From positions 1-64,000 of the forward strand of contig NZ_MSKL01000009.1 of NCBI RefSeq assembly GCF_001937665.1: a stretch of DNA of 64,000 nucleotides, written 5' to 3'. Origin of the DNA: Actinomyces oris (GTDB lineage: Bacteria; Actinomycetota; Actinomycetes; Actinomycetales; Actinomycetaceae). The position numbers were made by a program, and so were the translations under genes. The notes beneath the pieces are model-generated. The model did no database searches. It saw only the letters and a list, made by a program, of their open reading frames with translations, and was not told where the DNA came from. Of this stretch, positions 1 to 64,000 are shown piece by piece. Position 1 is the stretch's first letter. Each line of letters opens with the position of its first letter.

Positions 1-73
1 CCCCAGCAGACACCCGACGGCGCCTTGAAGCGACTCGTCGCGGACCGGTGAATTCATTCACGCCATTTTTCAT
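1..73 (-). CDS. Secreted alpha/beta-hydrolase, third tandem copy (N-terminus only)
   Basis: Only the first 24 codons lie inside the window; the rest runs off the left edge. Read from the ATG at 73, the peptide begins MKNGVNEF and ends in RRRRVSAG at the edge. That matches the N-termini of the two complete hydrolases to the right (MKNDVKHF... and ...HRRVSAGALAAVAG), so this is the start of a third copy in the same orientation. The upstream DNA (74-250) also matches the DNA upstream of the gene that starts at 1900, including the TAATAT box and the terminator of the preceding gene. Whether the missing part is intact cannot be seen. Confidence 0.7.
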   Translation of the reverse strand, partial: MKNGVNEFTGPRRVASRRRRVSAG

Positions 74-80
74 GAACGTT

Positions 81-86
81 ATATTA
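81..86 (-). promoter_or_regulatory. TAATAT -10-like box, probable leaderless promoter
   Basis: On the minus strand TAATAT is followed by exactly 7 nt and then the ATG at 73. The same box and spacing occur before the ATG at 1900, and neither start has a ribosome-binding site. I infer a transcript that begins at or next to the start codon. No clear -35 element is visible. Confidence 0.4.
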
Positions 87-144
87 CAAACAGTAAACGG
101 AACATGCCCGCGTCATGTGCAGGCATCTGAGGGACGAAAAAGAA

Positions 145-183
145 CCGTGGTTGGGGCGCTTGACTCCAGCGTCCCAACCATGG
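145..183 (-). terminator. Rho-independent terminator after the hydrolase ending at 257
   Basis: Arms at 145-160 and 168-183 pair over 16 positions with two wobble pairs around a 7-nt loop. On the minus strand the stem is followed by TTCTTTTT. It lies about 75 bp past the stop of the hydrolase gene. A near-identical copy follows the next paralogue at 1971-2011, so the terminator was duplicated with the gene. Confidence 0.8.
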
Positions 184-256
184 TGACGAGTACCCACGAC
201 GCTCCTTGACGATCCTCAGTGGAGAGCCGGTAGGAGAGCGGCGGTTCCTCGAGGGC

Positions 257-1900
257 TCACTCCGTGCCGTGGCACGTCAGCCCCTTCTTGGGCATGGTGC
301 CGGTGAGCAGGTAGGTGTCGACCGCCTTGGTGACGCAGGGGCCGCTCCCGGAGCTGGCGTAAGCCGTATGCCCGTTGCCCTCCCAGGTGAGGAGCTGGCC
401 GGAGTCCAGCTGATCGGCCAGGGCCACGGCATCCTCGTACGGAGTGGCCGGGTCGCCGGTCGTCCCGATCACGAGGATCGGTGCGGACCCCTTGGCGTGG
501 AGCGCCTTGGACGGCTGGGTGCCGGTGTGCCCCCAGGCCTGGCACCCCAGTTCGACTCCATCGAAAGTGGATGCGAAGCGGGGTGAGATCTTCTGCAGCT
601 CCTCACTCTGCGCCTTCCAGGTGGCCATGTCGCCCTCGACCCGGTAGTCCAGGCAGTTGACGCTGATCAACGCACCGGTGTTGGCCAGGGGCTGAGCGTC
701 AAGCTGGTCCGCGATAGACCTGAAGGCCCAGGCGTTATTCTCGTTGACGACCTCTCCAAATGCCTCATTTAGGGTGTCCCACGCGGTTTCCGGAGAATAG
801 AGCATGACCGACACGACCTGCTTCATGTCGTCGCCCGTCACCGGACGGGTCACGTCCGAGGAGGGCACGGGCGACTGGTCGGCCGAGGTGAAGATGCCCC
901 CGATCTGCTGGACGCCCGCGTCGACGTCACCGGACAGGGGACAGTTCTGCCCCGACTGGCACCAGGCGACATAGTTGCGCAGCGCCCGCTCGAAGCCCCG
1001 AGCCTGTCCCTTAATGAGCTCGGTGAAGCTGAGACTGGGGTCCTGGGCGCCGTCGAGGAACATGCGGCCGGTGTTGGCGGGGAAGAGCTCGGCGTAGTGA
1101 GCCCCCAGGTAGGTGCCGTAGGAGAAGCCCGCGTAGTTGAGCTTCTGGTCCCCGGACAGCGCCCGCAGCACGTCGAGATCCCGAGCCACCGAGACGGTGT
1201 CCACATGGTCGAGCAGCTCAGTCGGCTTGGTGTTTGCCGCACAACTGGCCTCGAACTGCTTGAACTGTGCGGAGATGACGGCGGCACGCTGCTCGAACGT
1301 CATGCCGCCTTCTCCGGCATTGACCGGAGTACCTTCCGACGCCGCCTCCAGCTCGGTGTCGGAGGTGCAGTTCACGGCGGTGGAGGAGCCGACACCGCGG
1401 GGGTCGAAGCCGATGATGTCGTAGGCCTGGTTGACGGTGGGCGAGAACTGGGTCTCGTTGTTCTCCACCATGTCCACCCCGGAGTAGCCGGGACCGCCGG
1501 GATTGGCGAAGAGGGTGCCCTGGCGCGTCGAGCCGGTGGCCAGGTGCTTCTTCATCGCGATCTCAATGGTCTGCCCATCCGGCTGGGAGTAGTCCAACGG
1601 CACTGTGACCTTGGCGCACTGAAAACCGGTCTTGTCAGCCGACTTCTCCACTCCTGCCGTGGCCACGCAGTCATACCACTCGACCTTCTGACCATAGAAG
1701 GACTCCAACCCCTTGGGCACCGCAGCCTTGGAATTGGAAGAGGCTGCCGGAGCCGGACCCGCGGCAGGCACCGCAGCCGCAGGAACCACGGCCCCCGCCC
1801 CCAGGCACACACCCGCCACAGCAGCCAGCACCCCGGCACCCACCCGACGACCTGAAGCGGTTCGACCCGAACAGGAAAAGTGTTTCACATCATTTTTCAT
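257..1900 (-). CDS. Secreted alpha/beta-hydrolase with TAP-like C-terminus (tripeptidyl aminopeptidase family)
   Basis: The predicted product of 547 residues is an exported serine hydrolase of the TAP/SlpD-SlpE type, which removes short peptides from protein N-termini. An Ala-rich signal sequence is followed by a Pro/Ala linker and the mature part starting around VPKGLESFYGQ. The nucleophile lies in GFSYG, the oxyanion region in NPGGPGYSG, the acid probably in TTGDPATP and the histidine in GNGHTAY. I chose the ATG at 1900 over the in-frame ATG at 1909 because the TAATAT-7 nt-ATG layout is shared with the copy at 1-73. It is a tandem paralogue of the gene at 2084-3781. The first quarter of the two mature proteins is almost identical in DNA, which suggests recent duplication or gene conversion. 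Substrate unknown. Confidence 0.85.
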   Translation of the reverse strand: MKNDVKHFSCSGRTASGRRVGAGVLAAVAGVCLGAGAVVPAAAVPAAGPAPAASSNSKAAVPKGLESFYGQKVEWYDCVATAGVEKSADKTGFQCAKVTVPLDYSQPDGQTIEIAMKKHLATGSTRQGTLFANPGGPGYSGVDMVENNETQFSPTVNQAYDIIGFDPRGVGSSTAVNCTSDTELEAASEGTPVNAGEGGMTFEQRAAVISAQFKQFEASCAANTKPTELLDHVDTVSVARDLDVLRALSGDQKLNYAGFSYGTYLGAHYAELFPANTGRMFLDGAQDPSLSFTELIKGQARGFERALRNYVAWCQSGQNCPLSGDVDAGVQQIGGIFTSADQSPVPSSDVTRPVTGDDMKQVVSVMLYSPETAWDTLNEAFGEVVNENNAWAFRSIADQLDAQPLANTGALISVNCLDYRVEGDMATWKAQSEELQKISPRFASTFDGVELGCQAWGHTGTQPSKALHAKGSAPILVIGTTGDPATPYEDAVALADQLDSGQLLTWEGNGHTAYASSGSGPCVTKAVDTYLLTGTMPKKGLTCHGTE

Positions 1901-1907
1901 GGTCGCC

Positions 1908-1913
1908 ATATTA
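1908..1913 (-). promoter_or_regulatory. TAATAT -10-like box, probable leaderless promoter
   Basis: Same arrangement as at 81-86: TAATAT, 7 nt, then the ATG at 1900, with no Shine-Dalgarno sequence. The flanking DNA (CATGTTCCGTTTA on the minus strand) is also conserved between the copies. Confidence 0.4.
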
Positions 1914-1970
1914 CAAATGCTAAACGGAACATGCCCATGTCATCGGCAGGCATCTGAGGGACGAAAAAGA

Positions 1971-2011
1971 ACCGTGGTTGGGGCGCTTGACTCCAGCGTC
2001 CCAACCACGGT
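1971..2011 (-). terminator. Rho-independent terminator after the hydrolase ending at 2084
   Basis: Arms 1971-1987 and 1995-2011 form a 17-bp stem with one wobble pair and a 7-nt loop, followed on the minus strand by TTCTTTTT. It is nearly identical to the terminator at 145-183. Confidence 0.85.
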
Positions 2012-2083
2012 GATGAGCATCCGCAGCACTCCTTGACGATCCTCAGTGCGGAACCTGCAAGAGGGCGGCGGTTCCTCGAGGGC

Positions 2084-3781
2084 TCACTCCGTGCCGTGGC
2101 ACGTCAGCCCCTTCTTGGGCATGGTGCCGGTGAGCAGGTAGGTGTCGACCGCCTTGGTGACACAGGGGCCGTGCCCGGGATTCGAGTAGGCCGCGTGCCC
2201 GTTGCCCTCCCAGGTGAGGAGCTGGCCGGACTCCAGCTGATCGGACAGGGCCACGGCCCACTCGTGCGGAGTGGCCGGGTCGCCGGTCGTCCCGATCACG
2301 AGGATCGGTGCGGCTCCCTTGGCGTGGAGCGCCTTGGGCGGCTGGGTGCCGGTATGCCCCCAGGCCTGGCAGCCGAGGTCACCGGCCTCCGAGATGGTGG
2401 CGAAGCGGGGGGCGATTCTCTCCAGCTCCTTGCTCTGCGCCGTCCAGGCGGCCATGTCGCCCTCGACCCGGTAGTCCAGGCAGTTGATGCCGACCGTCGC
2501 ACCCATGTTGACCAGCGGGTGAGCGGTGAGCTGGTCCACGATGGTCCTGAAGGTCGAGGCGTCGTGCTGGTTGATGACCTGTCCCAGGGCTTCATTCACG
2601 GTGCCCCAAGCAGCTTCCGGAGAATAGAGCAGGAGCCCCACGACCTGCTTCATCTCCTCGCCCGTGACCGGACGGTTCGGGTCCGAGGAGGGCACGGGCG
2701 ACTGGTTGGCCGAGGTGAAGATGTCTCCGATCTGCTGGACGCCCGCGTCGACATCACCGGACAGGGGGCAGCTCTGCCCCGACTGGCACCAGGCGACGTA
2801 GTTGCGCAGCGCCCGTTCGAAGCCCAGGGCCTGCCCCTGCCTGCGTTCACTGTAGGTCAGGCTGGGGTCCATGGCACCATCGAGGACCAGCCGCCCGGTG
2901 TTGGCGGGGAAGAGCTCGGCGTAGTGAGCGCCCAGGTAGGTGCCGTAGGAGAAGCCCGCGTAGTTGAGCTTCTGGTCCCCGGACAGCGCCCGCAGAACAT
3001 CAAGGTCTCGGGCCACCGAGACGGTGTCCACATGGTCGAGCAGCCCGGCCGGCTTGGTGTTCGCCGCACAACTGGCCTCCAGCTGCTTGAACTGCGTGGA
3101 GATGGCGGCGGCCCGCTGCTCGAATGTCGTGGCGCCGGCTGCGGCGTTGACTGGAGCGGCCCCCGCCATGGCCTTCACCTCGGTGTCGGAGGTGCAGGTG
3201 ATGGCGGTGGAGGAGCCGACGCCGCGGGGGTCGAAGCCGATGATGTCGTAGGCGCTCTGCACGCCGGCGAAGGTCGTCGTCGCCATGACGCCAACGCTGT
3301 CCACCCCGGACCCACCGGGGCCGCCGGGGTTCATGAAGAGGGTGCCCTGGCGCGTCGAGCCGGTGGCCAGGTGCTTCTTCATCGCGATCTCAATGGTCTG
3401 CCCATCCGGCTGGGAGTAGTCCAACGGCACTGTGACCTTGGCGCACTGAAAACCGGTCTTGTCAGCCGACTTCTCCACCCCGGCAGTGGCCACGCAGTCA
3501 TACCACTCGACCTTCTGACCATAGAAGGACTCCAGCCCCTTGGGCACCGCAGCCTTGGAATTGGAAGAGGCTGCCGGAGCCGGCCCCGCAGCAGGCACCG
3601 CAGCCGCAGGAACCACGCCGGCCCCCACCGCCAGGCACACACCCGCCACAGCAGCCAGCGCCCCAGCAGACACCCGACGATGCCGGAGGCCTCCGGATCG
3701 TCCCCCTTTGTCCACAACCGGGAGCAAGGACCGATCGGAGCAATTCCTTGGATGATGCTTCGTTCTCGTTATCGTTTCCAT
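2084..3781 (-). CDS. Secreted alpha/beta-hydrolase with TAP-like C-terminus, second complete copy
   Basis: This 565-residue paralogue of the gene at 257-1900 has the same layout: signal sequence, Pro/Ala linker, NPGGPGGSG oxyanion region, GFSYG nucleophile, TTGDPATP acid and GNGHAAY histidine. It is probably an exported aminopeptidase that trims oligopeptides. The N-terminus differs from the other copies (METITRTK...), and the TAATAT box is missing. Its promoter and start are therefore unclear; a GTG near 3715 would give a more usual signal peptide. Variation between the copies is greatest in the middle (SERRQGQALG versus TELIKGQARG) and in the cap region, consistent with different substrate ranges. 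Confidence 0.83.
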   Translation of the reverse strand: METITRTKHHPRNCSDRSLLPVVDKGGRSGGLRHRRVSAGALAAVAGVCLAVGAGVVPAAAVPAAGPAPAASSNSKAAVPKGLESFYGQKVEWYDCVATAGVEKSADKTGFQCAKVTVPLDYSQPDGQTIEIAMKKHLATGSTRQGTLFMNPGGPGGSGVDSVGVMATTTFAGVQSAYDIIGFDPRGVGSSTAITCTSDTEVKAMAGAAPVNAAAGATTFEQRAAAISTQFKQLEASCAANTKPAGLLDHVDTVSVARDLDVLRALSGDQKLNYAGFSYGTYLGAHYAELFPANTGRLVLDGAMDPSLTYSERRQGQALGFERALRNYVAWCQSGQSCPLSGDVDAGVQQIGDIFTSANQSPVPSSDPNRPVTGEEMKQVVGLLLYSPEAAWGTVNEALGQVINQHDASTFRTIVDQLTAHPLVNMGATVGINCLDYRVEGDMAAWTAQSKELERIAPRFATISEAGDLGCQAWGHTGTQPPKALHAKGAAPILVIGTTGDPATPHEWAVALSDQLESGQLLTWEGNGHAAYSNPGHGPCVTKAVDTYLLTGTMPKKGLTCHGTE

Positions 3782-3823
3782 ACCGAAGATGGTATGAACC
3801 GATCGGTCAGTGTGTGATCCCTC

Positions 3824-4408
3824 TCAGGGATGAGATGGACCGTTGCTCTCTCCCCCGCGAGCCCCATCGTCCTGCGGATCCTCGCAATGCACGAGCCCCC
3901 AGGACACGGCCCAGGCCCATATCCGATCGAGCTCCTCCTCCATGAGGTAGTGAGCCCGGGCCTCGGTGAGCGCCCGAGTACTCATTCCTCCCAGCGCCAC
4001 CGTGCCTGCCTCGCTGCGCACTGTCGCCTGCACGCTCGGGCCTGCGCCGCGGATGGGACGAGCAGTTCGGGGGTCTCGAGCGATGACGAAGTCGTCCCGG
4101 GAGCCGGGCCAGGCGACGTCGTAGGAGCGCAGCAGCGTCCTGCTGTGGATACCGGTTCGGTCGAAGACGGTCCGCGGCCGCAGGGTCAGGTACCCCATGA
4201 GGAGGCACAGTGCCGCCGCGGCGAAGCAGGCGAGCATCCCCCGGTACTGCGCGTAGGTCATGATCGCCGCCCCGATGGCCACGCCCAGGGCGCCGACGGC
4301 GATGAGCCCCCAGGCGATGACTCGCTCCTGCGGGCTCGACCTACGGATGATCGGCTCGAACCGAGCGGCGCGGCCACCGCTTTCGGCCCCTGACTGTGTC
4401 ACGGTCAT
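3824..4408 (-). CDS. Two-TM membrane protein with PH-like domain, unknown function
   Basis: The 194-residue product has a short charged N-terminus, two adjacent hydrophobic segments (about residues 30-50 and 55-75), and a soluble tail beginning LRPRTVFDRTGIHSR. The tail resembles bacterial PH (YdbT/DUF2244-like) domains that sit on the inner face of the membrane. I chose the ATG at 4408 (MTVTQSG) over the one at 4426. No operon partner is evident: the neighbour on the right ends at 4529. Function cannot be assigned. Confidence 0.6.
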   Translation of the reverse strand: MTVTQSGAESGGRAARFEPIIRRSSPQERVIAWGLIAVGALGVAIGAAIMTYAQYRGMLACFAAAALCLLMGYLTLRPRTVFDRTGIHSRTLLRSYDVAWPGSRDDFVIARDPRTARPIRGAGPSVQATVRSEAGTVALGGMSTRALTEARAHYLMEEELDRIWAWAVSWGLVHCEDPQDDGARGGESNGPSHP

Positions 4409-4528
4409 GTCACGACTCTTGCACACCCGGCCGTGGCCGTCTTGGTTTTGGAGGTTGCGTCGGCCGGTGCTCCGGCCCTACGGAGGACACCTCACGCCAC
4501 ATCACAGGTCGGATGGGGCAGGGGGGGC

Positions 4529-5782
4529 TCACCGTCCTTCGGCCTGGGGGCGCAGCTGCACCATGAGCGCCTCGACGGCCAGCAGGGGGGCGGCGTTGGA
4601 GCGCAGGCGGCTGCGGCACTCCTCGATGGCCCCGATGCGGGCCAGGGACTGCTCGGGGCTGGTCGTGCGGGCGGCCTGGTCGACGGCGTCGGCCAGGTCG
4701 AGGTTGACGCGCTCGACGTCGCTGCCCATCTGGGTGGTCAGGACGTCGCGGTAGAAGGACAGCAGGTCGATCATGGCCCGGTCCAGGACGTCGGTGCGGG
4801 CGCGCTTGGCGCGGCGCTTCTGGTCCTCCTCGAGCTGACGGATCTGGGCTCGCAGGGCCGCCGGGATCTTCCCGTCGCTCTCCAGGCCGAGGGCGCGGGT
4901 GAGCTCGACCTTCTCGCGGGCGTCGCGCTCGGCGGTGGCCTCCTTGGCCTCGGACTCGGCGGCATCGACCAGGGAGGCGGCGGCCAGGACGGCGTCACCG
5001 ACGCTGCGCAGCGAGACCGGGGCGAGCAGGAGACGGCGGCGGCGGTCCCAGGCGCCGGCGTCGGTGGCCAGATGGCGGGCGAGCCCGATATGCGACTGGC
5101 TGGCCCGGGCGGCTCGGGCGGCCAGCTCGGGGTCGGCGCCGTCTCGGCGCACGAGGAGCTCGGCGACGGCGTCGGCCGGCGGGATCCGCAGCGTCACCAG
5201 GCGGCAGCGGGAGCGGATGGTGGGCAGGACGTCGTCGGCGCTGGGGGTGCACAGCAGCCAGACGGTCTGGGGCGGGGGCTCCTCGATGGACTTGAGCAGG
5301 ACATTGGTGGTGCGCTCGGCCATGCGGTCGGCGTCCTCGACGAGGATGACGCGCCAGCGTCCGGTCCAGGGGCGGCGCTGAGCCTCGCCGATGAGGGTCT
5401 TGACCTCCTCCATGGTGATGATGAGCTTCTCGGTGGTCAGGCGCACGACGTCGGGGTGGGATCCGGCCATGACGTCACGGCAGGGCTTGCACTGCCCACA
5501 GCCGGGCACGGGACCGGTGCACTGCAGGGCGGCGGCGAAGGCTCGGGCGGCATTCGAGCGGCCCGAGCCGGGCGGGCCGGTCACCAGCCAGGCGTGGGTC
5601 ATGGCGAGCCCGACCGGCGATGTCGCTCCTGAGCCCGCTCCCCCGCCTCGCACGGCCTCGGGGGCGTCTCCGGCGGCGGCCTGCGCCTCGCGCTGCTCAG
5701 CGGCCTGGCGGGCGGCCTGGGCAGCGGCGGTGAAGGCTGCCACAGCGCTCTCCTGGCCGACGACGTCCTCCCACACACTCAT
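4529..5782 (-). CDS. holB: DNA polymerase III subunit delta' (HolB)
   Basis: This is the clamp-loader subunit that helps load the sliding clamp onto primed DNA. The 417-residue protein starts with WEDVVGQESAV and has a P-loop GPPGSGRS. The usual Lys of the P-loop is replaced by Arg, as expected for the non-hydrolysing delta'. A zinc-binding Cys cluster (CTGPVPGCGQCKPC), a DEAD-box-like VEDADRM and the SRC sensor motif (TIRSRC) follow. A Gly/Ala-rich insert of about 35 residues between the N-terminus and the P-loop is typical of actinobacteria. Its start overlaps the stop of tmk by 4 nt (ATGA), so the two are translationally coupled. Confidence 0.92.
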   Translation of the reverse strand: MSVWEDVVGQESAVAAFTAAAQAARQAAEQREAQAAAGDAPEAVRGGGAGSGATSPVGLAMTHAWLVTGPPGSGRSNAARAFAAALQCTGPVPGCGQCKPCRDVMAGSHPDVVRLTTEKLIITMEEVKTLIGEAQRRPWTGRWRVILVEDADRMAERTTNVLLKSIEEPPPQTVWLLCTPSADDVLPTIRSRCRLVTLRIPPADAVAELLVRRDGADPELAARAARASQSHIGLARHLATDAGAWDRRRRLLLAPVSLRSVGDAVLAAASLVDAAESEAKEATAERDAREKVELTRALGLESDGKIPAALRAQIRQLEEDQKRRAKRARTDVLDRAMIDLLSFYRDVLTTQMGSDVERVNLDLADAVDQAARTTSPEQSLARIGAIEECRSRLRSNAAPLLAVEALMVQLRPQAEGR

Positions 5783-6588
5783 GAGCGCGCCTCCTCGTCC
5801 GGCTCTGCGGCACTGCGGCGGGCGGCGGCCTCCACGAAGGCCTCCAGGCCGAGGAGCACGCCCTGGTGGGTCCCGCCGTGGGCGAGGTGAACACCGTGAC
5901 GGCGCACCACGGCGACAACGGCCTCAATGACGTCGTCGGCCACCTGGTCGACGGGCCGATCGGCGTCGACGACGACGAAGCGTTCGGGCTCGGCCTGGGC
6001 CAGGGTGAGGAACTGCCGGCGCAGGGAGGTGCGGAAGGTGTCCCCCTCCTGCTCGAGGCGGTCCTTGGCGCCGCGGCCGGTGGTGCGTCGCTCGGCCAGG
6101 TCGGGGTCGCCGTCGAGCAGGATGGTCAGGTCCGGCAGGAGGCCCTCGGTGGCCCACAGGGAGAGGTCGCGGACCTCCTGGGGGCCGAGCGAACGGGCTG
6201 CCCCCTGGTAGGCGACCGAGGAGTCGAGGTAGCGGTCGGCCAGGACGACGGCGCCGCGCTCGAGGGCGGGCCTCACGCGGGTGGCGATGTGGTGGGCGCG
6301 GTCGGCGGCGTACAGGAGGGCCTCGGCGCGCGGGGCGACGTGCCCGCCGTGCAGGAGGAGGCGGCGGATCTCGACGCCGAGCTCCGTGCCGCCCGGCTCA
6401 CGGGTGAGGATGTGGTCGACGTCCGCTGCGGCCAGAAGGTCGGCGAGGATACGGATCTGCGTCGTCTTGCCGACGCCGTCTCCTCCCTCGAAGGAGATGA
6501 ACAGACCGGGGCTGGGCGTAGGCGGAACGGGGACGCCGGGAGCAGCGGGCGGGGCAGCGGTGGTCACAGGCCCAGGGTAACGGTCCAT
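5779..6588 (-). CDS. tmk: Thymidylate kinase (dTMP kinase)
   Basis: Phosphorylates dTMP to dTDP with ATP, an essential step of dTTP synthesis. The P-loop is FEGGDGVGKTTQ, followed by the DR(E/Y) region TREPGGTELG, the thymidine-binding ADRYLDSSVAYQGAAR and a lid with the basic TTGRGAKDRLE. A Pro-rich stretch of about 28 residues precedes the P-loop. The true start may be later than the ATG at 6588, because no good ribosome-binding site is visible. It heads a two-gene unit with holB, a common actinobacterial pair. Confidence 0.92.
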   Translation of the reverse strand: MDRYPGPVTTAAPPAAPGVPVPPTPSPGLFISFEGGDGVGKTTQIRILADLLAAADVDHILTREPGGTELGVEIRRLLLHGGHVAPRAEALLYAADRAHHIATRVRPALERGAVVLADRYLDSSVAYQGAARSLGPQEVRDLSLWATEGLLPDLTILLDGDPDLAERRTTGRGAKDRLEQEGDTFRTSLRRQFLTLAQAEPERFVVVDADRPVDQVADDVIEAVVAVVRRHGVHLAHGGTHQGVLLGLEAFVEAAARRSAAEPDEEARS

Positions 6589-6704
6589 GGGGAAGGCCCC
6601 GGGAGCGTTGACCGGTCGCCGGCGAGCGCACTGGGCGAGGCGACGCCCTTTCCGTGAGGCGACACGTTACCGGCCACCGCCACTGGCGCTCTCAGGCGGC
6701 CCCC

Positions 6705-7448
6705 TCAGTGATCCTGCCTGAGGTAGATGCAGCGGCAGCCCCACCAGGAGGCGCCCAGCCCCACTGCGGAGAGCACGGCGATGAGCCCGAGCCCGTCGGC
6801 CAGCACCACCTGCTGGGGCATGGCCTCCAGCGCGATCAGCACCCCGATGACCGCGGGCAGAGTCACGACGACGCAGAAGGCAAGGCCCCACAACAGGTCG
6901 AGCACCGGCAGGGAGGAGGTTCCGCCGCGGGCCACAAGCAGGGGAGGCATCACCACGACAATCACCCCCAAGCCGATCAGGAACGTCAGATGCAGGCCCA
7001 CGGCATCATCCGATGCCGCACCTCCGAGCAGCACCGCTGCGGAGCTCCCGAGGAGCAGGATCACCCAGCCGACCGCGAGCAGGAGGTAGCGGGCAGCCAG
7101 GACATCAAGACGGGTAACGGGCAGTGCCCCGTAGAGCTGGCGCATCCGGGCCTCACGGGAGGGCCGCCATAGCATCAGGCCCACCATCAACACCGCGGCT
7201 AGCAGGTAGTACACCAGCTTGTCCGGGGAGAAGGGCCCCAGCCACCCCCTCACTCCGGGCACGGCCGCTCCCAGGGCACCGAGCGCGCACAGCCCCAGCA
7301 GCGCCACGGTATCCCGTCGCCTCCAGGTGAAGAGCAGCTCCAGGCGCATGACGGCGCGCACCGTCTCCCACCGGGTCAGGGCGCCGGCCCCGCGACTCCC
7401 CGACGCCGCAGGCGCGTCGGCTGGGCGCACGGCAGTGGACTCACTCAT
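6705..7448 (-). CDS. ABC-2 type permease, fourth of four paralogues
   Basis: The 247-residue membrane protein has about six hydrophobic segments and is the last gene of the GntR-ATPase-permease operon. The start at 7448 (MSESTAV) has a GAAGGA ribosome-binding site. Residues around GALTRWETVRAVMRLEL and LYGALPVTR are shared with the permease at 7523-8341. The matching DNA (7335-7384 versus 8166-8215) is nearly identical, so one arose from the other. It ends in YLRQDH, a C-terminal signature common to the set. Role: half-size membrane partner of the exporter encoded at 9807-10634; cargo unknown. Confidence 0.8.
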   Translation of the reverse strand: MSESTAVRPADAPAASGSRGAGALTRWETVRAVMRLELLFTWRRRDTVALLGLCALGALGAAVPGVRGWLGPFSPDKLVYYLLAAVLMVGLMLWRPSREARMRQLYGALPVTRLDVLAARYLLLAVGWVILLLGSSAAVLLGGAASDDAVGLHLTFLIGLGVIVVVMPPLLVARGGTSSLPVLDLLWGLAFCVVVTLPAVIGVLIALEAMPQQVVLADGLGLIAVLSAVGLGASWWGCRCIYLRQDH

Positions 7449-7522
7449 GATCGTGTCCTTCTTCGTGACTCTATGTTCCTGATCAACCGTCAACAGCGCG
7501 TCCCACTCACATCGCCTGATCC

Positions 7523-8341
7523 TCAGTGGTCCTGCCGGGTGTAGATGCGGCGGCAGATCATCCAGGAGACGCCCAGTCCCGCTGGAACGAGCACGAGGAG
7601 CAGGGCCGTCAGGGCCAGGAGCATCCCGGACTGGGAGGCGGCGGTCAGGGATACCGCCTCGGAGCCCTTGACGAACCCGCCGAGCAGGCCCAGGACTGCG
7701 ATCACCAGCATCATGACCACGATCCCCGTGAGGGGGCTGCGGTACCTGGCGAGCACCGGGAACATCACTGCGCAGATCCCCAGCACTGCCACCACCCACG
7801 CCAGCACGATCGCCCAGACCAGGGGATCGGCGGCGCCGAGGGCCCCGAGGAGATGGATGACGGCCAGGAGGACTGAGGCACCCCCGTAGGCCAGGCTGAG
7901 CAGGTAGTGGCCGGCAAGCACCTCCGAGCGGGTCACGGGCAATGCCCCGTAGAGCCGTAGGGCCCCTGAGGAGCGCGAGGGATCCCACAGGGTCAGGCAC
8001 ACCAACCCGCACAGGGTCAGGAGGAGGAATGGTGGGAAGATCGCCAGGACGAGCACCAGCGGAAGCGGGAGCACTACCCCCAGCCAGCGGTGCGCGGTAA
8101 TACCGGCCTGCGCGATGAGGATCAGCCCTATCATCGTCGTCAGGTACACCTGATTCCAGGCAACCAGCTCCAGGCGCATCACGGCGCGCACCGTCTCCCA
8201 CCGGGTCAGGGCGCCCCTCCCCCGCACTGCCGCAGGCGCACTGGGAACCTGAGTGCTGCAGGACTCGGCGGCAGTGGGCGGAGTGGGTACGGTCCGCGCA
8301 GCGGACACGACGGACTCGGACGTGGGCACGGACTCGGGCAT
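7523..8341 (-). CDS. ABC-2 type permease, third of four paralogues
   Basis: The 272-residue protein starts at the ATG at 8341 behind AGGAG. A Ser/Thr/Pro-rich cytoplasmic N-terminus of about 45 residues is followed by the GALTRWETVRAVMRLEL block and about six transmembrane segments. LYGALPVTRSEVLAGHYLL sits in the cytoplasmic loop and the protein ends in YTRQDH. It lies 37 bp behind the preceding permease and 74 bp ahead of the next. It would form the membrane channel with one of its paralogues and the shared ATPase. Confidence 0.8.
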   Translation of the reverse strand: MPESVPTSESVVSAARTVPTPPTAAESCSTQVPSAPAAVRGRGALTRWETVRAVMRLELVAWNQVYLTTMIGLILIAQAGITAHRWLGVVLPLPLVLVLAIFPPFLLLTLCGLVCLTLWDPSRSSGALRLYGALPVTRSEVLAGHYLLSLAYGGASVLLAVIHLLGALGAADPLVWAIVLAWVVAVLGICAVMFPVLARYRSPLTGIVVMMLVIAVLGLLGGFVKGSEAVSLTAASQSGMLLALTALLLVLVPAGLGVSWMICRRIYTRQDH

Positions 8342-8378
8342 GGTCGATCTCCTGACGTCGTTCTTTCTCTGTGGGGTC

Positions 8379-9104
8379 TCAGTGGTCCTGGCGCCCGTAC
8401 CAGCGGAGGGCCACCACCAGGGAGGCGCCCAGGAGGGCGGGGCAGGCCAGGGCAGCCAGGACGACTGGCACCGGCTCGCCCAGCACCTCGGCCGCGGGTC
8501 CTGCCAGCAGCGGGATACCGCCGTAGAGGGCCCCGGCTCCCGCCCCGAGGCACAGCCCCCACACCCACAGGGCCCGTTCGGGGGCCAGGCACAGGAACAG
8601 GGGCAGCCCGAGGGCCGTGGACAGGCAGATGACGAGCAGGCCGGCCATGAGACCGCCCCAGTCACCGGTGAGAGCGGCCGCCGGTACGCAGACCAGGCCG
8701 GAGAGGAGCACCAGGGCGACCCCCTCGACCCAGCGGGCACCGACCAGCTCGCTGCGCCGCAGCGGCAGCGCCCCGTAGAGGCGCTCCATGTGGTGAGCGG
8801 ACTCGACAGCGCCCTGGGCGTACTGGGCGCACAGTCCCAGGGCGATGCCCACCATCACCGTCGTCTGCAGACGGCCGGCCAGGACGTCCATGGCGATGAA
8901 CGGCGCCAGCGCCAGGGGCAGGAGGAGCAGTGGACCACGACGGCGCAGCACGATGAGGTCGAGTCGCAGCACCGCCCCCACCCCGGCGAGCGCCGTCGCG
9001 CCGCTGCCCTCAGGGCCTGCCGGCCCAGTCGCCGCGGTCGCTCCGATGCCCCGGCTGCTATCGGGCGCTGTCCCCGTCGTCGTCCCCATCATCGTGGCGC
9101 TCAC
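8379..9104 (-). CDS. ABC-2 type permease, second of four paralogues
   Basis: The 241-residue membrane protein starts at GTG 9104, which overlaps the preceding stop codon (GTGA). A low-complexity Gly/Thr/Ala N-terminus is followed by about six hydrophobic segments with MERLYGALPLRRSELVGARW in the loop. This corresponds to the RLYGALPVTR block of the other permeases. The C-terminus is WYGRQDH. It is more divergent than the pair at 6705-8341. Confidence 0.77.
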   Translation of the reverse strand: MSATMMGTTTGTAPDSSRGIGATAATGPAGPEGSGATALAGVGAVLRLDLIVLRRRGPLLLLPLALAPFIAMDVLAGRLQTTVMVGIALGLCAQYAQGAVESAHHMERLYGALPLRRSELVGARWVEGVALVLLSGLVCVPAAALTGDWGGLMAGLLVICLSTALGLPLFLCLAPERALWVWGLCLGAGAGALYGGIPLLAGPAAEVLGEPVPVVLAALACPALLGASLVVALRWYGRQDH

Positions 9105-9814
9105 TGGTCCTGCTTGAGGTAGAGGCGGTGGCTCAGCGCCCACAGGCCGACGAGGGCGCAGGCCCCCAGGGCCAGGAGCAGGCCGTGGCCCGTCGTCGTC
9201 CGCAGTGCAAGGTCCCGGATCGGCCTGAAGCTGAGCACCAGCGCACCCAACCCCGCCAGGACCACGATCGCGTTCGCCCAGACGAGCAGGCCACGCCAAC
9301 GCCCGAAGTGCAGGAACACGGGAATTCCCAGGGCCTGCCCCGTGATGACGACAAGGGGAACGTCGAGCAGATCACCCGGGAGCACACCCAGGGGGAGGCC
9401 TATGGCCGCGTAGAGGGCCGAGGCGGCCAGGAGATGCAGCACCGCGACCGCCCAGTAGGAGTTGACGACGTCGGCCCGGGAGACGGGCAGAGAGGCCAGC
9501 AGACGGTTGATGCCGGAGCGCTCGGCGATCACTCCCGATAGGCCCCCGGCCAGGGCGGCCCCCGTGAGGAATCCGCTGACCGGGACGATACTTCCGGAGA
9601 CGAAGTTGACGGCGCCCATAATGAGGAGAAGGCCGAGGAGGGAGGGCAGAGGACCTCGCAGGCTCAGAAGGTGCAACCGCACCAGCGAGATCACCCGAGC
9701 GCCCCGTCCGGGCCCGGCCGCGGCGCCCCTCGTCATCGAGCCGGCCGGCACCTCGGCCACCGCGGCTGCCTCGGCGGGGTGCTCGCGTAGATCCGCGGTC
9801 ATGAGGTCATTCAC
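9101..9814 (-). CDS. ABC-2 type permease, first of four paralogues
   Basis: The 237-residue protein starts at GTG 9814, which has GGAGG six bases upstream and overlaps the ATPase gene by 8 nt. A Met at 9802 is an alternative. About six hydrophobic segments are visible, with the loop INRLLASLPVSRADVVNSYW matching LYGALPVTR of the other copies. The C-terminus LYLKQDQ is a variant of the RQDH ending. Confidence 0.78.
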   Translation of the reverse strand: MNDLMTADLREHPAEAAAVAEVPAGSMTRGAAAGPGRGARVISLVRLHLLSLRGPLPSLLGLLLIMGAVNFVSGSIVPVSGFLTGAALAGGLSGVIAERSGINRLLASLPVSRADVVNSYWAVAVLHLLAASALYAAIGLPLGVLPGDLLDVPLVVITGQALGIPVFLHFGRWRGLLVWANAIVVLAGLGALVLSFRPIRDLALRTTTGHGLLLALGACALVGLWALSHRLYLKQDQ

Positions 9815-10634
9815 GGCCCGCCTCCTTGGCGATGTGCACGGCAAGGTCCTCGATGGTGGGAGCCTCGACGACGATACGGTCGGCCAGTGCCTCGGCGGTG
9901 TCGGCCGGCATCATGGCCTCCCAGCCCAGCGACGTGCTGCGCAGCCCGAGGCTGGCCTGGCGCACGGCGTCAGTCAGGTGCTCGGGGGTGCCGCGCACGA
10001 GTCGGAAGGAGCCGATGATCTCCTCGGCGGTGCCATTGGCCACGACCCTGCCCCGGCTGAGGATGACCAGGTAGTCGGCCAGCCGATCGAGGTCGGAGGT
10101 GATGTGGGTGGAGAACAGGATGGTGTGCCCCTCCTCCACCATGAACTGGGCGAGCATGTCCACTATCTCGGCTCGGGCCAGGGGGTCCAGTCCACCAGTG
10201 GGCTCGTCGAGGATGAGCAGCTCAGGATCGTGGGCCAGGGCCACCGCCATCTGCAGGCGCATGCCCATGCCCCGGCTGAGCTCCTTGACCTTCTTGGTGG
10301 GGTTGAGGCCCGCGGCCTGGAGCTCGGCGTCGTAGCGCTCCTGGGACCAGGCGGGGTAGAAGCGCCCGATGCCACGGCCCAGGTCCTTCAGGCGCCATTC
10401 GGGGTTGTAGGGCGGGGCGTCGAAGACGACGCCGATGCGCTCATGGCCCAGGGTGGTGGCCGAGCCGGCATCGGGGTGGATCATGCCCAGGGCGGCCTTG
10501 ATGGTGGTGGTCTTCCCCGAGCCGTTGGCCCCGACGAAACCTGTCACGTAGCCGGCGGGGACGGAGAAGGTGACATCGCTGAGGCTGAAGTCCGGGTAGT
10601 GCTTCGTCAGGTGGGAGATCTCGACAGGGTTCAC
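9807..10634 (-). CDS. ABC transporter ATP-binding protein (YtrB-like)
   Basis: The 275-residue ATPase should energise the four permeases encoded downstream. Walker A is GANGSGKTT, the signature region is ELSRGMGMRLQMAVAL, Walker B is LLILDEPTGGLDP and the H-loop is STHITSDLD. The non-canonical signature LSRGMG is common in this regulator-linked exporter class. The start overlaps the GntR gene stop by 4 nt (ATGA). A single ATPase for four permeases implies alternative permease pairs or a four-subunit channel. Confidence 0.9.
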   Translation of the reverse strand: MNPVEISHLTKHYPDFSLSDVTFSVPAGYVTGFVGANGSGKTTTIKAALGMIHPDAGSATTLGHERIGVVFDAPPYNPEWRLKDLGRGIGRFYPAWSQERYDAELQAAGLNPTKKVKELSRGMGMRLQMAVALAHDPELLILDEPTGGLDPLARAEIVDMLAQFMVEEGHTILFSTHITSDLDRLADYLVILSRGRVVANGTAEEIIGSFRLVRGTPEHLTDAVRQASLGLRSTSLGWEAMMPADTAEALADRIVVEAPTIEDLAVHIAKEAGRE

Positions 10635-11032
10635 TGCTTGTCCTTGGAGGTGGTGGAGGTGGTGATGATGGTCTGAAGCATGGTGTGGAGCTCCTCGTCA
10701 CTGAGCTGGGCCAGGCGCGCGCGCTCCACGGCGCGGTCGAGGTGCTCCTCGACCTCCCGCAGCACCTGCTCGCGCACCAGCTCGGAGTCCCGGGGCAGGA
10801 CGAAGTAGCCCTTGCCGGGAACGTTGGCCAGGAAGCCGTCAGTGACGAGGTCGGAGTAGGCGCGGGTGGTGGTGATGACGCTGACACGCAGGTCCCGGGC
10901 CAGAGCCCGGATCGAGGGCAGCATCTCGTCGGCCTCCACCTGGCCCGTCAGGATCGCGTCCCTGACCTGCTGGGCGATCTGCTCGTAGATGGGAACTCCT
11001 GCCGTGTTGGACAGGACGACCGAGAGCGGCAT
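10631..11032 (-). CDS. GntR-family transcriptional regulator (YtrA subfamily)
   Basis: The 133-residue protein has an N-terminal winged helix (PIYEQIAQQVRDAIL ... LPSIRALARDLRVSVITTTRAYSDL) and only a short helical tail, as in YtrA. It is the first gene of the ABC exporter operon and most likely its repressor. In known YtrA systems the regulator responds to envelope-active compounds such as antibiotics. The start at 11032 has GAAGGAG at good distance. Confidence 0.88.
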   Translation of the reverse strand: MPLSVVLSNTAGVPIYEQIAQQVRDAILTGQVEADEMLPSIRALARDLRVSVITTTRAYSDLVTDGFLANVPGKGYFVLPRDSELVREQVLREVEEHLDRAVERARLAQLSDEELHTMLQTIITTSTTSKDKQ

Positions 11033-11040
11033 GGCAACTC

Positions 11041-11085
11041 CTTCTGTACATGCACACTATAGACAGTAGGTGCACAGTGGAGTCA
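11041..11085 (-). promoter_or_regulatory. Candidate promoter/operator of the GntR-ABC operon
   Basis: The spacer just upstream of the regulator is locally AT-rich. On the minus strand it holds TATAGT as a possible -10, with the imperfect inverted repeat CTACTGT-CTATAGTG and two TGTGCA/GTGCAC elements. YtrA-type regulators bind inverted repeats in this position. The assignment is inference. Confidence 0.35.
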
Positions 11086-11292
11086 AGTGCTGTTCCACCC
11101 GCATACTGCGGGATACCGGCGGTCAGGGGCGGTGCAGGCCGACTCAGAGACGACCCCGGCGACCGGGCCCAGGAGCAGACCCAGTCGCCGGGTTCAGGAA
11201 CAGGTCCGGTCACCGCGCCCCTCAGACGCCGCCACTGCTCGCTGTGGACTGCCGCTACGGCACCGGATGGGGAAGGCGGGGCGAGTCCGGAC

Positions 11293-11973
11293 TCAGTCCC
11301 CGTTTCCCTGGAGACGGGTCTCGGTATTGGTCCCGAAATCCTCCACCTTCGGAGTGTTGCCGGCCCAGACCACCTCCGCGCCGCTTCCCTTGATGACGAC
11401 GCGGTCGACGTCCTTGACGTAGACAGTCACGTTGCTACCGGAGACGGTCAGCAGGCCGACGTAGTCGACGAAGACCTTCGTGTTGCTGGCGGTGACACTG
11501 AGACTATCCACGTCACCCTCGATGCGGACGTCGTCGTTGGACTTGTCCAGGAGCATGGACGGGTTCGCCGAGACGGTCCGGTCCACGAACTCGAGGTCGC
11601 TCAGCCAGTCGCTGTCGGTGATGGACGCCCGAGCACCGGGACGGTCGCCGCTTGCGGGCTGGGCGCTGGCCACCGGGGCGCTGGCCGCGGGGGCGCTGGA
11701 ACCGACGGCGGTAGGCGAGGTTTGTTCCTGCGCACTCGGCGCAGTGGTCTCCGATTGGGGCGCCTGGGAGTCGGTCGTCGCCGTCGTAGCCTGGGAGGCG
11801 GCCGCCGACTGCTTCGGGGCCGATTCCTCCTGGCCCGCTGCTGCGGCGGTCTCCTGGTCGGACGAGCCTCCGCCGACGGAGATGGAGCAGGCGCTGATGC
11901 CGGTCAGGGACAGGGCCACGAGGATGACGGCGGCCGTACGACGGGGACGGAGGGGATGAGTGGTCGGGGACAT
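11293..11973 (-). CDS. Lipoprotein with DUF3060-like repeats
   Basis: The 226-residue exported lipoprotein has lipobox ISAC (Cys 29), followed by SISVGGGSS, almost the same mature N-terminus as the other two lipoproteins of this locus. A Ser/Thr/Ala/Gln-rich linker of about 100 residues precedes a domain of short beta repeats (VRIEGDVDSLSVTASNTKVFVDYVG, LLTVSGSNVTVYVKDVD, RVVIKGSGAEVVWAGN) like DUF3060. Such repeats probably stack as a small beta-solenoid outside the cell. The start at 11973 has GGAGAAG. The gene is 73 bp behind the OmpA-type gene and is probably cotranscribed with it. Confidence 0.8.
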   Translation of the reverse strand: MSPTTHPLRPRRTAAVILVALSLTGISACSISVGGGSSDQETAAAAGQEESAPKQSAAASQATTATTDSQAPQSETTAPSAQEQTSPTAVGSSAPAASAPVASAQPASGDRPGARASITDSDWLSDLEFVDRTVSANPSMLLDKSNDDVRIEGDVDSLSVTASNTKVFVDYVGLLTVSGSNVTVYVKDVDRVVIKGSGAEVVWAGNTPKVEDFGTNTETRLQGNGD

Positions 11974-12046
11974 GGTTCTTCTCCGGTATTCAGATGCGGT
12001 GTGGGTGGGCGGGCGATATGACGAGCCGACCTGGTGGTCGGACGGT

Positions 12047-13288
12047 TCAGAAGGTCGGAACGAAGACCTCGACGCGGCGGTTGAGGCGACGACCGCCGGG
12101 GTTGTCGGATCCGTCGGGGTTCTCGTTGGGGGCTACCGGCTTGGTCTCGCCGAAGCCGACGGATTCGATCGAGGCGGTGACGCCGTCGGACTTCAGGGCG
12201 CCTGAGACGGCCTGCGCCCGCTGCTCGGAGAGGGTCTGGTTGGAGGCGTCGTCGGAGACGGAGTCGGTGTGGCCCTGCACCTGGACCTTGGGGGCCTTGG
12301 AGTCCTTGAGGACGGTGGCCAGGTTGGTCAGGGTGGTCGAGGCGTCGGAGCGCAGGTCGGATGAGCCGAAGTCGAACAGGACGCTGTCCTCCAGGGTGAT
12401 GACGGTGCCGCAGGACTGCACCGGCTTGGCGGCGTCGATGGAGGGGAAGGTGCCGACCTTGCCGGCCTTGGGGACCGGCTTGGCGGAGATCGAGGAGCCG
12501 TCGACGATGGCGCTGCCGTCACCGAGGTTGGTGATGGAGACCTTGCCGTCGGAGTAGGTTCCCGAGCCGTCACCGTTGTTGGTGATGGAGACCTTGCCGT
12601 CGGAGTAGGTTCCCGAGCCGTCACCGTTGAGGGTGATGGACTCACCGGTGGAGGAGTCGCTGTAGGTCCCTGAGCCGTCGCCGTTGACAGTGACCGAGAC
12701 GTGACCGTCGCTGTAGGTGCCCGATCCGTCACCGTTGACAGTGATGGAGACCTTGCCGTCGGAGTAGGTCCCTGAGCCGTCACCGTTGTTGGTGATGGAG
12801 ACCTTGCCGTCGCTGAAGGTGCCCGAGCCGTCACCGTTGTTGGTGACCGAGGTGGATCCCGAGCTCGTGGTCATCGAGCCGTCGCCGCCCAGGACCGTCG
12901 AGCCGGAGACGAGCGATCCGCTCGCGTCGCAGCGGGCGGGCCTGACGGTAACGCCGGGCTGGGAGGTGATGGAGCGCGTGAGGTCCGGGGTGAAGACTCC
13001 GGTGGACTGGGTGAGCAGACTGAGGTCGGGCAGCGAGATCATGGGGATCGGGGGGATCTGTCCGGGCTCGTAGCCGGCAACGGCCTGCCCCGAGGAGCCC
13101 GCCGTTCCCGTCGCCGAGGCGGCGGCCCCGTCCGTGGTTCCGGCAGAGCCCTCGGAGTCCGAGGTGACCTGGGTCTGCGACTTCTGAGCCTGCGACGATG
13201 AACCGCCTCCGACGGACAGGGAGCACCCGCTCAGCGCGAGGGCGGCGATCAGGGAGAGGGAGGGCAGGGAGATGAGTGCTTTCGTCAT
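12047..13288 (-). CDS. Lipoprotein with Gly/Asp repeats and C-terminal OmpA-like domain
   Basis: The 413-residue protein has a signal sequence ending LALSGC, then SLSVGGGSS. Residues about 145-258 are seven copies of a 17-residue repeat of the form VSITNNGDGSGTYSDGK. The last 120 residues are an OmpA domain (VLFDFGSSDLRSDA, VQGHTDSVSDD, NQTLSEQRAQAVSGAL, FGETKPVAPNE, RRLNRRVEVFV). The NxxLSxxRAxxV motif and the preceding Asp fit peptidoglycan binding. It would tie the membrane lipid anchor to the wall. I chose the ATG at 13288 because the lipobox follows at the right distance. A TGTCGCAG palindrome lies 43-64 bp upstream. OmpA domains are unusual in lipoproteins of Gram-positive organisms. 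Confidence 0.85.
   Translation of the reverse strand: MTKALISLPSLSLIAALALSGCSLSVGGGSSSQAQKSQTQVTSDSEGSAGTTDGAAASATGTAGSSGQAVAGYEPGQIPPIPMISLPDLSLLTQSTGVFTPDLTRSITSQPGVTVRPARCDASGSLVSGSTVLGGDGSMTTSSGSTSVTNNGDGSGTFSDGKVSITNNGDGSGTYSDGKVSITVNGDGSGTYSDGHVSVTVNGDGSGTYSDSSTGESITLNGDGSGTYSDGKVSITNNGDGSGTYSDGKVSITNLGDGSAIVDGSSISAKPVPKAGKVGTFPSIDAAKPVQSCGTVITLEDSVLFDFGSSDLRSDASTTLTNLATVLKDSKAPKVQVQGHTDSVSDDASNQTLSEQRAQAVSGALKSDGVTASIESVGFGETKPVAPNENPDGSDNPGGRRLNRRVEVFVPTF
12505..12860 (-). repeat. 51-bp tandem coding repeat (17-residue unit, about 7 copies)
   Basis: In-frame tandem repeats inside the OmpA-type lipoprotein gene. The DNA units are very similar (GTCACCGTTG/CTCGGGAACC-type blocks recur every 51 bp, one copy with a 6-nt insertion). 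Copy number can therefore be expected to vary between strains. Confidence 0.85.
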
Positions 13289-13330
13289 GCCCCGAACGTT
13301 ACTGAATCGTTGTCGCTGCGCGGTTCCCAC

Positions 13331-13352
13331 CCTGTCGCAGTCCTGCGACAGG
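13331..13352. promoter_or_regulatory. Perfect 10-bp inverted repeat, candidate response-regulator operator
   Basis: CCTGTCGCAG and CTGCGACAGG are separated by 2 bp. The site lies between the stop of the kinase gene and the start of the OmpA-type lipoprotein gene. The same core occurs at 16062-16079, upstream of the other transcription unit of this locus. Confidence 0.6.
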
Positions 13353-13406
13353 CCCCAGTGGGGTGACAGGGGCGTCCTCAGCCTCGACCGCCGGCACACC
13401 AAGCGC

Positions 13407-14630
13407 TCACGGCGTATCCGATGGGCCCGCCACGGGCAGGCTCAGCCAGACGCGGGTTCCCACACCCTCACGGGAGGCCATGCGCACGCTGCCGCCGTGG
13501 CGGCGCACGATCGTGGAGACCAGCGCCAGCCCCAGCCCCGAGCCCGGCAGGCCCCGGGCGTTGCCGGCCCGGGCCAGCTCGCTCCACACCGCCGGCAGGT
13601 CCGCCTGCGGCACCCCGATCCCGGTGTCGGCCACCTCGATGGTGACGGTTCCGGACTCCTCCCGACCGCGCACCTCCACGGTCCCGCCGGGCCGGGTGTA
13701 CTTCGAGGCGTTGGAGATGACGTTGTAGACGGCCGAGTACAGCAGGTCGCCGTCACCGCGCACATGCGACAGCGGCCACGGCACCTGGGGCAGATCCAGG
13801 CGGATCTTGGGTGCGCCGCCACGCGCCACCCCCTCCTCACCGACCGCATGGGCGGCGTCGTGGACGGTCTCGGCGATATCGACGTCCTCCAGTGAGAGTG
13901 CGGCCGTCTCCAGGTCGGCCAGCTTGCGCAGGTCCGTCACCAAGCGCCCCATACGGCGGGCCTGGGCGTCGACGACGTCGACCCGGGCCTGCAGCTCCTG
14001 GGGCCGGGCCTGTGGCAGGTCGGCGACGGCGGCCCGCACCGCCGTCAGCGGATTCTTCAGCTCATGGTCCAGTCGACGCAGGAACTGCTGGTGACGGGAC
14101 CACGCCTCCTCCTGGGCCTGACGTCGCCCCTGCTGCACCGCCAGGCGCAGCCTGCGGCGAATCACGGTCACAGTCAGGGCAACCAGCAGCAGAACGATCC
14201 CGATCTCCGCTACCACCAGTGGCATCGCCGTCGAGACGACCAGCGGGTCCAGTCCGAGGATCGCATAGGAGACCACCGCCGCAACGGCAACGGCCACCAC
14301 CGCCAGCACCCATCCGATCCAGGCGATCCGCCGGGGCTTCTTCGTCGCGGGGTCCAGGTGGGTCGGGGCGGCTTCGGCGACGACTCCGGCCAAGGGCTCG
14401 ACGGGTTGGGGTTCGGCCGCAGCCTGCTGGCGGCCCACCGGATCCCCCGCCATCGAGTAGCCGACCGGCGGCGCGCCCTGCGCTGCAGGCCGGGTGACCG
14501 GCATGGTGCGCGGCCCACCCGTGTCCACCGCCGGCTCCAGGTAACGGGTGCGGCCGTCCTGCACGGGCGCCGCGCGCGGTGGAACCGAGGGTGGCAGCTG
14601 CGGCGACGGTGGTATCGGCGACAGGCTCAT
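13407..14630 (-). CDS. Sensor histidine kinase, intramembrane-sensing architecture
   Basis: The 407-residue kinase begins with a Pro/Ala-rich cytoplasmic stretch of about 100 residues. Two transmembrane segments (about 101-122 and 135-158) are joined by only some ten residues, so there is almost no extracellular domain. A dimerisation/phosphoacceptor box follows with HELKNPLT (His about 189). The ATPase domain has NASKYTRPGG, ADTGIGVP and GSGLGLAL. Kinases of this shape usually sense inside the membrane or through a partner protein; the neighbouring lipoproteins are obvious candidates. The start overlaps the regulator stop by 4 nt (ATGA). Confidence 0.88.
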   Translation of the reverse strand: MSLSPIPPSPQLPPSVPPRAAPVQDGRTRYLEPAVDTGGPRTMPVTRPAAQGAPPVGYSMAGDPVGRQQAAAEPQPVEPLAGVVAEAAPTHLDPATKKPRRIAWIGWVLAVVAVAVAAVVSYAILGLDPLVVSTAMPLVVAEIGIVLLLVALTVTVIRRRLRLAVQQGRRQAQEEAWSRHQQFLRRLDHELKNPLTAVRAAVADLPQARPQELQARVDVVDAQARRMGRLVTDLRKLADLETAALSLEDVDIAETVHDAAHAVGEEGVARGGAPKIRLDLPQVPWPLSHVRGDGDLLYSAVYNVISNASKYTRPGGTVEVRGREESGTVTIEVADTGIGVPQADLPAVWSELARAGNARGLPGSGLGLALVSTIVRRHGGSVRMASREGVGTRVWLSLPVAGPSDTP

Positions 14631-15397
14631 GCCCGGACCTCGGCCCGGAATCGGTAGCCGACGGAGGGAACCGTCTCGATGTAGATGGGGTGGGCGGCGT
14701 CGTCGCCCAGAGCCTGGCGGATCTCGCGGATACGGTGGTCGACGGCGCGCGTCGAGGTGGCGAAGTCGATGCCCCACAGGGAGGCCAGCAGGTCGTCACG
14801 GGTGTGGAGCTCACCGGGATGGCTCATGAGGTAGTCCAGGAGCATCGTCGCCTTCGGGGTGAGCGTCACCTCGCGCCCCGACAGGGTCACTCGCCGCGAG
14901 GTCCGCTCCAGGAGCAGCTCTCCGGCCATGAGCCGGGAGGCGGAGGTCAGCGGCTGGGCCACGCCACGGGTGCGACGCAGCACCGCGCGGATCCGGGAGG
15001 CGAGCTCGGCGGGGTCGAAGGGCTTGGACAGGTAGTCGTCGGCGCCGTCGTCCAGGGCCGAGACCCGCTCGTAGGAGGCGTCCACCTGGGTGAGCAGGAT
15101 GATGGGGGTCCAGGCCCCACCGGCCCTGACCCGCCGCACCAGCTCCCGCCCGTCCATCCTGGGCATGAGGACGTCGGAGACGATGATGTCCACCTGGAAG
15201 GAGGCCAGGAGGTCCAGGGCCTCCACCCCGTCCGAGGCGAGCAGGACCCGGCACCCGCCGCGCTCCAGGTAGGGGCCCAGCGAGCGGCGGATGGGGGCCT
15301 CGTCGTCGACGAGCAGGACGGTGGCGGACGGAGCCGGGGCAGCGGGCTGGGTCACGGCAGTCTCACTGGCTGAGCTTCCCGGTGGTGTTGTTGGCAC
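14627..15397 (-). CDS. OmpR/PhoB-family response regulator
   Basis: The receiver domain (VLLVDDEAPIRR, phosphoacceptor in VSDVLMPRMDG, conserved Thr in ILLTQVD, Lys in LSKPFDP) is followed by a winged-helix DNA-binding domain (SGREVTLTPKATMLLDYLM ... TRAVDHRIREIRQALGD ... VPSVGYRF). GTG 15397 has AGGA six bases upstream and gives 256 residues, overlapping the preceding lipoprotein gene by 35 nt; GTG 15355 is an alternative. It is the partner of the kinase at 13407-14630. The shared TGTCGCAG palindromes upstream of both units are its likely targets. OmpR-type regulators bind half-sites one turn apart, and 16052-16069 shows GTCGCAG twice at 11-bp spacing. Confidence 0.9.
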   Translation of the reverse strand: MPTTPPGSSASETAVTQPAAPAPSATVLLVDDEAPIRRSLGPYLERGGCRVLLASDGVEALDLLASFQVDIIVSDVLMPRMDGRELVRRVRAGGAWTPIILLTQVDASYERVSALDDGADDYLSKPFDPAELASRIRAVLRRTRGVAQPLTSASRLMAGELLLERTSRRVTLSGREVTLTPKATMLLDYLMSHPGELHTRDDLLASLWGIDFATSTRAVDHRIREIRQALGDDAAHPIYIETVPSVGYRFRAEVRA

Positions 15398-15980
15398 CGG
15401 TGTCCTGGATCGTCGGGTCGTCGCCCAGCCAGTGGACGGTGACGCCCGAGCCCATGATGTTGAGGTGGTCGATGTCGCGGGCGTAGACGGTGACGTTGGA
15501 GCCCTGGACGGTGAGGTCGTCGATGTCCTCGGCAGCGATCTTGACGTCAGAGCCCTGAACCGTCAGCTTCTCGAGGTCGCCGACCAGGTTGAGCGTCGTT
15601 CCGGATCCCTGGACGGAGTAAGTGCCGGAGACCTCGGTGCGCTGCCCATTGCTCTGGATGTCCTTCCAGGTGGCGTCCGTGATGGGGGCGTCGTCACCGT
15701 CCTTGTCGTCGTCGTGATCGCCGTCCTTGCTGCTGGAGGCGGCGGGGGCCTGAGCCGAGCCGCCGGAGGAGGTCTGGGAGTCGGCCGTCGCAGCCTCCTT
15801 GGCATCGGTCTTGGACGAGTCCTTGGAGCCGGCGCCCTGAGAGTCCTTCTGCTCGGCCTGGGCGGCCGGCGTACCGGAGTCCCCGGAGCCGGAACCGTTG
15901 ACGGACAGGGAGCAGGCGCCCAGACTCAGGGACAGGGCCAAAGCAGCAGTGCCGGCGAGAACAATCTTGGGCAGACGCAT
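15363..15980 (-). CDS. Lipoprotein with DUF3060-like repeats, first gene of the two-component unit
   Basis: The 205-residue lipoprotein has a signal sequence ending LSLGAC and mature start SLSVNGSGS. A Ser/Asp/Lys-rich linker is followed by short beta repeats (LNLVGDLEKLTVQGSDVKIA, AEDIDDLTVQGSNVTVYARD, IDHLNIMGSGVTVHWLGDDP). It is paralogous to the lipoprotein at 11293-11973. It precedes the regulator and kinase genes and overlaps the regulator start, so it belongs to the same transcript. AGAGGA lies before the ATG at 15980. A role as extracytoplasmic partner of the kinase is inferred from position only. Confidence 0.82.
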   Translation of the reverse strand: MRLPKIVLAGTAALALSLSLGACSLSVNGSGSGDSGTPAAQAEQKDSQGAGSKDSSKTDAKEAATADSQTSSGGSAQAPAASSSKDGDHDDDKDGDDAPITDATWKDIQSNGQRTEVSGTYSVQGSGTTLNLVGDLEKLTVQGSDVKIAAEDIDDLTVQGSNVTVYARDIDHLNIMGSGVTVHWLGDDPTIQDTGANNTTGKLSQ

Positions 15981-16050
15981 GATGGGATCCTCTCAGGAAA
16001 CGTGTGGGGAGTTGTACAAAAAATACAATACCGGCCGATTGTCCCCTCCT

Positions 16051-16080
16051 CGTCGCAGTACTGTCGCAGAACTGCGACAC
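16051..16080. promoter_or_regulatory. Inverted repeat plus extra half-site, candidate response-regulator operator
   Basis: TGTCGCAG (16062-16069) and CTGCGACA (16072-16079) are separated by 2 bp. A further GTCGCAG half-site lies at 16052-16058, exactly 11 bp from the first. The site is 71-100 bp upstream of the lipoprotein start at 15980. The AT-rich stretch between them (TATTGTATTTTTTGTAC on the minus strand) probably holds the promoter. Confidence 0.55.
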
Positions 16081-16116
16081 AGGCCGCGACGATGATCACG
16101 GGGCACCCAGCTTGCG

Positions 16117-16262
16117 CGTGTGGGGACATTCTGCGCCAACGAGGACCCTTACGTACGGTCGGGGACATTCGACGCCGTCGGGGACAGGAATCCGGTCCCC
16201 GGACGCGCGGACTGTCCCCGACCGGAGGAAGACGCACCCCGGCGCGCAGAATGTCCCCGGCT
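16117..16262. repeat. Dispersed intergenic repeat A, copy 1
   Basis: About 145 bp with several GGGGACATTC/GAATGTCCCC elements and the core CGACGCCGTCGGGGACAG. Related copies lie at 51484-51626 and, inverted, at 62366-62480. This copy lies between topA and the lipoprotein/two-component unit. Confidence 0.75.
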
Positions 16263-16269
16263 GAGACCG

Positions 16270-16295
16270 GCGGCGGTGGTCCGCCCCACCGCCGC
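16270..16295 (-). terminator. Stem-loop after topA
   Basis: GCGGCGGTGG (16270-16279) pairs perfectly with CCACCGCCGC (16286-16295) around a 6-nt loop, just past the topA stop. There is no T-tract, as in many actinobacterial stem-loop terminators. Confidence 0.6.
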
Positions 16296-16303
16296 GGCCC
16301 CTT

Positions 16304-19249
16304 TTACTCCTCCTTCGAAGCAGCCGCCTTGCTCGTCGCCGTCTTCGCGGCGGTCTTCTTGGTGGCGGTGGTCTTCTTCGCCGTCGTCTTCTTGGCGGCG
16401 GTCTTGCGCGTCGTGGTCTTGCGCGTGGTGCGCTTCTTGGCCGGGCCCTTGGCGCGCTTGTCCGCGAGCAGCTCGAAGGCCCGCTCGGCGGTGATGGTGG
16501 CCGGGTCCTCACTGCGGGGCACGGTCACGTTGGTCTGCCCGTCAGTGATGTAGGGGCCGAAACGACCGTCCTTGATGACCACCGGCTTGTCAGTGGCCGG
16601 GTCCTGACCCAGCTCACGCAGCGGCCCGCGGGCGGCCGCCTGCCCTCGACGCCGCTTGGGCTGGGCGAAGATCTCCAGGGCCTGCTCCAGGGTCACGGCG
16701 AAGATCTGCTCCTCGGTCTCCAGGGAGCGCGAGTCCGTGCCCTTCTTGAGGTAGGGCCCGTAGCGGCCGTTCTGGGCAGTGATGTCCTCGCCCGACTCAG
16801 GATCCTGCCCGACGACGCGCGGCAGGCTCAGCAGGTCCAGGGCCTGCTCCAGCGTCACGGTCGACAGATCCATGGAGCGCAGGAGGCTGGCGGTGCGGGG
16901 CTTGGGTTTGGCCGCCTTCTTCGTCTTCGTGGACTTCGCCGCCTTCGCCGTCTTGGTCGCCGCCTCCCCGGCCTGGGCGGCTGCGGAGGCCTCAGCCCCG
17001 GCCGTCTCCTCCGGGTCTGGCAGGACCTCGGTGACGTAGGGGCCGTATCGGCCGTCCTTGGCGATGATGACGTGTCCGCTGACCGGGTCGACGCCGAGCT
17101 CGCGGCCATCGTCGGCGGCACGGGTGAAGAGCTCGCGGGCCTTGTCCACGGTCAGCTCGTCGGGGGCGAGGTCGGCCGGCACGTTGGCGCGCTTGCCCTC
17201 GGCGTCCTCCAGGTAGGGGCCGTAACGCCCCACCCGCAGGGTGATGCCCTCACCGATCTCGATGGAATTGACGGCGCGGGCGTCGATCTCACCGAGGTTG
17301 TCCACCAGGCCCTTGAGACCGTGGGCGCGCAGCGCGGCGGCCGCGGCGTCGAGATCACCCGAGGCGGCGGCCTGGGCGACCTCCTGTGCGACGGCGCCGC
17401 CCTGACCGTTGTAGAAGCGCCGCAGCCAGGCGACCCGGTCCTCCTCACCGGCGGCGATCCGGTCCAGGTCGCGCTCCATGGAGGCGGTGAAGTCGTAGTC
17501 GACGAGCTCGGCGAAGTTCTCCTCGAGCAGCCGGGTGACGGCGAAGGCGAGCCAGGTGGGCACCAGGGCCTGGCCGCGGTGGTCGACGTAGCCGCGGTCG
17601 GAGATCGTGGACATGGTGGCCGCGTAGGTCGAGGGGCGGCCGATCTCGCGCTCCTCGAGAGCCTTGACCAGGGATGCCTCGGTGTAGCGCGGCGGCGGCG
17701 TGGTCTCGTGGCCGGCGGCCTCGGCGGCCAGGGGGGCCAGCTCCTGGCCGGAGATCATCGCGGGCAGGCGCACGTCCTTGGAGTCCTTGGCGGCGGCGCC
17801 GGAGTCGTCCTGGTAGCGCTCGGCGTCGCGTCCCTCCTCGTAGGCGGCCAGGAAGCCGCGGAAGGTGATGACGGTGCCCGACGCCGTCAGACCGGCGGTG
17901 GAGAAGGTGGGGCCCGAGTCGCGCGACTCGCCGGCCGCCGGCGTCAGCGGCACCTCGACGGTCACGGTGGCGGTGGAGCCGACGGCGTCGGCCATCTGCG
18001 AGGCCACGGTCCGCTTCCAGATGAGCTCGTAGAGACGGAACTGGGCACCGGTCAGCTCGCCGGAGACCTGGGCCGGGGTGCGGAAGTGGTCGCCGGCGGG
18101 GCGGATCGCCTCGTGGGCCTCCTGGGCGCCCTTGGACTTGGAGGCGTAGACGCGGGGGCGCTCGGGGACGTACTCGGCCCCGTAGAGCTCGGCCACCTGC
18201 GAGCGGGCCGCGGCCACGGCCTGACCGGACAGGACCGTGGAGTCGGTACGCATGTAGGTGATGAAGCCGTTCTCGTAGAGGCCCTGCGCCACGCGCATGG
18301 TCTCGCGCGGGTTCATGCGCAGCTTGCGGGAGGCCTCCTGCTGGAGGGTGGAGGTGGTGAAGGGTGCCGCCGGGCGGCGCTTGTAGGGCTTGTCCTCCAC
18401 ACCGGCCACGCGCGGCTCTCCCCGACCGATGGCCTCGGCCACCGCGGTGGCCCCCACCTGGTGGAGGTGGACGGCGGAGGCCTTGAGCGCGGCGGGACGC
18501 AGCTGGCCGTCGTCGTTGAAGTCGCGGCCGGTGGCCACGCGCCGCCCGTCGAGGGTGACGAGCCGGGCGGTGAAGGAGGCGTCCTGGCGGGCGGCGACGT
18601 CCACTGCGGACAGGACGGTGGAGAAGGTGGCCTCCACTCCCCAGTAGGAGGCGGAGCGAAAGGCCATGCGCTCGCGCTCCCGCTCGACGACGAGGCGGGT
18701 GGCCACCGACTGGACGCGCCCGGCGGACAGGCCGGCGCGGACCTTGCGCCACAGGACCGGGCTGACCTCGTAGCCCACGAGGCGGTCCAGGATGCGGCGG
18801 GTCTCCTGGGCGTCGACGAGGTGGATGTCCAGGTCGCGGGTGTTGTCCAGGGCCCGGGTGACGGCCTCGCGGGTGATCTCGGTGAAGACCATGCGGCGCA
18901 CCGGGACCTTGGGCTTGAGGACCTGCTGAAGGTGCCAGGCGATGGCCTCGCCCTCACGGTCGTCGTCAGTGGCCAGGTAGAGCTCGTCGGCATCCTTGAG
19001 GGCCTTCTTGAGCTGGGCGACCGTCTTCTTCTTGTCAGGGTTGACGACGTAGTAGGGGGTGAAGTCGTCCTCGACGTCGACCGCGAACTTCCCGTAGGGC
19101 CCCTTCTTCATGGTGGCGGGCAGCTCGGAGGGCTGCGGCAGGTCGCGGATGTGCCCCACGGAGGCCTCGACGTCGAACTCCGGACCCAGGTAGCCGGCGA
19201 TGGAGCGCACCTTGTTGGGGGACTCCACGATGACGAGCTTGGTGGACAC
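16304..19249 (-). CDS. topA: DNA topoisomerase I
   Basis: Relaxes negatively supercoiled DNA by single-strand passage. The 981-residue protein starts at GTG 19249 behind GGAAGG. The Toprim domain begins KLVIVESPNKVRSIAGYL and has the DDDREGEAIAWH acidic cluster. The catalytic Tyr is in GFITYMRTDST. Several C-terminal Topo repeats (GRYGPY... units) replace zinc fingers. It ends in a Lys/Ala/Thr-rich tail of about 50 residues, a known actinobacterial feature that raises processivity. Single essential gene. Confidence 0.97.
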   Translation of the reverse strand: MSTKLVIVESPNKVRSIAGYLGPEFDVEASVGHIRDLPQPSELPATMKKGPYGKFAVDVEDDFTPYYVVNPDKKKTVAQLKKALKDADELYLATDDDREGEAIAWHLQQVLKPKVPVRRMVFTEITREAVTRALDNTRDLDIHLVDAQETRRILDRLVGYEVSPVLWRKVRAGLSAGRVQSVATRLVVERERERMAFRSASYWGVEATFSTVLSAVDVAARQDASFTARLVTLDGRRVATGRDFNDDGQLRPAALKASAVHLHQVGATAVAEAIGRGEPRVAGVEDKPYKRRPAAPFTTSTLQQEASRKLRMNPRETMRVAQGLYENGFITYMRTDSTVLSGQAVAAARSQVAELYGAEYVPERPRVYASKSKGAQEAHEAIRPAGDHFRTPAQVSGELTGAQFRLYELIWKRTVASQMADAVGSTATVTVEVPLTPAAGESRDSGPTFSTAGLTASGTVITFRGFLAAYEEGRDAERYQDDSGAAAKDSKDVRLPAMISGQELAPLAAEAAGHETTPPPRYTEASLVKALEEREIGRPSTYAATMSTISDRGYVDHRGQALVPTWLAFAVTRLLEENFAELVDYDFTASMERDLDRIAAGEEDRVAWLRRFYNGQGGAVAQEVAQAAASGDLDAAAAALRAHGLKGLVDNLGEIDARAVNSIEIGEGITLRVGRYGPYLEDAEGKRANVPADLAPDELTVDKARELFTRAADDGRELGVDPVSGHVIIAKDGRYGPYVTEVLPDPEETAGAEASAAAQAGEAATKTAKAAKSTKTKKAAKPKPRTASLLRSMDLSTVTLEQALDLLSLPRVVGQDPESGEDITAQNGRYGPYLKKGTDSRSLETEEQIFAVTLEQALEIFAQPKRRRGQAAARGPLRELGQDPATDKPVVIKDGRFGPYITDGQTNVTVPRSEDPATITAERAFELLADKRAKGPAKKRTTRKTTTRKTAAKKTTAKKTTATKKTAAKTATSKAAASKEE

Positions 19250-19462
19250 GTAAAGCCTTCCTCACGGGTGGTGCGCGGCTGGCCGCGGCTGGTTCACGAC
19301 GTCGGCGGGCCCCTGCGACCTCCGCGCGATCATGACGATCCAGGCGATCCGGGCCCCGACGAAGGGGGACGGTGGGGAGTCGGACTGTGCCGGCTCTCAG
19401 CCGACTGTAACGCACCACCCACCTTTTCCAACCAGGCAGTGTTCGGAAAAACGACTTTCGTC

Positions 19463-20797
19463 TCAGATGAGCTCGGCCAGGGCACCGCGTACGGCGGCCA
19501 GGCGCTGAGCGGCGATGTTCTCGTCGTAGGGCAGGTGCAGTCCGCGGCACTCAGCGGCCAGCTCGGCCAAGGAGCGGACCTCGGGGAAGCCGCGCGAGGC
19601 GAGCTGGGCGACCTCATCAACAACCGGCGAGCCCGAGGAGCCGGCCCCACCACCACGCAGGTCGACCCACTGACCCAGGCGCCTAGCCGCGCGGTCCAGG
19701 CTGGAGGTGACCGTGTGCAGGGCGTCGTTGAGCTGAGCGACCTGACCGCTCACGGCCCGCAGCACGGGGTCCAGTCCGCGGAAGCCGGACTCGAGCGCCT
19801 CGCACAGGTCCGTCAGGGAGTGCACGGCATCCACCTCGCTGCCGTCAAGGATGGACTGGGCGAAGCGCCCCACCATGAGGGTGAGCAGGCGCATGAGGGC
19901 CACGGAGAAGCGCAGCTCGGTGACCGACTGGTGCAGGACCTTGAGCCGCGAAGGCAGTCCGGTCAGCTCCGATCCCGCGGCCCCTGTGAGCTCGGCGATC
20001 CGCTCGGCGAGCATCTGCGTCTTGGTCTGGGTGCTGTTGCCGACGTCGTGGGAGACCAGCTGACCGATACGACCCACCCGCGCCTCCACCATCCGAGCGG
20101 AGTCGTGAGTGGCCTCCATGGTGGTGATGAGGCGCAGGTACTCGTCGAGCTCGAAGACCAGGGCGTTGGTGTCCTTCTCCATGGCGGCCACCGTGTTGAG
20201 GATCCGGGCCACGGCGCCCAGGCTCTCGGGAGCGACCGCCGGCACGCGCACCCCGGAGTTGACCAGGGCGGCCACCTCACGCGGCAGGGTCGCCAGCGTC
20301 ATGTCGTGCAACGAGGAGAAGCCCAGGGCCGTCAGCTCCGCGGCCAGCTCGCGACCACCGAACTCGCCGAGCTGGTGGCGCGAGGCGCCCCGGGCCTCGA
20401 GATCGCGCTCCTTGGCACGCACCCGGCGGTAGGCCTCCTCGACCTTGTCCCGGGTCACGGCGTCCATCGGTTTGATCCGCACTGAGAGGTACCCCTGACG
20501 CAGCGGCACGATCGTGGCGAAGACCCGGTAGTCCAGACCGTCCACCGCGCGGTTGGTGATGTAGCCGCAGGCCGGACGCTGGGACTGCAGATCGTCCCAG
20601 ATGAGGCGGAAGAGGCCGGCCGGCATGTCCAGGTGACGAATGATGTTGTGCGGAGCCCCGATGAGACGTTCACGCGAGTAGCGCGAGAGCGTATCGAATG
20701 TCCGGTTGGTGTTCTTAATAACACCTTTGAGGTCCGTGGTGGAAAAGAAGATGTCCTGTGGATCGAACAAGCGCTCGTACCCGACCTGCGATTCCAT
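19463..20797 (-). CDS. Aer-type PAS protein without a signalling output domain, copy 1
   Basis: The 444-residue soluble protein has an N-terminal PAS domain (about 15-115) of the Aer type: FFSTTDLKGVIKNTNRTF, IGAPHNIIRHLDMPAGLF and LDYRVFATIVPL. In E. coli Aer this PAS fold binds FAD and reports redox state. The remaining 320 residues are predicted helical with no methyl-accepting, kinase, GGDEF or transmembrane part. It is paralogous to the gene at 20967-22319 along its whole length. A strong AAGGAG site precedes the ATG at 20797. Actinomyces is not known to swim, so a chemotaxis role is unlikely. Function unknown; a cytoplasmic redox sensor is a guess. Confidence 0.75.
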   Translation of the reverse strand: MESQVGYERLFDPQDIFFSTTDLKGVIKNTNRTFDTLSRYSRERLIGAPHNIIRHLDMPAGLFRLIWDDLQSQRPACGYITNRAVDGLDYRVFATIVPLRQGYLSVRIKPMDAVTRDKVEEAYRRVRAKERDLEARGASRHQLGEFGGRELAAELTALGFSSLHDMTLATLPREVAALVNSGVRVPAVAPESLGAVARILNTVAAMEKDTNALVFELDEYLRLITTMEATHDSARMVEARVGRIGQLVSHDVGNSTQTKTQMLAERIAELTGAAGSELTGLPSRLKVLHQSVTELRFSVALMRLLTLMVGRFAQSILDGSEVDAVHSLTDLCEALESGFRGLDPVLRAVSGQVAQLNDALHTVTSSLDRAARRLGQWVDLRGGGAGSSGSPVVDEVAQLASRGFPEVRSLAELAAECRGLHLPYDENIAAQRLAAVRGALAELI

Positions 20798-20966
20798 GGG
20801 TGCTCTCCTTCATGGTAGATGGTTCGCGGGAGCACCTCGTCGAGGACCATTTCCTTAGCTCCTCGCACAGTGCCGGAAAAACCTTAATGACACGCGCGGG
20901 CCCGCGGAAGACTATTTATGACATTGTCACCAATGAGGTGGAATCTATATTGTGGATTATCACCAA

Positions 20967-22319
20967 CTACTCCCCCAGGCGGCTCAGACTCTCGCGGACC
21001 GTCGCCACCCGCTCACGGATGACGGACTCGTCCAGGGTCACGACGACGCCGCGAGCCTTGGCGGCCAGCTCGGCCAGCGAGGCCGTCTCCGGGAAGCCCT
21101 GCTCACCCACGGCGATGGCCTCCTGCAGGGCGGCCTCGGCGTCGACACCCTCGACGAGAGCCTGGGCCCCCTCATCCTGAAGCGCGCGGATCCAGCGCTG
21201 GAAGGGCCGCTTGACACGGTCGAGGTTGCTGACCACGGAGCGAAGATCGCCCTCCAGGCGCTCGGCCAGGTTCGCCGCCTCCTGGCAGGAGGGCACGAGC
21301 TCCTCCAGGTCGGAGAGCATCGCCTCGGCGAGGTCACCGATGGCGTCAGCGGACTCCCCCTCCTGACCGTCCAGGACGGCGGCGGCGAAGATGCCGGCCA
21401 TGAGGGTGTGCAGACGCATCATCGAGCTGCGGAAGCGCACCTCGGAGGCCGCCTCGTAGAGCGCCACCAGGGAGGAGTTGAGCTGACGGAGCACCTCGAC
21501 GGCCTGAGCCCCGCGCTCCTTGACGCGCTCGGAGACAGTGGGGACGGAGGACTCGCCGTCGGGACTGGTCACCTCCTCCATGAGGGAGCCCACACGGTTG
21601 GCCCGGTCAATGACCGAGCGCACTCCGCCGGCCCAGGAGCCCAGGCCGTTGATGAGCTCCTGGTACTCGCCGAGCTGGTAGATGAGCTCGTCGGTGTCCC
21701 GCTCGATCGCCCCGACGGCCTGAAGGACGGCGAACATGGGATCGTCCGACTCGGCGCGCGGCGGCACTCGGACGCCCTCGACGACCAGCAGCGCCAGCTC
21801 GCGCGGGAGGGCGGCCCGGGCGAAGTTGTGCAGGTCGTGGTACTGGAGCCTCGCCAGCTCCTCAGTCAGCAGCGACGCCCCGTGCTCGGCGACCTCCCGG
21901 CGTCCGTGGCCCTCCTCGGCGTAGGCGCGCTCGGCGGCCCGGACGCGGGCGTAGATCTCCTTGACGGGGGTGAACATGGCGTGGTTGGTCGGGCGCACAC
22001 GCACGGACAGGTAGCCGTCGGTCAGCGGGGCGATCGTGGCGAAGACCCAGTAGTCCAACCCGTCCTTGGCCCGATTGAGCACGTAGACGCAGGAGGAGCG
22101 CCCCTGCTCGAGCTCATCCCACATGAGCTTGAAGGCTCCAGCGGGCATATCATCATGCCGAATGATGTTGTGCGGAGAGCCGACGAGCTCCTCGGCGCTA
22201 TGACGGGACAGCGAATCGAAGACCCGGTTCGTTCTGCGAATGACGCCCTTGGTATCCGTCGTTGAGAAGAACAGGTCCTCGGCACCGAAGCGGCGCTCGT
22301 TGCCATCGACGTATTCCAT
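20967..22319 (-). CDS. Aer-type PAS protein without a signalling output domain, copy 2
   Basis: The 450-residue paralogue of the downstream gene at 19463-20797 has PAS motifs FFSTTDTKGVIRRTNRVF, VGSPHNIIRHDDMPAGAF and LDYWVFATIAPL. A helical region shares RELALLVVEGVRVP, EVRFRSSMMRLHTLM and GFPETASLAELAAKARG with copy 1. The start at 22319 follows AGGAG. A 169-bp AT-rich gap separates the copies, so each may have its own promoter. Confidence 0.75.
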   Translation of the reverse strand: MEYVDGNERRFGAEDLFFSTTDTKGVIRRTNRVFDSLSRHSAEELVGSPHNIIRHDDMPAGAFKLMWDELEQGRSSCVYVLNRAKDGLDYWVFATIAPLTDGYLSVRVRPTNHAMFTPVKEIYARVRAAERAYAEEGHGRREVAEHGASLLTEELARLQYHDLHNFARAALPRELALLVVEGVRVPPRAESDDPMFAVLQAVGAIERDTDELIYQLGEYQELINGLGSWAGGVRSVIDRANRVGSLMEEVTSPDGESSVPTVSERVKERGAQAVEVLRQLNSSLVALYEAASEVRFRSSMMRLHTLMAGIFAAAVLDGQEGESADAIGDLAEAMLSDLEELVPSCQEAANLAERLEGDLRSVVSNLDRVKRPFQRWIRALQDEGAQALVEGVDAEAALQEAIAVGEQGFPETASLAELAAKARGVVVTLDESVIRERVATVRESLSRLGE

Positions 22320-22612
22320 GACTCTCCTGCTGTTGCTGTATGAGGGAAATGAGGTCGGCGCCGGCTCACCGGCGGCGACACACTGGATGAGGAGACGGCT
22401 GAGATACCACTGGGCCGCTCTCTATGGGGCTACGCTACGGAGTAACGTTCTGGTGCACACGAATGTGGAGATCAACAACCAAGACGCATGACCGCATAAG
22501 CATGTCACAGCACTCGCGTCACTGCGTCACCGTTCGGTCTCAGATCGGTAACACAGTCGAGACACAGGTTGCGCTGTGGTCGAGCACAGCGCCTTCCTGT
22601 TGAATAGACGAC

Positions 22613-23359
22613 GTGACTAACGCCCCCACCGAGAACCTCACCCGCGCCGATGGCTCCCCCTTACGCGTCCTGGTCGTCGACGACGAGCAGATGCTCGCCG
22701 ACCTGCTCGCCTCCGCCCTGCGTTACGAGGGTTGGGAGGTCACGACCGCCGGGACCGGGATCGCAGCCGTCCGCTCCGCCCAGGAGATCGACCCGGACGT
22801 CATCGTCCTGGACATCATGCTGCCCGACTTCGACGGCCTGGAGGTCATGCGTCGGGTGCGTGGCCACCACCCGAATGTACCGGTCCTGTTCCTGACGGCC
22901 AAGGACGCCGTCGAGGACCGGGTGGCCGGGCTGACCGCCGGCGGCGACGACTACGTCACCAAGCCCTTCTCCCTGGAGGAGGTCGTGGCCCGGCTGCGCG
23001 CCCTGCTGCGCCGCTCCGGGGCCAGTGAGGAGAAGCCCGCATCCCTGCTGGAGGTCGGGGACCTGCGCATGGATGAGGACTCCCACGAGGTCTGGCGCGG
23101 TGACGACGAGATCCAGCTGACCGCCACCGAGTTCGAGCTGCTGCGCTACCTCATGCGCAACCCCCGCCGGGTCCTGTCCAAGCCGCAGATCCTGGACCGG
23201 GTGTGGAACTACGACTTCGGCGGCCAGGCCAATATCGTCGAGCTCTACATCTCCTACCTGCGCCGCAAGATCGACAAGGGCCGTGAGCCCATGATCCACA
23301 CGATGCGCGGCGTCGGATACGTCCTCAAGCCGGTTGCCGGCACGGACGAGCGCGCCTGA
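22613..23359 (+). CDS. OmpR-family response regulator
   Basis: The 248-residue regulator has a receiver domain (VLVVDDEQMLADLL, phospho-Asp in VIVLDIMLPDFDG, FLTAKDA, VTKPFSLEE) and a winged-helix domain (DDEIQLTATEFELLRYLMRNPRRVLSK ... NIVELYISYLRRKI ... TMRGVGYVLKP). It looks like the MprA/TrcR branch of actinobacterial regulators. It starts at GTG 22613 with a poor ribosome-binding site. The kinase gene follows after 10 bp. Confidence 0.93.
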   Translation: MTNAPTENLTRADGSPLRVLVVDDEQMLADLLASALRYEGWEVTTAGTGIAAVRSAQEIDPDVIVLDIMLPDFDGLEVMRRVRGHHPNVPVLFLTAKDAVEDRVAGLTAGGDDYVTKPFSLEEVVARLRALLRRSGASEEKPASLLEVGDLRMDEDSHEVWRGDDEIQLTATEFELLRYLMRNPRRVLSKPQILDRVWNYDFGGQANIVELYISYLRRKIDKGREPMIHTMRGVGYVLKPVAGTDERA

Positions 23360-23369
23360 GCACCCGCAG

Positions 23370-25052
23370 ATGTCCCAGCAGCCAGCACCGACCAGGTGGC
23401 GGATGAGCCTGCGCTCGTGGCGGCCCGGCTCATTGCTCACGCCTCCTCGCAGTCTGCGCACCCGGCTGGTGGTCGGGGTGCTCGGGCTGGTCCTGGTCAT
23501 GGCGGCGGTCATGAGCGCCTTCTCCACCGTCAGCCTGCGCCACACCCTCATGACGCGGACGGACAGTCAGCTGATGGCGGCCGCCCAGCGCGCCGCCGAC
23601 AAGCGCCACGACCTGACGCAGGAGGCCAGGAAGGCCTCCGAGGAGACGGCCCAGGAGGGCGCGGAGAAACCCGACGGCCAGCCCGACGGGACGGGCGGGA
23701 CCGACGGCGCCCCCGACAAGCAGGGGGTCCCTCCCGGCCTCGACGCCGCCGGGCAGTCCACCGGCACGCTGACGCTCATCACCGCGCAGACATCGGCCGC
23801 CGGCAGCGAGGCCGCCGCCTACATCGACAAGAACGGTCACTACGCGGCCATCTCCAAGGAGGACTGCCGGCTGCTGCTGTCCGAGGCCACCGAGGACCAC
23901 CCCGTCACCGTCCACCTGCACCACCTGGGCAGCTACCGGGTGGTGGCCACGCGTGACGAGGCCTCGGGCAGCACGGTCATCACCGGGCTCTCCTTGGAGG
24001 GGGACAAGGCGCTCATCCGCACCCAGCTGCTCATCGAGCTGGCGGTGGCGCTGGTGGGAGCCCTCGTGGTGGCCCTGGCCGGGCGGACCATGGTGCGTTC
24101 CTCCTTGGCGCCCCTGGAGCGGGTGGCCCGCACCGCGCACCGCGTGGCCTCTCAGCCGCTGGAGCGCGGCGAGGTGAGCATCGAGGACCGCGTGGAGAAG
24201 GCGGACCTGGACTCCTCGGCCGAGGTCGGGCAAGTCGGCGGCGCCCTCAACACGCTGCTGGGGCACGTGGAGTCCGCCCTGGCCGCGCGCCAGCGCTCAG
24301 AGACGCAGGTACGCCAGTTCGTGGCCGACGCCTCCCACGAGCTGCGCACACCACTGGCCTCGATCCGCGGCTACACCGAGCTCATCCGCCGGGAGGGGGC
24401 CGATGCCGACCTGCCGGAGGAGGCCACCTACGCCCTGGAGCGCGTGCACTCCGAGTCGGTGCGGATGACGGCCCTCGTCGAGGACCTGCTGCTGCTGGCC
24501 CGCCTGGACGCCGGGCGCGAGCTGCGCCGCGAGGAGGTGGACCTGGTCGGCCTCCTGGTGGACACGGTGGCCGATGCCCGTGCGGCCGGCCCCGACCACG
24601 ACTGGCAGCTGGACCTGGCCGTCCTGGAGCCGCCGGCCGACGCCACTGCCGAGGAGGCCGAGGACTTCCTGCCTGAGCCCCCACTGGTCATCGGTGATGA
24701 GGCCCGCCTGCGTCAGGTCATCGTCAACCTTCTGGCCAACGCCTGGGTCCACACCCCCGCCGGCAGCCACGTGACCACGACACTGGCGCGCGAGGGCGGC
24801 ACGCTCATCGTGCGCATCCACGACGACGGCCCGGGGATCGCTCCGGACGTGCGCGAGCGCCTCTTCGAGCGCTTCGCCCGGGGGGACTCCTCACGTGAGC
24901 GGCGCACCGGCTCGACGGGCCTGGGCATGTCGATCGCGCTGGCGATCATCCAGTCCCACGGCGGCCGCATCGACGTCGACTCCTCCACCGCTCCCGAGGA
25001 CCACGGGACCACCTTCACCGTCAGGCTCCCGGCCGCCACTGTCGAGGATTAG
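23370..25052 (+). CDS. Sensor histidine kinase (HAMP-HisKA-HATPase)
   Basis: The 560-residue membrane kinase partners the regulator at 22613-23359. After a short cytoplasmic N-terminus come a first transmembrane segment (RLVVGVLGLVLVMAAVM) and an extracellular domain of about 165 residues with a Gly/Pro/Asp-rich stretch. A second transmembrane segment (LLIELAVALVGALVVALAG), HAMP and HisKA (DASHELRTPLASIRGY, His about 323) follow, then the ATPase (NLLANAWVHTP, DDGPGIAP, GLGMSIAL). I took the ATG at 23370; the ATG at 23403 is a possible alternative. Signal unknown. Confidence 0.92.
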   Translation: MSQQPAPTRWRMSLRSWRPGSLLTPPRSLRTRLVVGVLGLVLVMAAVMSAFSTVSLRHTLMTRTDSQLMAAAQRAADKRHDLTQEARKASEETAQEGAEKPDGQPDGTGGTDGAPDKQGVPPGLDAAGQSTGTLTLITAQTSAAGSEAAAYIDKNGHYAAISKEDCRLLLSEATEDHPVTVHLHHLGSYRVVATRDEASGSTVITGLSLEGDKALIRTQLLIELAVALVGALVVALAGRTMVRSSLAPLERVARTAHRVASQPLERGEVSIEDRVEKADLDSSAEVGQVGGALNTLLGHVESALAARQRSETQVRQFVADASHELRTPLASIRGYTELIRREGADADLPEEATYALERVHSESVRMTALVEDLLLLARLDAGRELRREEVDLVGLLVDTVADARAAGPDHDWQLDLAVLEPPADATAEEAEDFLPEPPLVIGDEARLRQVIVNLLANAWVHTPAGSHVTTTLAREGGTLIVRIHDDGPGIAPDVRERLFERFARGDSSRERRTGSTGLGMSIALAIIQSHGGRIDVDSSTAPEDHGTTFTVRLPAATVED

Positions 25053-25081
25053 GGTCCAGAACCCACCCCTCAGGGCCGGCC

Positions 25082-25190
25082 ACTGCACGAGGGCCGGGAG
25101 CCACTAAAAGAGGGTCGGCTGTACTCCACGCAGGTCGGGCCTTCGTGCAGTACGCACAACCCGTGGCCAGTAGGTCCCGACTTTCGTGGA
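25082..25190. repeat. Dispersed intergenic repeat B, copy 1
   Basis: About 110 bp beginning CTGCACGAGGG and containing CTTCGTGCAGTACGCACAAC, ending in a GTGGAG/GCAGTA element. A colinear copy of about the same length lies at 35739-35850, roughly three quarters identical by eye. The ends carry related TGCACGA/TCGTGCA elements in inverse orientation. The rest of the 25053-25247 spacer shows nothing else. Confidence 0.7.
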
Positions 25191-25247
25191 GCGGACAACG
25201 AACGCCCCTCGGCGAGGGCTCACGTGCTCGACGGCGTCGAGTGCCCG

Positions 25248-26303
25248 TCAGTCGCGATGGCGGGGGTCGTGCTTGCGGCGGGTGCGGCCCCAGTCGGTGA
25301 GTGAGACGAGCGCGGACAGGGACAGGCAGGTGACGCCGACGACGGCCACAGACCCGGTGGCGTAGGCACCGAAGAGCTGCCAGCGCGAGTCCGGACCGTC
25401 CAGGTGCCGCCACACCCAGGCCCCCAGACCGAGCGCCCCCAGGGTGCACACGATGCCGGTAACGGCCAACAGAATGTTGCCGACGAACTGGTGCCACAGA
25501 CGCGGCCCGGCGGCCGTCACCGGGATCGTCCCCACGGTGGTCAGCTCGGGCACCTCACCGGAGCCCTCCTCCCCGGTTCCCTCGCGCAGGGACCAGGGGG
25601 CGCGCCAGGCCCCGCCGGCCACGGCGAAGGCCCCCCAGGCCACGGGCACGAAGATCCCGGCCAGGACGTCGGAGGGGCGGTGCCACTGGCACACGAGGGT
25701 GGAGTAGCCCATGGCGATGGTGAACAGCGCCCCCGCCCAGGCCGACAGCGGCCGCCAGCGCCGCCCGGACAGCAGGATGAGGGCGACCGCGGCGGAGGCC
25801 GCCATGGTCGTGTGCCCCGAGGGGAGGGTGTTGGCGTTGTCCCAGCGCTCGGTGATGTTGAAGTCGGGCCGCCACAGGAACTGGTACTTGAGGATCTGGG
25901 TGGTCAGGTTGGCCCCGGCCACGGCGACGACGGCCCACACGGCGCGCCGGTGGCTGCGCCGCAGCAGACCGATGACGAGGATCGTCACCACGAGGACGAC
26001 CGCCGCCGGCATGGACACCACGGACAGCAGGGTGCGGGCGTGGGCGCTCACGTAGTGCGAGCCGATCTCCGAGCCCTCCAGGGCCATGGCGTCAAGAACC
26101 TGGCCGGTGTGGGTGAATACGAACAGTCGCCACAGGCCGAGCGTCGCCGCCAGGCAGGACAGGGACAGCAGACCTCCGCGCAGACGCAGCTGTCCCAGGG
26201 AGCGGGAGGTCTGCGTCTGGAAGGAGGCCACCGGCCGATCGTAGGTTCTCGCCCGCACCATCCAATAGGAAGTCAGCAGCGATTCCTGTGCGGGACTGCT
26301 CAC
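25248..26303 (-). CDS. PAP2-superfamily membrane phosphatase
   Basis: The 351-residue integral membrane protein has the three PAP2 motifs: KYQFLWRP (KX6RP type), PSGHT, and SxxxxxxHRPSD as STLVCQWHRPSDVLAG. It is expected to dephosphorylate a lipid phosphate such as undecaprenyl or phosphatidyl glycerol phosphate on the outer face of the membrane. Two further hydrophobic segments follow the catalytic domain. It starts at GTG 26303 with GGAGG ten bases upstream and lies 69 bp behind srtC1, so it may be read through from the fimbrial operon. Confidence 0.87.
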   Translation of the reverse strand: MSSPAQESLLTSYWMVRARTYDRPVASFQTQTSRSLGQLRLRGGLLSLSCLAATLGLWRLFVFTHTGQVLDAMALEGSEIGSHYVSAHARTLLSVVSMPAAVVLVVTILVIGLLRRSHRRAVWAVVAVAGANLTTQILKYQFLWRPDFNITERWDNANTLPSGHTTMAASAAVALILLSGRRWRPLSAWAGALFTIAMGYSTLVCQWHRPSDVLAGIFVPVAWGAFAVAGGAWRAPWSLREGTGEEGSGEVPELTTVGTIPVTAAGPRLWHQFVGNILLAVTGIVCTLGALGLGAWVWRHLDGPDSRWQLFGAYATGSVAVVGVTCLSLSALVSLTDWGRTRRKHDPRHRD

Positions 26304-26372
26304 GGCTCGTGTGCCTCCACGTCGCTGAGCGGGTCATCGACCGGTGCGCCGGCGGCCTCGGTGATCGGCCCG

Positions 26373-27458
26373 TCAGGGGGCTGCGCCCCCGGGGGCCGGC
26401 TGCCGGTCCCTCCGAGCCGCGGCGGCCGAGTCCTTGGCGGCCCGTCCACCGGCGCCCCGGGAGCGCCGGCGACGACGCATCCACCACAGGCGCACGAGGA
26501 TGCCGGTGACGATCGTCAGAATGACGACGACGGCGGCGATGATGGCCTTCATCCAGGTCTGCATGGGGGCAGGCAGGGCCTTGGCCTCCTCGGCCGCGGC
26601 GGCCGTGGGGTCCATGGGGACGCGCTCACCGGTGACCAGGAGACGGTGGGAGTTGACGCCGTAGGGCGTGCAGGTGATGAGGGTGACCAGGTCGCGTCCG
26701 GGGACCTTGCGCAGGGAGTCGGTCTCATCGGGCTTGACGACGGTGATGTCGGTGATCTCGTACTTGAGGGTCTGCCCCAGGGAGGAGATGTAGAAGGCGT
26801 CGCCCTTCTTGACCTGGCTGAGGTTGTCGAACATGGTCGCGGTGGACAGCCCGGTGTGACCGGTGAGGACTGCGTGGGTGGAGGGGCCGCCGATCGGCAG
26901 GCTCGTGCCGAACAGGTGCCCGACCCCCTCCGCCAGGGTACGGCTGTCGGTGCCGTGGTAGACGGGCAGGCTCACGTGGATGGAGGGGATGACGATCCGG
27001 GCCATGACCGGGTCGATGTCCATCTCATGGAGGTAGGCCTGGTACTGGGGGGTGTCGGGACGCTGCAGCTCGAGCCAGGGGTCGAGGATCGGCGCGCTCT
27101 CCAGGTTGTTGTTGTAGGTCTCGGCGGAGGCGCGCTCCGCGGCGATGGCCTCCGGCCCGGCCGCGTTCACGGAGGCGGTGTACATCGTGGCCAGGCGCTG
27201 CTGCTCATCGTTGTTGTGCCGAGTCGCCATGACCGGGTACAGGAGAACGGCGACGCCGAGCAGGACCAGGGCCAGTGGGAGCCAGGTCAGAAAGTGCTCG
27301 CGCAGGACCTTGCGGCGGGCCGCCTCGTCCGGGCCGGTCCCAGGGGAGACCGGTTCGCCCGGGCCGGGCCGCGGAGCCGCGCCGTCGGGCCCCTTCTCGG
27401 CCCGGCTCATGCAGGGCCGGGTAATGCGGTCGCGAAGTAATGGGGGTAGCGCTGTCAC
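26373..27458 (-). CDS. srtC1: Class C sortase of type 1 fimbriae (SrtC1)
   Basis: Pilus-specific transpeptidase that cleaves the LPLTG of FimP and joins it to the pilin-motif Lys of the next subunit. The cytoplasmic N-terminus is followed by one membrane anchor (about 56-76). The lid motif DPW is at about 126-128, which class C sortases use to cover the active site. The catalytic His is in TGHTG (His 201), Cys in TLITCTPYG (Cys 263) and Arg in NSHRLLV (Arg 272). A second membrane segment and an Arg-rich tail end the protein. The start is uncertain: GTG 27458 has GGAAGG upstream, while the ATG at 27410 has no ribosome-binding site. Confidence 0.93.
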   Translation of the reverse strand: MTALPPLLRDRITRPCMSRAEKGPDGAAPRPGPGEPVSPGTGPDEAARRKVLREHFLTWLPLALVLLGVAVLLYPVMATRHNNDEQQRLATMYTASVNAAGPEAIAAERASAETYNNNLESAPILDPWLELQRPDTPQYQAYLHEMDIDPVMARIVIPSIHVSLPVYHGTDSRTLAEGVGHLFGTSLPIGGPSTHAVLTGHTGLSTATMFDNLSQVKKGDAFYISSLGQTLKYEITDITVVKPDETDSLRKVPGRDLVTLITCTPYGVNSHRLLVTGERVPMDPTAAAAEEAKALPAPMQTWMKAIIAAVVVILTIVTGILVRLWWMRRRRRSRGAGGRAAKDSAAAARRDRQPAPGGAAP

Positions 27459-27566
27459 GGAGAACCGTGCCTTCCTTCGTCGGGTTGTCTGCGGAGCTCG
27501 CTGTGAGGGGCGGATGGGGATCGGTGGCGGGTTACCGATGGGGAGGGAGGATCCCTGCAACGCCCC

Positions 27567-27597
27567 GTGGGGGAGACGGGTTCTCCCGCCTCCCCCG
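27567..27597 (-). promoter_or_regulatory. Stem-loop between fimP and srtC1, possible attenuator or processing site
   Basis: GGGGGAG-A-CGGG and CCCG-C-CTCCCCC form a 12-position stem with one mismatch around TTCT in the 202-bp gap between fimP and srtC1. There is no T-tract, so it may lower rather than stop sortase transcription, or protect the fimP mRNA end. Confidence 0.45.
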
Positions 27598-27660
27598 CAG
27601 TGAGCAGTCAGCAGGATGACGACCGGATGGGGCTCGTCGCCCCGTGGCCGTCAGGAGCGG

Positions 27661-29262
27661 TCAGTGCCTGGCGGCGTGACGGCGCTTGTTGGCGTAGGCG
27701 GACACCGCGCCACCGATCACCAGGAGGGCGCCCGCGACCGTCAGGAAGATGACGCCGTTGGCACCGGTGAGCGGCAGGCGGAAGCCGGCGTTCTTCGGCA
27801 CGTCGGTGACGGTCACCGCGGTCGCGGCCTTGGCCGTGGCCTTCTCAGCCATGACGCGGAAGGGGATCGGGTCGGCCTGGAGGTTGTAGCCCTCGGGCGC
27901 CTTGGTCTCAACGAGGCAGTAGTGGTCCTCGGCGGTCAGCTGGTCCTGGGACTTCGCCACACCGTTGACGTAGTCGTTGGCGCGCAGGTAGTTGATCTCC
28001 ACGACGCCCTGGCCGGAGGTGGTGAAGGTCTTCTGCCCACCGATGGTCAGCGGGTCGACGGTCGAGGTGCTGGGGTCGGCGTCACGCAGTGTGGCGCCGC
28101 TCGCGGTCTTGGTGCACTCGTAGACCTGGAACTGGGCGCCGTTGTACGTGGTCTTGTCGGCCAGGTCGTCCGTACCGGTCTTGGTGACGACCACCTTGCC
28201 GTACTTGGACAGCGCGGGGGTGGTGGGGATGCCGGGGACCTTCGTGCCGGGGCGGTTCGGGTCCCAGGTGAAGTTGGGGCTGTCGTTGGGGATGAGGCCC
28301 GCGGTGTTGGACAGGTCTCCCTCCAGGTCGACGTTGGCGTCGAACGTGGCGGTCAGGGTCACCTGGATCTTGGTCTCGCCGTTGCCGTTGTAACGAGCCT
28401 CGGAGGCCTTGCGGCGGCCCTCCTCGGTGAGCTGGATGGTGGCCCAGTTGTGGTCGGCGCCATCGGCGGTGATGAGGGTGTAGTCGGTGGTGTTCGCCAG
28501 GGTCATCCCGTTCTGACCGACGATCTTGACGACCGGGGTGAGGGCGTCCTTCTTGATGCGCTTGTCGAGCTGGTCAACGACCTCGTAGCGCTTGATGCGC
28601 GCACCGCCCGGGTAGTCCACCTTCGGGATGGAGGTGGTGATGGTGTAGGTGATGTCGTGACCGGAGCCGGGGGCCGGCTTGTCCGTCACCTGCTTGTCCA
28701 CACCGGAGATGGTGTTCTTGGGGTAGACGTGGACGTTGTAGTTCCACGCGGTGGTGTCCTGCGGATTGGTCATCGGCAGGGTGACGACGAAGTCCTCGGC
28801 GGGGATGACCTTGTCCGGGGTCCTGGTCTCGCTGACGAGGTAGGCGCCGACCTCGGTCTGAGCGTCGGTGAAGGCGGCCAGGCCATCACCACCGGTGGTG
28901 ATCTTCTGGACGGTACCGGACTTGAAATCCTTGGTCTGGGAGACGTCGCCCTTGAGCTTGGCCAGGGTCTCCCAGCCCTCGGACGTGGTCAGGTCCACGC
29001 TCAGCTTGGTGATGGTGAACTCGACGCCGGAGACGGGCTTGCACTCGGCTGCAGGGTCCTCGTTACCGTCACCCTCCTTGACGCCGTTGGTGTCGGTCTG
29101 CTCGCACTTGTGGATGGTCAGCGTCGTGGCCGCGTCGGGGTCGATGGTGGAGCCGTTCGGGTCAGCGGGTGCCGCCGCGCCGGTCGGGGCGACGAGCGCG
29201 CCAGCGGCGAGCGTCATCGCAGCGGCGAGGCCGAGGCCCCGGCGCGTGGTGAGGGAGTGCAT
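27661..29262 (-). CDS. fimP: Type 1 fimbrial shaft pilin (FimP)
   Basis: Major subunit of the covalent fimbria, which in oral Actinomyces binds salivary proline-rich proteins. The 533-residue precursor has a signal peptide (cleavage near residue 30) and the pilin motif WNYNVHVYPK (Trp 173 to Lys 182). CnaB-like domains with expected isopeptide bonds follow, then the E-box VETKAPEGY (Glu 451), the sorting signal LPLTG (496-500), a membrane segment and a basic tail. AGGAG precedes the ATG at 29262. It lies between fimQ (89 bp) and srtC1. The sequence is very like A. oris FimP as I remember it. Confidence 0.96.
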   Translation of the reverse strand: MHSLTTRRGLGLAAAMTLAAGALVAPTGAAAPADPNGSTIDPDAATTLTIHKCEQTDTNGVKEGDGNEDPAAECKPVSGVEFTITKLSVDLTTSEGWETLAKLKGDVSQTKDFKSGTVQKITTGGDGLAAFTDAQTEVGAYLVSETRTPDKVIPAEDFVVTLPMTNPQDTTAWNYNVHVYPKNTISGVDKQVTDKPAPGSGHDITYTITTSIPKVDYPGGARIKRYEVVDQLDKRIKKDALTPVVKIVGQNGMTLANTTDYTLITADGADHNWATIQLTEEGRRKASEARYNGNGETKIQVTLTATFDANVDLEGDLSNTAGLIPNDSPNFTWDPNRPGTKVPGIPTTPALSKYGKVVVTKTGTDDLADKTTYNGAQFQVYECTKTASGATLRDADPSTSTVDPLTIGGQKTFTTSGQGVVEINYLRANDYVNGVAKSQDQLTAEDHYCLVETKAPEGYNLQADPIPFRVMAEKATAKAATAVTVTDVPKNAGFRLPLTGANGVIFLTVAGALLVIGGAVSAYANKRRHAARH

Positions 29263-29351
29263 TTCTGTTCTCTCCTGTGTTGTTGGGATGGATGAGGGAT
29301 GAATGGGGTGACCCGCGCGCGACGGAGCGGAGTCGTGGGTTCTTCTCGCGA

Positions 29352-32300
29352 TCAGGCCGAGCGCCCGAACGAGGAAGTCTTTCGTTGACGTAGCGCCAGC
29401 AGGCCGGCGCCGGTAATGGCCGCGATCCCGACGGCGATGTTCATTCCGATGCCGCGTCCGCCGGACAGCGGAAGGGTGCCGACCTGGAGGTCTCGGACGG
29501 TGATCGTGTCCTCGGACTTGCTGGCCCCGCTGCGCGAGACCGTCAGTGCCGAGCCGTCTGGAGTCGCGGTGATGATCTCGATGCCCGTGTCGGTCACCTT
29601 GAAGCGGGCCGGCTTGGCCATGAGCTGGTGCCCGGCGGGAGCCTTGGTCTCCACCAGCCAGTACTCGCGGTTGATGGCCAGTCCCGTGGTGGTGAAGGTT
29701 CCGGTTCCCTTGCCGCCGGTGAAGGTCACACCGTTGGTCAGGGGCTTGGCACCCGGGGTGGAGGGGTCCATCGGGTAGATGTCGAAGGCCGCGTCATCCA
29801 GGGGGCCCTGACTACCGGTCTTGACGATCGACAGGACGCGCTTGCCGGCATGGGGCGAGACATTGGCGCAGGCCACGTCGTGGTCGGGCCGGGTGTCGGA
29901 GTCCTTGCCCGCCTGAGGAACGACCTTGTTGTACAGGCCGTGGCCGGGAACGAGGCGTGCCTTCTCCGTGGTGCAGGACAGCAGGTCATCGCGGTATCCG
30001 GAGGCCGACGGGTCGATCTTCACCGTGAAGGTGACGGTGTAGCGGATCGTCATGCCCGAGTACAGCTGCTCGTTGTCGGACAGGCGGTAGGAGCCGTCGG
30101 GCTGGGCGGAGACCGTCCGGGCCGGCCCCGTCTCGCGCTGCACCTTGACCAGGGTCGGGTTGAGCCCGGGGGCGAAGGAGGGCTTGTCGTCGATCGGCCC
30201 GGTGGACGCGGTCAGCGATCCCTCGTTGGTCACGCTCGCGGTGTAGACGACGTCGAAGGTCGAGCCGTTGCCCGGCTGAGTCGTGACCTCCTTGGAGAAC
30301 CTCAGCCTGCCGGAGGTGGACAGGCAGCCGTGGTTGTTCCCCCCGCCGTCGGTGTCGCCTTCCATGGCGATGGTGTTGACCAGGCCGGAGGGCTTGCCGT
30401 CGGCGCGCTGGTGACCGCACTGGAAGTCGGACTCGTTGTAGCCCGGGGTGCTCTCGCGAACGGTGAAGGTCATCTGTACCGTGAAGGTTCGGCTGCCGCC
30501 GTCGGCCCCGGTCCGGGGAGCGGCGGCGAGGCTCTCTCCGGTGCCCGCCTTGATGAGGGTGATCGAACCGTTGAGGGTTCCGGTGGTGGGGTTGATGGTG
30601 GGAAGGGCGACACCCCGGGCGTCGACGCCCTTCTCCAGGATCCGCACCTTGTGCAGGTAGGTGCCGGCGGGCATCTGCGGGGTGTCGGTGAGGTCGGCGA
30701 CCACCGGGCTGGCAGCCAGGGAGGTGTTGGTGACCGTCACCGTGTAGCCGGAGGTGAAGGTGCCGTCGCCATTACGGACCACGTCGAGCGGGGTCTTGGA
30801 GGCCTTGAACCGGGGGCTGATGGGCAGGGTGCCGCAGGCTGCGGCCTCCTTGGGCTGCCCGTCGCCCTTCGTGGTCACCGAGGCCTTGTTGTAGACGGCC
30901 TTGCCCTGGCTGACGGCTCCGGGGGTGCAGGTCCCCTGGACACCGGGCAGTCCGGCGTTGGGACCGGAGACGTTGAGCACCACCGTGTAGATGTGCTTCT
31001 GGCCCGCGGGCAGGGTGATGCCGGTCTTGGTGTAGGCGACCCCGGCCTGAGGCGTCTCCGTGCCGGTGATGGCACCGCCGGAGATGCTGACCTTGTGGAC
31101 GGTGACCCCGCGGGGAGCCTGCCAGGCGTCGTTGAGGTCGTAGGTGAGGCCCGCCTTGGCGGAGGGGTTGGTCACCGTGATGGTGTAGGTCTGGTCGAAG
31201 GTGGTGCGGCCATTGACCTTCTCGGCGCTCTTGGCGACCTTGGTGAAGGTCTTGGCGATACCGGCGTGCGGGAGGACGGAGTTGACGACCTTGATCCTCA
31301 CGGCGCCCTGCGTGGAGTCGGGGACGGTGAAGGTGACGCCACCCGCGTTGTCCCTCGTCGGGGCCACGGCGGTGGAGGCGACCTCCTTCTCATGGTCGCC
31401 CGGGCTGGTGACCACCTTGAAGGCGGCCGGGTGCTTCCAGCTGAGGCTTCCACCGGCCGGAGAGCCCGGCTGCTTGAGCCCCCTGGCGTCACGGGCGTCC
31501 TCGGTGACGGTGCAGGTGGCGCCCACGCGCTGGGCGGGCAGGTCCGCGGCGTTGCCCTTGGCGTCCACCGTGATCTTGCCGGCGGAGATGGCCTTGCCGC
31601 CGGGACCCGGGGTGCAGGTGTAGCTCAGGGAGTAGGAGCCGGCCGTGGCGGCGTCGGAGGCTCCGTCGACGGTCTTGACCGCGCTGACGGGAGTCTGCTG
31701 GGGCTTCTGGTGCACGACGCAAGTGACGTTCCTGCCCTCGCCCAGCACGAACGTGTTGTCGCTGCTGACGGGCGTGTCACTGCCATCGTCATCGGTGCAG
31801 ACCCAGGGGCCGTTCTGCGAGTAGTCCTCGGGGCCCTTGCCTGCGGAGAGGACGTAGGTGCCGCCGGCGGTGTAGACCTTGCTGACGGCGGGTGTACCGC
31901 TGGCGCCGGTGATGGTCTTCTGCCCGAAGAGACCCTCGGTGGCGGGCTTGGCGGTCAGGGTCCACTGCTCGGGCCTGGCGTGACCGACGTCGACGACGGC
32001 CACGAGGGTGACGCGCCCGCGGCCGACGACGTACTCGTTGTGCCAGACGCACTTGACTGCGACCTCGTCCTGACGCTCAGCGAGCTGGGTCTCATCGAGG
32101 CGGATCGTGCGCTTGTCGAGGTCCACCGAGTCGGACTGGTCCAGGCGGGTGGTTCCGTCACGGCGCAGCAGCGGCGCTCCCCGAGTCCCCGCCGTACAGG
32201 TGACGTTGCGGAGGAACCAACCGGATGTCCGGACATCGCCGGTGTTGCGGTCGACAACGGCCTGCGGGTCGGCCTGCGCCTCCTGAACCGTGGCGGCGTC

Positions 32301-33587
32301 GTTGGGGGCCAGCAGGGTGTAGGTCCGCGGGTCCACGGCCTCGCCACTCCAGGTGGGGGTGAGTCCGGAGGGGGTGCCCCAGTTCTCGTGACCGTAGGTG
32401 CCCTCGGGTGAGGCGTTGAGGTAGGTGAACTGAGGAATTGTCAACGACCCGTGGACGGATGGGTCGGCCTTGATGTCCTTGGCGAAGGTGACGGGGCGCT
32501 CCTGCTCCAGGGAGCCGTAGAGGCACCCGTAGGAGATGGACTGCTCTCGGGTGATGAAGCGCTCCTCAAGGCCTGCGGACTCAGCCTTGGACAGCTGGGC
32601 CTGACAGTTGTCGGAGCTCCCGTTGTTGACGAATCCCCAGAGCTTCAGCTTGTACCTGATGCCGGTGCTCGGGTCGGTCCAGGCCGTGTCCGAGCGGTCG
32701 GACTTGATATCGAGGATGTCGTCCGAGCAGCTGCGCCCATTTTTGTCCGTGTAGTCCTGGGACATATATCCATCGAATCGCACCAGACGGTTATTCTGGT
32801 ACATATACACGTAGTTGCGCCCATAACGTCCAACATTTCCCCTGGAGTCATAGGCATAAGAAGTCGGGATCACCTCCCCCTCCCTGCCGTAGTCTCCAAC
32901 GATCAGCCTGCCGTCGGAATCGATCTTTCCAGTGCAGGTGTTAATCGTGTCTTTTTCCACCCAGGGGAAGTTCGCCTCGATCGTTCCGGCCGTCCGAACA
33001 GTGAAGCTCCCGTAGTAGGCCGTCTCCGGCCTGGCCGGGTTGGTGACCGCGCTGGTATCGGAGTAGATGGGACGGTTGACGTGCCTCATCATTCCGACAA
33101 GAAAAACCTGGCCAGCCTTGACGGATGTGGTGTTGGATGGCTGGAACCCCAGGGAGGACTGACTGCCCCAGGAGGGGTCCCCCTCGAAGCCCGGGCAGCT
33201 CCCGCCGAGCTCCCGGCGCCCGTAGCCAACGGTGGCGTAGGATCCGCTGCTCCCCTTGACCACACCGGTGGAGTAGTCGCCGCCGGCGGGCGAGTAGCGG
33301 ATGCAGGCCCGAGTGGCGGCCCATTGCCACGGGAGCGCCGAGTAGTAGTAGCCGTCCGCCCAATCGGCAATGACGTCACTCCCCTCGGTGTTGCGCACGT
33401 ACGCGATCTGCACCTCGGTCTCCCCCAGGGGGACGCTGAGGTCGCTCGTGGCCGCATCCACAGACGGCACCAGCCACGGAAAAGCCACCATCATTACCGA
33501 AACAATGGCAACAGAGCTGAACGCGGCAAAGAATTTGCACAGAATTCCGTCGTGCCCGCTTCGCGAGCACCTTGATATGCGGGGCAT
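29352..33587 (-). CDS. fimQ: Type 1 fimbrial tip protein (FimQ)
   Basis: The large minor pilin at the fimbrial tip is about 1411 residues from the ATG at 33587, which I chose because a signal peptide (FFAAFSSVAIVSVMMVAFPWLVPSVDA) follows. A unique N-terminal region of about 450 residues probably carries the binding face. Repeated Ig/CnaB-like units follow (e.g. FKASKTPLDVVRNGDGTFTSGYTVTVTNTS, RLRFSKEVTTQPGNG). The last domain has an E-box WLVETKAPAGHQL. The sorting signal reads LPLSG instead of LPxTG, then a hydrophobic segment and RQRKTSSFGRSA. It is the first gene of the fimQ-fimP-srtC1 operon. Confidence 0.92.
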   Translation of the reverse strand: MPRISRCSRSGHDGILCKFFAAFSSVAIVSVMMVAFPWLVPSVDAATSDLSVPLGETEVQIAYVRNTEGSDVIADWADGYYYSALPWQWAATRACIRYSPAGGDYSTGVVKGSSGSYATVGYGRRELGGSCPGFEGDPSWGSQSSLGFQPSNTTSVKAGQVFLVGMMRHVNRPIYSDTSAVTNPARPETAYYGSFTVRTAGTIEANFPWVEKDTINTCTGKIDSDGRLIVGDYGREGEVIPTSYAYDSRGNVGRYGRNYVYMYQNNRLVRFDGYMSQDYTDKNGRSCSDDILDIKSDRSDTAWTDPSTGIRYKLKLWGFVNNGSSDNCQAQLSKAESAGLEERFITREQSISYGCLYGSLEQERPVTFAKDIKADPSVHGSLTIPQFTYLNASPEGTYGHENWGTPSGLTPTWSGEAVDPRTYTLLAPNDAATVQEAQADPQAVVDRNTGDVRTSGWFLRNVTCTAGTRGAPLLRRDGTTRLDQSDSVDLDKRTIRLDETQLAERQDEVAVKCVWHNEYVVGRGRVTLVAVVDVGHARPEQWTLTAKPATEGLFGQKTITGASGTPAVSKVYTAGGTYVLSAGKGPEDYSQNGPWVCTDDDGSDTPVSSDNTFVLGEGRNVTCVVHQKPQQTPVSAVKTVDGASDAATAGSYSLSYTCTPGPGGKAISAGKITVDAKGNAADLPAQRVGATCTVTEDARDARGLKQPGSPAGGSLSWKHPAAFKVVTSPGDHEKEVASTAVAPTRDNAGGVTFTVPDSTQGAVRIKVVNSVLPHAGIAKTFTKVAKSAEKVNGRTTFDQTYTITVTNPSAKAGLTYDLNDAWQAPRGVTVHKVSISGGAITGTETPQAGVAYTKTGITLPAGQKHIYTVVLNVSGPNAGLPGVQGTCTPGAVSQGKAVYNKASVTTKGDGQPKEAAACGTLPISPRFKASKTPLDVVRNGDGTFTSGYTVTVTNTSLAASPVVADLTDTPQMPAGTYLHKVRILEKGVDARGVALPTINPTTGTLNGSITLIKAGTGESLAAAPRTGADGGSRTFTVQMTFTVRESTPGYNESDFQCGHQRADGKPSGLVNTIAMEGDTDGGGNNHGCLSTSGRLRFSKEVTTQPGNGSTFDVVYTASVTNEGSLTASTGPIDDKPSFAPGLNPTLVKVQRETGPARTVSAQPDGSYRLSDNEQLYSGMTIRYTVTFTVKIDPSASGYRDDLLSCTTEKARLVPGHGLYNKVVPQAGKDSDTRPDHDVACANVSPHAGKRVLSIVKTGSQGPLDDAAFDIYPMDPSTPGAKPLTNGVTFTGGKGTGTFTTTGLAINREYWLVETKAPAGHQLMAKPARFKVTDTGIEIITATPDGSALTVSRSGASKSEDTITVRDLQVGTLPLSGGRGIGMNIAVGIAAITGAGLLALRQRKTSSFGRSA

Positions 33588-33914
33588 GCCGATGTGATTC
33601 CGATCATGAGAGACGGTAGCGCTGAGGTGCGCCACAAACTTGGCTGCCAAGAAATGTAGAACTCCCACAAGCATCCCGATACTCGAGAGCCCCCTCAGAG
33701 AACAACAATCGCGCATCTTTGCGCGACACAACCACTTTCCCCAGAGATACCGCAGATCGCCCTACGTCACAGTTGTGCATCGTTCATGGTGGGGAGGTCA
33801 CGATAATTAAGGGCAGGCGGCGAACATAAATCGCCAGTCTCAAAAAAGAGAGATTACCTACCGCATGCTCACTGAAAGCAGGAGCCTTTTTGAACTTTTT
33901 TCGGCGCGTAATTC
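33588..33914 (-). promoter_or_regulatory. AT-rich upstream region of the fimbrial operon
   Basis: This 327-bp gap between the methyltransferase gene and fimQ is clearly lower in GC than its surroundings. It holds A/T runs (AAAAAAG, TTTTTTC, TAATTA) and a small hairpin GCGCA-TCTT-TGCGC at 33712-33725. It must contain the operon promoter and possibly a long leader. I could not fix a -35/-10 pair with confidence and see no gene in it. Confidence 0.5.
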
Positions 33915-35576
33915 TCAGTCGACAGTGAGGAAACCCATGGTCACAAGGCGCCGGGTCGCCTCGACCATCTCCGCGCGCAGCGCGGCCGCATCCGCACGAT
34001 TCAGCTCACTGAGCGCGGCGACCGCGGAGGCGACCTGCCCGACGCTCAGCTCGCCGTCGGCCACCCCGGCCAGGGCGGCCACCGCCGTCGAGGCCTGCAG
34101 GGTCCGTCCCAGCCCTGCGCCCTGACGCAGCAGGATGACCGTGGGTTCGGCGGCCCCCGGGATGAGGTGACGCTCCTCGGTGACGTCGGGGGCCAGTACC
34201 GGGCGCAGGTCGGCGACGGCCTCGTCATCGAGACCGGCGAGCAGCTCGCGCACCTCCAGCACCTGGGCGACATGAGGGCCCAGGACCCCCTGGCCGGAGG
34301 TGGTCGCCTCCTCCAGGAGGCGCCAGGGCTCGCGGGGGCGCCGGGGACGGTGGACGATGAGGTAGCCGAAGCCGATGCCCCGGACTCCGCGGTCCTCGAA
34401 GTCGTCGATCCATGCCTCCAGGGCGGTCTCGAAGCCCCCGGCATCACGCTCGAGGGTCAGGCCGCCGTCGCGCAGCCACATGGTGGCGTACTCCACCGGG
34501 TCCTGGACCTCGCGCTCAATGACCCAGGCGTCGAGCTCCTCGGGGATCCAGGCGGCCACGGCGTCACTCCACGCGCCGACGCCACGGTGCTCCCAGTTGC
34601 CCAGCATGACGGCGACCGCGCCGGGTTCGAGGTGTTCGCCGAGCCCGGCGACGAGCGCCGGCAGGACGGGGCCGCCGGCGTCGCGGTACTCCATGAGGGG
34701 CAGACCGGCCTCGCGCACCGCAGGCGGGGTGAGGACGAAGGGAGGGTTGGAGACGATGAGGTCGAAGCGACGGCCGGTCACCGGCTCCAGGAGGGAGCCG
34801 CGCAGGAGCTCCAGGCGGCCGGCACCGGAGTCGGAGCCGGCCTCAAAACCGGAGCCGGTGTCGGCGTTGGGGGCACCGATGACGCTCACGCCGGCCAGGA
34901 CCGCGTTGAAGGCGGTGAAGGCCAGGGCGCGAGCGGAGATGTCGGTGGCGACGACGCGCTCGGCGTGACGCAGCAGGTAGAGGGTCTGGATGCCGCAGCC
35001 GCAGCCCAGGTCCAAGGCGGTGCGCACGGGGGTGCGCGGGGTCAGGCCCGCCAGGGTGAGGCCGGCGCCACCGACACCCAGGACGTGGTCGGGGGCCAGG
35101 ACCCGGCCGGTGACGAGCTCACCCAGATCGGAGGCCACCCACCAGCGGACCTCGCCGGCGTCGTCGACGGCCTCATGGGGGCGCAGGTCGAGGCGGGCAC
35201 GGACGCATCCGGTCTCATCGGGCTCGCCGACCAGGCCGATGGCGGCCGCGCCCGCCGCTGCAGTGCGGGGCAGGGCGGCGTCGAGAGCGGTGGCGGGGAC
35301 CGGCTCGCCGAGCATGAACAGGGCGGTCAGGATGGCCACGGGCGAGGGGGCCGGCCCGGCGGCCAGGGCGGTGCGCACGGCTTGCAGAGCGGGCAGACGA
35401 ATCTCCCGGCGCAGGGCGGCGTTGGCGACCTCGCCCAGGAGCGCGGCCACCGCCTCCACTCCCCAGCCGGACTCGGCCAGGTCCACCCGCAGGCTCACCG
35501 CCTGCTCGGGCGTGAGCGTCGGAGGCGGGAAGGACGACGACGGTTCGGACGCGGACCGGGCGCTCGCAGGGTTCAT
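33915..35576 (-). CDS. Class I SAM-dependent methyltransferase (HemK/small-domain type)
   Basis: The 553-residue protein has an N-terminal helical domain of about 150 residues, then a Rossmann methyltransferase core with ALDLGCGCGIQTLYLL (SAM motif I), VVATDISARALAFTAFNA and the NPPF catalytic motif (FDLIVSNPPFVLTPP). That motif is typical of enzymes that methylate Gln or Asn side chains or exocyclic amino groups of bases. The C-terminal 200 residues are an extra domain found in actinobacterial homologues. The ATG at 35576 (MNPASARS) is preferred. The target is unknown. Confidence 0.85.
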   Translation of the reverse strand: MNPASARSASEPSSSFPPPTLTPEQAVSLRVDLAESGWGVEAVAALLGEVANAALRREIRLPALQAVRTALAAGPAPSPVAILTALFMLGEPVPATALDAALPRTAAAGAAAIGLVGEPDETGCVRARLDLRPHEAVDDAGEVRWWVASDLGELVTGRVLAPDHVLGVGGAGLTLAGLTPRTPVRTALDLGCGCGIQTLYLLRHAERVVATDISARALAFTAFNAVLAGVSVIGAPNADTGSGFEAGSDSGAGRLELLRGSLLEPVTGRRFDLIVSNPPFVLTPPAVREAGLPLMEYRDAGGPVLPALVAGLGEHLEPGAVAVMLGNWEHRGVGAWSDAVAAWIPEELDAWVIEREVQDPVEYATMWLRDGGLTLERDAGGFETALEAWIDDFEDRGVRGIGFGYLIVHRPRRPREPWRLLEEATTSGQGVLGPHVAQVLEVRELLAGLDDEAVADLRPVLAPDVTEERHLIPGAAEPTVILLRQGAGLGRTLQASTAVAALAGVADGELSVGQVASAVAALSELNRADAAALRAEMVEATRRLVTMGFLTVD

Positions 35577-36243
35577 GAAACCGACCGTAACGCGGGGCGC
35601 CGCTCGCATCGGGCGCCCCGCCGCAGGGGCACCCTCCGGCTCACAGGTGTGTTGGCTCCTGGCCTCGACGAGGATCGAATGCCCTGATGTCGGGGCTGGT
35701 TCGGCTGCTCACACTCGTTCGGGTGGTGCGGGGCGTGTACTGCACGAGGGTGGGGTGCTACTGGAGGAGGGTCGGGTGCACTTCGGGTAGGCAGGGCCTT
35801 CGTGCAGTACGCACAACCCTTGACCAGTAGATCCCAACCCGCGTGCAGTAGACCAGCCCGAGGTGAGACTCAGGGTGGAACCGACGTCGAGTCACGGCCT
35901 CCGGGCCTTCGCACGGGAGCCAGAAGGGGTCAGACAGAGGGGTCGGGCGGGGGCAGGACCTGTACGAAGGCACCGGGCTCTGCCACACACTCACTCCCGC
36001 TCGGCCCAGTGTCCACAGCGCTGACATCAACGGGCCCACCGTCGAAACGGCCACAGAGGATCCCTGGAATGCTGCGGTTCATCTTCGGCGTGCGGCGTCG
36101 GTGCGGGGGGTGATGTCAGCACCATGGACACCAGTGACCCAGCAGCCCTCTCCCCTCGGCCCGCCGTCGGCTCCAGGGCGACCATCCTGCCCGGGATCCC
36201 TACCGAGCACGCCTCAGACGTGCGGAGGCAAAAGACCGCCGGC
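35577..36243. other. Long gene-free spacer
   Basis: Between the divergent methyltransferase start and the oxidoreductase stop lie 667 bp without a convincing gene. It holds dispersed repeat B copy 2 (35739-35850). Several long open frames here are shadows of high GC. A relic of a lost gene is possible. Confidence 0.5.
35739..35850. repeat. Dispersed intergenic repeat B, copy 2
   Basis: Colinear with 25082-25190: both start CTGCACGAGGG, share GAGGGTCGG, GGGCCTTCGTGCAGTACGCA and CCAGTAG(G/A)TCCC, and end in a GTGCAGTA/GTGGAGCG element. Confidence 0.7.
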
Positions 36244-37290
36244 TCACAGGAGCCGGGAGGCGAGCTCGGCGTACTGGCGGGTCTTGACCTCGACGTCATC
36301 GATGTAGCTGATGAGCATGACCTCCTCGGTGCCGTGATTCTCGGCGAAGGAGGACAGGGCCCGGGCGACCTCGTCATAGGTACCCACGATGATGGCGGTG
36401 TCGCGCTCGAGGTAGCGCTCGACCTCGGCGCGGTAGGCGGCGTCGAGGGTGGCCGGGTCGCGGAAGCGCATGGGGCGGCCGGTGCGCAGGCTGAAGCGGG
36501 CGTCGGCGGCCACGAGTGCCTGCTCACGGGCCTCCTCGCGGGTGGCGGCGGCGCTGACGCACAGGGCGGAGAGGGTCTGGCCCCCGTGGATGGAGCCGTG
36601 GCCGCCGCCGCGGTGGGGTGCGCCGTCGGCCCGGGTCCCCCGGCTCTCGGGGAGGTGGGCGCGGTAGTGGTTCATGATCTCGACCTGTTGGCGGCCGGTG
36701 AAGAACTGGGCGTAGGCGTAGTTGAGGTCGCGGACTCCGGCCCAGGCGGCCGACTGCCCTGAGGAGCCCAGGAGCCAGACCTCCGGCAGCTGGGTCGGGC
36801 GGGGCTGGACCTCGACGGAGGCGTAGGGATGCGTGGCCGGCAGGTCGTCGCGCAGGAGGGCGACCGTCTCCTCAATGAGGGTGTTGATGGCGTCGGGATC
36901 GATGACGCGGCCCTGGTTGAGGGCTCCGGCCGCGCGCATGTCCCCGCCGGGGGCGCGGCCCAGGCCCATATCGACGCGGCCGGGGTGGAGGGCGGCCAGG
37001 GTGGCGAAGCGCTCGGCCATCTGGAGCGAGCCGTAGTGCATGGCCATGACGCCGCCCGAGCCCACATGGATGCTGTTCGTGGCGTCCAGGATGTGCATCA
37101 TGAGCAGGTCGGGCGCCGACGACAGGAAGGCTCCGGTGCTGTGGTGCTCAGCCAGCCAGAAGCGGTGGTAGCCGGACTCCTCCAGGCCGCGCCCCAGGCG
37201 GACGAGGTCCTCCAGAGTCCGGCGAACCTCTCCCCCTTCAAAGAGTGGGACCTGCTCGAGGACGCTGATCCGGCTGAGACGAGGACTCAT
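36244..37290 (-). CDS. LLM-class flavin-dependent oxidoreductase (MsnO8/luciferase-like)
   Basis: The 348-residue soluble enzyme is a bacterial-luciferase-like TIM barrel using reduced FMN. Family motifs include RFWLAEHHSTGAFLSSAPD, VGSGGVMAMHYGSLQMAERFATLAALHPGRVDMGLGRAPG and EVWLLGSSGQSAAWAG. The C-terminal FAENHGTEEVMLISYIDD is also typical. In many genomes this group is annotated only as alkanal-type monooxygenase; the substrate is unknown. It is divergent from ahpC, which may hint at a redox context. Confidence 0.88.
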   Translation of the reverse strand: MSPRLSRISVLEQVPLFEGGEVRRTLEDLVRLGRGLEESGYHRFWLAEHHSTGAFLSSAPDLLMMHILDATNSIHVGSGGVMAMHYGSLQMAERFATLAALHPGRVDMGLGRAPGGDMRAAGALNQGRVIDPDAINTLIEETVALLRDDLPATHPYASVEVQPRPTQLPEVWLLGSSGQSAAWAGVRDLNYAYAQFFTGRQQVEIMNHYRAHLPESRGTRADGAPHRGGGHGSIHGGQTLSALCVSAAATREEAREQALVAADARFSLRTGRPMRFRDPATLDAAYRAEVERYLERDTAIIVGTYDEVARALSSFAENHGTEEVMLISYIDDVEVKTRQYAELASRLL

Positions 37291-37434
37291 GGCTTCTCCT
37301 GACCTGGTGTGCGACGGTAGTGGGGCAACACCGCGGGACGGCGGCTCATTCCGACTGAGCGGACCGGCGGGTGGAAGCCCCGCGCAGCGGACGCGAATGT
37401 TCCCCTGGGTCGTGTCACCGCAGCGTCACCAGAT

Positions 37435-37446
37435 AAGGTATACCTT
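37435..37446. promoter_or_regulatory. Perfect 12-bp palindrome upstream of ahpC
   Basis: AAGGTATACCTT sits in a short AT-rich patch (37431-37480) 156 bp before the ahpC start, in the region shared with the divergent oxidoreductase gene. It could be an operator or part of a promoter. It does not fit the 9-bp AGG/CCT spacing of a DtxR/IdeR box. Confidence 0.35.
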
Positions 37447-37601
37447 CTTAAAGATAGGACAACTTTTAGTTGCACCTATGGCGTTGGCGCCTTACGGTTG
37501 GACCGACGGAGCCGCCCCGCACCGGCCCCACCTGGGCCGGCACAGGCCGGCGCAGGCCCGCACCAACTCGCACCGCGATTCGCATCATTCAGGAGGCACC
37601 C

Positions 37602-38180
37602 ATGGCCGTTCTCACCATCGGAGACCAGTTCCCCGCCTACGAGCTCACCGCCGTCGTTCCCGGCAACCTCAAGGAGGTTGAGGCCAGCAAGCCCGAGGAC
37701 TACTTCACCACCGTCTCCTCGCAGGTTCCCGCCGGCACCTGGCGCGTCGTCTTCTTCTGGCCCAAGGACTTCACCTTCGTGTGCCCCACCGAGATCGCCG
37801 CCTTCGGCGACCTCTACCAGGACTTCAAGGACCGCGACTGCGAGGTCGTGGGCGTCTCGGTGGACAACGAGTACACCCACTACGCCTGGCGCCGCAGCCA
37901 CGACAAGCTCCAGGACCTGCCCTTCCCCATGGCCAGCGACCTGAACCGCGAGCTCACCGATGCCCTGGGCATCAAGCGCGCCACCGGTGAGGCCGACCGC
38001 GCCACCTTCATCATCGACCCCCACAACGTCATCCAGTCGGTCTCCGTGACCGCCGACTCCGTGGGCCGCAACACCGAGGAGGTCCTGCGCCAGCTCGACG
38101 CCCTCCAGTCCGACGAGCTGTGCGCCTGCAACTGGCAGGCCGGCGCCGCCACCATCGACGCCCTGGGCGAGATGAGCTGA
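37602..38180 (+). CDS. ahpC: Alkyl hydroperoxide reductase AhpC (peroxiredoxin)
   Basis: Reduces hydrogen peroxide, organic peroxides and peroxynitrite. In the 192-residue protein the peroxidatic Cys is in DFTFVCPTE (Cys 61) and the resolving Cys in the C-terminal DELCACNW (Cys 174 or 176). The start at 37602 has a perfect AGGAGG (37591-37596). The ahpD gene follows after 55 bp, and there is no ahpF, so AhpD is the likely reductant, as in Mycobacterium. No oxyR gene is next to it. The enzyme would suit an oral species exposed to streptococcal peroxide. Confidence 0.96.
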   Translation: MAVLTIGDQFPAYELTAVVPGNLKEVEASKPEDYFTTVSSQVPAGTWRVVFFWPKDFTFVCPTEIAAFGDLYQDFKDRDCEVVGVSVDNEYTHYAWRRSHDKLQDLPFPMASDLNRELTDALGIKRATGEADRATFIIDPHNVIQSVSVTADSVGRNTEEVLRQLDALQSDELCACNWQAGAATIDALGEMS

Positions 38181-38235
38181 CGGGCCCCGCCCCAGTCCCC
38201 TGACCTCCACCACCTGAACGACGAAACGAGAACAC

Positions 38236-38766
38236 ATGAGCATCGACAACCTGCGCTCCGCCTTGCCCGAGTGGGCCAAGGACCTCTCCCTGAACCTGTC
38301 CACCCTGTCCCGCTCCTCCTCACTGACCGAGCAGCAGCAGTGGGGCACCTTCGTGGCCGCGGCCGCCGCGACCCGCAACGAGTCCGTCCTGGTCCAGGTC
38401 ATGGAGGACGCCCGCACCCACCTGTCCGAGGAGGCCATCAGCGCCGCCCTGGGCGCGGCCTCCATCATGGCGATGAACAACGTCGCCTACCGCACGCGCC
38501 ACTTCCTGGGCTCGGCCTACGAGAACGAGCGCATGGGCCTGCGCATGAACATCATCGGCACCTCCGGCGGTGTGGAGAAGGTCGACTTCGAGCTGTGGAG
38601 CCTGGCCGTGTCCACCATCAACGGCTGCGAGAAGTGCGTGACCGCCCACGAGGCCACCGTGCGTGGCGAGGGCCTGAGCACCGAGCAAGTCTGGGAGGCC
38701 GCGCGCATCGCCGCCACCCTGACCGGTGTGGCCCAGGCGGTCGGCGTCGTCGAGACCCTCGACTGA
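38236..38766 (+). CDS. ahpD: Alkyl hydroperoxidase AhpD
   Basis: The 176-residue helical CMD-fold protein has the redox centre CEKCVTAHE (Cys 131, Cys 134, His 138). In Mycobacterium AhpD passes electrons from lipoylated dihydrolipoamide acyltransferase to AhpC. It lies 55 bp behind ahpC and is followed by a strong stem-loop, so ahpC-ahpD is a two-gene operon. Confidence 0.95.
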
Positions 38767-38795
38767 CCCGGCCCCGACACGATCACCACAATAAC

Positions 38796-38839
38796 GACGG
38801 CGGCCGCCGGTTCCCCAGGAAGAGCCGGCGGCCGCCGTC
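38796..38839. terminator. Bidirectional stem-loop terminator between ahpD and the PH-domain gene
   Basis: A perfect 15-bp stem (arms 38796-38810 and 38825-38839, GACGGCGGCCGCCGG) has a 14-nt loop. It lies between the convergent ends of ahpD and the gene stopping at 38868. No long T-tract. Confidence 0.8.
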
Positions 38840-38867
38840 TGTCTAGGTGTCTACGGGCCAGTACCGC

Positions 38868-39380
38868 TCAGCTGCGGGGATCGGCGTCGATGGCGCCCTG
38901 GGTGTCGTCGAAGATCAGGTTGGAGATCTCGACCTGGACCATCTCCACCTGGGGGACGTCGTGCAGGAGGAGCGGGTCATCGGCGGAGGTCTGCAGGGCC
39001 AGCGTGCCGCAGCCGAAGAAGCGGTCGCTGACATCCTTGTCCAGCTGGATGTCGGAGATCCGGGTCAGGGGCAGGTCGTGGCCGACACGGCTGATGATGC
39101 CGGAGCGGGTGATGATGCGCTTGGTGGTGACCGTGTACGTGCGCATGTACCACTGCAGCCACGGCAGAATCAGCAGGGGGACGCTTACGACGAGGATCAC
39201 CACCCAGATCGCCAGGACGCCCCAGGGCTGCCAGGTGGCGGGGGCCATGACCGAGGCGACGACGCCGACCACGAGCAGGAGGATCTCGACGACGAACCGC
39301 CACAGGAGGACCTTGATGTGGGTGTGCATGTGCCGCACCACGACCTCGTCGCGGCTCAGGAGCTTCTTCGACAGTGCCAT
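38868..39380 (-). CDS. PH-domain membrane protein (YdbT-like)
   Basis: The 170-residue protein has a charged N-terminus and two membrane segments (about 27-46 and 53-75). A bacterial PH domain follows, with YTVTTKRIITRSGIISRVGHDLPLTRISDIQLDKDVSDRFFGCGTLAL. In the YdbS/YdbT family this domain lies on the cytoplasmic face; the role is unclear. GGAGG precedes the ATG at 39380. It stands alone between ahpCD and the tad cluster. Confidence 0.82.
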   Translation of the reverse strand: MALSKKLLSRDEVVVRHMHTHIKVLLWRFVVEILLLVVGVVASVMAPATWQPWGVLAIWVVILVVSVPLLILPWLQWYMRTYTVTTKRIITRSGIISRVGHDLPLTRISDIQLDKDVSDRFFGCGTLALQTSADDPLLLHDVPQVEMVQVEISNLIFDDTQGAIDADPRS

Positions 39381-39523
39381 GCCTCCATCGTGCCAGGCCG
39401 CCGGGGGTTCGCGCACCCGAAGGGTCAGGAGTCCCCGGTTCTCCGCCATCAGCCGGGAGTGTTCGGGCCGCTGGGCGGGCGGGAGCGCCTCCGGGGGCAG
39501 GGCACTGGCAGAGCGGGGTGCGT

Positions 39524-40834
39524 TCACCCGGTGAGCATGCTCATGCCGACTGAGGCGACGACCGGAGCGATCCCCAGGATGACGAAGGCCGGCAGGTGGC
39601 AGGCGCCCAGCGGCAGGACGAGGCGCACCGCCAGGCGCTCGGCGGCCTCCTCATCGCGAGCGTGCCGCCCCGCGCGCAGGCTCGCCGCCGTCGCCGCCAG
39701 GAGGGCCGCCGGCGAGGCCCCGTCCTCCCAGCCCGGGCGCAGGCAGGACTCCAGGCGGGAGCGCCGCGCCCGCCACTGATCGTCGTCGGGCGCCTGCCAG
39801 GCCTCCTCCCACGGGGCGCCCAGCAGCAGGGCCCGCCCCACGACGCCGGCCCCCTCCTCCTCCAGGGCCTCGCCCAAGGCGGTCAGCACCCCGGGCACCG
39901 AGGCCCCGGCACTCAGTGCGGCGGCAGCCAGATCCAGGACCAGGGCCTCATCGACGACGTCGCCGTCAGCCGTCGCCGCGCGTACCAGGCGCCTGGTCAC
40001 CAGGTGCCCCACCACCATGAGCACGATGCCGAGCGCCCCCACGGCGCTACCGACGCCGCCGTCGAGCAGGAGGGCGGCGGGGTCGGCACCCACGAGCATT
40101 CCCAGTCCCAGGCCGACCACGGGCAGGCAGGCCAGGAGCCGCGCGGTGGTACGGGGGCCGGCCAGGGCGGCCCGACGGGAGGCCTCGGCGTGACCGGACT
40201 CGGCGACCCCGCCCGCCACGGTCTGGAGGATGTCAGCCAGGGGTGCCCCCAGGGCGGTCGACAGGCGGCAGGAGGCGATGGCGCCCGGCACCCCGGCGGC
40301 GGTGGCCCGCCGCTGCCGGGTCCGCCGTCCCCTCGGGGGCGGGCGCCAGTACAGGCGCCCGTCGCTCCATCGGGGCAGCCACGAGTCGTGCTGGAGGTCC
40401 GCGAGCGCGCGCAGCACGGGTGGGACGCCGTCCTCATCGGGCTCGGCGCCCTCGGTCAGGCCGGCGCGTTGGCAGGCGCGCACCCAGGCCCGTTGCGGGG
40501 TCGCACCGGCGCGCAGGAGGCTGGCGACCTCGGTGAGCAGCAGACCGAGGTCCGGTTCGGGCGCCCCGGAGCGTCGGGAGCGCAGTGCGGAGAGAACCGC
40601 CTGCGGGGTCGATGCTCGCTCCTCGACCGCGGGGGCGCCCGTGGTCCAGCTGCGGGGCAGGCCGCGGCGGGCCGGCAGCAGGAGCACGGCGGCGGCCAGG
40701 GCGACCAGGACCGCCGCGATCCAGGCGCCCGGCACCGGTCCGCTCGCGGAGCCGGCCAGGTGCCCGGCCGGGGGCAGGAGGGAGACGGGCCCCCTCAGGC
40801 AGGTCATGCCGGTCATGCTGGCCATACCGGTCAT
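39524..40834 (-). CDS. Type II secretion system F-domain protein (TadB/TadC-like)
   Basis: The 436-residue inner-membrane protein has an F domain (LGLLLTEVASLLRAGATPQRAWVRA) and a second unit (LDLAAAALSAGASVPGVLTAL). It looks like a single gene covering the roles of TadB and TadC, the platform on which Flp pili are built. Hydrophobic segments lie near residues 35-55, 225-245, 250-275 and at the C-terminus. Its ATG overlaps the tadA stop (ATGA). No flp pilin, tadE or prepilin peptidase gene follows, unlike complete actinobacterial tad loci. Confidence 0.83.
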   Translation of the reverse strand: MTGMASMTGMTCLRGPVSLLPPAGHLAGSASGPVPGAWIAAVLVALAAAVLLLPARRGLPRSWTTGAPAVEERASTPQAVLSALRSRRSGAPEPDLGLLLTEVASLLRAGATPQRAWVRACQRAGLTEGAEPDEDGVPPVLRALADLQHDSWLPRWSDGRLYWRPPPRGRRTRQRRATAAGVPGAIASCRLSTALGAPLADILQTVAGGVAESGHAEASRRAALAGPRTTARLLACLPVVGLGLGMLVGADPAALLLDGGVGSAVGALGIVLMVVGHLVTRRLVRAATADGDVVDEALVLDLAAAALSAGASVPGVLTALGEALEEEGAGVVGRALLLGAPWEEAWQAPDDDQWRARRSRLESCLRPGWEDGASPAALLAATAASLRAGRHARDEEAAERLAVRLVLPLGACHLPAFVILGIAPVVASVGMSMLTG

Positions 40835-42090
40835 GTGGGTCTCCTCTCCCCCGGCCCGGGCAGTCCGTCGAGGCCGGTGTGGGCAAAGACCTGCGGGCCG
40901 ATCCGCTCTCGCAGCGCCTCCGCGGCCGGGCCGGGGCTGAGGCGGCCGTCGTCGGCCACGCGGAGGGCCTCCTCGCAGACAAGGACCGCTCCGGCCGGGG
41001 TCGTCTCGCGCCGCAGCACGCCGACGGAGGCCACGAAGCGACGCGCCCCGGCGGTGCCGGACTGTCGGCGCAGGTGGACGACGGCGTCGAGCGCGCTGGC
41101 CGCCTGGGCGGCGACGGCCGCCTCATCGAGTCCCGCGAGCGCCCCCAGGGCGGTCAGGCGGGCGGGGACGTCGGCGGGAGAGTTGGCGTGGAGGGTGGCC
41201 CAGCCGCCCTCGTGCCCGGTGTTGAGGGCGGTGAGGACGTCGCGCACCTCGGGGCCGCGGCACTCGCCCAGGACGATCCGGTCGGGCCGCATGCGCAGGG
41301 CGGTACGCACCAGGGAGGTCATGGAGACCGCCCCGACGCCCTGGACGTTGGCGCCGCGCTCCTGGAGGTGGACGACATGGGGGTGGTGGGGGCGCAGCTC
41401 GCTGGCCTCCTCGATGCACACGATGCGTTCGGTGACCGGGACGAGTCCGAGCAGGGCGGCCAGGAGGGTGGTCTTGCCGGTGCCGGTGGCGCCGGTGACC
41501 AGGCAGCTGGCGCGGCCGGTCACGAGGGCGGCCAGGACCTCGTCGAGGCCGGGGGCGACGGTGCCGGCGGCGGTGAGCTCGTCCAGGGTGAAGCCACGGC
41601 GGCGCTTGGTGCGCAGGCTGATGAGGGTGCCGTCGGCGCTCAGGGGCGGCAGGACCGCGTTGAGGCGGGTGCCGTCGGGCAGGGTGGCGTCGACGACGGG
41701 GCAGGCGTCGTCGAGGCGCTTGTGGGCGGAGGCGGCCATGCGCACGGCCAGGGCCCGCACCTCGGGCTCGTCCATGGCGGCTGCGGGGACGGGTTCGAGG
41801 CCGTGTCCCCGGTCGATCCAGGTGCGCCCGCCGCTGACGAGGACGTCGGTGACGCCGTCGGTCTCGATGAGGGGCTGGAGGAGTGGCCCGGCGCCGTCGA
41901 CGTCGGCGCGCACCCGCTGCCCGAGACGCGCCATCCCCACCTGTCCGGTGGCGGGGGCGGCGGCGTCGTTGAGGGCCTCATCCAGGCCCACGCCGCGTGC
42001 GAGGGCGCTGCGGACGCGGGCGAGCTCGGGGCCGTCGCCTCCCGCGACCCCACCGGGAACGCCGGGCTGATCGGGACTCACCGGGACCAT
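40831..42090 (-). CDS. tadA: Tad secretion ATPase (TadA/CpaF family)
   Basis: The 419-residue hexameric ATPase powers pilus assembly or secretion. It shows GVTDVLVSGGRTWIDRG, the Walker A GATGTGKTTLLAALL, the Asp box RIVCIEEASELRP, Walker B RIVLGECRGPEVRDVLTALNTGHEGG and the His box WATLHANSP. It overlaps ssd by 13 nt and the F-domain gene by 4 nt, so the three are translated together. Confidence 0.93.
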   Translation of the reverse strand: MVPVSPDQPGVPGGVAGGDGPELARVRSALARGVGLDEALNDAAAPATGQVGMARLGQRVRADVDGAGPLLQPLIETDGVTDVLVSGGRTWIDRGHGLEPVPAAAMDEPEVRALAVRMAASAHKRLDDACPVVDATLPDGTRLNAVLPPLSADGTLISLRTKRRRGFTLDELTAAGTVAPGLDEVLAALVTGRASCLVTGATGTGKTTLLAALLGLVPVTERIVCIEEASELRPHHPHVVHLQERGANVQGVGAVSMTSLVRTALRMRPDRIVLGECRGPEVRDVLTALNTGHEGGWATLHANSPADVPARLTALGALAGLDEAAVAAQAASALDAVVHLRRQSGTAGARRFVASVGVLRRETTPAGAVLVCEEALRVADDGRLSPGPAAEALRERIGPQVFAHTGLDGLPGPGERRPT

Positions 42091-43238
42091 GGCTGCCTCC
42101 TGGACTGATTCGTTAACTGATTCGTTGACGGATTCGGTGGCCGGCTCGTTGACTGGTTCCCCGTCTCCCTGGGTCCTCGGACGGCTACCGCATCAGCCGG
42201 CTCGGGGGTGGGTCCGGCGGCGCTCCTCGCCCGGTTCGGTGCCGCAGCGCCAGGGAGCCGGGGCAGCAGCTCCCGGGCCAGGGCGCTCGCGGCGCGCCGG
42301 ATGGCCGAGCGGGCCCGAACCGGGTCCTCCCCGAGGGCCAGCCGCTTGGCCAGGACCCGGTCGGTGGGAACCTGCCCCAGGACCGGGCAGCCGGTGATGA
42401 GCTCGAGGTCCTCGGCGAGGACGTCCTCGCCCACCTGGCGCACCACGAGCCAGACCGGCACCCCCGCAGCGGTGTCGGCGGCTTCGGTACCGCCGGGCAC
42501 CGCACCCCGCAGTCGTGAGACGATGCTCTCGGCGGCGATCGCCGAGCGCAGGTCGAGTCCGGTGACGATCAGGACCCGGGCTCCCGGGGGCGGGAGCGCC
42601 CCTCGGGGCAGGTCCACCAGGACGACGTCGTGCTCGGCCCGCATCGCCTCCAGGACCGCCTCCACGCAGGGCCGGGGCCCTCCGCGCACGTCCCCGGTGA
42701 GGACCGGCATGGCGTGCCACACGGGCAGGGCCCCGACGAGGTGGCCGGGCCGGAAGGCCGACTCATCGGCCGGCAGGTCCGCCCAGCGCAGCCCGGTCAG
42801 GACGCTCTCCCCGCACAGGAGGTCCAGGCCGCCGGTGGGGTCGAGGTCCATCATCGCCACCCGCCTGCCCGCTCGGCCCAGCGCCCACGCCAGGTGCAGC
42901 AGCAGGACGCTGGCCCCCAGGCCCCCGCGGGCACCGGTGACGGCCAGGACCTGGGCGACGTGGCCCGAGCGCTCTGTCCCCTCACACGCCCTGTCCTCCG
43001 TCGCCCGCGCATCTCCACCGGACTGCACAGGCCGGCCGGCGGAGGGCCTCAGGGGAGGGAAGGAGACATCCCGACCGTCCCACACCTGCGTGCGCCCCGG
43101 CGCCGCCTCGTCCCCGGGCTCCGCCACTGCCGGAATGGTCAGTGTCTCCATCTCCTCCGTCTGCTCCGCCTGCTCCACCTGCCATGTGCCGTCCCCCGCG
43201 GGCACGCGCACCTCCCTCACAGGCATCCTCACCGACAT
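42078..43238 (-). CDS. ssd: CpaE/TadZ-like ParA-type ATPase (Ssd homologue)
   Basis: The 386-residue protein of the septum-site/secretion CpaE-like group has a deviant Walker A VTGARGGLGASVLLLHLAWALG and AMMDLDPTGGLDLLCGE. The region around VVLVDLPRGALPPPGARVLIVTGLD matches Walker B. In Mycobacterium the homologue Ssd affects septum formation; in Tad systems TadZ places the pilus machine in the cell. I chose the ATG at 43238; the ATG at 43256 is possible. It is divergent from the HAD gene, as in other actinobacteria. Confidence 0.85.
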   Translation of the reverse strand: MSVRMPVREVRVPAGDGTWQVEQAEQTEEMETLTIPAVAEPGDEAAPGRTQVWDGRDVSFPPLRPSAGRPVQSGGDARATEDRACEGTERSGHVAQVLAVTGARGGLGASVLLLHLAWALGRAGRRVAMMDLDPTGGLDLLCGESVLTGLRWADLPADESAFRPGHLVGALPVWHAMPVLTGDVRGGPRPCVEAVLEAMRAEHDVVLVDLPRGALPPPGARVLIVTGLDLRSAIAAESIVSRLRGAVPGGTEAADTAAGVPVWLVVRQVGEDVLAEDLELITGCPVLGQVPTDRVLAKRLALGEDPVRARSAIRRAASALARELLPRLPGAAAPNRARSAAGPTPEPADAVAVRGPRETGNQSTSRPPNPSTNQLTNQSRRQPWSR

Positions 43239-43566
43239 CGTCTCCCTCTCCCACATGTCTCCACCGTCCTGCCGTGTCTTCCCCGCGGCCTGCCGGCCGT
43301 CTCCACGGCTCCCCGACCGGCGCCCCGCACGGCGGTACCGCGGGGACCGCAGCACCGCGGGCGGCTCCCCACCAGGGTGCGGGCCCGCCCGCGGCTGCGC
43401 CCATCGACGTCGTCGGGCCTGTGGAGACGGGTTGCAGAAACGGGCCTGTGGCCCCGCGCCCGCTGCAGCCGGTCACAGCCGGCCACGGAACCGCCGGCGA
43501 TGACGGAGGCCACTGCGGGGCTGACACGCCTGACACCGGGGTCCGGCTCGTGATGTGATGGGGGGC

Positions 43567-44496
43567 ATGAGCGCGCAGGACCGCGCAAGCGACCCCTCCC
43601 GACTGACAGCGACCTCACCGGTGACGGCACCGACCGTCCCACCGGTGGCGCCGGAGCGCTCCGCCGCCGCCCCCTCACCCACCGGGCACCGCGCGGCGGC
43701 CTACTTCGACCTGGACAAGACGATCCTGGCGACGTCGTCGACCTGGGCACTGGGCACCCCGATGCGGCGCAGCGGCCTCATCTCCTCACGGGCCCTGGCC
43801 CACGGGCTCATCGCCCAGCTCCCCTATCTCCTGGTGGGTGCCGGCGTCCGGCGGTCCAGCAGCCTCATGGAGCACCTGGCCCTCATGTCCGCCGGCATCA
43901 GCCGCCGCGACCTGGTGGAGGTCGTGGAGGGAGCCCTGACCACGGCGATCGAGCCGGCCGTCTACGCCGAGGCCCTCGACCTCATTGAGGGTCACCGCCG
44001 GGCCGGGCACGACGTCGTGGTGGTCTCGGCCTCCATCACCGAGATGGTCTCCCCCATCGCCCGCCTCGTCGGGGCCGACCGGGCCGTGGCCACCCACATG
44101 GAGGTCGGCGAGGACGGCCTGTTCACCGGGCGCATCTCCCGCTCCATGCTGCACGCGGAGAAGGTGGTGGCGCTGCGCGAGGACGCCGCCGCCCACGGCA
44201 TCGACCTGTCCCGGTGCTGGGCCTACTCCGACTCCATCTCCGATGAGCCGATGCTCAGCGCCGTCGGCCATCCCGTCGCGGTCAACCCCGACCGGGACCT
44301 GCGGCGCCTGGCACAGGAGCATGACTGGCCGGTGCGCGACTTCGCCCGCCCGGTGCGGCTGCGGCCGCGCTGGGAGCCCCCGAGCCTGTCGACCCGGGCC
44401 TCGGTGATCGCTCACGTGGCCGGTGTGCTGGCCGTCGGGGGCACCGCCGCCTGGCTCGTCGCCCGACGCGGCCCGCGCGGCGCCCGCGGCATCTGA
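43567..44496 (+). CDS. HAD-IB family hydrolase (SerB-like phosphatase)
   Basis: The 309-residue protein has HAD motif I AYFDLDKTIL, motif II VVVVSASITEMV, Lys in HAEKVVAL and motif III CWAYSDSISDEPML, with a final hydrophobic segment that may anchor it to the membrane. The genes beside ssd-tadA in Mycobacterium and Streptomyces are the same type, so this is conserved synteny. The substrate is unknown; SerB-like and lysophospholipid phosphatase activities are known in the group. The ATG at 43567 follows GGGGG. Confidence 0.88.
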   Translation: MSAQDRASDPSRLTATSPVTAPTVPPVAPERSAAAPSPTGHRAAAYFDLDKTILATSSTWALGTPMRRSGLISSRALAHGLIAQLPYLLVGAGVRRSSSLMEHLALMSAGISRRDLVEVVEGALTTAIEPAVYAEALDLIEGHRRAGHDVVVVSASITEMVSPIARLVGADRAVATHMEVGEDGLFTGRISRSMLHAEKVVALREDAAAHGIDLSRCWAYSDSISDEPMLSAVGHPVAVNPDRDLRRLAQEHDWPVRDFARPVRLRPRWEPPSLSTRASVIAHVAGVLAVGGTAAWLVARRGPRGARGI

Positions 44497-44503
44497 ATCG
44501 CTC

Positions 44504-44533
44504 GGCCGGGCCCACGCAGGGGCCCACCCGGCC
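44504..44533. terminator. Stem-loop between convergent HAD and Fic-like genes
   Basis: GGCCGGG (44504-44510) pairs with CCCGGCC (44527-44533). The 16-nt loop itself contains GGGCCC complementarity. It lies between the stops at 44496 and 44537. Confidence 0.5.
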
Positions 44534-44536
44534 CGC

Positions 44537-45574
44537 TCACCCGGCCCGCCAGGTGCCGGCCTGCACCGCCCGGCACAGGCGCTGGGCCTCCTGAACCCCA
44601 GCGAGCACCGCCTCGGCCTGCCACACCACCCAGGCCACGACCCCGTCCATAGTGCCCGAGGCGTAGGCACCGGCGGCCTCGGCGTAGGCCGCCGGCACCC
44701 GCCCGGGATAGAGATCGGTGACCGCCGTCCCCGTCGGCTCGAGCCCGTCACGCACCAGGAGGTGACGCACGAGCAGCCGCCCCACTGCCGCGTTCCCGGC
44801 GGTGAAGGGCCGTGCCGCCAGCATCTCGGCATGCACGACGGCCGCCCGCACCAGCACCGGTGCCCGCTGCGCCTCAATGAGCTCAACCAGTCCCGCCAGC
44901 CTCACCGCCAGCTCCTCGCCCTGCGGCGCATCCCCCGGACCGCCCTCCCGGGCACGCACCTGCCCGGTGCGCGGCGCGCCGACCTCCTCCAGCCCCACCC
45001 GGCCGCCAGCCGCCAGGGGGCCGACGACGTCGCGGTGCACCGCGGCCAGCAGCGAGCGCGCCGGGGGCACCACCGGCCTGCCCCGGCCCACCAGGTCCGG
45101 CATCCAGCCGACCAGGCGAGCACCGGCGCGCCACAGCCCGGCCACGGCGTCCAGGCCCGGGTCACCGGTGGCGGCCTCAGTGAGTGAGCCGGCGGCCACC
45201 TGCTCACGCAGCACGTCGGCGGAAACTACCGCCCCCTCGACGCCACCCGAGGCGATGGCGCCCCGGATCGCGGCCTCGGCGCGGGCCTCACGCCACCGGC
45301 GCCGCAGGGCCTCGTTCCAGCGCAGCTCGGAGCAGGCCTCACGCACCGCCGCCTCGGCGGCGCGCACCCGCTCATCGGCGGCCACGGCTCTGAGCGCCTC
45401 CAACGCAGGATCCTCGGACGGAGGCGCTCCACCGGGAGACGCCCCGGCTGACGCACACCCGTCGGTCCCACCAGTATTCGACCTTTCGGTCGACACGCCG
45501 GGCCGGCTCACCGCACCCTGCGCCGTGGGCCTCCTCGGTCCCCCTGCCGCCGACGGCCCGATCCCCACAGACAT
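44537..45574 (-). CDS. Fic-fold protein with degenerate active site
   Basis: The 345-residue protein has the helical Fic core (VVHAEMLAARPFTAGNAAVGRLLVRHLLVRDGL). The normal motif HPFxxGNGRxxR here reads RPFTAGNAAVGRLLVR: the catalytic His is Arg and the GNGR loop is altered. AMPylation by the usual mechanism is therefore unlikely. An N-terminal helical region holds EAAIRGAIASGGVEGAVVSADVLRE. Homologues beside the tad/HAD genes in other actinobacteria are often called oxidoreductases without evidence. Start at 45574 assumed. Function unknown. Confidence 0.6.
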   Translation of the reverse strand: MSVGIGPSAAGGPRRPTAQGAVSRPGVSTERSNTGGTDGCASAGASPGGAPPSEDPALEALRAVAADERVRAAEAAVREACSELRWNEALRRRWREARAEAAIRGAIASGGVEGAVVSADVLREQVAAGSLTEAATGDPGLDAVAGLWRAGARLVGWMPDLVGRGRPVVPPARSLLAAVHRDVVGPLAAGGRVGLEEVGAPRTGQVRAREGGPGDAPQGEELAVRLAGLVELIEAQRAPVLVRAAVVHAEMLAARPFTAGNAAVGRLLVRHLLVRDGLEPTGTAVTDLYPGRVPAAYAEAAGAYASGTMDGVVAWVVWQAEAVLAGVQEAQRLCRAVQAGTWRAG

Positions 45575-45698
45575 TCGCACCACGCCCCCACTGTGGCACA
45601 CCGGGGACACCGGCAGCCACAGACACCGTCAGGAGCCCTACGGCCCCTCTCCTCAACGAAGTCCGCACGAGGCGGGTGCACCCCCTAGACTCGATCAA

Positions 45699-46637
45699 GT
45701 GAGTGACTCCCCCTCCCATCACGCCCCGGGCTCCGGCCCGCCGCCCGCGACCCCTGGCGCATCGGGCCGGCCACCGCGCAGTCGCCGACCCGACTACGTG
45801 CTCACCGCCGTCGTCGGAGTCATCTTCGCCCTGGGCGCCTCCACCCTTCTGGGCCTGGCCACCGACCCGGCCTCGACGCTGCGCACCGGCCTGCTGCTCG
45901 GCGCGCTCCTGCTGTTCTCCTCGGCCGCCGCCGTCCTGTTCGCCAGCCGCTCCTCGCTGGGCGCGCTCGCCACCGGGCTGACCGCGCTGACCGCCCAGTC
46001 GATGGTCTTCCTGGCCCCCATTCACGCGGCCTCCTTGACCGAGCCCTGGCTACAGCGGCTCGTCAGCACCGGTTTCATGCTCGTCCTGGCGGGCCTGTGG
46101 CTGGGCGGCTCCTGGGGGATGCGCCTGGCCCGCCGTGCCGGCCACGCCCAGGGGCACGCCGCCTTCCGTCTGACCCAGGCCGACCGGACCGTGGGCTCCA
46201 CCCCGACGCCACCGCCCTCACGCCGGCGCGCTCATCTCCTGTCCCTGCCCTGGGTCATCGCCGGGCTGGCGCTCGCGGCCCTTCTGCTGCCCCGCGCCTA
46301 CCTGCGAGCAGTCGCCCCCGGTGTCCAGACCGGTCCGCTGCTGCTCGCAGCCGTGCTCATCTCCCTCCTGGCCCTGGCCGCGGCCGGCGCCTCGACGGCC
46401 CGCTCCACCCTCGGTGCGCGCGTCACCGGCCCGGTTCTCATTCTTGCGGCGGTGCCCGCGCTCAGTAACGGTATGATCCCTGGCGGCCATCTGGTCTCCA
46501 GGGTCCTGCCGTACGGCCCGGACGCCATCGTGCTCGCCGCCATCGGCATCGAGCTCATGGCGATCGGCTGGGGAGCACATGTGGCTCGCCGTCAGGGTCG
46601 TGCGAACGCGCTGGCCAGGCTGCGCTCCGGCGTCTGA
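45699..46637 (+). CDS. Eight-TM membrane protein, unknown function
   Basis: The 312-residue protein has a Ser/Pro/Arg-rich N-terminus of 30 residues and about eight hydrophobic segments. A loop of about 45 residues in the middle carries GSTPTPPPSRRR. The first four segments, with FASRSSLGALATG, resemble the four C-terminal segments of the next protein (FMISRSSLGAFVVG), so the two share a domain. Start GTG 45699 (VSDSPSHH). No enzymatic motif seen. Confidence 0.75.
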   Translation: MSDSPSHHAPGSGPPPATPGASGRPPRSRRPDYVLTAVVGVIFALGASTLLGLATDPASTLRTGLLLGALLLFSSAAAVLFASRSSLGALATGLTALTAQSMVFLAPIHAASLTEPWLQRLVSTGFMLVLAGLWLGGSWGMRLARRAGHAQGHAAFRLTQADRTVGSTPTPPPSRRRAHLLSLPWVIAGLALAALLLPRAYLRAVAPGVQTGPLLLAAVLISLLALAAAGASTARSTLGARVTGPVLILAAVPALSNGMIPGGHLVSRVLPYGPDAIVLAAIGIELMAIGWGAHVARRQGRANALARLRSGV

Positions 46638-46730
46638 GGGTCCCATACCCGACTCCATGTCCTGGGGACGACCGGCCCCTTCCGGCATCCCCATCCCTAC
46701 TACTACCGTGTGCATGCGTAAGGAGACCTC

Positions 46731-49589
46731 GTGAGCACCGACAACACAGATCGCACCGCACCGCAGGCACCCGTCCCCTCCGAGGACGTCGCCCCATCCT
46801 CCCCGACGGCGTCGACACCCACCGCACGGGCAATGGCCACGGACCCCCGCCCGGGAGAGGCGACGGTCACCAAGGCTGATGAGGCCCTCGTCCCGGCCTC
46901 CCTCAAGGACCTCGCCGGCAAGGCCACCCAGGTCTCCCCGGCCGCCTCCAGCGAGTCTCAGGCAACGGTGGCTGCGGAGGGTGAGGTGGTTCCGGTCAGC
47001 ACCTCCATCGACGCCGATGACACCGATACGGCCGATGATGCGGCCATGGACAAGACTGAGGAGGAGGAGACTGCGGCCGCGGACGACAAGGACGACACCC
47101 TGAACCTCCGCGAGCAGGCGTCCTTCCCCGGTGCTGCCGGGAGCCAGGCCGCCGAGGCCGTCAGGAGCGCTGCCGTGGGCGCCACGAGCGCTGTCACGAG
47201 CGCAGCCCGGGTGGTCGCCGACACGGCCACTGACGCATCCGATGACGCAGCCGAGAAGACCGGCGGCGCCCTCCCGGCCGACCGCCCTGCCCAGGCCCCG
47301 TTGCGCCCCGCCGCCCCCTCCCCCCACCCGGTGGCGGCTCAGGCGGCGCCAACGCCGTCTGAGTCCTTCACCCCTGACGACGCCGCCGTCGCGGAGACAG
47401 TCGTCGGGACCGCTGCGGCCGATGGCATGCCGCCGTCGATTCCTCCGTCCTCGGGGCCCGGTGAGGTGGAGGAGGAGCCGGTGCAGGTCGCCGCGGAGGC
47501 CACGACGCCCACGGCTCCCGAGCCCGCCCGGGCCGAGGAGCATCGGACGGCTGCCGTCACGGCCACAACGGCCACCACACCGGCCTCAGCACCCATCAGC
47601 TCCGCCGTCTCCGCCCCGCAGGCGCCGTCGCCCGCGCCGGTGGACGACGAGGAGGAGACGCCGGCCGAGACAGTCAGCAGCGAGCCGGTCGTCCGGACGA
47701 CCGCCGCATCCGCCACGGTGCCGACGGCGGCCGCGGCAGCGGGCGCACAGGGACACGCGCCCGTGGCCGACACCGCCGAGGACTCCGTGGAATCGGAGGA
47801 TCTGACCGAGGCCGAGGACCTCGACTCCCCCGAGGCGGAGGCCGACCTCACTCCCACGACCCCGGCCATCCCCACCCCCGAGTCCGGCTCCCCTGCCGTG
47901 AGGGCGGTGCCCGTCTCCGTGACCACCGGTGCCGCCAGAGTCTCGGACGGGGCCGCGGGCGCCTCCGCCCAGACCCCCTCCGCTGCAACCGACGCAACGG
48001 ATGCCGCAGTGGGCGAGGACGACACTGACGACACTGACACCAGCATCGACGACATCGATGGCATCGACGACGAGCTCGTCGAGGAAGCCGGTGAGGTTGA
48101 CGAGGCCGATCAGGAGGCCGAGGACGACTTCGAGGAGACTGCGCAGCCGGCAGCCGTCCCGACGCCGGCCTCCGCAGCCCCCGCCGCGCAGACCTGGACG
48201 CCGACTCCGCGGGCCTCCGGCTCTCAGACGCCTGCCGGCGCACCCGACGTCGATGATGTTGATGACGCTGGTGACGGCTTCGCACTGCTCAGCGAGGCCA
48301 CCACCGCCTCGGCGGCCTTCGCGGCGTCCTCAGCACACTCAGCACCTTCGGCGGGCGCAGCGACACCGGCCACCCCGTCGGCGGGCTCACCGGAGCTCAC
48401 ATCCTCGCCCCGGCCCAAGGCCGAGCCAGCGGCGCCGGCCTCATCGCCGTCAGCGGCCTCGGCGCCATCGGTGACCTCATCGCCGTCACCGACCGAGCCG
48501 GAGGCCACGGCGCCGGTGAACGCTGCGACGGACAACCGCCCCTCGGCCCCGTCCTGGCCGGCGACCCCCGCGGCTCAGCTGGCCCGGACGGGCTCTGCCG
48601 CAAGCGCCCCCTCAACGCGTTCAACCGAGTCGACGCCCTCCGTCCGCCCCGCCTTCCCCGCCGGAGCCTCGACCTCCGCCCCCACAACGGAGGGGACGGG
48701 AGGGGCGGCCCGGGTCGCCTCGTCCCCGTACACCGGGCTCTCCGGCTACCGCCCCGAGGCGCCCGCCAACACGCCGACCCCCGCCCCGGCGGAGACGACG
48801 GCGCAGCCCGAGTGGGCGCCGTCGACGCCGTCAACCCAGTCAGCTCCCACCGCCACGAGTGCCAGGGACTACCGCCCGACGCCGGCGGGCTCGCCGTCGG
48901 CCCCCTCCCCGCAGCAGACGCCCGCCTGGCCCTCAGCAGCCCCCACCGCCCGGGGACTGTCCGCGAGCGCCGATGCCGGGGAGAGCGACGACCCGGAGGA
49001 GCGCGGCCGTTCGCGGGCCCGGCAGGCCGCCCTGGCCATGACCGGCGCCGGCGAGGACGACGACTCCATCCTCCTCAAGGGCGCCAGCGTGCTGAGCGCC
49101 CCGAGCTCGCGCGCCGAGACCCACTGGGCCGGGGTGCTCGTCGCCATCGTCCTGTTCCCCCTGGCCTGGTTCCTCGTGCACGACGGCGCCGCCACCCTGA
49201 CCGGCGGCAACCCCTCGGCCTGGCCGTCGGCCGCCTCCCCGATGGGCGCGCTGGAGATCCTGGGCGGGACCGCGGCCTGCGCCGCCGCCCTGTTCATGAT
49301 CTCGCGCTCCTCACTGGGGGCCTTCGTCGTCGGCGCCATCAGTGCGGTCATCGGCCTGCCCTTCGTCCTCATGCCGGGGGTCACCAAGTCGATCCTCGGG
49401 TCCACGGTCGAACGGCTTCAGGCCCACTCCGACCTGGGGAGGGCCCTGTCCACCTATGTCATGGACGACGGCCTCTCCGGCCGCTTCATCCTCATGGGCG
49501 TGCTCACGATCATGGTCGCCGTCGTCGCCCACCTGGCGCGCCGGGCCGGACAACGCAACCGCGACGACGACCGCGGCCTGCGTGACTGA
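46731..49589 (+). CDS. Very large Ala/Pro/Thr/Glu-rich protein with C-terminal four-TM domain
   Basis: The 952-residue protein starts at GTG 46731 behind AAGGAG. Residues 1 to about 790 are low-complexity, made mainly of Ala, Pro, Thr, Ser, Glu and Asp, with acidic patches (e.g. EDDTDDTDTSIDDIDGIDDE) and no signal peptide. Four membrane segments follow (from about residue 795), related to the first half of the preceding protein. With no signal peptide the disordered part probably stays in the cytoplasm. Codon use matches the neighbours. The gene overlaps azlC by 8 nt. Function unknown. Confidence 0.75.
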   Translation: MSTDNTDRTAPQAPVPSEDVAPSSPTASTPTARAMATDPRPGEATVTKADEALVPASLKDLAGKATQVSPAASSESQATVAAEGEVVPVSTSIDADDTDTADDAAMDKTEEEETAAADDKDDTLNLREQASFPGAAGSQAAEAVRSAAVGATSAVTSAARVVADTATDASDDAAEKTGGALPADRPAQAPLRPAAPSPHPVAAQAAPTPSESFTPDDAAVAETVVGTAAADGMPPSIPPSSGPGEVEEEPVQVAAEATTPTAPEPARAEEHRTAAVTATTATTPASAPISSAVSAPQAPSPAPVDDEEETPAETVSSEPVVRTTAASATVPTAAAAAGAQGHAPVADTAEDSVESEDLTEAEDLDSPEAEADLTPTTPAIPTPESGSPAVRAVPVSVTTGAARVSDGAAGASAQTPSAATDATDAAVGEDDTDDTDTSIDDIDGIDDELVEEAGEVDEADQEAEDDFEETAQPAAVPTPASAAPAAQTWTPTPRASGSQTPAGAPDVDDVDDAGDGFALLSEATTASAAFAASSAHSAPSAGAATPATPSAGSPELTSSPRPKAEPAAPASSPSAASAPSVTSSPSPTEPEATAPVNAATDNRPSAPSWPATPAAQLARTGSAASAPSTRSTESTPSVRPAFPAGASTSAPTTEGTGGAARVASSPYTGLSGYRPEAPANTPTPAPAETTAQPEWAPSTPSTQSAPTATSARDYRPTPAGSPSAPSPQQTPAWPSAAPTARGLSASADAGESDDPEERGRSRARQAALAMTGAGEDDDSILLKGASVLSAPSSRAETHWAGVLVAIVLFPLAWFLVHDGAATLTGGNPSAWPSAASPMGALEILGGTAACAAALFMISRSSLGAFVVGAISAVIGLPFVLMPGVTKSILGSTVERLQAHSDLGRALSTYVMDDGLSGRFILMGVLTIMVAVVAHLARRAGQRNRDDDRGLRD

Positions 49590-50364
49590 GCCCGACGCCG
49601 CCCCGCCGACCGCCGGGACGGGTGCGCCGTCGGTTCGGCGGATGCAGACCCTCGCCGATGCGGCCCGTGATGCGGTCCCCATCGTCGTCGGATACGTGAC
49701 GCTGGGGCTGGCGGCCGGGATGCTGCTGGTCGCCGAGGGCCTGGCCTGGTGGTGGGCGCCGGTGTGGAGCCTGGTCATCTACTCCGGAACCATGCAGATG
49801 CTGCTGGTGCCGCTGGCCGGTGGCGGCGAGCCGCTGGCCGCCATCGCCCTGTCCACCGGTTTCGTCTCGGGCCGGCACGTCTTCTACGGACTGGGCTTCC
49901 CCTTGGAGCGGGTGCGGGGCAGGGCGCTCACCCGCCTCTACTCCGTCCACGCGATCACCGATGAGGTCTACGCGCTGCTGGCGGCGCGCGACCGACGGGC
50001 CATGAGCGGGCGCTACCTGGTGGGTGTGGAGGCGATCAGCCACACCGCCTGGGTGGTGGGCACAACCGTCGGGGCACTGGCCGGAACGGCGCTGGCCTCC
50101 GCGGTGGGTGAGCGCATCGAGCTGCTCGGCTTCGTGCTCACGTCGCTGTTCGTGGTCCTGGCCATCGAGAACTGGCGCAACCACCCCGATATCGGGGTGC
50201 TGTGCGTGGGGCTGGTGGCCGGCGGCATCGGCCTGGCCATGGGTGGTTCGGCGGCGCTGCTGACCGCGCTGGTGACGCTCGCCGTCGGGCTGGTGGGCCT
50301 GTACGCCTGGCGCGCTCGCCAGCCCGGGGAGCCCGGGCCGCAGTCGCGGCGGAGAGCCGGCTGA
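49582..50364 (+). CDS. azlC: AzlC-family branched-chain amino acid exporter subunit
   Basis: The 260-residue membrane protein shows the AzlC pattern AVPIVVGYVTLGLAAGMLLVAEGLAWWWAPVWS, SGTMQMLLVPL and STGFVSGRHVFYGLGFPLERV. With AzlD it would export branched-chain amino acids or analogues. Start GTG 49582 overlaps the previous gene. It is followed directly by azlD (TGATG). Confidence 0.9.
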   Translation: MTEPDAAPPTAGTGAPSVRRMQTLADAARDAVPIVVGYVTLGLAAGMLLVAEGLAWWWAPVWSLVIYSGTMQMLLVPLAGGGEPLAAIALSTGFVSGRHVFYGLGFPLERVRGRALTRLYSVHAITDEVYALLAARDRRAMSGRYLVGVEAISHTAWVVGTTVGALAGTALASAVGERIELLGFVLTSLFVVLAIENWRNHPDIGVLCVGLVAGGIGLAMGGSAALLTALVTLAVGLVGLYAWRARQPGEPGPQSRRRAG

Positions 50365-50687
50365 TGCTCACCAACCCGCAGGTCGCGGTCGCCGTCGCGG
50401 TCGTCGCCGTCATCACCTTCGTGTGCCGGATCGTGCCCTTCGTGCTGCTGCGCGGACGCCAGGACAGTGCGCTGCTGGCCTTCCTGTCCCAGGCGATGCC
50501 GCTGGGGGTCATGATCGTCCTGGTAGCCTACACGCTGGGCGGAGTGAGCCTGTCGCCGTCGAGCTGGCTGCCGGCTGCCGGCGGGATCGGGGCGACGGCG
50601 GGCCTGCACCTGTGGCGGCGCTCCATCGGCCTGTCACTCATCGGCGGCACCGGCGTGTACGTCGCCCTCAGCCTCCTGCTGGGCTGA
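50364..50687 (+). CDS. azlD: AzlD-family transporter subunit
   Basis: The 107-residue protein has four hydrophobic segments including VITFVCRIVPFVLLRG and QAMPLGVMIVLVAYTL, typical of the small AzlD partner of AzlC. Its ATG overlaps the azlC stop by one base. Its end overlaps the convergent TMEM175-type gene by 20 bp. Confidence 0.9.
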   Translation: MLTNPQVAVAVAVVAVITFVCRIVPFVLLRGRQDSALLAFLSQAMPLGVMIVLVAYTLGGVSLSPSSWLPAAGGIGATAGLHLWRRSIGLSLIGGTGVYVALSLLLG

Positions 50688-51462
50688 CCCGCCGCGGGCG
50701 GTGGCCGACCATGTAGAAGACGATGAGGGCCACGTAGGTGACCACGCTCAGCCAGGCGCTGACCAGCCCCAGCAGTGCGGCCAGCGCGTACAGCCACGGC
50801 CCCATCGCGAAGCGCCGGGTCATGGACCGTACCTCCGCCTGCGTCACCTCCGGTCGCAGGCGGCTCCGGTCCCGGATGGACGCGCGCCACAGGGCGTTGA
50901 AGAACATCCCGCCGACCACCATGACCGCCCCGTAGAAGACGGCGCCTGTGCGCTCGTCGTGCCCGGACTCCAGGGACCGGGTGAGCACCGAGGTGGCGAA
51001 GGGCAGGAAGGCGACGTCGAGCAGGAGGAAGAGGTTGCAGATGAGCATCCACTGGTCGACGCTGCGCACTCGCACGAAGATGGCGTGATGGTTGAGCCAG
51101 ACCTGCCCCACCAGGAGGAAGCTGAGCACGAATCCCACGTAGCCGGGCCACAGGGAGGCCAGGGAGCGCAGGAGGCTCCCGCCGCCGTCGGGCAGCTTGA
51201 TCTCCAGGCTCAGCAGGGTGATCGCGATGGCGATGACCCCGTCGCTGAAGGCCTCCAGGCGCCCGGGTGAGACGGGCGCCGACTCACTCTCCCCTGCTGC
51301 GCCGTCGGCCCCGGCGGCGGGCTCCGCCTGGCGAGCCGAGTCGATATCGGTGTCTGCGGCCGCAACATCGGCATTTGCACGACCAGAGGTGTCAGCGCCG
51401 ACGTCGTCGGTGGGATCGTCGGTCGGGCCATCACGCGAGTCATGGTGGCAATGGGTGGTCAT
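50668..51462 (-). CDS. TMEM175-type (DUF1211) membrane protein, putative potassium channel
   Basis: The 264-residue protein has an acidic, Asp/Ala-rich N-terminal stretch of about 65 residues. A six-segment TMEM175 unit starting RLEAFSDGVIAIAITLLSLEIKLP follows. The (R)xxxFSDG motif is the family hallmark; bacterial members conduct potassium. VGQVWLNHHAIFVRV is also typical. GAAGGAG precedes the ATG at 51462. Repeat A copy 2 lies directly upstream. Confidence 0.88.
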   Translation of the reverse strand: MTTHCHHDSRDGPTDDPTDDVGADTSGRANADVAAADTDIDSARQAEPAAGADGAAGESESAPVSPGRLEAFSDGVIAIAITLLSLEIKLPDGGGSLLRSLASLWPGYVGFVLSFLLVGQVWLNHHAIFVRVRSVDQWMLICNLFLLLDVAFLPFATSVLTRSLESGHDERTGAVFYGAVMVVGGMFFNALWRASIRDRSRLRPEVTQAEVRSMTRRFAMGPWLYALAALLGLVSAWLSVVTYVALIVFYMVGHRPRRVSPAGG

Positions 51463-51483
51463 GCCTTCTCCTTTCTTCGCGGT

Positions 51484-51626
51484 TGGGGACATTCTGCGCC
51501 GGTGGGGACATTCCTGCACTGCCGGGGACGTTCGACGCCGTCGGGGACGGGATTCCTGTCCCCGACCGCGCGCCGTGTCCCCGAATGGAACGGAACGCAC
51601 CTGACCGCGTGGAATGTCCCCGCCGG
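51484..51626. repeat. Dispersed intergenic repeat A, copy 2
   Basis: Shares GGGGACATTCTGCGCC at the start, TTCGACGCCGTCGGGGAC in the middle and GAATGTCCCCG at the end with 16117-16262. It lies in the divergent spacer between the TMEM175-type gene and the hydrolase. Confidence 0.75.
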
Positions 51627-51710
51627 GCCCCGCGGACAGCGCAAGGCGCCCCTCGGACGGTGCAAGTCGCCCCGCAGGCAGTGCCGGGCGCCGACCAGTA
51701 GGCTGCGGGC

Positions 51711-52619
51711 GTGCCTGTTGACGTCAATCGCCCCGGCCCCTGGACCCACCGCAACCTCACCGCCCGCGGTACCCGTTTCCATGTTGCGCTGGCGGGTCCT
51801 GAGGCCCCGGCCGGCACCGGGCCCCTCACCCTCCTGGTGCACGGCTTCCCCGAGTGCTGGTGGACCTGGCGCCATGTCATCCCCGCCCTGGCGCAGGCCG
51901 GGCACCGCGTGGCGGCCCTCGACCTGCGCGGCTTCGGTGGATCGGACCGACCGCCGTCGGGCTATGACCTGGTGACGCTCGCCCAGGACCTGGCCGCCGT
52001 GGTCCGGTCACTGGGGCACGAGCGGGCCGTGGTCGTGGGCGCGGGGCTCGGCGGCCAGGTCGCCTGGGCGCTGCCTCACGTGGCCCCGGACCTGACGACG
52101 GCGATCGTCCCGGTCGGCGCTCCCCACCCGCTCGCACTGCGCTCGCTGCGGGCCCGGGCACTGTCGGGGCCGGCGCTGCAGTACGCGAGCCTGCGGATCC
52201 CGGGCCTGGCCGAACGCCGCCTGCGCAGCCGCAGTGCCCTGGAGGGCCTGCTGCGCTCCTGGGCCGGGCCGCACACGCGCGAGGCGGTGGCCGAGGAGGC
52301 CCTCTACTACGCCGAGCTCCTGTCCCGGCCCGGCGCCGCCCACAGCGCCCTGGAGCCGCTGCGCAACCTCGTGCTGTCCCGGGCGGAGACGGCGGCTCTG
52401 GACAAGCCGGTGGCGGTGCCCGTTCTGTCGGTGCAGGGCGAGCTCGACCCGGTCCAGCCCGCCCAGGCCTATGCGCGCGACACCCACCACGTGGCCGGCG
52501 ACCTGCGCCAGGTGACGATCCACCGCTCCGGCCACTTCCCCCAGGAGGAGACCCCGGCCGGGTTCGTCCGGGCGCTGCTGCCCTTCCTGGCCGACGTCGC
52601 CCCGCCCACTTCTGCTTGA
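51711..52619 (+). CDS. Alpha/beta-hydrolase-fold protein lacking the nucleophile
   Basis: The 302-residue protein resembles epoxide hydrolases and haloalkane dehalogenases: LLVHGFPECWWTWRHVIPAL (oxyanion HGFPE) and DLRGFGGSDRPPSGYDL. The charge-relay Asp and His look present (GELDPVQP, SGHFPQEE). At the nucleophile elbow the usual GxSxGG or GHDWGG reads GAGLGG, so the nucleophile position (residue 112) is Gly. It may be non-catalytic or use another mechanism. Start GTG 51711 with a weak ribosome-binding site. Confidence 0.82.
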   Translation: MPVDVNRPGPWTHRNLTARGTRFHVALAGPEAPAGTGPLTLLVHGFPECWWTWRHVIPALAQAGHRVAALDLRGFGGSDRPPSGYDLVTLAQDLAAVVRSLGHERAVVVGAGLGGQVAWALPHVAPDLTTAIVPVGAPHPLALRSLRARALSGPALQYASLRIPGLAERRLRSRSALEGLLRSWAGPHTREAVAEEALYYAELLSRPGAAHSALEPLRNLVLSRAETAALDKPVAVPVLSVQGELDPVQPAQAYARDTHHVAGDLRQVTIHRSGHFPQEETPAGFVRALLPFLADVAPPTSA

Positions 52620-52624
52620 CACCT

Positions 52625-52691
52625 CGAGCCGGGCACGTCTCGCGCAGCCCTACGGAGTAACGGTAGGGCTGCGCGAGAAAGGCCCGGCTCG
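52625..52691. terminator. Long bidirectional hairpin (repeat C, intact copy)
   Basis: Outer arms CGAGCCGGGC/GCCCGGCTCG (52625-52634, 52682-52691) and inner arms CTCGCGCAGCCCTAC/GTAGGGCTGCGCGAG (52639-52653, 52663-52677) pair perfectly. The loop is 9 nt and the internal loops 4 nt. It lies between the convergent hydrolase and FtsX-type genes. A decayed relative lies at 55114-55180. Confidence 0.75.
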
Positions 52692-52738
52692 GCTGCGGTA
52701 CGGCTGGGCAGGAGCGCCCGGCGCCGCCTCACCCCGGC

Positions 52739-54127
52739 TCACACCGGCTGGCGCAGGTTGTCCATGAGGGAGCGCCGGTCGAGCTGGGCGGGCAGCCAGG
52801 TGGTTGCCACCGCGAGCGCCAGCGAGATCCCGCTGACGAGGGCCAGCAGCCCCACCGGGACCGAGGCGACCAGGACCGCCATCCCGCCCCCGGAGTACAG
52901 CGCGGCGTAGACGGCGCTGAAGGCGGTGGCCACCAGCCCGAAGAGGATGCCGGTGACGGCGTAGATGACACCCTCCAACGCCGTGGAGGCCAGAACCGTG
53001 CAGGTGCGCGCCCCGATGACCCCCAGCAGCGCCCCCTCCTGGCGCCGGGCCCGCCCCACCATGGCGATGTTGGCGATCCCGCCGACGCCGGAAATGAAGA
53101 AGGTTGGAACCCCGACAGAGAGGAACCCGCTGACCGAGCCCTGCGCGCCGGTGGCCTGGCCGGCCCCGACGGCGGCGTAGACGGTGCCGGTCAGGGCCAC
53201 GGCGATGGCGAAGGGGACGATCGTCGTCATCGACAGGGAGGCGCGGTGGCGGGCGTTGGCGCGGGCGGCGAACCAGGCGGGGCTACGGCCCGGGATGAGG
53301 GCGGTCCACCAGGTCAGCAGTGGCCGCAGCGTCCAGTTCGGCACGCTCAGGGCGGCGATCGCGGCGAGGAGCCCCATGGAGGCGCCGGCCATCGCGCGAT
53401 CCCCCGGGTCGTTGAGGTTCATACCGGACGTGGCCATCTCCGCCCTCTCCGCATCACTCATGGGTAGAGAGCTCTCGAAGGGGGTCATGACCAGCCCCAG
53501 GAGCATGATGCCGACGACCACCCACTGCCACCACCGGGTCCGGGTCTGCGGAGCCGTGGCCTCCCGCAGCGCCTGCATCTCGGGGACCGACGCCGCCCGC
53601 CGGGCCGGCCCCATCGCGCCCAGGACGCAGAACAGCATCGTCACGGCGATGGTCAACGGCACCCCGAAGCCCGGCATGATGATGGGTAGATTCTGAGGAA
53701 ACACGTCGAACTCCCGCCAGGTGAGCAGGTAGACGCGAACCAGCGGCAGGCTGGCCACCGCTCCCATGACGCCTCCGAGCAGCCCGATCACCCCGACCTG
53801 CGCCAGGATGATGCGGCGGATGCGGCTGCCGGGGATGCCCAGGACCTTCCACAGCGCGTGGGAGCGCTGCTGGGCCGAGACGGTCAGGCCCAGCGTCGTG
53901 GACAGGATGACGGCGGTGGCCAGCCCCGCGTAGGAGACAAGGCTGGAGCCGATGATGTGGGAGGCGTTGATGAGCTCGGCCGAGCCCTGGGCCTGGGCCC
54001 AGTTCAGGGCGCTGTACCAGGCGGTGATGATGACGCCGATGATGGCGCCGCCGACCGTGGCGACGAGCAGCGACCACAGCCACTGGCGGGCGTGGTGGCG
54101 CAGGTCGTTCCAGATGAGTGTGACCAT
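52739..54127 (-). CDS. FtsX-like ABC transporter permease
   Basis: The 462-residue membrane protein has an N-terminal cytoplasmic stretch MVTLIWNDLRHHARQWL, one segment and then two blocks of hydrophobic segments. FtsX-type signatures lie at SQ-QRSHALWKVLGIPGSRIRRIILAQ and RRQEGALLGVIGARTCTVLAS, the loops that touch the ATPase. It has no large external domain. GGAGAAG precedes the ATG at 54127. The ATPase gene lies 34 bp upstream. Likely an exporter or lipoprotein/peptide mechanotransmission pump; cargo unknown. Confidence 0.87.
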   Translation of the reverse strand: MVTLIWNDLRHHARQWLWSLLVATVGGAIIGVIITAWYSALNWAQAQGSAELINASHIIGSSLVSYAGLATAVILSTTLGLTVSAQQRSHALWKVLGIPGSRIRRIILAQVGVIGLLGGVMGAVASLPLVRVYLLTWREFDVFPQNLPIIMPGFGVPLTIAVTMLFCVLGAMGPARRAASVPEMQALREATAPQTRTRWWQWVVVGIMLLGLVMTPFESSLPMSDAERAEMATSGMNLNDPGDRAMAGASMGLLAAIAALSVPNWTLRPLLTWWTALIPGRSPAWFAARANARHRASLSMTTIVPFAIAVALTGTVYAAVGAGQATGAQGSVSGFLSVGVPTFFISGVGGIANIAMVGRARRQEGALLGVIGARTCTVLASTALEGVIYAVTGILFGLVATAFSAVYAALYSGGGMAVLVASVPVGLLALVSGISLALAVATTWLPAQLDRRSLMDNLRQPV

Positions 54128-54161
54128 GATCTTCTCCGATCCTCTCCTGATCCTGTTCCGG

Positions 54162-55001
54162 TCAGGCGGCGCGCGTGGCTCGCGCCGAGTGGACGAGCTC
54201 GGCGATCTGGCGGGCGTCACGGCAGCCGGTCCACTGCACCAGGTGCCCCTGACTCATGACGGCGACCGCGTCAGCTCTGGCGGCGGCCTCGACGTCGTGG
54301 GTCACCATGACCACGGTGGTGCCCTGCTCGGTGAGCCGGCGCAGCCAGTCCAGGACGAGGGCGGCGGAGTCCAGGTCGAGGGCGCCGGTGGGCTCGTCGG
54401 CGAAGACGATCCGGGGCCGGCTGGCCATGACACGGGCGATGGCCACGCGCTGGCGCTCCCCGCCGGAGAGCTGGTGGGGCTTGAGGCCGGCGCGGTGAGC
54501 GAGCCCGACGGCGTCGAGGGCCGCCCGGGTCTGGGCGCCGCTCAGGGGACGGCCGGCCAGGCGTGAGGGCATGGAGACGTTGTCGGCGGCGCTCAGGGAG
54601 GCAATGAGGTTGTACTCCTGGAAGACGAAACCGACGTGACGGGCGCGGAACCGGGCCCGCTCGGCCGGCCGCATCCCGGAGGTGAGGGCGCCGAGCATGG
54701 TCACCTGTCCGCTGGTGGGCTCATCGAGGCCGGCCATGCAGTGCAGCAGCGTCGACTTGCCCGATCCGGAGGCTCCCACGACGGCGGTGAAGCTGCCCTC
54801 GGGCAGGTCGGCGTCAACGTGGTCCAGGGCGGTGACGCGGGCGTCCTGGCGTCCGGGGACCTCGTAGACGCGGGTCAGGCCGCGCAGCCGGATGGCGACG
54901 GGCGACGACGAGTCCGGCCCGGGAGGCGGCGTGGTCGATGGCTGGGATGTGGCGGAGGCGGCGGTCGGATCGGAGGGGGCCAGGGGCGGGTGAGCAGTCA
55001 T
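54162..55001 (-). CDS. MacB/LolD-type ABC ATPase
   Basis: The 279-residue ATPase has a Pro/Ser-rich N-terminus of about 35 residues, then Walker A GASGSGKSTLL, Q-loop VFQEYNLIASL, signature LSGGERQRVAIARVMA, Walker B RIVFADEPTGALD and H-loop MVTHDVE. It belongs to the MacB/LolD/FtsE-like group that partners FtsX-type permeases, here the one at 52739-54127. GGAGG precedes the ATG at 55001. No regulator gene is adjacent. Confidence 0.93.
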   Translation of the reverse strand: MTAHPPLAPSDPTAASATSQPSTTPPPGPDSSSPVAIRLRGLTRVYEVPGRQDARVTALDHVDADLPEGSFTAVVGASGSGKSTLLHCMAGLDEPTSGQVTMLGALTSGMRPAERARFRARHVGFVFQEYNLIASLSAADNVSMPSRLAGRPLSGAQTRAALDAVGLAHRAGLKPHQLSGGERQRVAIARVMASRPRIVFADEPTGALDLDSAALVLDWLRRLTEQGTTVVMVTHDVEAAARADAVAVMSQGHLVQWTGCRDARQIAELVHSARATRAA

Positions 55002-55113
55002 GCCTCCAGCCTGACGGCGCCGTCTCTCGCAGCCCATCCGGCCATCTGGCGAATCGGAGGTGGGGCTAGCCCGACACCGGCCCGGGCCGCCTCCGCCCGA
55101 CGTCTGGCATCCT

Positions 55114-55180
55114 CGAGCCGGGCCTTCTTCGCCTAGCCCTACAGAACCGCGGTGGGGCGACACGGCATCCGCCCGGCTCG
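55114..55180. repeat. Hairpin repeat C, decayed copy
   Basis: The outer arms CGAGCCGGGC (55114-55123) and GCCCGGCTCG (55171-55180) are identical to those at 52625-52691. The inner stem is degenerate (CTAGCCCTAC instead of GCAGCCCTAC, partner lost). It lies between the stop of nth and the start of the ABC ATPase gene. Confidence 0.6.
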
Positions 55181-55204
55181 GCGTCGGCTCCGCGGGCTCC
55201 GCCC

Positions 55205-55966
55205 TCAGACACCCACCTGGGGGCACAGGCCGGCCTCGAGCAGCACGCACTCGCCGCAGCGGGGAGAGCGGGCCGAGCACACCCGCCGCCCGTGCTCGAT
55301 GAGCCGGTGGCAGCCGTCGGTCCAGCGCCACGGCTCCCACAGGGCCGCAATGTCCTTCTCCACACGCAGCGGGTCCTTCGACGTCGTCCACCCCAGGCGG
55401 CGCGAGAGCCTCCCCACGTGGGTGTCCACGGTGATGGCGGGCTGCCCGAAGGCGTTACCGAGCACGACGTTGGCGGTCTTGCGCCCCACTCCCGGTAGGG
55501 AGACGAGCTCCTCGCGGCTGCGCGGCACCCGCCCCTCGAAGCGCTCGGTGAGCACCTGCCCGATGCCGAGCAGGTGCCCGGCCTTGGCACGCTGGAAGCC
55601 CAGGGGCCGCAGGATCGCCTCGAGGTCCTCGCGCCGGGCCGCCCCCAGGGCGGCGGCGTCGGGGTAGCGCCCGAAGAGCTCGGGGGTGACCGTGTTGACG
55701 CGTGCGTCAGTGGTCTGGGCCGACAGGACGGTGGCCACGAGCAGCTGGAAGGGGCCGTCGTGATCGAGGGCGCAGGCGGCGTCGGGGTAGAGGGCCATGA
55801 GCTCGTCGTCGACGGCGCCCGCGCGCCGGCCCGGATCCGCCACCGCCGACACCTCAGGGACCTCTGGAGCCTCGGGGGCCGCCTCAGCCGTCCCGGCCTC
55901 ACTGCTTGTCGATCTGCGCACCTCATCCTCTTTCCGCGATCTCGTCGGCAACACCATCGGCTCCAT
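55205..55966 (-). CDS. nth: Endonuclease III (DNA glycosylase/AP lyase)
   Basis: Excises oxidised pyrimidines and cuts at abasic sites. The helix-hairpin-helix is LPGVGRKTANVVLG with catalytic Lys (about 163), and the catalytic Asp is in VDTHVGRLSRRLG (about 181). The 4Fe-4S ligands are CSARSPRCGECVLLEAGLC (C-X6-C-X2-C-X7-C). An Ala/Glu/Pro-rich N-terminal extension of about 50 residues precedes the fold. The start is uncertain among 55966, 55957 and GTG 55919. It is divergent from the crp-like gene, as in Mycobacterium and Streptomyces. Confidence 0.94.
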   Translation of the reverse strand: MEPMVLPTRSRKEDEVRRSTSSEAGTAEAAPEAPEVPEVSAVADPGRRAGAVDDELMALYPDAACALDHDGPFQLLVATVLSAQTTDARVNTVTPELFGRYPDAAALGAARREDLEAILRPLGFQRAKAGHLLGIGQVLTERFEGRVPRSREELVSLPGVGRKTANVVLGNAFGQPAITVDTHVGRLSRRLGWTTSKDPLRVEKDIAALWEPWRWTDGCHRLIEHGRRVCSARSPRCGECVLLEAGLCPQVGV

Positions 55967-56143
55967 CCGCCCCTGGCTCAAAAGTGTCACAGGACGCACC
56001 CGATTTTGCTCACCTCTCTTTGACCTGCAACACACGGAGGCTACAATGCTCGACGGCGTGCCACAGGTCACAAGCCGTGGCAGGATAGACCCGAGGGCTC
56101 CCGCATGCGGGATGCCAGCCCCCTAACCACCAGGAGGATCTCC

Positions 56144-56821
56144 GTGGAAGACAGCATTATCTCCAGGATCCCGCTCTTCGAGGGCCTGAGCCCGGAGGAG
56201 CAGGAGGAACTGCGCGCCATGATGACGCAGACGACTCTGCGCCGTGGCGAGACCCTCTTCAACGAGGGCGACTCAGGCGACCGCCTCTACATTCTCCTCT
56301 CCGGGAAGGTGAAGCTCGGCCACGCCAGCGCCGACGGCCGCGAGAACCTGCTCGCGGTGCTCGGCCCCGGCGAGATCGTCGGCGAGCTGACCCTGTTCGA
56401 CCCGGGCCCGCGCTCCACCACCGCCACCGCCGTGGCCCCCACCGAGCTCCTGACGCTGGACCACAACCAGCTCATGACCTTCGTGGAGTCCCACCCGCAG
56501 CTGGCCAAGGACATGCTGCGCGCCCTGGCCCAGCGCCTGCGCCGCACGAATACCGCGCTGGCGGACCTCGTCTTCTCCGACGTGCCCGGCCGCGTGGCCA
56601 AGGCCCTGCTGGACCTGGCCGACCGCTTCGGATCGCCCACCGACGACGGCGTCCACGTCCCCCACGACCTCACGCAGGAGGAGCTCGCCCAGCTGGTGGG
56701 CGCCTCGCGCGAGACGGTCAACAAGTCGCTGGCCGAGTTCGTCTCCCGCGGCTGGATCCGCCTGGAGGGCCGGGCCGTCACGCTGCTCGACGTCGACCGC
56801 CTGCGCCGTCGCGCCCGCTGA
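56144..56821 (+). CDS. crp: Crp/Fnr-family regulator (GlxR/Crp type)
   Basis: The 225-residue protein has an N-terminal cyclic-nucleotide domain (LFNEGDSGDRLYILLSGKVKLG ... GEIVGELTLFDPGPRSTTATA) and a C-terminal winged helix (LTQEELAQLVGASRETVNKSLAEF). The GELTLFD...RSTTATA phosphate-binding cassette fits cAMP binding. Start GTG 56144 has AGGAGG six bases upstream, which rules out the in-frame ATG at 56105. Orthologues are global regulators of carbon metabolism in other actinobacteria. Confidence 0.92.
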   Translation: MEDSIISRIPLFEGLSPEEQEELRAMMTQTTLRRGETLFNEGDSGDRLYILLSGKVKLGHASADGRENLLAVLGPGEIVGELTLFDPGPRSTTATAVAPTELLTLDHNQLMTFVESHPQLAKDMLRALAQRLRRTNTALADLVFSDVPGRVAKALLDLADRFGSPTDDGVHVPHDLTQEELAQLVGASRETVNKSLAEFVSRGWIRLEGRAVTLLDVDRLRRRAR

Positions 56822-56897
56822 GGTCCCGTCTCGGGTCGCGAGCCCTCAGCACAGCGCACCGGATGAGCCGCCGGGCGCTGGCGCCCGCATCAACGAC

Positions 56898-56954
56898 GCA
56901 TATGACGCCGCGCCTGCGGCCGGGAGATACCGGACCGCGGGCGCGGCGTCATGC
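56898..56954. terminator. Long bidirectional stem-loop between crp and DUF4177-like gene
   Basis: GCAT-AT-GACGCCGCGCC (5' arm) pairs with GGCGCGGCGTC-ATGC (3' arm), and inside GCGG/CCGC and CCGG/CCGG extend the stem around GAGATA. It separates two convergent genes. Confidence 0.8.
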
Positions 56955-56978
56955 TTGGTGGGGTCGCCGAACGGCTCG

Positions 56979-57170
56979 TCAGGAGCGGGGGCGCTTGAGG
57001 TAGGCGATGAGGTTGTCCGTGCCGGACGGGCCGGGCACGACCTGGACGAGCTCCCAGCCGTCAGCGCCCCACTGATCGAGGATCTGCTTGGTGGCGTGAG
57101 TGATGAGGGGGACGGTGACGTACTCCCAGGTGGTCGGCGCGGCGGATACAGGCTCAGAAGATGCAGTCAT
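56979..57170 (-). CDS. Small DUF4177-like protein
   Basis: The 63-residue soluble protein with WEYVTVPLITHATKQILDQWGADGWELVQVVPG is the pattern of DUF4177 proteins (a short beta-alpha-beta unit with GWELV). It lies between crp and the whiB gene in the conserved actinobacterial backbone. Function unknown. Confidence 0.75.
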   Translation of the reverse strand: MTASSEPVSAAPTTWEYVTVPLITHATKQILDQWGADGWELVQVVPGPSGTDNLIAYLKRPRS

Positions 57171-57227
57171 GGGCCTCAGCCTAGAGCCCGCCGCGAGGCG
57201 CCGGAAGTCAGGAACACGGGGGCGGCC

Positions 57228-57563
57228 TCAGGAGGCGCAGCGCACCCGGGCCAGGATACGAGGGGCGCGACGGGCGTGAATCTCGGCGACGAGCTCGTCG
57301 TCCTCGCGCTCGAGCCACAGGCCCCAGTCGTCGACCTCGGGGAAGCGTCGCAGCAGCGCCCGCCTCTCCCGCTCGGTCAGGCCACCCCACACGCCGAAAC
57401 TGGACTCGGAGTTGAGGGCCTCGGCCAGGCACTCCATACGAACCGGACATGCGAAGCACAGTGATCTCGCGTCGCGCTGCTCAGCCCCCTTGCCGAAGAG
57501 CTGGTCAGGCTCAACGGCGGCGCAGGCCGCTCTGGCCGCCCAGGTCTGGTCGTCTTGAATCAT
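57228..57563 (-). CDS. WhiB-family iron-sulfur regulator (WblA/WhiB4 type)
   Basis: The 111-residue protein has four Cys ligands (Cys 14, 36, 39, 45: C..CFACPVRMEC) for a redox-sensitive 4Fe-4S cluster. The GVWGGLTERERR turn and a basic C-terminal tail that touches DNA follow. Its position between crp and ponA2 matches wblA of Streptomyces and whiB4 of M. tuberculosis, which control antibiotic production/development and oxidative stress respectively. GGGAG precedes the ATG at 57563, so the upstream ATG at 57584 is unlikely. It is divergent from ponA2. Confidence 0.93.
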   Translation of the reverse strand: MIQDDQTWAARAACAAVEPDQLFGKGAEQRDARSLCFACPVRMECLAEALNSESSFGVWGGLTERERRALLRRFPEVDDWGLWLEREDDELVAEIHARRAPRILARVRCAS

Positions 57564-58082
57564 GCTCACTCCCGATTCATTCAACGGCCGACGCCGTTGT
57601 CGGTCACGTCACAGTCGTTACCGTATGGCAACCGGGCACCGCACACCAAATCCTCCCCCCGTGACCTGTGCAATCCGACCGCCGCAAATCCCCGACAGCG
57701 CGCGGCGGACCAGCGCGTTCAAGGAGAGTTCTCTGATAGCGAGCCAATTGCCGGGCATCGGTCCCCCATCACCCCCTCGCCTTTCACACGGCCGAGGATT
57801 CCAGTTCTCACGGCCGGAAGGGTGCACCCGAACCGCAGCCTCCCAGCATGGATCGTGATGTCACCGTGACCCTCACCTGAATATTTCTTAGGAATTACCT
57901 GTATGGCGACACTGTCTCGCTATGTGGCCGCACCGTCCCGTTCCCTGCGCCCGTCAACGCCGTCGAATCACCTCGCCTCCCCACCAACCAGAAGGCATTG
58001 GGGCTGACCTCCTAGGGTCTTCCCAGCGCGAAGAGGGTCTACGCCACTGCATCCTCCAAGCGATTCCACGTAGGCTGGCGCC
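57564..58082. promoter_or_regulatory. Divergent regulatory region between whiB and ponA2
   Basis: 519 bp with no convincing gene. It is AT-richer than average near 57860-57905 (AATATTTCTTAGGAATTACCTG). There is an inverted repeat CAACGG-CCGACG-CCGTTG at 57581-57598, close to the whiB start. Both promoters must lie here. Long intergenic leaders are also seen at wblA in Streptomyces. Confidence 0.5.
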
Positions 58083-60158
58083 ATGGCGAAATCCTCTGCG
58101 CGCGGGCGCTCACTGACACCACCCCAGGTCGTCTCGATGCTCGTGGTCTTCCTGACTCTCTCGTGCGTCGGCGGGGTCCTGTCCGCAGGCTTCGCCACTC
58201 CCTTCGTGGGTGTCACGGCAGCGCTGACCAAGGCATCCGCAGAGCTCTTCGAGGAGCTCCCCAGTGACTTCAACGTCCAGCAGCCCAGCCAGATCTCCAC
58301 CCTCCTGGCGTCCGACGGCTCCGAGATCACCAAGTTCTACGCGGAGAACCGCATCGTGGTGCCCCTGAACTCGATCTCGGTCAACATGCAGAACGCCATC
58401 GTGGCCGTGGAGGACCAGCGCTTCTACCAGCACCAGGGCGTCGACCCCACCGGCATGGTGCGAGCCCTGGTGTCCAACAACGCCGGCGGCTCGCGTCAGG
58501 GTGCCTCGACCCTGACTCAGCAGTACGTGCGCAACACACTCATCGAGACCGGCCTGAAGAACGATGACCACAAGATCATCCGCGACGCCACCGAGAGCAC
58601 CGTGGCCCGCAAGCTGCGGGAGATGAAGTTCGCCCTCAGCCTGGAGCAGAAGTACTCCAAGCAGCAGATCCTCGAGGGCTACCTCAACATCGCCGCCTTC
58701 AGCCCCTCCACCTACGGGGTCGAGGCCTCCGCCCAGCACTACTTCAGCAAGTCAGCCAAGGACCTGACAGTGGCCGAGGCCGCTCTCATGGCCGGTGCCA
58801 CCAACGCCCCCAGCGCCTACGATCCCGTCACCCATCCGGAGCTGGCCAAGAGCCGCAGGAACTGGGTGCTCTCCAAGATGCTGGAGGAGAAGTTCATCAC
58901 CAAGCAGCAGTACGATGAGGCCGTCAACTCCGAGATCAAGCTCAATGTTCGGGACTCGCCTGCAGGTTGTGGGGCTGCGGGCAGCTACGCCTACTTCTGC
59001 ACCTATGTGGTCAACGAGATCCTCGGCTCGGAGAACTTCGGACCTAATGTCTCCGCACGCCGTCAGCTCCTGACGCGCGGCGGCCTGAAGATCACCACCA
59101 CCCTGGACCGCGCGCGCCAGAGTGCCGCCGATTCCGTCATTCAGGCCAGAACTCCGATCGGGGACTCCGACGGAGCCAATTCCACCATCGTGTCGATCGA
59201 GCCCGGCACAGGAAGAATCCAGGCTCTGGCTCAGAACACCAACTATGAGGATTCCCAGCTCGTCTTCGCAGCGGACGCCAAGCACGGTGGAATCGAGCTC
59301 CCCGACGGAAACGTCGGCTTCCAGCCCGGTTCGACGTTCAAGGCAATCGTCCTGGCCGAATGGCTCAAGACTGGCCACACAGCCGGTCAAATGGTGAACG
59401 CGTCCGCACCGAAGAACTACTCGCCCAATACGTTCACAGTTTCCTGTGATCCCGCGCGCGCGGCCGGTTCCTGGCCCGTCAACAACGTCGCCGGGACCAA
59501 CGCCGGCGTCATGACCGTCAGAGAAGCCACGAAGCAGTCCATCAATGCGGGCTTCACCGAGATGCTCAGGGACCTCGATGTCTGTGAGGTCACGAAGCTC
59601 GCCGCCTCCATAGGCATCACCAAAGCGGACGGGAGCCCACTGGATCCTGACCCCTCCATCGCCTTGGGAGGCACACCCGTACCACCGATCAGCATGGCCA
59701 ACGCCTATGCAACCTTCGCCTCCGGCGGCAAGTACTGCAAACCCATCGCCATCGACCAGATCCTGGACGCCAGCGGGACCTCCATGGCCGTGCCCGGCGC
59801 CGACTGCACCCAGGCCATGGACCAGGGTGCCGCAGACGAGACAGCAAGAACGCTCCGGGCCACATCCGAACCAGGAGGTACCGCTAAGGACGCCGTCTTC
59901 GGCCGACCGATCGCGGGCAAGACCGGAACCACGGACGAGGCCGAGAACACCTGGTTCGTGGGATTCACCCCGCAGCTGTCCACCGCGGTCTGGATCGGTG
60001 ACGCCACGGAGAGCGGCAGGAGCCTTGTAGGCAGGACGATCGGAGGAGTGTACTTCCCGAAGATTTACGGCAGTGACCTGGCCGTGCCGATGTGGCGCGA
60101 CTACATGTCCCAGGCCGTGGCGAACGACCCTGCCCTGCCCATTCCCTCCCACGGGTGA
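58083..60158 (+). CDS. ponA2: Bifunctional class A penicillin-binding protein (PonA2 type)
   Basis: The 691-residue peptidoglycan synthase has a short N-terminus and a membrane anchor (about 16-45). The glycosyltransferase domain has VEDQRFYQHQGVDP and GASTLTQQYVRN, and the transpeptidase has the nucleophile in PGSTFKAIV (Ser 417), SxN as KQSINAG and the KTGTTDEAENTWFVGFTP box (Lys 613). It lacks a C-terminal PASTA domain. Order whiB-ponA2-metallophosphoesterase is as in Mycobacterium (Rv3681c-Rv3683), where PonA2 helps survival under stress. Confidence 0.94.
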   Translation: MAKSSARGRSLTPPQVVSMLVVFLTLSCVGGVLSAGFATPFVGVTAALTKASAELFEELPSDFNVQQPSQISTLLASDGSEITKFYAENRIVVPLNSISVNMQNAIVAVEDQRFYQHQGVDPTGMVRALVSNNAGGSRQGASTLTQQYVRNTLIETGLKNDDHKIIRDATESTVARKLREMKFALSLEQKYSKQQILEGYLNIAAFSPSTYGVEASAQHYFSKSAKDLTVAEAALMAGATNAPSAYDPVTHPELAKSRRNWVLSKMLEEKFITKQQYDEAVNSEIKLNVRDSPAGCGAAGSYAYFCTYVVNEILGSENFGPNVSARRQLLTRGGLKITTTLDRARQSAADSVIQARTPIGDSDGANSTIVSIEPGTGRIQALAQNTNYEDSQLVFAADAKHGGIELPDGNVGFQPGSTFKAIVLAEWLKTGHTAGQMVNASAPKNYSPNTFTVSCDPARAAGSWPVNNVAGTNAGVMTVREATKQSINAGFTEMLRDLDVCEVTKLAASIGITKADGSPLDPDPSIALGGTPVPPISMANAYATFASGGKYCKPIAIDQILDASGTSMAVPGADCTQAMDQGAADETARTLRATSEPGGTAKDAVFGRPIAGKTGTTDEAENTWFVGFTPQLSTAVWIGDATESGRSLVGRTIGGVYFPKIYGSDLAVPMWRDYMSQAVANDPALPIPSHG

Positions 60159-60176
60159 GCACCGCTCCCCGCGAGA

Positions 60177-61196
60177 ATGACAACTGCACAGAAGAGGACC
60201 CGACTCCCCATGACGCCCTGCACTGTCGGCCGCGCCGCCCTGTCCGTCATCGGCGCCACCGCCGCCCTGGGGGCGGCCACGCTGGCCTACAGCCTCATCG
60301 AGGCCAGGTGCCCCGTACTGCGGCGCATCGACGTGCCGGTGCTCGCCGCCGACGAGGAGCCCCTCACGGTGCTGCACCTGGCCGACCTTCACCTGACGGG
60401 TCACACCGAGGCGCGGGTCGCCTGGGTGCGGCAGCTGGCGCAGCTGCAGCCCGACGTCGTCGTCAACACCGGCGACAACCTCTCCCTGGAATCCGGGCTG
60501 GAGCCGCTGCGGCGGGCGCTCGAACCGCTGACGGGTCTGCCCGGGGCCTTCGTCATGGGCGACCACGACTACCGCTCCACCGTCTTCCGCCTACCGACGC
60601 GCTACCTGCACCGGGACCCGCGCAAGGCCTCCAGCCGCGTGCGCGACGAGGACATTGAGGCCCTGCCCTGGGAGGAGATCCGCGACCTGCAGGCCGCCGG
60701 TGGCTGGGTGGACCTGACCAACCGGCGCGGCTCACTGACCGTGCGCGGGCGGCGCATCGAGCTGGTCGGCGTCGACGACCCGCACGCCAACCGTGACGTC
60801 CTCCCCGTCCCCGAGGCCGCCGGCTCAGCGGAGTCGGCCACTTCCCTGCCGACGATCCGTGACCACGAGGGCCGGGCTCTGCGACTGGGGCTCACCCACG
60901 CCCCCTACCGGCGGGTCCTGGAGGCGATGTCGGCCGACGACGTCGACCTGGTCCTGGCCGGACACACCCACGGCGGGCAGCTGTGCGTGCCCGGGGTAGG
61001 GGCACTGGTGACCAACTGCGACCTGGACCGGGGGCGCGCCTCGGGCCTGTCGCAGTGGCCGGGCCGTCTCGGGGACCCGCGGGCCGCCGACCACATGTAC
61101 CTGCACGTCTCCGCCGGGCTGGGCACAAGCCCCTACACGCCCGTGCGCCTGGCCTGCCGGCCCGAGGCCACGCTGCTGCGGCTGCTGCCGGCCTGA
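60177..61196 (+). CDS. Membrane-anchored metallophosphoesterase
   Basis: The 339-residue calcineurin-like enzyme has one N-terminal membrane segment (about 18-43) and metal motifs LHLADLHLTGH, VVVNTGDNLS, VMGDHDYRS, LRLGLTHAPYR and LAGHTHGGQ. It is the YkuE-like type seen next to ponA2. Possible substrates are lipid or wall-linked phosphodiesters. The ATG at 60177 or 60210 may be the start. Confidence 0.9.
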   Translation: MTTAQKRTRLPMTPCTVGRAALSVIGATAALGAATLAYSLIEARCPVLRRIDVPVLAADEEPLTVLHLADLHLTGHTEARVAWVRQLAQLQPDVVVNTGDNLSLESGLEPLRRALEPLTGLPGAFVMGDHDYRSTVFRLPTRYLHRDPRKASSRVRDEDIEALPWEEIRDLQAAGGWVDLTNRRGSLTVRGRRIELVGVDDPHANRDVLPVPEAAGSAESATSLPTIRDHEGRALRLGLTHAPYRRVLEAMSADDVDLVLAGHTHGGQLCVPGVGALVTNCDLDRGRASGLSQWPGRLGDPRAADHMYLHVSAGLGTSPYTPVRLACRPEATLLRLLPA

Positions 61197-61307
61197 GGGG
61201 CGGCGCGCCGCCCCAGCACATCGTCCAGCACGCCCCCGCTGAGCAGCACTCCCCCGCGGCTTCCTCACCGCCCCCTCCCCACCATCGCCGCATCACTTCG
61301 ACAGAAT

Positions 61308-61347
61308 CTTCATAAATGACGCGGAGCCGTGTCTTCTATGAAGTTTT
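61308..61347 (+). terminator. Stem-loop with T-run after the metallophosphoesterase gene
   Basis: Outer arms CTTCATA (61308-61314) and TATGAAG (61337-61343) and inner GACGCGG/CCGTGTC pair, followed by TTTTGG. It is about 110 bp past the stop. Confidence 0.5.
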
Positions 61348-61393
61348 GGTCGATTTGTGGGGCCTGGGCACTCAGGGGGCCTGGGCGTGGCGG

Positions 61394-62323
61394 TCAGTGA
61401 CGCCAGCGAGCGAAGCCGCCCTCGGAGTTGATGACCTGCCCGGTGATCCAGCGGGCCTCATCGGTGAGCAGCCAGGTGATGAGGCGCGCGGCGTCGTCGG
61501 GCTCGCCCCAACGCCCCTGCGGGAACATGGCGGCGATCGCCTCGCGGTCCGCGTCGGTGACGTAGCCGGTGTCGACGGGGCCGGGGTTGACCGTGTTGAC
61601 GGTGATGCCGGCGTCAATGAGCTCCTCGGAGATCGTCGGGGTGAGGCCGGCGATAGCGGCCTTGGCGGCGGCATAGGCGATCTCCCCGGGCAGAGGGCCC
61701 AGGCCCTGGCCCGAAGTGAGGAAGACGATGGCGCCGCGGTGGTTGTCGACCGATCGACTGCCCGGACCTCCGGAGCGGGCGGGAGCGGGCGAGGCGAAAC
61801 CCTTCTGGGCGGCGAAGGCCTGCGCCAGGAGGATGGAGGCGCGGGCGTCGACGGCCCAGTGGGCGTCCAGGACAGCCTCGGTCATCTCGCTGAGCGGACC
61901 GTCGGGGCTGCTCATGGCCTGGTTGCACACGAGGGCGTCGAGGTGGCCGGCGGTGGCTGCGGCCTGCTCGACGACGCGGACCGGCTCCCCGGGGGCGGCC
62001 AGGTCGGCGGGGATGTCGATGAGCCGGGCCGAGCCGACCAGGTGGGTGCGGATGGAGGCCATGACGGCGTCGATGTCGTCAGCGCCCCAGGGCTGGGAGG
62101 CGTCGTGCGGGCGGTAGTGGTGGGCGACGACGCTCGCCCCGTAGTCGGCGGCGCGGCAGGCGATGGCGTGGCCGATGCCGACGCGGCGGCTGACCCCCGT
62201 GACCAGGACGGTGCGCCCCGCCAAAGGCAGGGGATCGCGTCCGCCGGGGCCGGTGGAACCGGCGGTGCCGCCGGGGCGGGCAGGAGCGGCGGCGGGATCT
62301 CCGCGGTGAGCATCAGTGGTCAT
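61394..62323 (-). CDS. Short-chain dehydrogenase/reductase
   Basis: The 309-residue NAD(P)-dependent oxidoreductase has cofactor motif TGVSRRVGIGHA, NNAG-equivalent VCNQAMS, Ser in VFLTSGQG, catalytic Tyr/Lys in YAAAKAA, and NPGPVDTGYV. A loop of about 15 residues (APARSGGPGSRSVDN) interrupts the region before strand 5. A Gly/Pro-rich stretch precedes the fold. The ATG at 62323 is preferred; upstream in-frame codons come from repeat A. Substrate unknown. Confidence 0.88.
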   Translation of the reverse strand: MTTDAHRGDPAAAPARPGGTAGSTGPGGRDPLPLAGRTVLVTGVSRRVGIGHAIACRAADYGASVVAHHYRPHDASQPWGADDIDAVMASIRTHLVGSARLIDIPADLAAPGEPVRVVEQAAATAGHLDALVCNQAMSSPDGPLSEMTEAVLDAHWAVDARASILLAQAFAAQKGFASPAPARSGGPGSRSVDNHRGAIVFLTSGQGLGPLPGEIAYAAAKAAIAGLTPTISEELIDAGITVNTVNPGPVDTGYVTDADREAIAAMFPQGRWGEPDDAARLITWLLTDEARWITGQVINSEGGFARWRH

Positions 62324-62365
62324 ACCGGCAAGCGTAGAGGGGCCTTCCGCGCGTACGGGGGCGTT

Positions 62366-62480
62366 TTCTTTCCGCCGGGGGCATTCTGCGCGTGCGGGGA
62401 CCGTCTTCCTGTCCCCGCACGCGCGAGACGTCCCCGGCCGCGATGAAATGTCCCCGACGGCGTCGATTGCCCCCACCGGT
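62366..62480. repeat. Dispersed intergenic repeat A, copy 3 (inverted, shorter)
   Basis: Reverse-complemented relative to copies 1 and 2. It shares CGACGCCGTCGGGGACA, GGGGACAGGAA and CGCGCAGAATG-CCCCCGG, but lacks about 30 bp. It lies between the SDR start and the macrodomain gene. Confidence 0.7.
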
Positions 62481-62521
62481 TCGAGCGGCGAGGGAGCGAG
62501 AGGAGGCTGGTGGGGGCCGCG

Positions 62522-63070
62522 TCAGTCCTCGACGTGCGCGAGCTCGCGGGCGAAGGCCTCGTGGTTGGTCTGCGAGGACAGGACGAAGCGGATGAGCTCA
62601 AGGCGGCCGACGGCCTCGGGATCGGTGTGGGAGCGCTGTTCGACGGCGCAGGCCCGGGCCACGGCGATCTCGGCGACCTTGGCGATCGGCCAGCCGTAGA
62701 CGCCGGCGGAGACGGCCGGCAGGGCGATGCCGGTGCAGCCGAGCTGGATGGCGAGCTCCAGGGAGTTGTCGAAGCAGGCGCGCAGCAGGGCGGGATCGTC
62801 CTCTCCGGCGTGGCGGTTGGGGCCCACGGTGTGGATGACCCAGGTGGCGGGCAGGTCGAAGCCGGGGGTGGCCACGGCGCGGCCGACCGGCAGGCCGTCG
62901 GGCAGCTCGGTGTCGCGCACCTTCTGGCAGGCGTCAAGCAGGCGGGGGCCGGCGGCGCGGTGAATGGCGCCGTCGACTCCCCCTCCGCCCAGGAGGGTGC
63001 TGTTGGCGGCGTTGACGATGGCGTCGACCTTCTCGGTGGTGATGTCGCCGACGACGGCCTCAATGCGCAT
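62522..63070 (-). CDS. Macrodomain protein (ADP-ribosyl/O-acetyl-ADP-ribose hydrolase)
   Basis: The 182-residue single macrodomain of the YmdB/MacroD type has GDITTEKVDAIVNAANSTLLGGGGVDGAIHRAAG (ligand-binding Asp, NAAN and GGGVDGAIH) and PAVSAGVYGWP. It removes ADP-ribose from modified targets or hydrolyses O-acetyl-ADP-ribose. AAGGAG precedes the ATG at 63070. No ADP-ribosyltransferase or sirtuin gene is adjacent. Confidence 0.93.
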   Translation of the reverse strand: MRIEAVVGDITTEKVDAIVNAANSTLLGGGGVDGAIHRAAGPRLLDACQKVRDTELPDGLPVGRAVATPGFDLPATWVIHTVGPNRHAGEDDPALLRACFDNSLELAIQLGCTGIALPAVSAGVYGWPIAKVAEIAVARACAVEQRSHTDPEAVGRLELIRFVLSSQTNHEAFARELAHVED

Positions 63071-63356
63071 AGGGGCTCCTTGTCTGCAGCGGGTGGCTCT
63101 GCGGGCGCCTTCTCAAGCCCTGCTCGACCCGCGCGTCTCTTCGGGTGGACCCATGGACCCGAGGATGACGGGTCCTGGACTGGTGAGGGCCCTCCGGGGT
63201 GAGTCAGTAGGAGGACCGGTCGTCAGCACCCTGTCACGGTGGGCACCTCGGGCCAACCGGGTTCCGACAGGGAGCGAACACCGACGTGACGGAGGACTCA
63301 GTGGCTCTGATTTCCTCCCTGCGGTGGGTGGAGGCTATGCTGTCGCCTGCTGCACA

Positions 63357-63422
<66 letters not shown>

Positions 63423-63430
<8 letters not shown>

Positions 63431-63635
63431 CGACGAGGACGTCCGCGAGCTTGCTCGTGAGACGTCCGAGGAGGAAGGGGTCGACAGGCCGAAGGCCTGA
63501 GCACCCCGACGATGAGAAGACCCATGAGCTTGCTCATGAGGTCTTCGAAGAGGAGGGGGTAGGAGGCCGTCAGGCCGAATACCCCGACGATGAGAAGGCC
63601 CACGAGTTCGCTCGTGGGCCTTCTGCCGTGTCATG
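63423..63635 (+). repeat. Three tandem units of tRNA-Pro tail plus hairpin
   Basis: Units start at 63423, 63502 and about 63580 (period 79 and 78 bp). Each begins with the tRNA 3' end (CACCCCGACGA or ACCCCGACGA) followed by GAGGAC/GAGAAG and a strong hairpin: 63438-63467, 63516-63546 and 63594-63623 (last stem 13 bp perfect, TTCG loop). The hairpins probably end tRNA transcription. The period of 79 is not a multiple of three, so this is not a coding repeat. The rest up to 63923 shows no gene. Confidence 0.8.
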
Positions 63636-63923
63636 ACCGTCATCCCGTAGCCCTCAGGCGCCCGACCGTCGCTCCCCCGCGTCATGGACGCGTCCGTGAC
63701 GCGGGTCCTGTCCACTCACAGGAGCAGACAGGACCCGATAGCGGTCTCCGGGCACGGTGCCCCTCTCATCCCACCCGGTCTCTCACCCCGTACGGCCACT
63801 CCCCTGCACCGCCGGCGGGACCGGCCGGTCCCGGCCCGCCCCACAGCCGGGACATATGCCACCCACAGGCGCACCGGTTAGGCTGGCTCCCGGTCACCCA
63901 GCCGGAGGAAAGGACGAGCGAGC

Positions 63924-64000
63924 GTGAACAAGTCCCCACGCGACTCCGCCGCCTCTCCCTCTCCTCGAGCCCCACGGCGTCTGAAGTACGTCGAGGCGCT
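63924..64000 (+). CDS. Start of an unidentified gene, cut by the window end
   Basis: GTG 63924 follows GGAGGAAAGGA and opens a frame of 25 complete codons (MNKSPRDSAASPSP..., then RRLKYVEA) to the window edge. The Ser/Pro/Ala-rich start followed by basic residues gives no family. Possibly membrane or DNA-associated; it cannot be judged. Confidence 0.5.
   Translation, partial: MNKSPRDSAASPSPRAPRRLKYVEA

Follow-up and report, generated by a model that had tools for sequence, protein, structure and literature searches.

Long disordered cytoplasmic tails characterize a known general kind of bacterial membrane protein, and small membrane units in tandem characterize the HdeD/DUF308 short-repeat membrane proteins. 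Two adjacent genes in the window analyzed here (64,000 nucleotides from Actinomyces oris) encode proteins, designated P1 and P2, that recall both kinds. P2 is like the long-tailed proteins in its membrane anchor, in its long acidic tail of low complexity that carries short conserved motifs, and in its predicted inside N terminus. It differs from them in that its four-helix domain has no convincing family and that a tandem-duplicated copy of this domain occurs in the product of the neighboring gene. P1 is like HdeD/DUF308 (PF03729) in its tandem small units; however, the domain in the window is unmatched by that family at E 0.1, and the present family yielded one match among 39 members (E 0.015). 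A sequence-only reading of the locus gave the coordinates, lengths, and layout correctly: a protein of 312 amino acids followed by one of 952, the latter composed of a 785-residue arm and a 167-residue domain (Table 1). Its choice of GTG 45699 as the start of P1 is consistent with the homologues, and the frame stays open further upstream.

Table 1 Features of the P1/P2 locus, in window coordinates.
Feature	Coordinates	Strand	Basis
P1, 312-aa membrane protein, four-helix unit twice in tandem	45699..46637	+	ORF
P1 first membrane unit, ~residues 26–158	45774..46172	+	hhalign to P2 domain profile, 95.1% probability, E 2.9e-8
P1 second membrane unit, ~residues 170–311	46206..46631	+	hhalign to P2 domain profile, 97.6% probability, E 4.6e-12
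Shine-Dalgarno AAGGAG, 5 nt 5' of P2 GTG start	46720..46725	+	sequence; 21-nt stretch identical in 9/9 complete A. oris group genes
P2, 952 aa, low-complexity arm then membrane domain	46731..49589	+	ORF; indels and selection preserve the frame
P2 arm, 785 aa, acidic and rich in A/P/S/T; probably disordered and in the cytoplasm	46731..49085	+	composition
P2 N-terminal island V-S-T-D-N-T-D-R, conserved	46731..46772	+	
P2 acidic patch 1, residues 94–113	47010..47069	+	
P2 acidic patch 2, residues 428–471	48012..48143	+	
P2 arm island, residues 598–627, conserved in A. oris group	48522..48611	+	
P2 juxtamembrane island, residues 748–785, including E-D-D-D-S-I-L-L-K-G-A, conserved	48972..49085	+	
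P2 four-helix membrane domain, 167 aa	49086..49586	+	found in 37/37 Actinomyces genomes; AlphaFold2 model
AzlC	49582..50364	+	Pfam AzlC E 1.7e-32; start read from sequence

Foldseek returned 0 matches in the PDB at E 0.001 for models of P1 or the P2 domain, and the best VIA-align comparisons with the PDB (Z 5.1, RMSD 4.9, 75 aligned; Z 6.1, RMSD 8.2, 237 aligned) lie within noise. No NCBIfam family matched the three proteins searched at E 1. Pfam gave no match for whole P2; its best match was DUF6163 for P1 (E 0.37, 11.1 bits against a cut-off of 27) and DUF5862 for the P2 domain (E 0.051, 13.9 bits against 33.3). Over 39 family members, the best Pfam matches were DUF7670 (E 0.0036, one member), YwiC (E 0.0041, three members), and DUF5862 (six members), none of which is convincing. 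Among the papers listed by literature searches of a limited library, none could be recognized from its title or the opening of its abstract as dealing with the P1/P2 family.

The proposal that a membrane domain of P1 reappears in P2 is borne out by profile comparison, and the duplication goes further than was claimed: P1 holds two copies and P2 one, giving three related units. When the halves of P1 were split and each was compared with the P2 domain profile, the first scored 95.1% and the second 98.0% probability, and the two halves matched each other at 98.3%; three rounds of column shuffling, which served as the control, gave at most 0.32%. By plain BLAST, the similarity of P1 to P2 is weak (E 0.007 and 0.02). 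The AlphaFold2 model of the P2 domain (pLDDT 83.8, pTM 0.76) is consistent with four TM helices, and that of P1 (pLDDT 83.5) contains eight long helices. The positive-inside pattern of 42 aligned domains places both the N and the C side in the cytoplasm, and the sequence of the P2 N terminus has no hydrophobic stretch. These features support the view that the arm is cytoplasmic and that the membrane domain carrying it is duplicated, with both the N-in topology and the disorder of the arm as predictions. An extracellular, mucin-like arm is disfavored because the positive-inside pattern puts the N side in the cytoplasm. In 35 of 39 loci, P2 is preceded on its own strand by a P1 homologue; in six genomes from other genera and families (G101, G111, G243, G254, G265, and G297), the P2-type match likewise has a second match just upstream.

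The long frame of P2 looks truly coding, because a Shine-Dalgarno sequence stands at its first start, 85 of 93 indels in the arm are multiples of three (in five pairs that have one sequence in common and are thus not independent), and dN/dS in the arm is 0.55–0.69 in all eight pairwise comparisons. For each gene, the first start preceded by a good Shine-Dalgarno sequence was taken, so that these marks beyond the A. oris group arise partly by construction. Constraint on the membrane domain is stronger (dN/dS 0.18–0.47); dS is 0.25–0.90 in the arm versus 0.11–0.29 in the domain, and alignments of the low-complexity arm are uncertain. A spurious frame in GC-rich DNA is rejected on a third-position GC of 0.85 together with dN/dS and indel phase. 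The same in-frame indels and dN/dS values disfavor the alternative that the TM part alone is made, as do the internal start codons of P2 in the window: none of the three located between 120 residues before the domain and 20 residues into it has a Shine-Dalgarno sequence.

The arm consists of 64% A/P/S/T/G, 16% D/E, and 5% K/R with a net charge of -88; W, F, Y, I, L, M, V, and C together account for 11.6%. Among 46 script-picked ORFs of the window, from which P1 is absent because it overlaps other long frames, its 747-residue hydrophobe-poor run is by far the longest, followed by one of 150 residues in a doubtful ORF. The low-complexity arm and the acidic patches noted earlier are present, the patches numbering two, with disorder judged from composition. 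In a Uversky plot, which considers composition only, the arm falls barely on the disordered side (0.450 versus 0.454), a position close to the line that we attribute to its alanine content. Fourteen of 58 family arms fall on the folded side (a count made without G018, G167, G001, G125, L090, L091, and L095). The further suggestion of a condensate is not supported by composition: aromatics, which could act as stickers, make up 1.7% of the arm, and its charge is one-sided (36 K/R against 124 D/E) rather than arranged in balanced blocks. A scaffold for envelope enzymes is a possible role for the arm.

We tentatively favor a model in which P2 acts in the cytoplasm as a tether or adaptor anchored in the membrane. 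The four-helix domain would anchor P2 in the membrane, where it probably packs with both homologous units of the co-oriented neighbor, P1, and the long, acidic, disordered arm would extend into the cytoplasm. There, partner binding may occur at a small set of short conserved islands, namely the N terminus and the juxtamembrane acidic stretch (whose residues 748–774 come from the conservation count in nine proteins and the remainder from judgment by eye). A motif of other Actinomycetaceae, T-x-V-R-R-x-S-L, would be an additional partner-binding island, and the sequence between islands would be a spacer of drifting length. Assembly of P1 with P2, binding of a partner, and phosphorylation of the motif are what we infer. 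Counted in favor of the tether are the coding, constrained arm, the conserved islands, the non-random motif, the acidity of the arms, the positive-inside pattern, and the P1 homologue upstream. Counted against it are the absence of R-R-x-S-L both from the A. oris group and from all 15 arms outside Actinomycetaceae, the weakness of arm constraint beside that of the domain, the uncertain arm alignments, and the arms on the folded Uversky side.

Nearly as likely, function resides in the membrane units of P1 and P2, as a small membrane complex that perhaps acts on a lipid or small solute; the arm would then be a spacer or entropic bristle, close to neutral, that is resized by in-frame indels. Among nine A. 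oris-group proteins, invariant positions are concentrated in the membrane domain, at 126 of 167 compared with 101 of 785 in the arm, which favors a spacer. The sequence-only reading had raised the question of whether orthologues differ in sequence but retain length and charge. Length is not kept: 35 Actinomyces arms range from 111 to 846 residues, a more than sevenfold variation that likewise suits a spacer. This range excludes G001, whose arm a contig end cuts off, G018, in which the domain is in another frame than the arm, and G047 and G048, which belong to other families; the arm of G029 is probably over-counted by ~40 residues, a better start lying further in. The arms of four Actinomyces homologues reach just 111–138 amino acids, and those of at least 500 are mostly confined to a single well-supported clade; the tree (drawn without G001 and G167) shows three changes, one of them in G018, where arm length is unsure. 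Charge, in contrast, is kept, with a negative net value in 61 of 63 arms (L091 and L095, at contig ends, not counted), and sequence is not wholly lost, since short islands persist. The N terminus and two arm blocks are nearly invariant among the nine A. oris-group proteins, and 48 of the 63 arms start with the type M/V/L-S/T-S/T. This retained acidity, these islands, and an arm dN/dS below 1 in every pair argue against a neutral spacer.

The motif bears on a considerably less likely explanation, that the arm is a phospho-regulated docking tail in which a Ser/Thr kinase would act on the T or S of T-x-V-R-R-x-S-L and a phosphopeptide-binding protein would be recruited to the membrane. Basic residues before a serine resemble some kinase sites, and the motif is strongly non-random: R-R-x-S-L/I occurs in 22 of 48 Actinomycetaceae arms, compared with 0.058 expected in shuffled arms, and a looser form in 20 of 48, compared with 0.536. 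Translated into a DNA pattern, the strict motif matched nine of 19 genomes, once each and always in the arm of the P2 gene, whereas a reversed control matched once in the 19 genomes. This pattern allows only valine or isoleucine at the third place and TCN serine, and it misses known variants in G031, G020, G338, and G071. Against a docking tail, the full motif, found in many Actinomycetaceae arms, is absent from the clade of the window; R-R-x-S-L is absent from the A. oris group, window included, where the arm is longest. It occurs in 0 of 15 arms outside Actinomycetaceae, and in G018 alanine replaces its serine (in another frame).

The P1/P2 locus adjoins Tad-pilus-like genes, and the two proteins might be accessory parts of the Tad/Flp machine or of the Ssd (CpaE/MinD-like) protein, which we consider improbable. 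A TadA-like ATPase was present in 60 of 60 P2-bearing genomes examined (58 of the 65 from the order sample, plus G002 and G018) and lay within 10 kb of the P2 gene in 52, on another contig in four, and farther along the same contig in four; in G071, where gene order is rearranged, the P2 gene still sits beside TadA. However, the ATPase also occurs in 20 of 20 relatives lacking the P2 gene, from which we conclude that the adjacency is probably old gene order. It is 14–40 kb away in three genomes of one family and 2.6 Mb away in G018, and household genes (HAD, Fic, acetyl-CoA-synthetase-like, and others) share the neighborhood, for which old gene order suffices. By inspection rather than pairwise comparison, the neighboring TadA, TadB, and Ssd bear no visible resemblance to P1 or P2. 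On the other side, AzlC is probably translationally coupled to P2, because a GTG in the AzlC frame overlaps the P2 stop by 8 nt. AzlC is present in 33 of 39 loci; AzlCD as an essential partner of P2 is rejected because AzlC was not found in the other six.

The P2 domain was present in all 37 Actinomyces genomes searched, including that of the window, and in 65 of 396 genomes sampled across the order. A second, wider profile, whose seed contained finds of the first, matched 85 of the 396; eight of these matches are marginal (E 1.1e-5 to 9.5e-4) and are left out of the membership. A class-level sample gave one genome in 296, the window's own; it also contained genomes of the same order and is no measure of spread beyond it. 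In the order and class scans, only the 9–12 best candidates of a loose first pass were scored per genome. It is tempting to speculate, though we think it rather unlikely, that P1 and P2 assemble, through their three related four-helix units, into a membrane complex that is core to Actinomycetaceae and nearby families. The acidic arm, variable in length, would be a hub that recruits cytoplasmic partners through its conserved islands and, in many species, a genome-unique motif, its length tuned by lineage and its charge held.

P1 and P2 represent a membrane protein family, conserved in Actinomyces and its relatives, that is unnamed in Pfam and NCBIfam as searched. The family provides a natural series for the role of a disordered arm, in which length varies sevenfold and acidity and a few islands stay, and its range of species supplies ready-made arm-length variants.

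P1, a membrane protein, and P2, in which a low-complexity arm precedes a membrane domain, are same-strand genes whose coordinates and lengths match exactly those of the sequence-only reading. The P2 domain is modeled as four long helices, the third and fourth separated by a helical hairpin (pLDDT 83.8), and P1 as eight long helices (pLDDT 83.5). When the two halves of P1 were cut apart for profile comparison, the P2 domain matched the first with 95.1% and the second with 98.0% probability, and the halves matched each other with 98.3%; shuffling of columns in three rounds gave at most 0.32%. Because the P2 domain is related to both P1 halves and the halves to each other, one membrane unit is, as judged from these profiles, present in three copies spread over two genes. 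The membrane domain previously proposed to be shared by P1 and P2 is thus borne out, with P1 holding two copies. Solved structures yielded no clear fold match for either model, Pfam and NCBIfam gave no convincing match (best E over 39 members, 0.0036), and the portion of the literature that our search reached held no description of the P2 family or its duplicated unit.

Coordinates of the features discussed
Feature	Position	Strand	Remarks
Tandem protein pair	19463-20797; 20967-22319	minus	N termini alike; presumably PAS-type sensors
TadB-, TadA-, Ssd/CpaE-like genes (Tad/Flp pilus type)	39524-43355	minus	Taken as such from sequence; upstream of HAD and Fic genes
Fic/DOC family protein	44537-45610	minus	Pfam E 3.3e-6; between HAD and P1
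P1	45699-46637	plus	312 aa
P2	46731-49589	plus	952 aa: 785-residue arm, then 167-residue domain
TMEM175-type potassium channel homologue	50668-51600	minus	Pfam E 6.8e-27; downstream of AzlCD
Short protein	62522-63070	minus	Start presumably macrodomain-like

Membrane proteins with a long disordered cytoplasmic arm are a familiar kind. Over 42 aligned domains, Lys/Arg residues are sparse in loop 1-2 (mean 0.36) compared with the N flank (1.62), loop 2-3 (1.12), and the C flank (4.31); loop 3-4 carries 1.33 but also 3.69 acidic residues. The Lys/Arg pattern fits N and C termini that lie inside and hence an arm that would be cytoplasmic, in line with its earlier placement. The P2 arm (64% A/P/S/T/G, 16% D/E, 5% K/R; net charge -88) contains two acidic patches. 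Its one-sided charge and aromatic content of 1.7% leave the suggestion of a condensate without support.

The long P2 frame appears to be real, as far as sequence can tell. AAGGAG lies 5 nt before its first start, an arrangement found in 9/9 complete A. oris-group genes. Between 120 residues ahead of the domain and 20 residues inside it, no internal start of the window gene has a Shine-Dalgarno-type site. GC content at third codon positions reaches 0.85 for the arm and 0.95 for the domain. In comparisons with five close relatives, 85 of 93 indels in the arm have a length divisible by three, although the five pairs all include the window sequence and so are not independent. In comparisons with eight relatives, dN/dS falls between 0.55 and 0.69 for the arm and between 0.18 and 0.47 for the domain. 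Start site, indel phase, and dN/dS disfavor expression of the transmembrane part alone. The arm is under constraint, if weak, and its low-complexity sequence makes the alignments uncertain.

Arm length across 35 Actinomyces proteins spans 111-846 residues, with a median of 366. Arms of at least 500 residues occur in the clade that unites A. oris with its sisters and once in another genus (G391), a distribution that requires three changes on the tree. Of 63 arms, 61 carry a net negative charge, the exceptions (G018 and G167) having unsure frames or starts. Among nine A. oris-group proteins, 101/785 arm positions are invariant, clustering densely at the N terminus and at residues 598-627 and 748-774, versus 126/167 in the domain. 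The expectation that orthologues keep length and charge though not sequence therefore holds for charge, fails for length, and fails for sequence in the short invariant blocks. A functional membrane complex whose arm is nearly neutral is possible, and almost as probable as the tether or adaptor favored below.

Many arms, all outside the A. oris group, contain the motif T-x-V/I-R-R-x-S-L. It occurs in strict form in 17/48 arms of the window's family (Actinomycetaceae) and as R-R-x-S-L/I in 22/48 (0.058 expected from shuffled arms); it is found in 0/15 arms of other families. Its DNA pattern matched 9/19 genomes, once each and always in the P2 gene, with one match for the reversed control pattern and none in the window genome. 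That the arm serves as a phospho-regulated docking tail is improbable.

The P2 domain is present in 37/37 Actinomyces genomes (the window's own counted) and 2/22 other genomes of the order Actinomycetales (39/59 overall); its identity with A. oris strains (90-93%) is the highest among named relatives, which places the window near A. oris. Named relatives outside Actinomyces include Ruania and Occultella. A profile search matched 65/396 genomes of the order: 35 from the window's family (a count of matching genomes, not a proportion of the family), 24 and 2 from two others, and 4 from a fourth. A wider profile matched 85, 8 of them marginally. A P1 homologue lies upstream of P2 on the same strand at 35/39 loci; the remainder are G001 (contig end), G018 (frameshifted), and two non-Actinomyces loci, one also near a contig end. 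In G018 (locus L042), the N terminus and a motif variant are kept in a frame other than that of the membrane domain, P1 was not found, and 2.6 Mb separate it from the TadA-like gene; hence the locus has moved and its P2 gene is frameshifted in that assembly. With the wider profile, a second match directly precedes the P2-type one in G101, G111, G243, G254, G265, and G297, which suggests that the P1-P2 pair is old. At L143 of G254, from another family, the unit is matched three times in tandem, as a P1-like double unit plus a P2 unit.

Upstream of P1 lie the Tad-like genes on the other strand, then HAD (plus), then Fic (found at 33/39 loci); downstream of P2 are AzlC, AzlD, and the TMEM175-type gene (8/39 loci). 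In other families, the next gene presumably encodes an acetyl-CoA synthetase or alpha/beta hydrolase. All 60/60 genomes with a P2 gene have a TadA-like ATPase, within 10 kb in 52, farther in 4, and on another contig in 4. Since 20/20 relatives without P2 have it too, we read the neighborhood as an old shared gene order, and a role for P2 as a Tad accessory is very unlikely. We tentatively favor the reading that P2 may act as a membrane-anchored tether or adaptor.
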